Shown here: piece by piece, positions 1-26,335 of the stretch
How positions within the stretch are numbered: position 1 is the first letter of the stretch
Layout of the letters: each line of letters opens with the position of its first letter
DNA from: a virus
Length of the DNA: 26,335 bases
Direction: 5' to 3' (one strand)
Virus record (IMG/VR): IMGVR_UViG_3300023220_000371
Span: 1 to 26,335 of that record
Program-made: the position numbers and the translations under genes
Notes under the pieces: generated by a model
What the model was told of the DNA's origin: nothing
Database searches by the model: none
What the model saw: the letters and a program-made list of their open reading frames with translations, nothing else

Positions 1-144
1 TGACGATGTAAAATCGTCATCCCGGTGTTCTAGGGTCTGTAGAAAAGCCCGGAGATCCATACCGGGCTTTTCTAGTTTAGCCAAGCTCTATTACAATCTC
101 AAATTTGCGTGTAAGGGGAAATTCTTCGGCTAGTATCTCTTTCA
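1..144. repeat. Left arm of 144-bp perfect inverted repeat
   Basis: Bases 1-144 are the exact reverse complement of 1115-1258 (position i pairs with 1259-i); identity ends at 145/1114. The arm contains a small hairpin (1-19), a 12-bp stem hairpin, and the last 21 codons plus stop of the leftward gene at 77-337. The arm starts at the first base of the window, so the repeat may be longer than seen. It could be a real inversion or duplication, or a fold-back chimera at a contig end. Confidence 0.95.
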
Positions 145-337
145 TCCCTGATTCTAGCCTGTTGAGGGCTTTCCGGTTAATATGATCAGGATGTGCTCTA
201 AGCACATAGGCAACGTGGGTCATGCTTTTGTATCCAGAAGCCTTCATAAGTTGTTCGTTGCTGACCCTAAAATAACCCTTGATTGCTCGAAGCGTAGCTG
301 CACGGTCAGCCATCATTTGTTTGGCTGCTTTCATCAT
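77..337 (-). CDS. Small HTH-like putative regulator
   Basis: An 86-residue leftward gene divergent from the rest of the window. Residues about 15-60 look like a compact helix-turn-helix (motif around SNEQLMKASGYKSMTHVAYVL), which suggests a phage transcription regulator; this is a weak family call made by eye. The last 21 residues (from KEILAEEF to VIELG) are identical to the end of the 98-residue protein encoded at 886-1182, because both lie in the inverted repeat, so the C-terminus may be acquired or an assembly product. Start choice is ATG ATG at 337/334. The intergenic region to its right has an AGTAA-N4-TTACT palindrome at 371-384, compatible with autoregulation. Confidence 0.6.
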   Translation of the reverse strand: MMKAAKQMMADRAATLRAIKGYFRVSNEQLMKASGYKSMTHVAYVLRAHPDHINRKALNRLESGMKEILAEEFPLTRKFEIVIELG

Positions 338-370
338 TTATCGTTGTTGGTTAGATAGCATAGTTATTAT

Positions 371-384
371 AGTAAATAATTACT
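371..384. promoter_or_regulatory. Palindromic operator copy 1 (AGTAA-ATAA-TTACT)
   Basis: Perfect AGTAA/TTACT inverted repeat with a 4-nt centre, in the divergent region between the leftward HTH gene (start 337) and the rightward gene at 484. The same palindrome occurs at 5682, 7407 and 11472, each in an intergenic region. It is a probable binding site for a dimeric regulator; which protein binds is unknown. Confidence 0.6.
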
Positions 385-483
385 ACGAGAGTTGTTACGT
401 GTTTGTGAAATCGTTACTTTATTCGCTGTAATGTGTAAGCATATCTACAGCCGTAGTTTGAATTAAATTGATAAGGATTCAAG

Positions 484-867
484 ATGGCAATTGGCGTAAC
501 TTCATTCCCGGTCCTGTGGGCCACCGCTTCAACTATAGCTGTATCAGGAAGCAGCGATGCTACATCAGATTCTTTGGCGATAACGGCCACCGTATTCCAA
601 GCCCAAGTTGCCGTCAAAGCTGATCACAGCGGAACGCCGGGGGCAGCCGATTTCCTGGAAGCGTGGTTATTGCCGGAGCTTGGCACCTTTGGATTCGCTA
701 CCACTGTGCACGGACAGTTCATAGGACTCTTGGATATGAACATAGAAGATCCGGTAACGATAGTTGAGCCAATCAATATGCCGGTAACGAATGTGAAAGT
801 GTATCTGCTCAACAATGCCGCAGAATCGGTAACAGGATCAGCACTCATTTTAGGCCAAACAGGATAA
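484..867 (+). CDS. Putative virion-associated protein
   Basis: A 127-residue protein rich in Ala, Thr, Ser, Val and Gly with alternating beta-like segments and few charges, typical of small phage structural or decoration proteins. No specific family is recognised. It starts at ATG after an A/T-rich leader with GATAAGGATTCAAG, and is followed after 18 nt by the gene at 886. It lies inside the span of the inverted repeat, so its orientation relative to the rest of the genome could be variable. The structural assignment is an inference from composition only. Confidence 0.55.
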   Translation: MAIGVTSFPVLWATASTIAVSGSSDATSDSLAITATVFQAQVAVKADHSGTPGAADFLEAWLLPELGTFGFATTVHGQFIGLLDMNIEDPVTIVEPINMPVTNVKVYLLNNAAESVTGSALILGQTG

Positions 868-885
868 TTAATCAGAACAGATCAA

Positions 886-1182
886 ATGGCTACGAATACA
901 GAAATACAAGGCTTGTTCATAAATCCGGATCTGATAATCCGGATTAAGTCGTCTATGGTGAAGGCTGCCAACACGATCCTAAAGAGTGAGGATACAGCCG
1001 ACCCGCCTTATGATCAGGGTGCCGATGCAGCGGAGCAGAAAGCCTTGCATGAATTGCGCGTAGTATGGGCCGCGCAAGCGTTAGACAATGATGCTCGGAT
1101 ATCAAGAGCAATGTTGAAAGAGATACTAGCCGAAGAATTTCCCCTTACACGCAAATTTGAGATTGTAATAGAGCTTGGCTAA
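886..1182 (+). CDS. Small phage protein, unknown function
   Basis: A 98-residue, mostly helical protein (long Ala-rich stretch around residues 25-80). It follows the 484 gene with an 18-nt gap and an AACAGATCAA leader, so the two are probably co-transcribed. The C-terminal 21 residues are coded inside the right inverted-repeat arm and are shared with the leftward HTH protein. A 12-bp stem hairpin begins 4 nt after the stop and probably ends or processes the transcript. No family is recognised. Confidence 0.55.
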   Translation: MATNTEIQGLFINPDLIIRIKSSMVKAANTILKSEDTADPPYDQGADAAEQKALHELRVVWAAQALDNDARISRAMLKEILAEEFPLTRKFEIVIELG

Positions 1183-1185
1183 ACT

Positions 1186-1218
1186 AGAAAAGCCCGGTAT
1201 GGATCTCCGGGCTTTTCT
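1186..1218 (+). terminator. 12-bp stem hairpin, probable terminator or processing site
   Basis: Perfect stem AGAAAAGCCCGG / CCGGGCTTTTCT with a 9-nt loop, directly after the 886-1182 stop. The 3' arm ends in a CTTTTCT run. The mirror copy lies at 41-73 in the left arm. The same arrangement, a 12-bp stem followed by ACAGACCCTA, recurs at 1553-1584. Confidence 0.65.
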
Positions 1219-1239
1219 ACAGACCCTAGAACACCGGGA

Positions 1240-1258
1240 TGACGATTTTACATCGTCA
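1240..1258 (+). promoter_or_regulatory. 7-5-7 small hairpin upstream of 1293 gene
   Basis: Stem TGACGAT / ATCGTCA with loop TTTAC, ending 34 nt before the ATG at 1293. The stem pair is the same as at 18372, 19445 and 20335, though the loops differ. It is a member of the leader hairpin family of this phage; the reverse-complement copy is at 1-19. Confidence 0.6.
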
Positions 1259-1292
1259 CCCTACAAGTTCCAACAGACATAAGGTGCATTCC

Positions 1293-1553
1293 ATGAATCC
1301 TCAAGATTTTGAAACCCAACTCAAAGCCGCAGAAGCAAACGTCGAAAATGAAATAAAGAACAATCTCAGCCGAGCTAGCGTCATCTCAAGACACCCCATG
1401 CGCCTACAAGTATGGGCACCCCATTACTGGAAGTTCTTCTCAGGAAGCACAAAGAAAAAGGCAAGGAAACTGGTAAACAATCTCGGGTGGGCCTTCGAAG
1501 AGCAAGATGAGCAGGAGAGGGACGAAGCCCGCTGGTATCTCAAAGCGAAATAA
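1293..1553 (+). CDS. Small basic helical protein, unknown
   Basis: An 86-residue charged protein, Lys/Glu-rich with a Trp-containing middle (VWAPHYWKFF) and a helical charged C-terminus. An earlier in-frame ATG at 1239 lies within the 7-5-7 hairpin and is unlikely; ATG at 1293 is preferred because the leader CCCTACAAGTTCCAAC before it nearly repeats the leader of the next gene at 1622. It is followed by a 12-bp stem terminator. No family is recognised. Confidence 0.6.
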   Translation: MNPQDFETQLKAAEANVENEIKNNLSRASVISRHPMRLQVWAPHYWKFFSGSTKKKARKLVNNLGWAFEEQDEQERDEARWYLKAK

Positions 1554-1584
1554 GAAAGGCTCGGCATAGACTCCGAGCCTTTCT
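1553..1584 (+). terminator. 12-bp stem hairpin terminator
   Basis: Perfect stem AGAAAGGCTCGG / CCGAGCCTTTCT with an 8-nt loop, starting on the stop codon of the preceding gene and followed by ACAGACCCTATAAGTTCCAAC. It is of the same design as the hairpin at 1186-1218 but with a different stem sequence, so the pairing is what is conserved. Confidence 0.65.
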
Positions 1585-1621
1585 ACAGACCCTATAAGTT
1601 CCAACGAACAAAGGTGATATC

Positions 1622-2866
1622 ATGGAGAACAAAGAAAACGCAGATAAGAGCATCGAGGAATACAACGAGTACCACGGTATCGGCACGGCTGACAGGAAAG
1701 AATACATCGCCGAAGGTGGAACTATGATAACACCAGCAGCCCACGAACCAACTCTGAGCATCGACGGCTTAATTGCCCACGTGCGACTTGTGCAAGAAGT
1801 ACATAAGGCGGTGATGCAAGAAGGCGAGCACTATGGCAAGATACCGGGCACGACGAAAAACACGCTCTTCAAAAGTGGGGCAGAAAAGCTCTCGTTGACC
1901 TTCAAGCTATCACCGAGTTACGAGGTTAAGCGCGACGATCTCGAAGGTGGACACCGCGAGTATGAGATAATCTGCCTCCTTACACACCGACCCACAGGCG
2001 AGTTCATAGCCTCTGGCGTCGGGCTCTGCTCATCGATGGAATCAAAGTATCGCTACCGCACGGCAGCGCTCGCCTGCCCCTCTTGCGGCCAGGATACTAT
2101 CATCAAGGGCAAGGAAGAATATGGGGGCGGCTGGCTCTGCTTTGCGAAGAAGGGCGGTTGTGGCGCAAAGTACAAGGATAACGACCCAGTAATCACGGAG
2201 CAGCCGCGTGGCCAGGTAGAGAATGAAGACATAGCAGACATTTTCAACACGATCCTTAAGATGGCAAAGAAACGCGCCCATGTTGACGCCATCCTAACAG
2301 CTACGGCAGCCAGCGACATTTTCACCCAGGACATTGGTGACGACGAAACACCGGACAAGACAGAGAGGCCGCATAAACCGGCACCGGAAAAGAAACAAAC
2401 GGAAGTGGAGCAGAAAACGGGCGAAAAACTGCTAACCCTAACCTACAAGCAGCGGATCAAGAACCTTGAGGGATATCTAAAAACTGTATTAGAAGTCGAA
2501 TGGAGAAATGAACCAGAGGGCGACAGAAGAATAAATCGTACTATAGAACAAATAGGGCAATGGGAATCAGAGCCACAAAAAAAGAAAGGCCTTGCACTTG
2601 TAGAAGAGCTTACCAAGGAGTACTATGATAAGCGGTACGAGCCGCTTCGCGCCGAGCTTTCTAAGATTGCCACCAGCGCAAAGAACCAAGATGACTTCTA
2701 CGAGTCGGTGAACATCGTAAGCGCTTCGCTTGACGGATGGCCCGGATTTGCATATGAGAAGGGAATGCACATCATCCACGACTTCTGCAAGATATCAGAA
2801 TGGACCGATGAGCAGCGGGAAGAGGACAAGAAACCGATTGATCCTGATAATCCCTTGGACGTGTAA
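1622..2866 (+). CDS. Zinc-ribbon putative recombination/ssDNA protein
   Basis: A 414-residue protein. Residues about 45-150 carry GEHYGKIPG, KSGAEKL, GVGLCSSMESKYRYR; a zinc-ribbon insert follows with Cys152, Cys155, Cys173 and Cys180; then KMAKKRAHVDAILTATAASDIFTQD near 213-237. I recall this motif set as a common conserved protein of phage early regions next to replication and recombination genes, usually annotated as hypothetical; a single-strand annealing or recombination-mediator role is inferred from context only. The C-terminal third (about 265-414) is charged and helical and looks like an added domain. The ATG follows AAAGGTGATATC, a weak ribosome binding site. It probably forms a unit with the small gene at 2869. 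Confidence 0.6.
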   Translation: MENKENADKSIEEYNEYHGIGTADRKEYIAEGGTMITPAAHEPTLSIDGLIAHVRLVQEVHKAVMQEGEHYGKIPGTTKNTLFKSGAEKLSLTFKLSPSYEVKRDDLEGGHREYEIICLLTHRPTGEFIASGVGLCSSMESKYRYRTAALACPSCGQDTIIKGKEEYGGGWLCFAKKGGCGAKYKDNDPVITEQPRGQVENEDIADIFNTILKMAKKRAHVDAILTATAASDIFTQDIGDDETPDKTERPHKPAPEKKQTEVEQKTGEKLLTLTYKQRIKNLEGYLKTVLEVEWRNEPEGDRRINRTIEQIGQWESEPQKKKGLALVEELTKEYYDKRYEPLRAELSKIATSAKNQDDFYESVNIVSASLDGWPGFAYEKGMHIIHDFCKISEWTDEQREEDKKPIDPDNPLDV

Positions 2867-2868
2867 AG

Positions 2869-3054
2869 ATGAAGAATCTCAAGCAAGACAAGCATCCGCA
2901 AACGGGTTACTGGTACCGATTCTATCAGACTTATTGCGTTCTATGCGGCCATACAGAATCCTCGAAAGAACGCGTCTACGATATTCCTAAACCCGATTCA
3001 TGGCTTAAGCGACATGATGAACAGGAGACAGCTTGCGGATATCATTTTATTTAA
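2869..3054 (+). CDS. Small Cys/Tyr-rich phage protein
   Basis: A 61-residue protein starting 2 nt after the preceding stop, so translationally coupled. It contains a CVLCG pair and a later Cys (ACGYHF), with Tyr, Trp and His around them, suggesting a small metal-binding fold; only one clear CxxC is present. Small proteins of this look often follow the recombination gene in phages. No function can be assigned. Confidence 0.5.
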   Translation: MKNLKQDKHPQTGYWYRFYQTYCVLCGHTESSKERVYDIPKPDSWLKRHDEQETACGYHFI

Positions 3055-3100
3055 GCCACCAAACCAATGATATCAAGAATCCCATCGCCGTATAGAATAG

Positions 3101-3134
3101 GGAAAGGGGAAGGCCCGCAAGCTTTCCCCTTTCC
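3101..3134 (+). terminator. Hairpin between the recombination and replication units
   Basis: Perfect 10-bp stem GGAAAGGGGA / TCCCCTTTCC with a 14-nt loop, in the 149-nt gap before the replication gene at 3204. There is no long T-run after it. The 60 nt between it and the next ATG are A/T-rich and may hold a promoter, but none is clear. Confidence 0.55.
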
Positions 3135-3203
3135 GTAACCCAACCCAAAAATAGTTGCATAGACAATAATAGAGGCAATTTTCTCACCAATCACCATAAT
3201 ACA

Positions 3204-4268
3204 ATGATAAGCAAATCTAACGATACACGCAATCCTTTAGACCCTAAAGTAATCGCATCCCTACAAGCCGAATACATTCAAGAGCATATCGACAGCAAGA
3301 TTGCGAAGGGGCAAAAGCTAACAGGAAAGGAAGCAATTCTTGATCTAAATGATCTTTACCAGCAGAAAATAGATCCAACTCAGCGTGGCCTTGCAGCTCG
3401 GTGGAGCTGGAATCAAACTGCTGTCTTTCGGTTTATCAAAGCAGAATGGAAGGATCTATATGAACGGGCTCAATGGACGTATAAGATCCTTCAATCTGAA
3501 TCAGGTGATGAATCAAATCTGAATCAAGAATCGCCCAAATCTGATCAGGATGAGCACATTTCAGAGGAAAGTGAATCAAGCTTGAATCAAGGTGAATCAA
3601 GAATCGATGATTCCAGCCTAAAATCAAAGATCGTTGAATCAAGCGAAGTTATCCACAATCCCCCTGATAAAGAATTTTCCCCCATAATAGATATAATACC
3701 CCCCTTAAAAGAAATTAACCCCCTGAAAGAAACAAATCTTACAGATTTGCAAAGAAACTCAGCTATCCACATCAACGAGCCAAGGCCACCAACGGAAAAC
3801 CCCTTCGAAATCGCAGAGGCTCGGTGCTACTTCGAGCACCGGTTAGAATCTTCTGGTAGAGACAAAATTCACGCTGAGGACTTGGCAGAAACATTTTTCT
3901 GGTACTGGCACGGCAACGACTTCACGGCCCGGCAAAAATACGGCGATAGCAAGCTGATTACCTCGAAGTGCTGGAAGCGCTATGCCGCTACGTGGTATCG
4001 GAACTCCAAGCTCTACGATGCTGATATGAAAGTGCCAGTTCTTCGGGCTGTGCCTGAAATCCGGTCTCTACGGGACAAAGTTGCTCTATCCGCTAGAGGG
4101 TCATCATCCAATCAATCAAGCACAGACGATGGAACAGACAAATACACATCAGGAAAATGGGGATGGCTCGTCGAGGGAGATCATTGCCTTGAAAAATACG
4201 GCCTGGGCGGAAGTGATGAAACTGGCAGGGATTCCACCACGGTTTCAGGAAGCTCACATATCCAATAA
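3204..4268 (+). CDS. Putative replication initiator protein
   Basis: A 354-residue protein with three parts: an N-terminal helical region (about 1-95) that could be a winged-helix or HTH domain; a low-complexity acidic linker (about 98-185) rich in Ser, Asn, Gln, Glu and Pro; and a C-terminal domain (about 195-300) with FEHRLESSGRDKIHAEDLAETFFWYWHGNDF, as in DnaD-like or lambda-O-like replisome organisers. It sits directly before an AAA+ helicase loader, the usual phage order. The linker DNA contains seven TGAATCA iterons and DnaA-like boxes, so the origin may lie inside the gene as in lambda O. Codon phase past residue 300 overlaps the loader gene. The product name is an inference from architecture and context. 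Confidence 0.65.
   Translation: MISKSNDTRNPLDPKVIASLQAEYIQEHIDSKIAKGQKLTGKEAILDLNDLYQQKIDPTQRGLAARWSWNQTAVFRFIKAEWKDLYERAQWTYKILQSESGDESNLNQESPKSDQDEHISEESESSLNQGESRIDDSSLKSKIVESSEVIHNPPDKEFSPIIDIIPPLKEINPLKETNLTDLQRNSAIHINEPRPPTENPFEIAEARCYFEHRLESSGRDKIHAEDLAETFFWYWHGNDFTARQKYGDSKLITSKCWKRYAATWYRNSKLYDADMKVPVLRAVPEIRSLRDKVALSARGSSSNQSSTDDGTDKYTSGKWGWLVEGDHCLEKYGLGGSDETGRDSTTVSGSSHIQ
3497..3771. promoter_or_regulatory. Candidate replication origin (iterons plus DnaA boxes)
   Basis: Seven copies of TGAATCA at 3497, 3509, 3520, 3572, 3583, 3593 and 3635, spaced 10-12 nt in two clusters, followed by a perfect DnaA box TTATCCACA at 3649-3657 and a one-mismatch copy CTATCCACA at 3763-3771. An A/T-rich stretch with C and T tracts (about 3661-3735) lies between the two boxes and could be the unwinding element. 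Everything is in frame inside the putative initiator gene. Confidence 0.55.
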
Positions 4269-4797
4269 TTGCGGCATATACGCTACCGTTGATGGTAATC
4301 GGCTCGCCTATAGCCAGGGAAAAGAATTTGCCAAATCCGGGAAAGTAAAGCAGCGCGAACAGGAAAGGGTTGCATTTTTTCTCTGTGGCGGGTTTGGCGT
4401 CGGTAAAACATGGTTAGCAACAGCCATATTCAAAGAATTGCTCCACAGAGGCAATGGCGGCATATGGTGTAAATTTTATGGGCTTATCCGGGAAATCCAA
4501 TCATGCTACAATGCTGCCAGCAAAACAACCACTGATGCTGTGGTCAAGAAATATCAACATACACCCCTGCTGTTGATAGATGACGTTGGAGACATGACTG
4601 TAAGCACAGAGACGGAAGATCGAAGAAGGCTTCTCTACGAGGTAATAGATACCAGAAATGATTACTTCTTACCTACAATCATCACTACGAATCTTTCGTC
4701 GCATCAGCTTGAAAAGCAGTTTACTGAGCGTACTTTTCAACGTATTCTCGAAATGTCGGCCATCTATAAAATGGATGGTGATAATATGAGGCTCTAA
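4129..4797 (+). CDS. DnaC-like AAA+ helicase loader
   Basis: From ATG 4129 the protein has 222 residues. It shows the IPPRFQEAHI entry typical of DnaC/IstB-type ATPases, Walker A GGFGVGKT (about 87-94), Walker B LLLIDDVGD (about 147-155), sensor-1 TIITTN (about 183-188) and a Box VII region ERTFQRI with candidate arginine fingers. It should load the replicative helicase at the origin in partnership with the upstream initiator. The start is uncertain: TTG 4081, ATG 4129 and ATG 4216 are in frame; 4129 is chosen as the first ATG, giving a long overlap (140 nt) with the upstream gene, while 4216 would shorten it to 53 nt. Confidence 0.85.
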   Translation: MEQTNTHQENGDGSSREIIALKNTAWAEVMKLAGIPPRFQEAHISNNCGIYATVDGNRLAYSQGKEFAKSGKVKQREQERVAFFLCGGFGVGKTWLATAIFKELLHRGNGGIWCKFYGLIREIQSCYNAASKTTTDAVVKKYQHTPLLLIDDVGDMTVSTETEDRRRLLYEVIDTRNDYFLPTIITTNLSSHQLEKQFTERTFQRILEMSAIYKMDGDNMRL

Positions 4798-4828
4798 CAT
4801 GGAACAGACACTCAACGCAGCTTAGACG

Positions 4829-5290
4829 ATGAAACCACTGTTTTTCCTGGGCATTGACCCCGGCGTCAAGACTGGCCTTGCTGTCTGGAATGTTGAAGAA
4901 CAAGACTTTGAGGCCCTATGCACAAGTGACTTTTGGGCCGTTTATGATGAAGTGATGCTCCATGACACCAAAGAAGTTGTTATCATCATAGAAGACCCTG
5001 GACGCATCTCTAAAACGTGGCATGCCGCATCCAGCAAATCAGTAGCGGCTGAGATAGGACGGCGCGTAGGAGCTAACTGCGAGCAAGCCAGGCTGCTAAT
5101 AGAACGGTTTACTGAGCTTGGCTATACAGTTCACAGCTATGTGCCAACCGGAAAGACTAAACGCGGCGGAGCATGGAAGAAATCAAAGGAAGCAGCCAAG
5201 CACTTTAAGGACATAACAGGCTACGAAGGCAGGACCAACGAGCATACCCGTGATGCGGGAATGATGGTTTATGGCTTGAGCCATTACTAA
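4829..5290 (+). CDS. RuvC-like Holliday junction resolvase
   Basis: A 153-residue RNase H-fold nuclease. It opens with FLGIDPGVKTGLAVW (catalytic Asp10), has VVIIIED with Glu55/Asp56 at the end of the next core strand, and ends with HTRDAGMMVYG (Asp142). Length matches RuvC-type phage resolvases. It would cut branched DNA during recombination or before packaging. It lies 31 nt after the loader gene in the same direction, and its leader contains ACAGAC like many genes here. Confidence 0.85.
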   Translation: MKPLFFLGIDPGVKTGLAVWNVEEQDFEALCTSDFWAVYDEVMLHDTKEVVIIIEDPGRISKTWHAASSKSVAAEIGRRVGANCEQARLLIERFTELGYTVHSYVPTGKTKRGGAWKKSKEAAKHFKDITGYEGRTNEHTRDAGMMVYGLSHY

Positions 5291-5313
5291 CACAAACAGA
5301 CAAGAGAACAGAC

Positions 5314-5658
5314 ATGAGCAGAAGCTTAAAATTACTTCCCTTTGACGGCCCCGATTTCTCGCATACAGTCTTATGGGTTGATGACACCAACGGTATGTAT
5401 GATGCAATAAACGATATTCAACACAGACGTGGCAGGCCCGTTTGTGACGGATTTAGCTCTTATTTGGGGTATGATACTGAAGAAGAAGAATCAACCTATG
5501 GAATAACGGAGCTTACCGGATATGTCAAGAGGGTGCAAACACTTCAGGTTAGGGACCTGTTAGACATAGATACAAGACTTTGCCCTCATAATGCTGCTAT
5601 AATAGCTTATCTAGACGCGCTTCCTGTAGATACGGAAATAGCCCTTTATTGGGACTAA
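5314..5658 (+). CDS. Hypothetical acidic protein
   Basis: A 114-residue acidic protein with an EEEES stretch in the middle. It starts at ATG after AGAGAACAGAC, 23 nt after the resolvase stop, so it is likely the last gene of the replication operon; an operator and promoter follow it. No motif is recognised. Confidence 0.5.
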   Translation: MSRSLKLLPFDGPDFSHTVLWVDDTNGMYDAINDIQHRRGRPVCDGFSSYLGYDTEEEESTYGITELTGYVKRVQTLQVRDLLDIDTRLCPHNAAIIAYLDALPVDTEIALYWD

Positions 5659-5681
5659 CCCAAATGTAACATCTATGTAAC

Positions 5682-5695
5682 AGTAAAATATTACT
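5682..5695. promoter_or_regulatory. Palindromic operator copy 2 (AGTAA-AATA-TTACT)
   Basis: Perfect AGTAA/TTACT palindrome with a 4-nt centre. Its right half-site overlaps the -35-like TGCAAC of the promoter at 5695-5724, the classic place for repressor action. Confidence 0.65.
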
Positions 5696-5724
5696 GCAAC
5701 ACCCATGCATCAGAATCGTATATT
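5695..5724 (+). promoter_or_regulatory. Putative promoter P1
   Basis: TGCAAC, an 18-nt spacer, then TATATT. The same elements with the same 18-nt spacing occur at 7420-7449, and both -10 boxes lie 37-38 nt before an ATG (5761 and 7487). This repeat of sequence and geometry is the evidence; no transcription data are available. Confidence 0.55.
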
Positions 5725-5760
5725 AGATAGGTGCCAGATACCAACCAGACGGAGCAAACG

Positions 5761-6048
5761 ATGAGATATTTCGAGACACAAGCCGAAGCAGACGCCCACG
5801 ACAAAGCACTTCAGGAAGAAGCAACCATGATTTGTGGTGAATACATCGATGATGGTAGTCTGTACATGGATTACTTCGAGCTTTTCGACGTGGAGAATGA
5901 TTACTCATACGAAGATGATCCTGCTGACAACTTGAAGGAACTGCACGCCGATGCTCTAGCCGGTTCCATCTGGGCTAAATCAATCGAAGATATTCGCTTT
6001 GTACCCAGCTCGGTACAACCCGGCGCAGTATGGGCCATCTCATTCTAA
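5761..6048 (+). CDS. Hypothetical acidic protein
   Basis: From ATG 5761 the protein is 95 residues, acidic (about a fifth Asp/Glu) with a Tyr-rich centre. An in-frame GTG at 5731 would add ten residues but lies very close to the predicted -10 box, so ATG is preferred. It is the first gene of a small-gene operon after operator 2. No family is recognised. Confidence 0.5.
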   Translation: MRYFETQAEADAHDKALQEEATMICGEYIDDGSLYMDYFELFDVENDYSYEDDPADNLKELHADALAGSIWAKSIEDIRFVPSSVQPGAVWAISF

Positions 6049-6064
6049 ACCAAAAGGCACGACG

Positions 6065-6388
6065 ATGACACCAATAACCGCTGACGATTGCGATGCCACA
6101 TTTGAGCAGTTTGGCATTCAGATACACCCCGATACGCAAAGCTCGGAGCATTTTTCATACGAGGTTTGGCGGCTTGACCCGCCTTACGAACAAGTCGGTT
6201 ATGGTGATACCTCGGATTATATCGGCGCTAGAAATGGCGGCCTTTATGACGCTAGAAAAGTTGGTCAGAAACCCGCTATGCAACTGCGCGACAAGAAGTA
6301 TCACGAAGAACAGGCTGAGTACTACCGACGAGGACTAGAGGAGCAGAAAGAGTTCAGTGACCTCAGAGATAAAAGATATGACGTGTAG
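6065..6388 (+). CDS. Hypothetical protein, paralogue of the 6438 gene
   Basis: 107 residues from ATG 6065, chosen over an upstream in-frame ATG (5999) that overlaps the previous gene. The N-terminal half (ITADDCDATFEQFGIQI ... YEVWRLDPPYEQ ... LYDARK) aligns by eye with the protein at 6438-6689, indicating tandem duplication. The C-terminal half is highly charged and probably a helix. Function unknown. Confidence 0.5.
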   Translation: MTPITADDCDATFEQFGIQIHPDTQSSEHFSYEVWRLDPPYEQVGYGDTSDYIGARNGGLYDARKVGQKPAMQLRDKKYHEEQAEYYRRGLEEQKEFSDLRDKRYDV

Positions 6389-6437
6389 CCCATAGCTAAC
6401 CATTGTCTACAATAGAGACAAACAGACAGGCCCTAAG

Positions 6438-6689
6438 ATGAACGAACCTGCAATACGGATCACGGCTTATGATTGCGATGAAGTTATTGAATTCATCGGC
6501 ATTCGACTCTTCTACTTTGACGAAGACAAGAATATATTTCCCTACGAATGTTGGTCTCTACGTGCACCGTACCGCAAGATAGCAGAAGGCGGAGCATCGA
6601 CACGCATAAGAGCTTTGATGTATGCCAGACTAGAAGCCAGGGAGTATATCGCCGAAGCACATCAGAAGGCTTCAGAATACGACGGCTAG
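6438..6689 (+). CDS. Hypothetical protein, paralogue of the 6065 gene
   Basis: 83 residues: ITAYDCDEVIEFIGIRL ... YECWSLRAPYRK ... ALMYARLEARE match the conserved positions of the upstream neighbour. Its leader ACAGGCCCTAAG resembles ACAGACCCTAAGAAG before 7487. A strong hairpin terminator follows the stop. Confidence 0.5.
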   Translation: MNEPAIRITAYDCDEVIEFIGIRLFYFDEDKNIFPYECWSLRAPYRKIAEGGASTRIRALMYARLEAREYIAEAHQKASEYDG

Positions 6690-6698
6690 GCTTCATGC

Positions 6699-6724
6699 GG
6701 GGGCTTCGGCCCCCTTCTTCTTGT
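6699..6724 (+). terminator. Rho-independent terminator
   Basis: Stem GGGGG / CCCCC closed by a very stable C-UUCG-G loop, followed by TTCTTCTTGT. It sits right after the 6438-6689 gene and ends that transcript. Confidence 0.8.
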
Positions 6725-6752
6725 CAATCACCAGACCTTAGAACGCAAAACC

Positions 6753-6968
6753 ATGAGTGAAGATAAAAGAACTATTGCTGATGTTAGAACGCAGCTTAAT
6801 AGAGTCAGCGCCTTGTCAACACATCTCAGAGTCAAAGGTCGTCATACGTGGGCTGATGAGATGGATGACATAGAAGTTGCCCTCCGAGCTTCCATCCAAA
6901 CCCTTCTAGCCGAACACGCCGCAGAGCTTGAGTTAATGAAGGAACAGCAAGCCGAGGTAAAGCCATGA
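6753..6968 (+). CDS. Small coiled-coil protein
   Basis: 71 residues, almost wholly helical and charged (TLLAEHAAELELMKEQQ at the end looks coiled-coil). Its TGA overlaps the ATG of the next gene (ATGA at 6965-6968), so the two are translationally coupled. No family is recognised. Confidence 0.5.
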   Translation: MSEDKRTIADVRTQLNRVSALSTHLRVKGRHTWADEMDDIEVALRASIQTLLAEHAAELELMKEQQAEVKP

Positions 6969-7372
6969 GAAACCACTTCAGCCTACTCAACATATTCATT
7001 CGCCGCATCTTTATATCGTGGCTTGAGCCGGGGCTAGGATTCCCCGGCTTGGTGATAGAAACCGCAAAGCTCATTACAAGCATAGAGGAGCAACTTGTAG
7101 ATATTAGGCTAGAAGCAGGGCTTCTGAAGGGACGATACTATACCCTACTAGAACAGGTAAAAGACGAGACAAAGGAAAGGAAAGCGGATTGTGATCGTAT
7201 CGCTACTCATGTAGATGAAGGCCAAGAAATGATAGATACGAACACGAGAGTTGTCCTAGACATGGAACAGTCATTAAAGCACACGCAAGACATGGTTAAT
7301 GCCTGGGCGGACCGGCTACAGAAGATTGATAATTTTGTACAGGATCTTAAACACGCCAAACCCCAAGAATAA
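6965..7372 (+). CDS. Coiled-coil protein with hydrophobic N-terminus
   Basis: 135 residues. The first 35 are hydrophobic with basic residues (FSLLNIFIRRIFISWLEPG), possibly a membrane-associated segment; residues about 40-130 are a long heptad-like coiled coil. It is coupled to the upstream coiled-coil gene, suggesting the products may interact. Function unknown. Confidence 0.5.
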   Translation: MRNHFSLLNIFIRRIFISWLEPGLGFPGLVIETAKLITSIEEQLVDIRLEAGLLKGRYYTLLEQVKDETKERKADCDRIATHVDEGQEMIDTNTRVVLDMEQSLKHTQDMVNAWADRLQKIDNFVQDLKHAKPQE

Positions 7373-7406
7373 TGAGCATTGTAACCATTTAGCAAAGATC
7401 ATAAGT

Positions 7407-7420
7407 AGTAAGTATTTACT
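7407..7420. promoter_or_regulatory. Palindromic operator copy 3 (AGTAA-GTAT-TTACT)
   Basis: Perfect palindrome overlapping the first base of the -35-like element of the promoter at 7420-7449, placed the same way as at 5682. Confidence 0.65.
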
Positions 7421-7449
7421 GCAACTCATATCCATCAATTCCGTATATA
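7420..7449 (+). promoter_or_regulatory. Putative promoter P2
   Basis: TGCAAC, 18-nt spacer, TATATA; nearly the same as P1 at 5695-5724, including the flanking TTACTGCAAC and CCATCA/GCATCA. It drives the 7487 gene. Confidence 0.55.
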
Positions 7450-7486
7450 AGGATATACAGACCGTGAACAAACAGACCCTAAGAAG

Positions 7487-7921
7487 ATGGAAACTCCAGC
7501 ATACGAATCCGACACAGCCAGGAAAGCTTTCGAGCTTATCACGAGCGCTGATGCGGTAGTCACAGTCTATTTCATCAAGAGATCAACGGATACGGTTCGC
7601 CGCATGGTTTGCATATACGACCCTACGCGGAAACTGAGATTCGACCCTACAAAGCGGCAACTGCTTCCCGTCTTTGATGTGGAAGTTGGCGATTACAGGT
7701 TTATCTCCCTTGACCGGGTGCTTTCGATAGTTATCAGCGGCGAGCGGCGCCGTGTAGGAACCTTCGGCCCTAGCGATATGGCAGTGGAGATATCCGAAGG
7801 GTTTTACAACGAGGGTCTCACAAGCACTTCTCTTAAGCACGGCGACTCAATCGAGCGCCGCAGCAAGATGGAAGAGATTGCGGATATGTTTAGCTATCCC
7901 GAAGAAGAATTACAAGGCTAA
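7487..7921 (+). CDS. Hypothetical protein, SH3-barrel-like
   Basis: 144 residues. The centre (VRRMVCIYDP ... LPVFDVEVGDYRFISLDRVLSIVI) resembles small beta-barrel phage proteins I recall from Bacteroidota phages; this is a weak resemblance only. The C-terminus is charged and helical. First gene after operator 3 and promoter P2, followed by small genes at 7930, 8231, 8638 and 8877, and then by the TIGR array, so this promoter may also serve the array. Confidence 0.5.
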   Translation: METPAYESDTARKAFELITSADAVVTVYFIKRSTDTVRRMVCIYDPTRKLRFDPTKRQLLPVFDVEVGDYRFISLDRVLSIVISGERRRVGTFGPSDMAVEISEGFYNEGLTSTSLKHGDSIERRSKMEEIADMFSYPEEELQG

Positions 7922-7929
7922 GAAGAGCA

Positions 7930-8217
7930 ATGACCAAAAACGAAAGATCCCTTCTGCTATTCTTCGAGTGCTGTGCCGTTGATTTCAATGGCCGGGTTGA
8001 TCTCAGAAGGATGAATGAAGATGATATTGCTACCGCAAAGCGATGGAATGAAGAAGGCTTCGTGCTTTTTGGGCGTGTAATCTTTAACGACGTTGTAAAG
8101 AGTTACACGCATTGGTGTGAATTATCGAACGATGCGTGGAAACTAGTTCCTACACTTCGTTATCAACGAGCACAGGTAGCGCTTCATAATAGATCATATA
8201 AACGCACATCTGAATAA
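7930..8217 (+). CDS. Conserved-type small phage protein
   Basis: 95 residues with LLLFFECCAVDFNGRVDLRRMNEDDIATAKRW at the start and HWCELSNDAW in the middle. I recall similar small proteins in phage early operons, always without a known role. It starts 8 nt after the upstream stop. Confidence 0.55.
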   Translation: MTKNERSLLLFFECCAVDFNGRVDLRRMNEDDIATAKRWNEEGFVLFGRVIFNDVVKSYTHWCELSNDAWKLVPTLRYQRAQVALHNRSYKRTSE

Positions 8218-8230
8218 ACAGATCGGAATT

Positions 8231-8641
8231 ATGAAAGTCATCATTGCAGGCTCTAGATCAATCACGGATTACGATATCGTTACAAGTATCATTGAAAGAA
8301 GCCACCAAGATTTAGAACATAGGCTTCGAGTTGCTATCTCATTTTCCGAAGTTATCTACGGCGATGCTATCGGGGTTGATAAACTTGCTAAAAGATGGGC
8401 AATATTTAATAATATCCCTCATAAGCCATTTAAACCTAATTATTGGGCATACGGCAGGTATAAGGCTCCTAAAATCCGAAATACAGAAATGGCTAAATAT
8501 GTCTCAAAACCTTATGGCGCTCTCATTGCTATCTGGAACGGCAAGATTCCAAGTGGAACAGGCGACATGATCTTGAAGGCTCACAAATACGGCCTATACG
8601 TTGTTGTATCTATTTATGACCCTAGTTCAAACGGTGGATGA
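8231..8641 (+). CDS. SLOG-family protein (DUF2493-like)
   Basis: 136 residues, Rossmann-like. MKVIIAGSRSI is the nucleotide-binding start of the SLOG/DUF2493 family, followed by SEVIYGDAIGVDKLAKRWA, a variant of the family GGARGAD-LA motif, RNTEMAKY, and LIAIWNGKIPSGTGDMILKA near the end. The superfamily binds nucleotides or nucleotide-derived ligands; the phage members have no established role. Its stop overlaps the start of the next gene. Confidence 0.75.
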   Translation: MKVIIAGSRSITDYDIVTSIIERSHQDLEHRLRVAISFSEVIYGDAIGVDKLAKRWAIFNNIPHKPFKPNYWAYGRYKAPKIRNTEMAKYVSKPYGALIAIWNGKIPSGTGDMILKAHKYGLYVVVSIYDPSSNGG

Positions 8642-8874
8642 CTATGAACCTGACCTGGATATCTGATACGGACAAACATCAAACGCTCTACGAGGATGAG
8701 GCGGGTGTGAGATATCGATATACATACGTTGTAATCCGCGAAGGAGATGATCGAGTCGTAGGCGCTCTGTGGCATGTCAGAGAACCCTCATTCCGTGGTA
8801 CGGTCTGGTGGGAGGAACTCGGCGAGGATGCCTCGGAATGCCTTATCAAAATGGTAACCAAAGGAGCAGGCTGA
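8638..8874 (+). CDS. Hypothetical protein
   Basis: 78 residues with several Trp and an acidic pI. ATG 8638 overlaps the upstream TGA (ATGA); a second ATG at 8644 is also possible. No family is recognised. Confidence 0.45.
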   Translation: MTMNLTWISDTDKHQTLYEDEAGVRYRYTYVVIREGDDRVVGALWHVREPSFRGTVWWEELGEDASECLIKMVTKGAG

Positions 8875-8876
8875 AG

Positions 8877-9140
8877 ATGAATACACAAAAACGACCCTGG
8901 ACGCTTAAAGAGATTGCCTTCTTGATATTCGTCGTTGCTCTTGTTGTACTGGTTGCCCTATTGGTGATGGGAACAGCGCCACAGGTAGGGCAACCAGAGC
9001 AAGATATCACCGGCTATATCACCGGTATCATTGCCAGCCTATTGATCATAGGCGCAGGCATATACATCATCCGCAGACAACGCCGCGCCGCAAAAGGAGA
9101 CTTTAAATCATACCGGCCACCGAAAAGGAGGAAAAGATAA
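8877..9140 (+). CDS. Small two-helix membrane protein
   Basis: 87 residues from ATG 8877 (AAGATGAATACAC), 2 nt after the previous stop. Two hydrophobic segments (about 11-32 and 46-64) are joined by a short polar loop; the tail is very basic and ends KRRKR. An inner-membrane location with a cytoplasmic basic tail is likely. Its TAA stop is part of the first GATAACC repeat of the array that follows, so the array most likely begins on this transcript. Confidence 0.55.
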   Translation: MNTQKRPWTLKEIAFLIFVVALVVLVALLVMGTAPQVGQPEQDITGYITGIIASLLIIGAGIYIIRRQRRAAKGDFKSYRPPKRRKR

Positions 9141-9465
9141 CCATCGGTGATGAGCGAGCCAATATTGAACAGATATCCAAGACAACAAAGCGAGCCTAAG
9201 TAAAAAAGATAACCAATCAGGCCTAGCGTGCCATAAATAGCCAGATATCCAGCCTCGCCAAGCGAGCCACAATGTAAGAGATATCCGATACGATGTAGCG
9301 TGCCACACACAACAAGTTAACCACCCTTACTTAGCGAGCCAGAAACAACCGGATAACCAGTCATTATGAGCGAGTCAAAAGAATCTATATACCCATTGAG
9401 TAGAAGCGAGCCATAGTGGGTGAGATAACCATTGCTTAATAGCGAGCCAAACAACCTAGTTAACC
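9136..9465 (+). repeat. TIGR-like array, left part
   Basis: Two short repeats alternate every 18 nt. GCGAGCC-type copies lie at 9154, 9190, 9226, 9262, 9298, 9334, 9370, 9406 and 9442; GATAWCC-type copies at 9136, 9172, 9208, 9244, 9280, 9316, 9352, 9388, 9424 and 9459. The full period is 36 nt and the gaps are 11 nt (10 in the last). Nearly every motif is flanked by A on both sides, so the unit reads as two 9-nt repeats (AGCGAGCCA and AGATAWCCA) and two 9-nt variable spacers. Several copies are variants (GCGTGCC, GCGAGTC, GTTAACC, TATACCC). The 36-nt length with two spacers is the published form of tigRNA arrays. Confidence 0.85.
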
Positions 9466-9481
9466 CAAACGGACAAGCAAT

Positions 9482-10402
9482 ATGGAATCTACAACAGACC
9501 ATAACATTGTACTACTCCGCACAATGTGCCGGGGTAACTACGACCTTCAAGGCGAGAGAATCAGAGCCGGGAATAGGCTCTGTACCAATTTCCGTTGGAA
9601 ACTCGGAATGTTGCCGGATGAAGCAGATAAAGACCTTCCTCCTGATGAAGCCAGAGCCAAGCGGGATAAGGAGAATAAGAAGATAATGAAGACCCTGAAA
9701 GACGCTTATAAGCTGATAACGGAAGGGGTAATCAATATCAGCAAGGCAAAGAAGTTTGCGTACGATGGGGTAATATCGGATTACGTTGAACTAGCAATGG
9801 TAGATCAGTACATGCGGATGATGAAACTTGAGGAGCGTGGCTTCCGGCAGCTTACCGAAGTATTGGAAAGGATACCGATCTACACCGAATTCCTAGAAGG
9901 AGTTAGGGGTTGCGGCCCGACCATGTCATCGGTGATTATATCGGAAATCGATATTACTAAAGCCAAGTATGCATCGTCTCTATGGATGTATTGCGGCCTT
10001 GACGTTGCACCGGATGGCAAGGGTAGATCAAGCAGGAAGGAGCACCTTATTGATAAGGAATATATCAACAAACAAGGGGAAGCAGATATCCGTAAGAGCC
10101 TGACGCATAAGCGGTTCCTCAAGACAAAGCTAGTGGGCAAGGAATGCTTCGGCGATTGCCTTATCAAAGCTAGGAGCGTTCCGTATTACGATATCTATGC
10201 CGGGTACAAGAACCGCATTCTAAACATGGAGGCTCACAAAGAAAAGAAGCCTGCACACGTACACAATATGGCGAAGCGGTACATGGTCAAGCAATTCCTG
10301 GTGCATCTGTATGAAGCATGGAGGCCATTGGAGGGGCTGCCATGTTACACGCCATATGCAGAAGCAAAGCTAGACATGGAGCCACATAATTCGGGGAGAT
10401 AA
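9482..10402 (+). CDS. Tas-like Nop/IS110-related protein without nuclease domain
   Basis: 306 residues. The N-terminus (NYDLQGERIRAGNRL, about 19-33) and a charged helical region (about 45-125) lead to a helix-hairpin-helix GVRGCGPTMSSVI (140-152), then SLWMYCGLDV (166-175) and a C-terminal helical block HNMAKRYMVKQFLVHLYEAWR (261-281) ending in EGLPCYTPYAEAKL. These are landmarks of the C-terminal domain of IS110 transposases, which is related to the Nop domain of box C/D RNPs. No DEDD/RuvC or HNH motif is visible. The gene lies between two halves of a 36-nt dual-spacer array, so I infer an RNA-guided DNA-binding Tas protein rather than a transposase. It starts 17 nt after the last left repeat; ATG 9524 is an alternative start. 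A nuclease-free form would bind rather than cut. Confidence 0.75.
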   Translation: MESTTDHNIVLLRTMCRGNYDLQGERIRAGNRLCTNFRWKLGMLPDEADKDLPPDEARAKRDKENKKIMKTLKDAYKLITEGVINISKAKKFAYDGVISDYVELAMVDQYMRMMKLEERGFRQLTEVLERIPIYTEFLEGVRGCGPTMSSVIISEIDITKAKYASSLWMYCGLDVAPDGKGRSSRKEHLIDKEYINKQGEADIRKSLTHKRFLKTKLVGKECFGDCLIKARSVPYYDIYAGYKNRILNMEAHKEKKPAHVHNMAKRYMVKQFLVHLYEAWRPLEGLPCYTPYAEAKLDMEPHNSGR

Positions 10403-10416
10403 GCCATGCCGAAAAA

Positions 10417-10903
10417 GATAACCATACCTCCAAAGCGAGCCGGGTAGCGCTAGATATCCACACTCTGCAAACGAGCCAGAAGCACAAAGATAACCAGATG
10501 ATTATAGCGAGCCAGTAGATGCCAGATAACCACACCCAATTAGCGAGCCATAGATTCCTAGATAACCAATTGTCTGAAGCGGGCCTAAGTAGCTAAGATA
10601 TCCATGAATAAGAAGCGAGCCTAGTCTACAATGATAACCAAGTACTTCTAGCGAGCCACCCCAATATAGATAACCCTGTCACCGAAGCGAGCCAGAAACT
10701 ACCAGATAACCAGTCATTCTTTGCGAGCCACGCTTTGATAGATATCCAAATGGGAGTAGCGAGCCACGTTGAAATAGATAACCAGACACAGTGAGCGAGC
10801 CTAATTAATTAAGATATCCCTCAGAAACAAGCGAGCCACACGGGACGAGATAACCACAAGGAAACAGCGAGCCAAGGGCAGTTAGATAACCAAATCCATC
10901 GAG
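10417..10903 (+). repeat. TIGR-like array, right part
   Basis: Fourteen GATAWCC copies at 10417 and every 36 nt to 10885, alternating with thirteen GCGAGCC-type copies at 10435 and every 36 nt to 10867. All gaps are 11 nt, and the phase never slips over about 470 nt. Only two GCGAGCC copies vary (ACGAGCC at 10471, GCGGGCC at 10579); the last position (10903) has decayed to GCGCTAT. This half is longer and more regular than the left half. It begins 15 nt after the tas-like gene stop, on the same strand. Confidence 0.88.
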
Positions 10904-10930
10904 CGCTATGATAAAGGAAAAGATAAAAGT

Positions 10931-10964
10931 GTGCCGGTGAGACCTTCCCAGGAGCCACCGGCAC
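10931..10964 (+). terminator. 9-bp stem hairpin after the array
   Basis: Perfect stem GTGCCGGTG / CACCGGCAC with a 16-nt loop, 28 nt after the last array position. There is no T-run, so it may be a factor-dependent stop or a 3'-end stabiliser of the array transcript. A smaller GCATC / GATGC hairpin follows near 10983-10996, just before the next gene. Confidence 0.5.
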
Positions 10965-11039
10965 AACCCCCACTAATACAAAGGCATCATGCGATGCTTC
11001 ACATAAGTTAAGGAACCATGAAAGAAGAAGCCAAGGACG

Positions 11040-11462
11040 ATGGATACCAAGCTTGAAGACCTTATTGCCAGAGATTCCGAGATATTACTCGACCTATACG
11101 GGACGATTGAGAACCTTGGCTATAGGTATGCCTATGTGGTGGGCGATCCCGATCCGATAGCAATGGCATTCAACATCCGTAATTGGCTATACCGAATTAG
11201 AATAAATCCTTCGTGGCAAGGGTGGGCCATCTTAGTTGGTCTTATAGCACTGAGGCCGCAACTCATCAGCGTAGACCTTGAATTCAACGTCTACGAGCAC
11301 CCGAAGACAGAGGATCACCGGCATTCCATGAGAGCAACGCTATGGCATCCAGATCCGGAAAGCCATAGCAAGCTGCTAGATGAAGGATATGTTCTCGTAG
11401 CAGTCTTACAGGCAACATCCAAACATGATGCGGTTGAACTATTCAAGAATGGCACAGCATAG
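11040..11462 (+). CDS. Hypothetical protein
   Basis: 140 residues, mixed alpha/beta, with a Trp-rich middle (NWLYRIRINPSWQGWAILVG) and a conserved-looking LISVDLEFNVYEHP strand. It is the first gene after the array; the start is preceded by AGCCAAGGACG. The operator at 11472 follows its stop. No family is recognised. Confidence 0.5.
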   Translation: MDTKLEDLIARDSEILLDLYGTIENLGYRYAYVVGDPDPIAMAFNIRNWLYRIRINPSWQGWAILVGLIALRPQLISVDLEFNVYEHPKTEDHRHSMRATLWHPDPESHSKLLDEGYVLVAVLQATSKHDAVELFKNGTA

Positions 11463-11471
11463 TTACAAAAT

Positions 11472-11485
11472 AGTAACAGTTTACT
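11472..11485. promoter_or_regulatory. Palindromic operator copy 4 (AGTAA-CAGT-TTACT)
   Basis: Perfect AGTAA/TTACT palindrome in the 74-nt gap before the lipoprotein gene at 11537. TTACTGC continues as in copies 2 and 3, but the downstream -10 element is less clear (TTTAAT at 11504-11509). Confidence 0.6.
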
Positions 11486-11536
11486 GCTTGGACATATTGT
11501 ACCTTTAATCTCAACAATCAGAGAATCAGCACCACA

Positions 11537-11812
11537 ATGAGAATTTTAACCCTTTCTATTCTGGTAGTACTCATCGGCTGTGTAACATATGATCCGGTAA
11601 TAGTTGTGATAGAGGAAGTAATTCCTGACGTGAGCGCATGGAAATGTTACTCACGTTGGCAAACCAGAATGCGTACAACAGACGGCAGGATATTTATCAA
11701 GTGCAACAAATGGGGGATGCCTGATGATACTTTGCATGGTCATATTGTACATGGGTCTCTCGCCACACCATCAGTTGTATTTGGCCGGAAGCCGTTAAAC
11801 ACAGAACAATGA
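11537..11812 (+). CDS. Small putative lipoprotein
   Basis: 91 residues with a signal peptide and lipobox (MRILTLSILVVLIGC, Cys15 expected to be lipidated). The mature part has two Cys and a charged Arg-rich middle. Phage-encoded lipoproteins can be spanins or superinfection-exclusion factors; nothing seen here decides. Its stop overlaps the next start (ATGA at 11809). Confidence 0.6.
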   Translation: MRILTLSILVVLIGCVTYDPVIVVIEEVIPDVSAWKCYSRWQTRMRTTDGRIFIKCNKWGMPDDTLHGHIVHGSLATPSVVFGRKPLNTEQ

Positions 11813-11994
11813 CAAAACTAGATATAGCGATTATAATAGGGACAACCATTTTAGCACTCCTCTCCCTCTACTACATCGGTCAGTCTACCAACAAAGAGGC
11901 TGGCATGATAGTAGGAATTGCAATATTGATCATTGAGATAGAGTTGTTTATAGTCGTCTATCGCATATGGTTACGCCAAATTGGTGCAATTTGA
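11809..11994 (+). CDS. Small two-helix membrane protein
   Basis: 61 residues with two hydrophobic segments (about 4-22 and 32-52). It is translationally coupled to the lipoprotein gene; together they might form a membrane-acting pair, for example lysis or exclusion. This is an inference from position only. Confidence 0.55.
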   Translation: MTKLDIAIIIGTTILALLSLYYIGQSTNKEAGMIVGIAILIIEIELFIVVYRIWLRQIGAI

Positions 11995-12011
11995 TTTCTC
12001 GTGAGGAGAGG

Positions 12012-12088
12012 CCGGGTCATGTAGTTTAGGTGTATTTACCTCCATCTAGCTCGGCCATTACCGGCGCTTTAGAGCGCACATGGCCCGG
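12012..12088 (+). ncRNA. Candidate structured RNA or leader element
   Basis: A 10-bp outer stem CCGGGTCATG / CATGGCCCGG (one G-U pair) closes a region with three small inner hairpins: AGGT(G)/(T)ACCT at 12028-12041, CGG/CCG at 12052-12063, and GCGCT/AGCGC at 12064-12077 with a TTAG loop. It fills the 167-nt gap between 11994 and 12162. It lacks a T-loop, so it is not a canonical tRNA. It could be a phage small RNA or cis-acting leader. Confidence 0.4.
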
Positions 12089-12099
12089 TGATATTCTAT

Positions 12100-12116
12100 G
12101 CGGATAGAAAATCCGC
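12100..12116 (+). promoter_or_regulatory. 6-5-6 small hairpin upstream of 12162 gene
   Basis: Stem GCGGAT / ATCCGC with loop AGAAA, followed by TACAGACCTAGAAC like the leader at 1217. The ATG lies 45 nt downstream. Confidence 0.55.
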
Positions 12117-12161
12117 TACAGACCTAGAACAACATGGCAACTCTATACGAGGTTTATAAGC

Positions 12162-12479
12162 ATGAAAGGAAAGATGTGGCTATTTCACAAGATCAATAAT
12201 GCTATCAAGAAAGCTCTTAAGAATTGGCTATTCGGAAAACTTGATAGCGTCGTCACTCCCGGCACTATCATCGAGGCTGGATCAGAAGCCGAGCTTGAGA
12301 TCCGCATGAAACTGGCAAGCATGGGGCTAAGGATTAAGCGGCACCAAGATTTGATCAATAAGATATATGAGCGGGTAGATACGATATCTGCTCTGTTAGC
12401 AGAAATGACCCGGCCCCCGGAAAATGAGCCGGAAACGAAAAAAGCCATAACCGGCAACAAGGCCCGGAAACAGCGATAA
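12162..12479 (+). CDS. Hypothetical helical protein
   Basis: 105 residues with an amphipathic basic N-terminus (KINNAIKKALKNWLFGKL), a central helix and a coiled-coil-like segment (about 50-85), then a polar basic tail. No family is recognised. It begins a small-gene operon running to about 16352. Confidence 0.5.
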   Translation: MKGKMWLFHKINNAIKKALKNWLFGKLDSVVTPGTIIEAGSEAELEIRMKLASMGLRIKRHQDLINKIYERVDTISALLAEMTRPPENEPETKKAITGNKARKQR

Positions 12480-12491
12480 TCTGGAAACGAA

Positions 12492-12863
12492 ATGAGAACG
12501 GTAACATCGGAGGAAGCTTACAAATATGGTCGAGCCGCTTTCGGCCTCGGGCTACATGATGTAAACCTTTTTGTTAACATATTTGCTGGTAGCAATGAAT
12601 GCGATAATTTGATCGAATGGCGGCGCGGTTTCACGGATGCCAAGAATGAAGTAGAAAGAAAACCTACAGATAAGATTTCAACCCGTACACAGCTAAAGGC
12701 AGAATTGAAATCTGTCCTTAATCGCTGCATAAGTGGCTCGCTATCATTAAACGATATTGTGACAACGATAGGCGAACACCTTTCCGATGATATAGCCGTG
12801 GAGATGTGGACACAAGAAGAACATCACGATGACGCGGTGCGCCGAGCAATGGGCACAGATTGA
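12492..12863 (+). CDS. Hypothetical protein with RMF-like N-terminus
   Basis: 123 residues. AYKYGRAAFGLGLHDVN ... IEWRRGFTDAK resembles the small ribosome-modulation-factor-like pattern (A-x-x-x-G-x-A-A ... W-x-x-G-F) seen in many phage proteins, which is weak evidence. The C-terminal half is charged and helical. It starts 12 nt after the upstream stop. Confidence 0.45.
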   Translation: MRTVTSEEAYKYGRAAFGLGLHDVNLFVNIFAGSNECDNLIEWRRGFTDAKNEVERKPTDKISTRTQLKAELKSVLNRCISGSLSLNDIVTTIGEHLSDDIAVEMWTQEEHHDDAVRRAMGTD

Positions 12864-12870
12864 TGAGGAC

Positions 12871-12966
12871 ATGTTTGAAACAATCTTAATAGCAGTTGGG
12901 GCCGGTTTTGTAGGTGGCATAGTTGGGTATTTTATGGGCACCTATATCATGGATAAACTAAGGTGA
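12871..12966 (+). CDS. Tiny membrane protein (31 aa)
   Basis: ATG 12871 to TGA 12966. One hydrophobic helix with a glycine-zipper look (AVGAGFVGGIVGYFMG). It sits in the gap between the 12492 and 12971 genes, 7 nt after the first, with 4 nt to the next ATG, which supports it being translated. Confidence 0.5.
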   Translation: MFETILIAVGAGFVGGIVGYFMGTYIMDKLR

Positions 12967-12970
12967 TGAT

Positions 12971-13255
12971 ATGCCAGATTACGTTCTACTTATTGTTATC
13001 ATGGTAATTGCCGCTATTCTTCTGCGACTAGGATCGATCTACGGCCAAAGAAAGGAGCACGACAAGAATCCACAATACTTTCCCGCACGAATGAACATCC
13101 TTGCACAAAGCCACTGCACACTGAAGCTTATAGAAACCGGTGAAATATTTGAGCTTGGTCGCGGAGACACGTTAACTCTTCGGGGCTTTCAACTAGTAGA
13201 ATCGGTACAAGTAGTTGCTGACATGAACATTGATGTTGATATTGGTGATCTATGA
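12971..13255 (+). CDS. Membrane-anchored small protein
   Basis: 94 residues with an N-terminal transmembrane helix (YVLLIVIMVIAAILLRLGSIYG) and a soluble beta-rich part. The start is preceded by AAGGTGATGAT. Its stop overlaps the next start (ATGA at 13252). No family is recognised. Confidence 0.5.
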   Translation: MPDYVLLIVIMVIAAILLRLGSIYGQRKEHDKNPQYFPARMNILAQSHCTLKLIETGEIFELGRGDTLTLRGFQLVESVQVVADMNIDVDIGDL

Positions 13256-13500
13256 GTAATATTCCTTTGCGACACCTACTTAACACCGATGGAATAGCTG
13301 AACGATTGCGAACCGGAAGGGGAAACTACACAAGAGAATTCATGGCTGTTCAATTAGGTAAATGCGTAAAGACCATTAAGCGGTGGGAAACCGGCCAATA
13401 TGCTCCAGACCTTGCTAATACAAAGCTATGGGCCGAGATAACCGGCTCTGATGCCTATTGGATGATAACGGGTGTTAAGACCCCGATATTTTGGTTATGA
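13252..13500 (+). CDS. XRE-type HTH regulator
   Basis: 82 residues. YTREFMAVQLGKCVKTIKRWETGQYAPDLA matches the Cro/CI-like HTH pattern (helix 2 and recognition helix followed by W-E-x-G). It would be a small DNA-binding regulator of phage transcription and is one candidate to bind the AGTAA-N4-TTACT operators; the leftward protein at 77-337 is another. Confidence 0.75.
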   Translation: MSNIPLRHLLNTDGIAERLRTGRGNYTREFMAVQLGKCVKTIKRWETGQYAPDLANTKLWAEITGSDAYWMITGVKTPIFWL

Positions 13501-13528
13501 GAGAGATTGAAAACACGCGGAGGGCAGC

Positions 13529-13630
13529 ATGAAAAAGAAAGTATATAAAATCGTAATCCTGGGTTTCTTACTGTTTGTATTAGGATTCCTTATAGGGTAT
13601 ATGGCATATATTGTATATCAGACTCTCTGA
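13529..13630 (+). CDS. Tiny membrane protein (33 aa)
   Basis: ATG 13529 to TGA 13630, preceded by a good ribosome binding site (GCGGAGGGC). Basic start MKKK, then a single hydrophobic helix (IVILGFLLFVLGFLIGYMAY). The clear ribosome binding site, rare in this window, supports translation. Confidence 0.55.
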   Translation: MKKKVYKIVILGFLLFVLGFLIGYMAYIVYQTL

Positions 13631-13645
13631 TGGCCTTGGAAAAAG

Positions 13646-14257
13646 ATGGGAAGTGAACAACCGGCTACATACTACGACCAGATATACGCGGACCCGTGCT
13701 TCAGCAAGCCTTGGAACCGTTGGGAGAACGATAAGCGAACGACTCTGTGGCAAGCAGCCGCCAATCTGGTACCTGATCATTCAAACATTATCGACCTTGG
13801 CTGTGGATGCGGCCAATTCCCTCAAGCATTGCTGATAGCAAACAAAATCAAATCTTATGCGGGATATGACTTCTCAAACGGGGCCATTATCAGGGCCAAA
13901 GCTTTATGGGATTCGTATTGGCCTAAATATGATCATGTTAACTTTTGGGTGTATGATCTTAATAAATGGACCGGCATAGGTGATACAATTAAATATTGTG
14001 CCGATTGTGTATATACGCTGATTGAAGTTCTGGAACATATTGAAAACGATGGCAACGTGTTGAACATGATTCCATCTGGAGCAACGGTTGTTATCAGCGT
14101 GCCATCATTTGATGATGATGGGCATGTGAGACATTTCCTTGAGCCTGGATCTATTATAAAGCGTTACGGGCACATCGTAGATTTCAAGGAAGAAACAGGC
14201 AATTTTGTCCGCATAGCCAAAGGTAAATGGCACCTATGCCGGGGCATAAAAATATAG
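13646..14257 (+). CDS. Class I SAM-dependent methyltransferase
   Basis: 203 residues. Motif I is IIDLGCGCGQ (48-57), an acidic residue at the end of strand 2 is YDF (Asp75), and VLEHI plus SVPSFDDDGH correspond to later core motifs of the Methyltransf_23/UbiG-like group. The target is unknown: small molecule, sugar or protein is more likely than DNA, as there is no DPPY or PC motif. It is near a glycosyltransferase, so surface or DNA modification is possible. Confidence 0.75.
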   Translation: MGSEQPATYYDQIYADPCFSKPWNRWENDKRTTLWQAAANLVPDHSNIIDLGCGCGQFPQALLIANKIKSYAGYDFSNGAIIRAKALWDSYWPKYDHVNFWVYDLNKWTGIGDTIKYCADCVYTLIEVLEHIENDGNVLNMIPSGATVVISVPSFDDDGHVRHFLEPGSIIKRYGHIVDFKEETGNFVRIAKGKWHLCRGIKI

Positions 14258-14266
14258 GGTGATATC

Positions 14267-14512
14267 ATGCCAAAGATGAATCTAACAATTGATATCTACG
14301 GAGAAGGGACAAAAATGGCTTGCCGGGATTGCGGAGAATGGCGGGAATGTTGGCGGCAGGAATTTGTATCCGACATCGGCAACCTTGGCTTTAGGCTCCC
14401 AGTTCCCTTTTGGATTTGTCAAGATTGCACTACCCGTAGATATCAAAAGGATGATCCTGATGTAATAGTTGCGGTCCACCGGGCCGCTAAAACTGTAATT
14501 ACATGGGAATAA
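14267..14512 (+). CDS. Small zinc-finger protein
   Basis: 81 residues with CRDCGEWREC near residues 19-28 and WICQDC near 49-54, enough for one zinc site. It may bind nucleic acid. It starts after GGGTGATATC, 9 nt after the methyltransferase stop. Confidence 0.55.
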   Translation: MPKMNLTIDIYGEGTKMACRDCGEWRECWRQEFVSDIGNLGFRLPVPFWICQDCTTRRYQKDDPDVIVAVHRAAKTVITWE

Positions 14513-14528
14513 AATAGCGGGTGACACT

Positions 14529-14681
14529 ATGCCATGTATTAAAGTCAGAGTAAACGGCAAAGTGGTGGGGGCTAGGTTCCCAAGTGGCCGCCGCTTTTCA
14601 TCTGTGACCAAATGCCGAAAAGCTCAAACGGCCATTCATGCCCGTGGATCTTCCCATCGTAAGCCGAAGCGGAAGAAATAA
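14529..14681 (+). CDS. Small very basic protein (50 aa)
   Basis: ATG 14529 to TAA 14681. Rich in Arg and Lys with a KPKRKK tail; probably nucleic-acid binding. It is preceded by GCGGGTGACACT, and its stop overlaps the next ATG (TAATG), so it is likely real. Confidence 0.5.
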   Translation: MPCIKVRVNGKVVGARFPSGRRFSSVTKCRKAQTAIHARGSSHRKPKRKK

Positions 14682-14839
14682 TGGACAATTTACAGATTAA
14701 CGAACAATTACAAACAGTTCTAGTCTGGACTCTGTTTTGGCTTTGCTGCGCTGTTATAGCAGCTTTCATCTGGCATTGGGTCGAAGGAGATTGGCCCTGG
14801 AGTGTATACATAGAACTGTGGAATCTGGTATTTACATAA
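14681..14839 (+). CDS. Small membrane protein (52 aa)
   Basis: ATG 14681 to TAA 14839, overlapping the upstream stop. One Trp-rich hydrophobic segment (VLVWTLFWLCCAVIAAFIWHW), likely membrane-inserted. No family is recognised. Confidence 0.5.
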   Translation: MDNLQINEQLQTVLVWTLFWLCCAVIAAFIWHWVEGDWPWSVYIELWNLVFT

Positions 14840-14863
14840 CAATATCCCTTCTAGTAATCCTAC

Positions 14864-15088
14864 ATGAATGACAGACTTCTATATTATTTGGCCCGTGTGG
14901 TTCTGGATCTAGCAGGTAAAGTATATAACGACGAAGGCGCATTAATCTCTCAAAGAAAGCCAATTGAAACAAGAGATGAAAGATTAGAGCGTACAGTGAT
15001 TAATCTTAGAAAGTTATCCGATGAATTAACTACCCTAGAAGAAGCCAAACGGAGTTATGACGATAGCCCTATTAACGATATTCCATGA
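14864..15088 (+). CDS. Small charged helical protein
   Basis: 74 residues with a hydrophobic N-terminus and a charged coiled-coil-like C-terminal half (about 35-65). It overlaps the start of the glycosyltransferase gene by 32 nt in another frame. No family is recognised. Confidence 0.45.
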   Translation: MNDRLLYYLARVVLDLAGKVYNDEGALISQRKPIETRDERLERTVINLRKLSDELTTLEEAKRSYDDSPINDIP

Positions 15089-15800
15089 GCGGTATGAGCT
15101 TACGGAAATCTACTTGCGCTATTACGAGTGGCTGCAAGGTCTGATATATGAACGCCTTGGGCACCATCTTTGGCTTTGCGGTGTGATAACAGAAGGGGAT
15201 TCCCGGATGAAGGGCCTTCTTAACAGCATGAATTCATGGCACTGGAAAACCGCCCCCAATAGACCCCTTGCCGCAAAATGGAATTCAGGGATGACGCTGA
15301 TCCTAGACCCCGACACCGCTGCAATGCTCTATATCGGTAGCGATGATTTTGTAGACTTTGCATACATGGAGCATATGTTTGAATTGCTTCCGGGCGGCTC
15401 GGATGTAATCCTGATCAACGATTGCCACTTCTTCGATACGAAGACACACAAATGTATTTACAATGTCTTTACCAAAGTAGGAGCGGGACGCATCATAAGC
15501 CGGGCTGCACTAGACAAGGTTGAATGGATTCCTTTTAGATCGAAGTGGGAGGCCACCGATGCGGCAATGGATAAGCGGTTCCGAGATATTGAGATACTCA
15601 GCGGGGAAAAAACAAAGTTTACTTGGGAATACGTCTCTACACGGGAAACCGCGATAACCCTCCTAGACGTGAAGACAAGTCAGAACAATATGACCTTTGA
15701 GCAGATGCTAGGGCGGCCTCATACAGTTATGCAGGCCGAGAAATTCCTACATGACCGCTTCCCGTCTATAGCCGAGGATCTGTTAGCTCTTACCCCTTGA
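15057..15800 (+). CDS. GT-A-like glycosyltransferase
   Basis: 247 residues. The N-terminal TIALLTIFHE strand, the NRPLAAKWNSGM segment and the LYIGSDDFVD motif (92-100, equivalent of the DxD metal site) are typical of family 2-like GT-A folds; VGAGRIISRAALD is the usual acceptor-domain strand. It probably transfers a sugar to a phage or host target such as virion protein, lipopolysaccharide or modified DNA. The start overlaps the previous gene by 32 nt. Confidence 0.7.
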   Translation: MTIALLTIFHERYELTEIYLRYYEWLQGLIYERLGHHLWLCGVITEGDSRMKGLLNSMNSWHWKTAPNRPLAAKWNSGMTLILDPDTAAMLYIGSDDFVDFAYMEHMFELLPGGSDVILINDCHFFDTKTHKCIYNVFTKVGAGRIISRAALDKVEWIPFRSKWEATDAAMDKRFRDIEILSGEKTKFTWEYVSTRETAITLLDVKTSQNNMTFEQMLGRPHTVMQAEKFLHDRFPSIAEDLLALTP

Positions 15801-16010
15801 TGCCTTTTGGATATTAACTTTATCACGGAGGAACTCTACCAAGAATCCACCAGCACCGATTATAATTGGCAATATAATCGTAAGCACGGGGCCTACATCC
15901 GACCACCCCTGTAAGTCTCCCGTGATTGCCGTTACAGCAGCGATAGCGGCCAGTATCAATGCCCTGCCAATACGGTTCCCGATAGGGTTCTTTTCCATCG
16001 ATTCCACCAT
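15783..16010 (-). CDS. Leftward holin-like membrane protein
   Basis: 75 residues from ATG 16010 (minus strand), with two hydrophobic segments (ALILAAIAAVTAITG and VLTIILPIIIGAGGFLVEFL) and a basic tail. It fills the 243-nt gap between rightward genes, overlapping the 3' end of the glycosyltransferase by 18 nt. Size and topology suit a class II holin, but no lysin gene is seen beside it. ATG 15998 is another start. Confidence 0.45.
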   Translation of the reverse strand: MVESMEKNPIGNRIGRALILAAIAAVTAITGDLQGWSDVGPVLTIILPIIIGAGGFLVEFLRDKVNIQKASRGKS

Positions 16011-16043
16011 GATTATTAACAGATCATATCCAAGATACAAGAA

Positions 16044-16352
16044 ATGGAAGAAATAGTTACTGAGCGGATAGAGAATCCGCATAACGATCCCGCCGAAGTA
16101 TTGAACGATCCCGAGTGGATCATCCAGCGAGCAACCGATCTTGCCGATGCATTATATGAGGATCTTAAAAATGGGCATTTCACCGGAAGCTTCAACAAGG
16201 TACTCCAATCGAGATGCCTTCGGATACTATGGCTGTTAGCCAAATACGAAAAGGAATATGCCCCGAAGCCCAAATACGGATATATCCCAACAGCCTTTAA
16301 GTGGATAAAATCCGCTGTCAGAGAAGAAGAGGACACGCTTATCTATCCATAA
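16044..16352 (+). CDS. Hypothetical helical protein
   Basis: 102 residues, acidic at the start and helical (IIQRATDLADALYEDLKNG ... LRILWLLAKYEKEY). A 6-5-6 hairpin (GCGGAT-AGAGA-ATCCGC, 16064-16080) of the same type as the leader hairpins falls inside its first codons. It may be a small terminase- or packaging-related protein given its place before the virion module, but nothing in the sequence proves this. Confidence 0.5.
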   Translation: MEEIVTERIENPHNDPAEVLNDPEWIIQRATDLADALYEDLKNGHFTGSFNKVLQSRCLRILWLLAKYEKEYAPKPKYGYIPTAFKWIKSAVREEEDTLIYP

Positions 16353-16394
16353 AGCACATCGTGAAACTATAACGATTTATTCGTATTATAATAA

Positions 16395-16433
16395 GCAGAT
16401 TGGGGTTTTCTGATAAGGTTTTCCCCAATCTGC
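16395..16433. terminator. 11-bp stem hairpin after the 16044 gene
   Basis: Perfect stem GCAGATTGGGG / CCCCAATCTGC with a 17-nt T-rich loop. It precedes a second hairpin at 16436-16465; together they separate the early/accessory operon from the virion module. Confidence 0.65.
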
Positions 16434-16435
16434 CC

Positions 16436-16465
16436 AAAAGGAATAGTCCACGGGCTGTTCCTTTT
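16436..16465 (+). terminator. Terminator before the virion module
   Basis: Stem AAAAGGAATAG / CTGTTCCTTTT (11 bp, one G-U) with an 8-nt loop, running into TTGTTTGGG. A- and T-rich arm ends make it usable on both strands. The rest of the gap to 16581 holds two small hairpins and no clear promoter. Confidence 0.65.
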
Positions 16466-16507
16466 TGTTTGGGCCTCCCGCCGAGGCCAGTCTATACCGG
16501 CAGGATA

Positions 16508-16526
16508 TGATGATGTAACGTCATCA
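16508..16526 (+). promoter_or_regulatory. 7-5-7 small hairpin upstream of the scaffold-like gene
   Basis: Stem TGATGAT / GTCATCA (one T-G wobble), loop GTAAC. A second hairpin AAGCGG / CCGCTT follows at about 16551-16568, 13 nt before the ATG at 16582. Confidence 0.5.
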
Positions 16527-16581
16527 CGGCGAGTACCAATAGCCGAGACAAGCGGCCCGGACCGCTTCATCAAATCGAGAA

Positions 16582-17265
16582 ATGGCACTTGTAAAAGTTA
16601 AGCACGATGGTAATGAAATCGAAGTAGAGCTTCCTGAAGGATACCAGCACCAAGACGAGATAAGGGATAAGTGGCTATTGAAGAGCGTTGTTGGTGATCA
16701 GTATGTGTTAAAAGCGGAAGTTGACCGGAGATTTCAGAAATGGGTTAAGAGAGACGAAGCAAAGGATGATCCAACCGTAATAGCTGCTGTACTTGAGGCA
16801 CACGGAAAGAACAAACCAGCGGATATCGATTTAGAAAAGGCCAAGTCAGATTGGAGCGATAAAGAGTTAGCTCCTGTATTGGCATTCAATAAGTCTTTGC
16901 TAGGTACGGTAAGGGGTAGCGCAATTCGAGACGCTTCCCGCTCCGCAGGATTCGACCCCTTGTATACGGATAATCCTACTGAAGATGTACCAAGCTATTT
17001 TGAGTCAGCCTTCGGTGATCGCCTAGAATATGACCCATCTCTAAAGTATTTCGTTGCCACCGATAAAGCGGGAAACCGCCTAGCTGCACAAGAGCCGACA
17101 ACGCTTCGACCATACGCCGATGCCAGCGAGCTTTTTGTAAACCTCGCCGCTGATGAGAATTGGAAGGGATATCTATCGCGTGAACCCACGAATAACGATT
17201 CCAGATACAAGGGGAATGACAAAATAGCCCGGTGGTACCAAACCTCGTGGGGATATGACGATTGA
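16582..17265 (+). CDS. Putative scaffolding/capsid assembly protein
   Basis: 227 residues, hydrophilic and charged, directly before the major capsid gene, the usual place for a scaffold. The N-terminus (ALVKVKHDGNEIEVELPEGY) is a beta-rich segment; the middle is charged and helical; the end is polar. No protease motif is recognised. The role is inferred from position and composition. Confidence 0.55.
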   Translation: MALVKVKHDGNEIEVELPEGYQHQDEIRDKWLLKSVVGDQYVLKAEVDRRFQKWVKRDEAKDDPTVIAAVLEAHGKNKPADIDLEKAKSDWSDKELAPVLAFNKSLLGTVRGSAIRDASRSAGFDPLYTDNPTEDVPSYFESAFGDRLEYDPSLKYFVATDKAGNRLAAQEPTTLRPYADASELFVNLAADENWKGYLSREPTNNDSRYKGNDKIARWYQTSWGYDD

Positions 17266-17329
17266 TGATAAAGTGGCATTTATCTCAAAGCATGGTCAAG
17301 AAGCGTATGAGAGTTTACCGATGAAGTAA

Positions 17330-17348
17330 GACGGCTCAAGAAGCCGTC
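17330..17348 (+). promoter_or_regulatory. 7-5-7 small hairpin upstream of major capsid gene
   Basis: Stem GACGGCT / AGCCGTC, loop CAAGA, 17 nt before the ATG at 17366. There is no Shine-Dalgarno in the spacer (ACAAAACAACTCATACG). Confidence 0.65.
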
Positions 17349-17365
17349 ACAAAACAACTCATACG

Positions 17366-18370
17366 ATGGCTATTGGATTACATACCGATTTCAGGGTATT
17401 CGATGAACAATTTTATGGCGGGATGAATGAAGTGCTGCAACAAGAAGCAAATGTATTTAACGCAGCTTCGAAGAACGCCATACGTTTAGTAACCCGCGCA
17501 AGCCGTGGGCATTTCGACGAGGAAGCATTCTTTGATGCGATTACGACACTCGTTACGCGCCGTGACATTGCTTCCTCGGCAGCGGCAACCGATGCCCCGC
17601 TAACTTCCGATGAATGGAAAAGGCCCAAGGTCAACCGCAAGATCGGCCCGGTGGCAAACACCATCGATTCCCTTCGCAAGATTTCGTCCAGCCCCGAGCG
17701 GTTCAGCTTCCTTCTTGGACAGCAAGCTGCACAGGCAAAGATGGAGGATTGGCTGAACACACTGCTGATCTGCGGTACAACTACCTTCCAGAAGAACACC
17801 ACCGGTGGCCCAAGCGGTTTAGGGACATTTATCGACAAAAGTGGTGCCGCTGGCAATACGCTCGAATATAGTTTCCTTGTCGATGGCCTTTCAACTTTCG
17901 GTGACAAGGCTTCCCGAATCGTGGCTTGGGTGCTCCATTCTAAAGCAGTCAACGACTTGCTTAAAGAATCGATCACGATTGTAACGGATCGCGTTGCCGG
18001 GGCCACGATTTTTGAAGGCGTTGCCGGTTCTCTTGGCAGGCCGCTGATCGTCACGGATTCAACTGAACTCGTTAACACCGATGGTATAACAAGCGGCACG
18101 GATAGCTTCTTTACCCTTGGCCTTACGGCTGACGGCCTGGTGGCTATAGACAGTGAGGACGATCAGATTGTATCCGATCTCATCACCGGGCTGGAGAACC
18201 TCGTGATGCGCTTCCAGGGTGAGTTTGCGTATAACGTAGGCGTAAAGGGCTATACGTATACGGATTCCACGGTCAACGCCACAGATGCCGCTCTTGGCAC
18301 TGCTGGCAACTGGACGCAGCAGATGGCGAACCTCAAAAGTACCGGCGGCTTTATCATAGAACACGCCTAA
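17366..18370 (+). CDS. Major capsid protein (HK97-like)
   Basis: 334 residues. An N-terminal helical arm (FDEQFYGGMNEVLQQEANVFNAAS), the central KRPKVNRKIGPVANTIDSLRK extended region, a P-domain-like helix (FSFLLGQQAAQAKMEDWLNTLL), and a C-terminal part with GRPLIVTDSTEL and strands including LVMRFQGEFAYNVGVKGY resemble phage major capsid proteins of the HK97 fold. Its place between the scaffold-like and head-tail connector genes supports this. It is probably the most expressed gene of the window. Confidence 0.8.
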   Translation: MAIGLHTDFRVFDEQFYGGMNEVLQQEANVFNAASKNAIRLVTRASRGHFDEEAFFDAITTLVTRRDIASSAAATDAPLTSDEWKRPKVNRKIGPVANTIDSLRKISSSPERFSFLLGQQAAQAKMEDWLNTLLICGTTTFQKNTTGGPSGLGTFIDKSGAAGNTLEYSFLVDGLSTFGDKASRIVAWVLHSKAVNDLLKESITIVTDRVAGATIFEGVAGSLGRPLIVTDSTELVNTDGITSGTDSFFTLGLTADGLVAIDSEDDQIVSDLITGLENLVMRFQGEFAYNVGVKGYTYTDSTVNATDAALGTAGNWTQQMANLKSTGGFIIEHA

Positions 18371-18371
18371 T

Positions 18372-18390
18372 TGACGATTGGGAATCGTCA
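18372..18390 (+). promoter_or_regulatory. 7-5-7 small hairpin, capsid/18393 junction
   Basis: Stem TGACGAT / ATCGTCA, loop TGGGA, right after the capsid TAA and 2 nt before the TTG at 18393. It is identical to the hairpin at 19445-19463. Confidence 0.7.
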
Positions 18391-18392
18391 TA

Positions 18393-18629
18393 TTGAATCA
18401 GCTTGTTTATATCAAGGGAAGATTTCCCACCCAGGATGAAGCGCTTGCAATTGAGGCGCTGAAGGCTAAAGCCCATGGACCTTTGCACTATCGCAATACA
18501 TCCAAGTGGCAAGGGGAGGCAGAATCCGGGTATGATTCGGTGTATGCGAATCTACCCGACGTGAAAAAGCGATATAAACAAGAAGGCGTGGAAGTGCATC
18601 CCTTGCGTAAGCCCAGAAAGGCAAACTAA
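18393..18629 (+). CDS. Small head protein, unknown
   Basis: 78 residues starting at TTG 18393 (NQLVYIKGRF). This start is chosen because it lies just after the hairpin exactly where the ATG of 19465 lies after its identical hairpin; an in-frame TTG at 18378 is inside the stem. Basic C-terminus. It lies between capsid and connector genes; role unknown. Confidence 0.55.
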   Translation: MNQLVYIKGRFPTQDEALAIEALKAKAHGPLHYRNTSKWQGEAESGYDSVYANLPDVKKRYKQEGVEVHPLRKPRKAN

Positions 18630-19114
18630 TGCCACCATATTTTAATATATCGGCAGACCTTGACCTCCTTCCCCCTGCTGTTGCAAAGCGGGAGGATATT
18701 GAAACGCTTGCGGTAGAAGCCGAAGCTGATCTGATTAATTTCTACAGCTTCGGCCCCCAGGATGTGCTAGGTTCTCCCCTTCACGATAGCAGCGCAATAC
18801 AAACAGGGTTTGAAAACCTTACCCTGTCAACGGAAGATCCTTCTGTATTCTTGCGCTTTTACAAAGTCGATCCAACGCTCTTGACGACTACGCAAGAGCT
18901 AGCTTTTAAGCTCGCAATGCAACGGGCAATAGCCAAACTGATTACGATCCGTGGAGCGCAAACGGATACCAATGCCCTCATTAAATCTGAGGGCCGAGGG
19001 CGACGAAGGGTAGAATACTTTGATCAGGCTAATGCAGCCAATGAAGGTTTGCCGAACAGCGTGCAGAAATGGTTACGCGTCTATGATGCCCGGCCAAGAG
19101 TATATGCCATCTGA
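18629..19114 (+). CDS. Head-tail connector protein
   Basis: 161 residues, starting on the last base of the previous stop (TAATG). Helical protein with a pattern (PAVAKREDIETLAVEAEADLINFYSF ... LKLAMQRAIAKLI-like helix) expected for gp6-type adaptor proteins that sit under the portal. The call rests mainly on position after the capsid gene and before the neck genes. Confidence 0.55.
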   Translation: MPPYFNISADLDLLPPAVAKREDIETLAVEAEADLINFYSFGPQDVLGSPLHDSSAIQTGFENLTLSTEDPSVFLRFYKVDPTLLTTTQELAFKLAMQRAIAKLITIRGAQTDTNALIKSEGRGRRRVEYFDQANAANEGLPNSVQKWLRVYDARPRVYAI

Positions 19115-19127
19115 TTGTCTATCAGAT
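19109..19127 (+). promoter_or_regulatory. 7-5-7 small hairpin spanning stop and next leader
   Basis: Stem ATCTGAT / ATCAGAT, loop TGTCT. The TGA of the connector gene (19112-19114) is inside the 5' arm, and the ATG at 19130 is 2 nt after the 3' arm. Confidence 0.7.
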
Positions 19128-19129
19128 TT

Positions 19130-19447
19130 ATGAACTACCCACACCACATCGTTGTAACTAGCACGCCACTAACGATTGGTGCCGCTGGCAAAGCTGTTGA
19201 GGGAACCGTTGTGACCAAGTTTACCGGGTTTTGCGACTTTCAAGAGAATGATCGCCGCTTTGATATAGACGCAGGTATAAATAGCGCAAACGGATCGGCT
19301 CAAACATTCTTCCCTGAAACGATCTTGCCGCTTGGTTTCATCAAAGGGGATAACGCTACGGTTACGCTCGAAGACGGATCTACCGTTGTTGGGGTGTTTG
19401 ACCGCATAGACTTTCTTGATGATTCAGTCTTGTTTCTGCGTAACTGA
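19130..19447 (+). CDS. Putative head closure/stopper protein
   Basis: 105 residues from ATG 19130, beta-rich, with acidic VTLEDGSTVVGVFDRIDFLDDSVLF at the end, as in small SPP1 gp16-type head-closure proteins. An upstream TTG at 19115 lies in the hairpin loop region and is rejected. The function is inferred from order, between connector and gp10-like genes. Confidence 0.55.
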   Translation: MNYPHHIVVTSTPLTIGAAGKAVEGTVVTKFTGFCDFQENDRRFDIDAGINSANGSAQTFFPETILPLGFIKGDNATVTLEDGSTVVGVFDRIDFLDDSVLFLRN

Positions 19448-19463
19448 CGATTGGGAATCGTCA
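19445..19463 (+). promoter_or_regulatory. 7-5-7 small hairpin, stop-to-start junction
   Basis: Stem TGACGAT / ATCGTCA, loop TGGGA. The first three bases are the TGA stop of the upstream gene, and the next ATG (19465) is 1 nt after the hairpin. Confidence 0.72.
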
Positions 19464-19464
19464 T

Positions 19465-19914
19465 ATGGTTATCCTGAATATTAAAGGTTTTCCGGAAGCC
19501 ATAAGAGGTTTTGATACCGCTAACAAAAAGACGATTAAAGCGGCTCGAAAGGGACTCTTTGACACGGCTATTGTTGTTCGGGACACTGCAAAGCGGCTTG
19601 TACCTGTTGATACCGGAAGGCTCCGTGATTCAATCGGTATCTTTGTAGATACTCCGGATCGGCTTACTGTCTTTGCTGATACGCCTTATGCAGCGGTTAT
19701 CGAATTCGGTTTCCAGGGTTCACAAATTGTGAGGCAGCATGAAAGAACGCAATCTGTTGTTTTTGGGCGGCCAATCACGCCAATACGTGTAACGGTTCGC
19801 GGCCATGTTCGCTTTGTCGATAGAAGGCCAAAACCTTACTTGCGACCAGCGGGTGAAATCGGTGGGTCTAAAATGCAAGAGATTATCGGTAAACGCGTAA
19901 ATGCAGTTTTGTGA
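19465..19914 (+). CDS. HK97 gp10-like neck/tail completion protein
   Basis: 149 residues. KRLVPVDTGRLRDSI, TPYAAVIEFG and KPYLRPAGE are hallmarks of the HK97 gp10-like family, which joins the head to the tail tube. Length and gene order (before the tail terminator) fit. Confidence 0.85.
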   Translation: MVILNIKGFPEAIRGFDTANKKTIKAARKGLFDTAIVVRDTAKRLVPVDTGRLRDSIGIFVDTPDRLTVFADTPYAAVIEFGFQGSQIVRQHERTQSVVFGRPITPIRVTVRGHVRFVDRRPKPYLRPAGEIGGSKMQEIIGKRVNAVL

Positions 19915-19927
19915 TAGAGAATCACAA
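19909..19927 (+). promoter_or_regulatory. 7-5-7 small hairpin, stop-to-start junction
   Basis: Stem TTGTGAT / ATCACAA, loop AGAGA. The TGA stop (19912-19914) is inside the 5' arm; the ATG at 19930 lies 2 nt after the hairpin. Confidence 0.7.
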
Positions 19928-19929
19928 AT

Positions 19930-20337
19930 ATGAGTCGCTCGCCACTATTTGATCTGCAAACCTCACTTTTTACAGCGTTGGTAGCCGGTGTAACTTCAGC
20001 GACCATTTATGATTGGTTGCCCGATCCAATCAGTTTTCCTTATGTGCTGATGGAGCGGGAAGAGATGAGGAGCATTGACGACAAAAGCGGCCTACTTCAA
20101 ACAACTTCGGCACAGCTTCTCATCGTAAGCATAGAACCAGACCGGGAAGAGTTAAAGAAGGTTTATGATGAGGTTATGATAGAACTCACTACCAAGCTAG
20201 TTCTTGCAAATAATTGGATAGTTGTTTTTCAGCCCAGACAACCGATAACGACTACTGAACGCGTCACAACGCATACCAACGAACAAGGGCATGCGGCAAC
20301 CTTGGTTTACACATTTCAACTTCAAGATACATCTTGA
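19930..20337 (+). CDS. Tail terminator/completion protein (DUF3168-like)
   Basis: 135 residues. The start LQTSLFTALVAGVTSATIYDWLPDPISFPYVLM and later TSAQLLIVSIEPDREELKKVYDEVMIELT match the DUF3168/gp17-like family that caps the tail tube. Position between gp10-like and tube genes supports it. Confidence 0.8.
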   Translation: MSRSPLFDLQTSLFTALVAGVTSATIYDWLPDPISFPYVLMEREEMRSIDDKSGLLQTTSAQLLIVSIEPDREELKKVYDEVMIELTTKLVLANNWIVVFQPRQPITTTERVTTHTNEQGHAATLVYTFQLQDTS

Positions 20338-20353
20338 CGATGTAGTATCGTCA
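20335..20353 (+). promoter_or_regulatory. 7-5-7 small hairpin upstream of tail tube gene
   Basis: Stem TGACGAT / ATCGTCA, loop GTAGT, beginning with the TGA stop of the terminator gene. A further AGTAA ... TTACT inverted repeat (about 20356-20384) forms a longer second hairpin before ATG 20389. Confidence 0.65.
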
Positions 20354-20388
20354 ATAAGTAATGCTCGATAGGGCATGGAGTTACTACG

Positions 20389-20844
20389 ATGGCTAACACG
20401 CGCCATGTCGGAAATGATTACAATTTTCACGTCAAGGCAACCGTGCCCTCGTCCCCGGCAGTGATCACGGAATATGATCAGCTTGGGTTAGAGATCGGGC
20501 ATGTCTTAACCCAAACGGGAGAAGAGATCCCGGCAGTTGATAAAGATAGCGGAGGTTATACTAACACCTTCGTTGGACAACAGTCCTATCAACTAACCAT
20601 CACCGGTCATCTTGCCAAGGATAGCAACGTTGCTCAGAAGGTCCTGGAAGATGCTGCGCTTGCTACCACACAAGCGGCCAAACTCATATTTTGGCTTTCT
20701 ACATCTGATACGGTGGGAGAAGATGAGCGCTTTGGGAGTGCCCGGCTAATCTCATTCGAGATCACCGAGAACGTGAACGAAGCCTCTACCTTCAGCATTA
20801 CTATTGCCGGTGTCGGTGCATACACGCTCGCTGTTGGCGCATAA
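20389..20844 (+). CDS. Major tail tube protein
   Basis: 151 residues, beta-rich, with EEIPAVDKDSGGYTNTFVGQQSYQLTITGHLA in the middle and STFSITIAGVGAYTLA at the end, typical of siphovirus tube proteins. It lies between the tail terminator and the frameshifted chaperone, the conserved order. Confidence 0.8.
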   Translation: MANTRHVGNDYNFHVKATVPSSPAVITEYDQLGLEIGHVLTQTGEEIPAVDKDSGGYTNTFVGQQSYQLTITGHLAKDSNVAQKVLEDAALATTQAAKLIFWLSTSDTVGEDERFGSARLISFEITENVNEASTFSITIAGVGAYTLAVGA

Positions 20845-20846
20845 AT

Positions 20847-26335: not shown

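What the first reader, a model, noticed from the sequence alone, without database searches (positions are those of the whole stretch)
9136..10903. TIGR-Tas-like dual-spacer array around a nuclease-free Nop/IS110-type protein
Seen: two 7-nt motifs (GCGAGCC, GATAWCC; 9 nt with flanking A's) alternate every 18 nt for about 20 periods of 36 nt, with variable 9-nt spacers, on both sides of a gene whose C-terminal half has IS110/Nop-domain landmarks (GVRGCGPT, YCGLDV, MAKRYMVKQFL). Known: TIGR-Tas systems have arrays processed to 36-nt tigRNAs with two spacers and a Tas protein with a Nop domain, some without nuclease, found in phages. Inference: this is such a system, and being nuclease-free it would bind DNA (regulation, blocking or competition between phages) rather than cut it.
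Basis: partly seen in the sequence, partly recalled or inferred. Interest (0 to 1): 0.95.

Follow-up and report, generated by a model that had tools for sequence, protein, structure and literature searches.

The report
Phage RNA-guided DNA-binding system (TIGR-TasA)
This phage carries a nuclease-free TIGR-Tas system, a recently described RNA-guided DNA-binding machine with 24 two-part guides; in four marine relatives the only guide kept while nearly all others changed matches tRNA genes, a first testable clue to what such systems target.

Summary
Two dual-repeat arrays, about 9135-9478 and 10403-10905, flank a 306-aa gene. They hold 24 loop repeats (AGATAWCCA) alternating with edge repeats (AGCGAGCCA), 9-nt spacers and an exact 36-nt period. 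The protein passes NCBIfam's TIGR-Tas cut-off. Its AlphaFold model (pLDDT 90) matches solved TasH and TasR (Z about 19) but starts where their nuclease domains end. So this is a TIGR-TasA locus in a tailed-phage contig: a new member of a published family, not a new kind.

Going further, a profile search found 110 relatives in IMG/VR, and nearly all the loci inspected carry 36-nt arrays. Edge-repeat pairing covaries, and the last box-C base matches between edge and loop in 62 of 63 loci. No guide set showed a convincing match to its own genome or to 2.6 Mb of related phage DNA. Guide content changes far faster than the tas gene.

One guide, conserved in four otherwise different arrays, is an exact 9+9-bp match to the tRNA D-arm in the geometry TasR uses. 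IMG/VR hits to its two variants lie overwhelmingly in tRNA genes. I could not assign targets to the window's own guides. Most likely it binds and bends foreign or host DNA without cutting it.

The parts
9135..9478 (+). upstream TIGR array: 10 loop repeats (AGATAWCCA), edge repeats AGCGAGCCA, 9-nt spacers, period 36; ends in a 3'-truncated edge (AGC) 3 nt before the tas ATG
9482..10402 (+). tasA: 306-aa solo Nop-domain Tas protein without nuclease domain
   Evidence: NCBIfam NF052498 104.8 bits, PF02371, PDB TasR/TasH by sequence and by fold
10403..10905 (+). downstream TIGR array: 14 guides; begins with 5'-truncated edge GCCA, ends with 3'-truncated edge AGCG
10930..10965 (+). strong stem-loop after the downstream array (-21.3 kcal/mol, z -4.4); terminator-like in place but without a U tract
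9333..9368 (+). guide 7 (GAAACAACC / GTCATTATG), related to guide 19
10686..10721 (+). guide 19 (GAAACTACC / GTCATTCTT): 15 of 18 spacer positions shared with guide 7

Best explanation
This is a phage-encoded TIGR-TasA system. The two arrays are transcribed along the + strand with tasA. TasA dimers, helped by a host RNase, yield 36-nt tigRNAs running from half edge through spacer A, loop and spacer B to half edge. Each RNP unwinds and sharply bends an 18-bp dsDNA site of sequence 5'-A.rc(B)-3', with spacers A and B pairing to opposite strands. Lacking RuvC and HNH, it binds without cutting and most likely blocks transcription, replication or processing at sites in foreign or host DNA rather than in the phage's own genome. 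Shown here: the array, the protein family, the predicted fold, the missing nuclease, repeat covariation, fast guide turnover and no detectable self-targets. Inferred from the published TasR/TasH work: processing, dimer, target geometry, bending. In four relatives one conserved guide fits tRNA genes in exactly this geometry, so tRNA genes are a plausible target class for the clade; this is not shown for the window's own guides.
For: Array far beyond chance. NF052498 hit above cut-off. TasR 9mty E 9e-11 and TasH 21kl E 3e-7 by sequence. Model pLDDT 90.2; VIA Z 19.5 to TasH 9vzx and 19.1 to TasR 9mty, rmsd 1.7 over 193 aa, with TasR aligned only from residue 110. An IMG/VR scan with the array motif alone brought 8 loci; apart from the query, 6 of them match the window Tas by tblastn at E <= 1 (L003, L005-L009). 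A profile search gave 110 relatives, with period 36 in nearly all loci inspected. Repeat covariation and box C matching between edge and loop. No self-target excess. Conserved guide = tRNA D-arm, 18 of 18, gap 0, opposite strands.
Against: No expression or RNA data. The target of the window's own guides is unknown. The tRNA match is one orthologous guide out of about 1,500; there is no general enrichment of tRNA matches. A weak excess of 17-of-18 hits in related phages (18 against 8.5 +/- 3.2 shuffled) means that phage targets are not excluded.
Confidence: 0.78

Rival explanations
1. TasA acts as an RNA-guided aid to phage integration: DNA bending at tRNA genes (classic attachment sites) helps an integrase.
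For: Proposed by Faure et al. for TasA (PMC12045711). The conserved guide of relatives fits tRNA genes.
Against: Tyrosine integrases pass cut-off in 5 of 42 records and serine recombinases in 1 of 35. None was found in the five records related to the tRNA-guide arrays (G001-G005) nor in the window, though many records are fragments.
Confidence: 0.07
2. Self-regulation: guides direct TasA to promoters or genes of the phage's own genome.
For: Nuclease-free effectors suit regulation; the locus lies between early and late genes.
Against: No window guide matches the window beyond control. Own-genome matches across the relatives are 3 (16 of 18) against 2 in the shuffled-pair control and 11 in the A+B control. 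Guides turn over almost completely between phages with 86-93% identical Tas.
Confidence: 0.05
3. An IS110-family transposase remnant beside a chance or structural repeat.
For: PF02371 match; PHROGs label these proteins transposase.
Against: No DEDD domain. IS621/ISCro4 match less well (Z 14) than TasR/TasH (Z 19). NCBIfam IS110 model 20.9 bits against cut-off 140. The array accompanies tas across relatives.
Confidence: 0.01
4. Box C/D snoRNP-like guide system acting on RNA rather than DNA.
For: Nop fold and C/D-like boxes; an RNA target cannot be excluded for a nuclease-free Tas.
Against: Nop5/Prp31 similarity is only Z about 7.5. In the one assigned guide spacer A is antisense and spacer B sense to the tRNA and the two halves are contiguous, as dsDNA pairing requires. 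TasR did not act on RNA.
Confidence: 0.06

Closest known systems
TIGR-TasA systems with dual-repeat arrays (Faure et al. 2025, PMC12045711; e.g. FpTIGR)
   Same: solo Nop-domain protein; alternating edge and loop repeats; 9-nt spacers; 36-nt unit; arrays up- and downstream; truncated edges at array ends; phage origin
   Different: box D is AG and the edge is AGCGAGCCA here, against UG...CCA reported for TasR arrays; the clade has a longer N-terminal helical segment (about residues 41-100) and a beta-hairpin (190-206) absent from the shorter Tas relatives L002 and L003; hairpin without U tract after the array; not tested experimentally
TasR (RuvC) and TasH (HNH) TIGR effectors, PDB 9mty, 9vzx, 21kl
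   Same: Nop domain fold, Z about 19, 25-31% identity over the aligned part
   Different: the N-terminal nuclease domain is missing
IS110/IS621 bridge-RNA recombinases
   Same: Nop-like RNA-binding domain (Z 14), PF02371
   Different: no DEDD domain, array of guides instead of one bridge RNA
Nop5/Prp31 box C/D family
   Same: Nop fold (Z about 7.5), C/D-like anchors
   Different: much weaker structural match; dual-spacer array instead of single snoRNA genes; kink-turn and L7Ae partner were not looked for

Membership tests
TIGR-Tas (dual-repeat) | array of two alternating 8-12-nt repeats with about 9-nt spacers, 36-nt unit | tested here: met
TIGR-Tas (dual-repeat) | array adjacent to a Nop-domain protein of the Tas family | tested here: met
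   NF052498 104.8 bits, cut-off 100; fold Z about 19 to TasR/TasH
TIGR-Tas (dual-repeat) | boxes covary between edge and loop; extra edge pair supported by covariation | tested here: met
   last box-C base equal in 62 of 63 loci; edge pairs 2-7 (GC/AT/GU) and 3-6 (CG/UA) above independence, 1061 against 855 and 1098 against 885 Watson-Crick. Consensus repeats were chosen with a pairing filter, but unfiltered consensuses agree
TIGR-Tas (dual-repeat) | arrays start with 5'-truncated and end with 3'-truncated edge repeat | tested here: met
   downstream array GCCA...AGCG; upstream array ends AGC, but its start lacks a clear truncated edge
TIGR-Tas (dual-repeat) | predicted rho-independent terminator after array | tested here: inconclusive
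   stable hairpin 10930-10965, z -4.4, no U tract; terminator scan negative on the + strand
TIGR-Tas (dual-repeat) | processing to 36-nt tigRNA and tigRNA-guided dsDNA binding | not testable with these tools
   needs small-RNA sequencing and binding assays
TasA subtype | no RuvC or HNH domain | tested here: met
   model aligns to TasR from residue 110 and TasH from about 60; no nuclease Pfam hit
TasR / TasH subtypes | N-terminal RuvC or HNH nuclease | tested here: not met
IS110 transposase | DEDD domain plus Transposase_20 with family-level score | tested here: not met
   only PF02371; NF033542 20.9 bits, cut-off 140
TasA-ParB operon subtype | parB-like gene in the tas operon | tested here: not met
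   no ParB_N hit in the window record

The most novel reading that the evidence does not exclude
Phage TIGR-TasA systems carry a fast-changing guide set aimed at host and rival-phage DNA, with tRNA genes as one conserved target class: the RNP sits on the D-arm of tRNA genes (host loci or the tRNA clusters of large competing phages) and silences or marks them. The window's system would work the same way with guides of unknown target.
Probability: 0.3. Interest if true: 0.85.

Novelty: new member of a known kind. Interest (0 to 1): 0.6.

Why it matters
The natural targets of TIGR systems, the job of the nuclease-free TasA and the way arrays change are stated open questions (PMC12045711). The window adds a clean 24-guide TasA locus. 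Its relatives give two handles: guide content is replaced while the tas gene stays nearly unchanged, and one guide kept across otherwise different arrays fits tRNA genes as an exact contiguous 9+9 match in the TasR geometry. The second predicts an 18-bp binding site that can be tested directly.

Tried and rejected
Close-relative search with the window protein alone: nothing. Similarity to named phages and plasmids: only Microcystis phage Mvi-JY20, 31%. Guides against own genome and related phages (0.85 Mb, then 2.6 Mb): no convincing excess over A+B and shuffled-pair controls. Near-duplicate guides as allelic coding targets: no 3-base periodicity, p 0.84. Composite pattern of window guides 7/19 in IMG/VR: 13 hits, only two of them from the same phage, no shared gene otherwise, taken as chance. 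General tRNA enrichment among guides: none; a gap-2 tRNA-like guide of L069 hit one non-tRNA region of related contigs instead. tRNA pattern in 198 genomes of the phylum of the Spirochaetaceae MAG: none, so no bacterial host is identified. An apparent zero sharing of guides between L028 and L030 was a one-base register error of mine; they share three. ParB operon not seen. Rfam and tRNA scans of the window empty.

Full report
What is there. The window is the whole of one IMG/VR virus record of 26,335 bases, a tailed-phage contig with a DnaC-like helicase loader, RuvC-like resolvase, major head protein, tail terminator, major tail protein and tape measure. At 9135-10905 a 306-codon gene is flanked by two arrays on the same strand. 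Each array alternates AGCGAGCCA and AGATAWCCA every 18 nt, with 9-nt variable spacers, giving an exact 36-nt period. The compound motif occurs 19 times with at most one mismatch against 0.01 expected. There are 24 loop repeats: 10 upstream and 14 downstream. The downstream array starts with GCCA, a 5'-truncated edge, directly after the tas stop codon, and ends with AGCG, a 3'-truncated edge. These are the boundary rules published for TIGR arrays. A stable hairpin without U tract follows at 10930-10965.

The protein. NCBIfam's TIGR-Tas model scores 104.8 bits, just above its cut-off of 100. Pfam gives only the IS110 C-terminal domain that Tas proteins share. By sequence the best solved structures are TasR (9mty) and TasH (21kl). 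A 41-sequence alignment of the window and IMG/VR relatives gave a model of pLDDT 90.2 and pTM 0.84. It aligns to TasH at Z 19.5 and to TasR at Z 19.1 with rmsd 1.7 over 193 residues, above IS621/ISCro4 (Z about 14) and Nop5/Prp31 (about 7.5). The alignment starts at TasR residue 110 and TasH residue 60, so the nuclease domains are absent. The protein is therefore TasA-type. NCBI's family name says endonuclease, which does not fit this member.

Relatives. A scan of IMG/VR with the array motif alone, without the protein, brought 8 loci, of which six (L003, L005-L009) encode a match to the window Tas at E <= 1, five of them full ORFs and L007 a truncated one at the locus edge. A profile of three proteins then found 110 IMG/VR relatives, 80 of them kept, and only two in the collection of 84,980 bacterial and archaeal species. 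The best period of nearly every locus is exactly 36. Edge repeats vary as AGCGAGCCA, AACGAGTCA, AGTGAACCA, AATGTATCA and AGCGTGCCA, so that positions 2-7 and 3-6 stay paired. The last box-C base (A or G) agrees between edge and loop in 62 of 63 loci. This is the symmetry rule reported for the Tas dimer. A caution: the per-locus consensuses were picked with a pairing filter, but the unfiltered list shows the same forms. A few full-length relatives (L022, L036, L037, L041, L042, L064) have no visible 36-nt array within the DNA held.

Guide turnover. L013 and L016 have identical Tas proteins and flanks 93-97% identical. They share guides at both ends of the array, while the middle is replaced or reordered. 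L011, L012, L013 and L021 (Tas 86-93% identical) share essentially none, with one exception below. Within arrays, diverged copies of guides are common, and the window has one such pair, guides 7 and 19, alike at 15 of 18 positions. The differences show no codon periodicity over the clade, so duplication with drift is as good a reading as matching to allelic targets.

Targets. The published 8-nt 3' overhang of TasR implies that a target reads 5'-A.rc(B)-3'; this is my derivation. Scored this way, window guides have no site in the window beyond control. About 1,500 distinct guides of the clade have no clear excess in 2.6 Mb of the same and related phages. So neither fixed self-regulation nor attack on close relatives is supported.

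The exception. One guide, CTAACCAAA / ATAGCTCAG with the unusual loop GCACAACCA, is identical in L012, L013 and L016 and differs by one base in L011, while nearly all neighbours differ. I chose it for scanning because it was the only guide seen to be shared between diverged arrays, before knowing what it matched. Its composite is ATAGCTCAGTTTGGTTAG on the other strand, the D-arm of tRNA. The exact IMG/VR scan gave 20 contigs; 18 of 21 sites lie inside ARAGORN tRNA genes on the sense strand. The L011 variant ATAGCTCAGTCTGGTTAG gave 17 contigs with 15 of 17 sites in tRNA genes. Against 61 tRNAs from loci fetched for other reasons, these two guides rank first (17 of 18) and second (16 of 18) of 1,514; the next reaches 15 and the rest 14 or less. 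The phage records with this guide carry no tRNA gene themselves in the DNA held. Contiguity, gap 0 and opposite strands fit dsDNA recognition by the TasR rule; an RNA target would use spacer A only. The limits: this is one orthologous guide, there is no general tRNA excess, the host is unknown, and none of 198 genomes of the phylum of the Spirochaetaceae MAG holds the site.

Function. Without a nuclease, binding with strong DNA bending is the expected activity (inference from TasR). Integration aid is possible but integrases are rare in these records, and no ParB gene is in the window. Blocking of foreign or host DNA is the most economical reading, since guides change fast and miss the own genome.

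Verdict. It is a new member of a known kind. The added value is the clade-wide evidence on guide turnover and the tRNA-gene candidate target.

Noticed in passing
window 1-144 and 1115-1258: A perfect 144-nt inverted repeat at the contig's left end; looks like an assembly artefact, though a real terminal inversion is not excluded.
   Followed up: partly
L011 6555, L012 6627, L013 6571, L016 6772: Conserved array unit with unusual loop GCACAACCA whose composite target is the tRNA D-arm; nearly all other guides in these arrays differ.
   Followed up: yes
L013 versus L016 arrays: Guides conserved at both array ends, middle replaced: not the one-ended growth of CRISPR arrays.
   Followed up: partly
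L022, L036, L037, L041, L042, L064: Full-length TasA genes with no visible 36-nt array within the DNA held; stem-loop arrays, distant arrays or lost arrays are possible.
   Followed up: no
L065 and L073: Very long arrays: one search counted about 79 guides at L065 and about 109 at L073 in one phage contig each.
   Followed up: no
window 8231-8641: YspA-type SLOG-family protein (PF10686) upstream of the tas locus; function in the phage unknown.
   Followed up: no
window 9138-9140 and 10400-10402: The stop codons of the upstream gene and of tasA lie inside or abut repeat units, so gene ends and arrays are interlocked.
   Followed up: no
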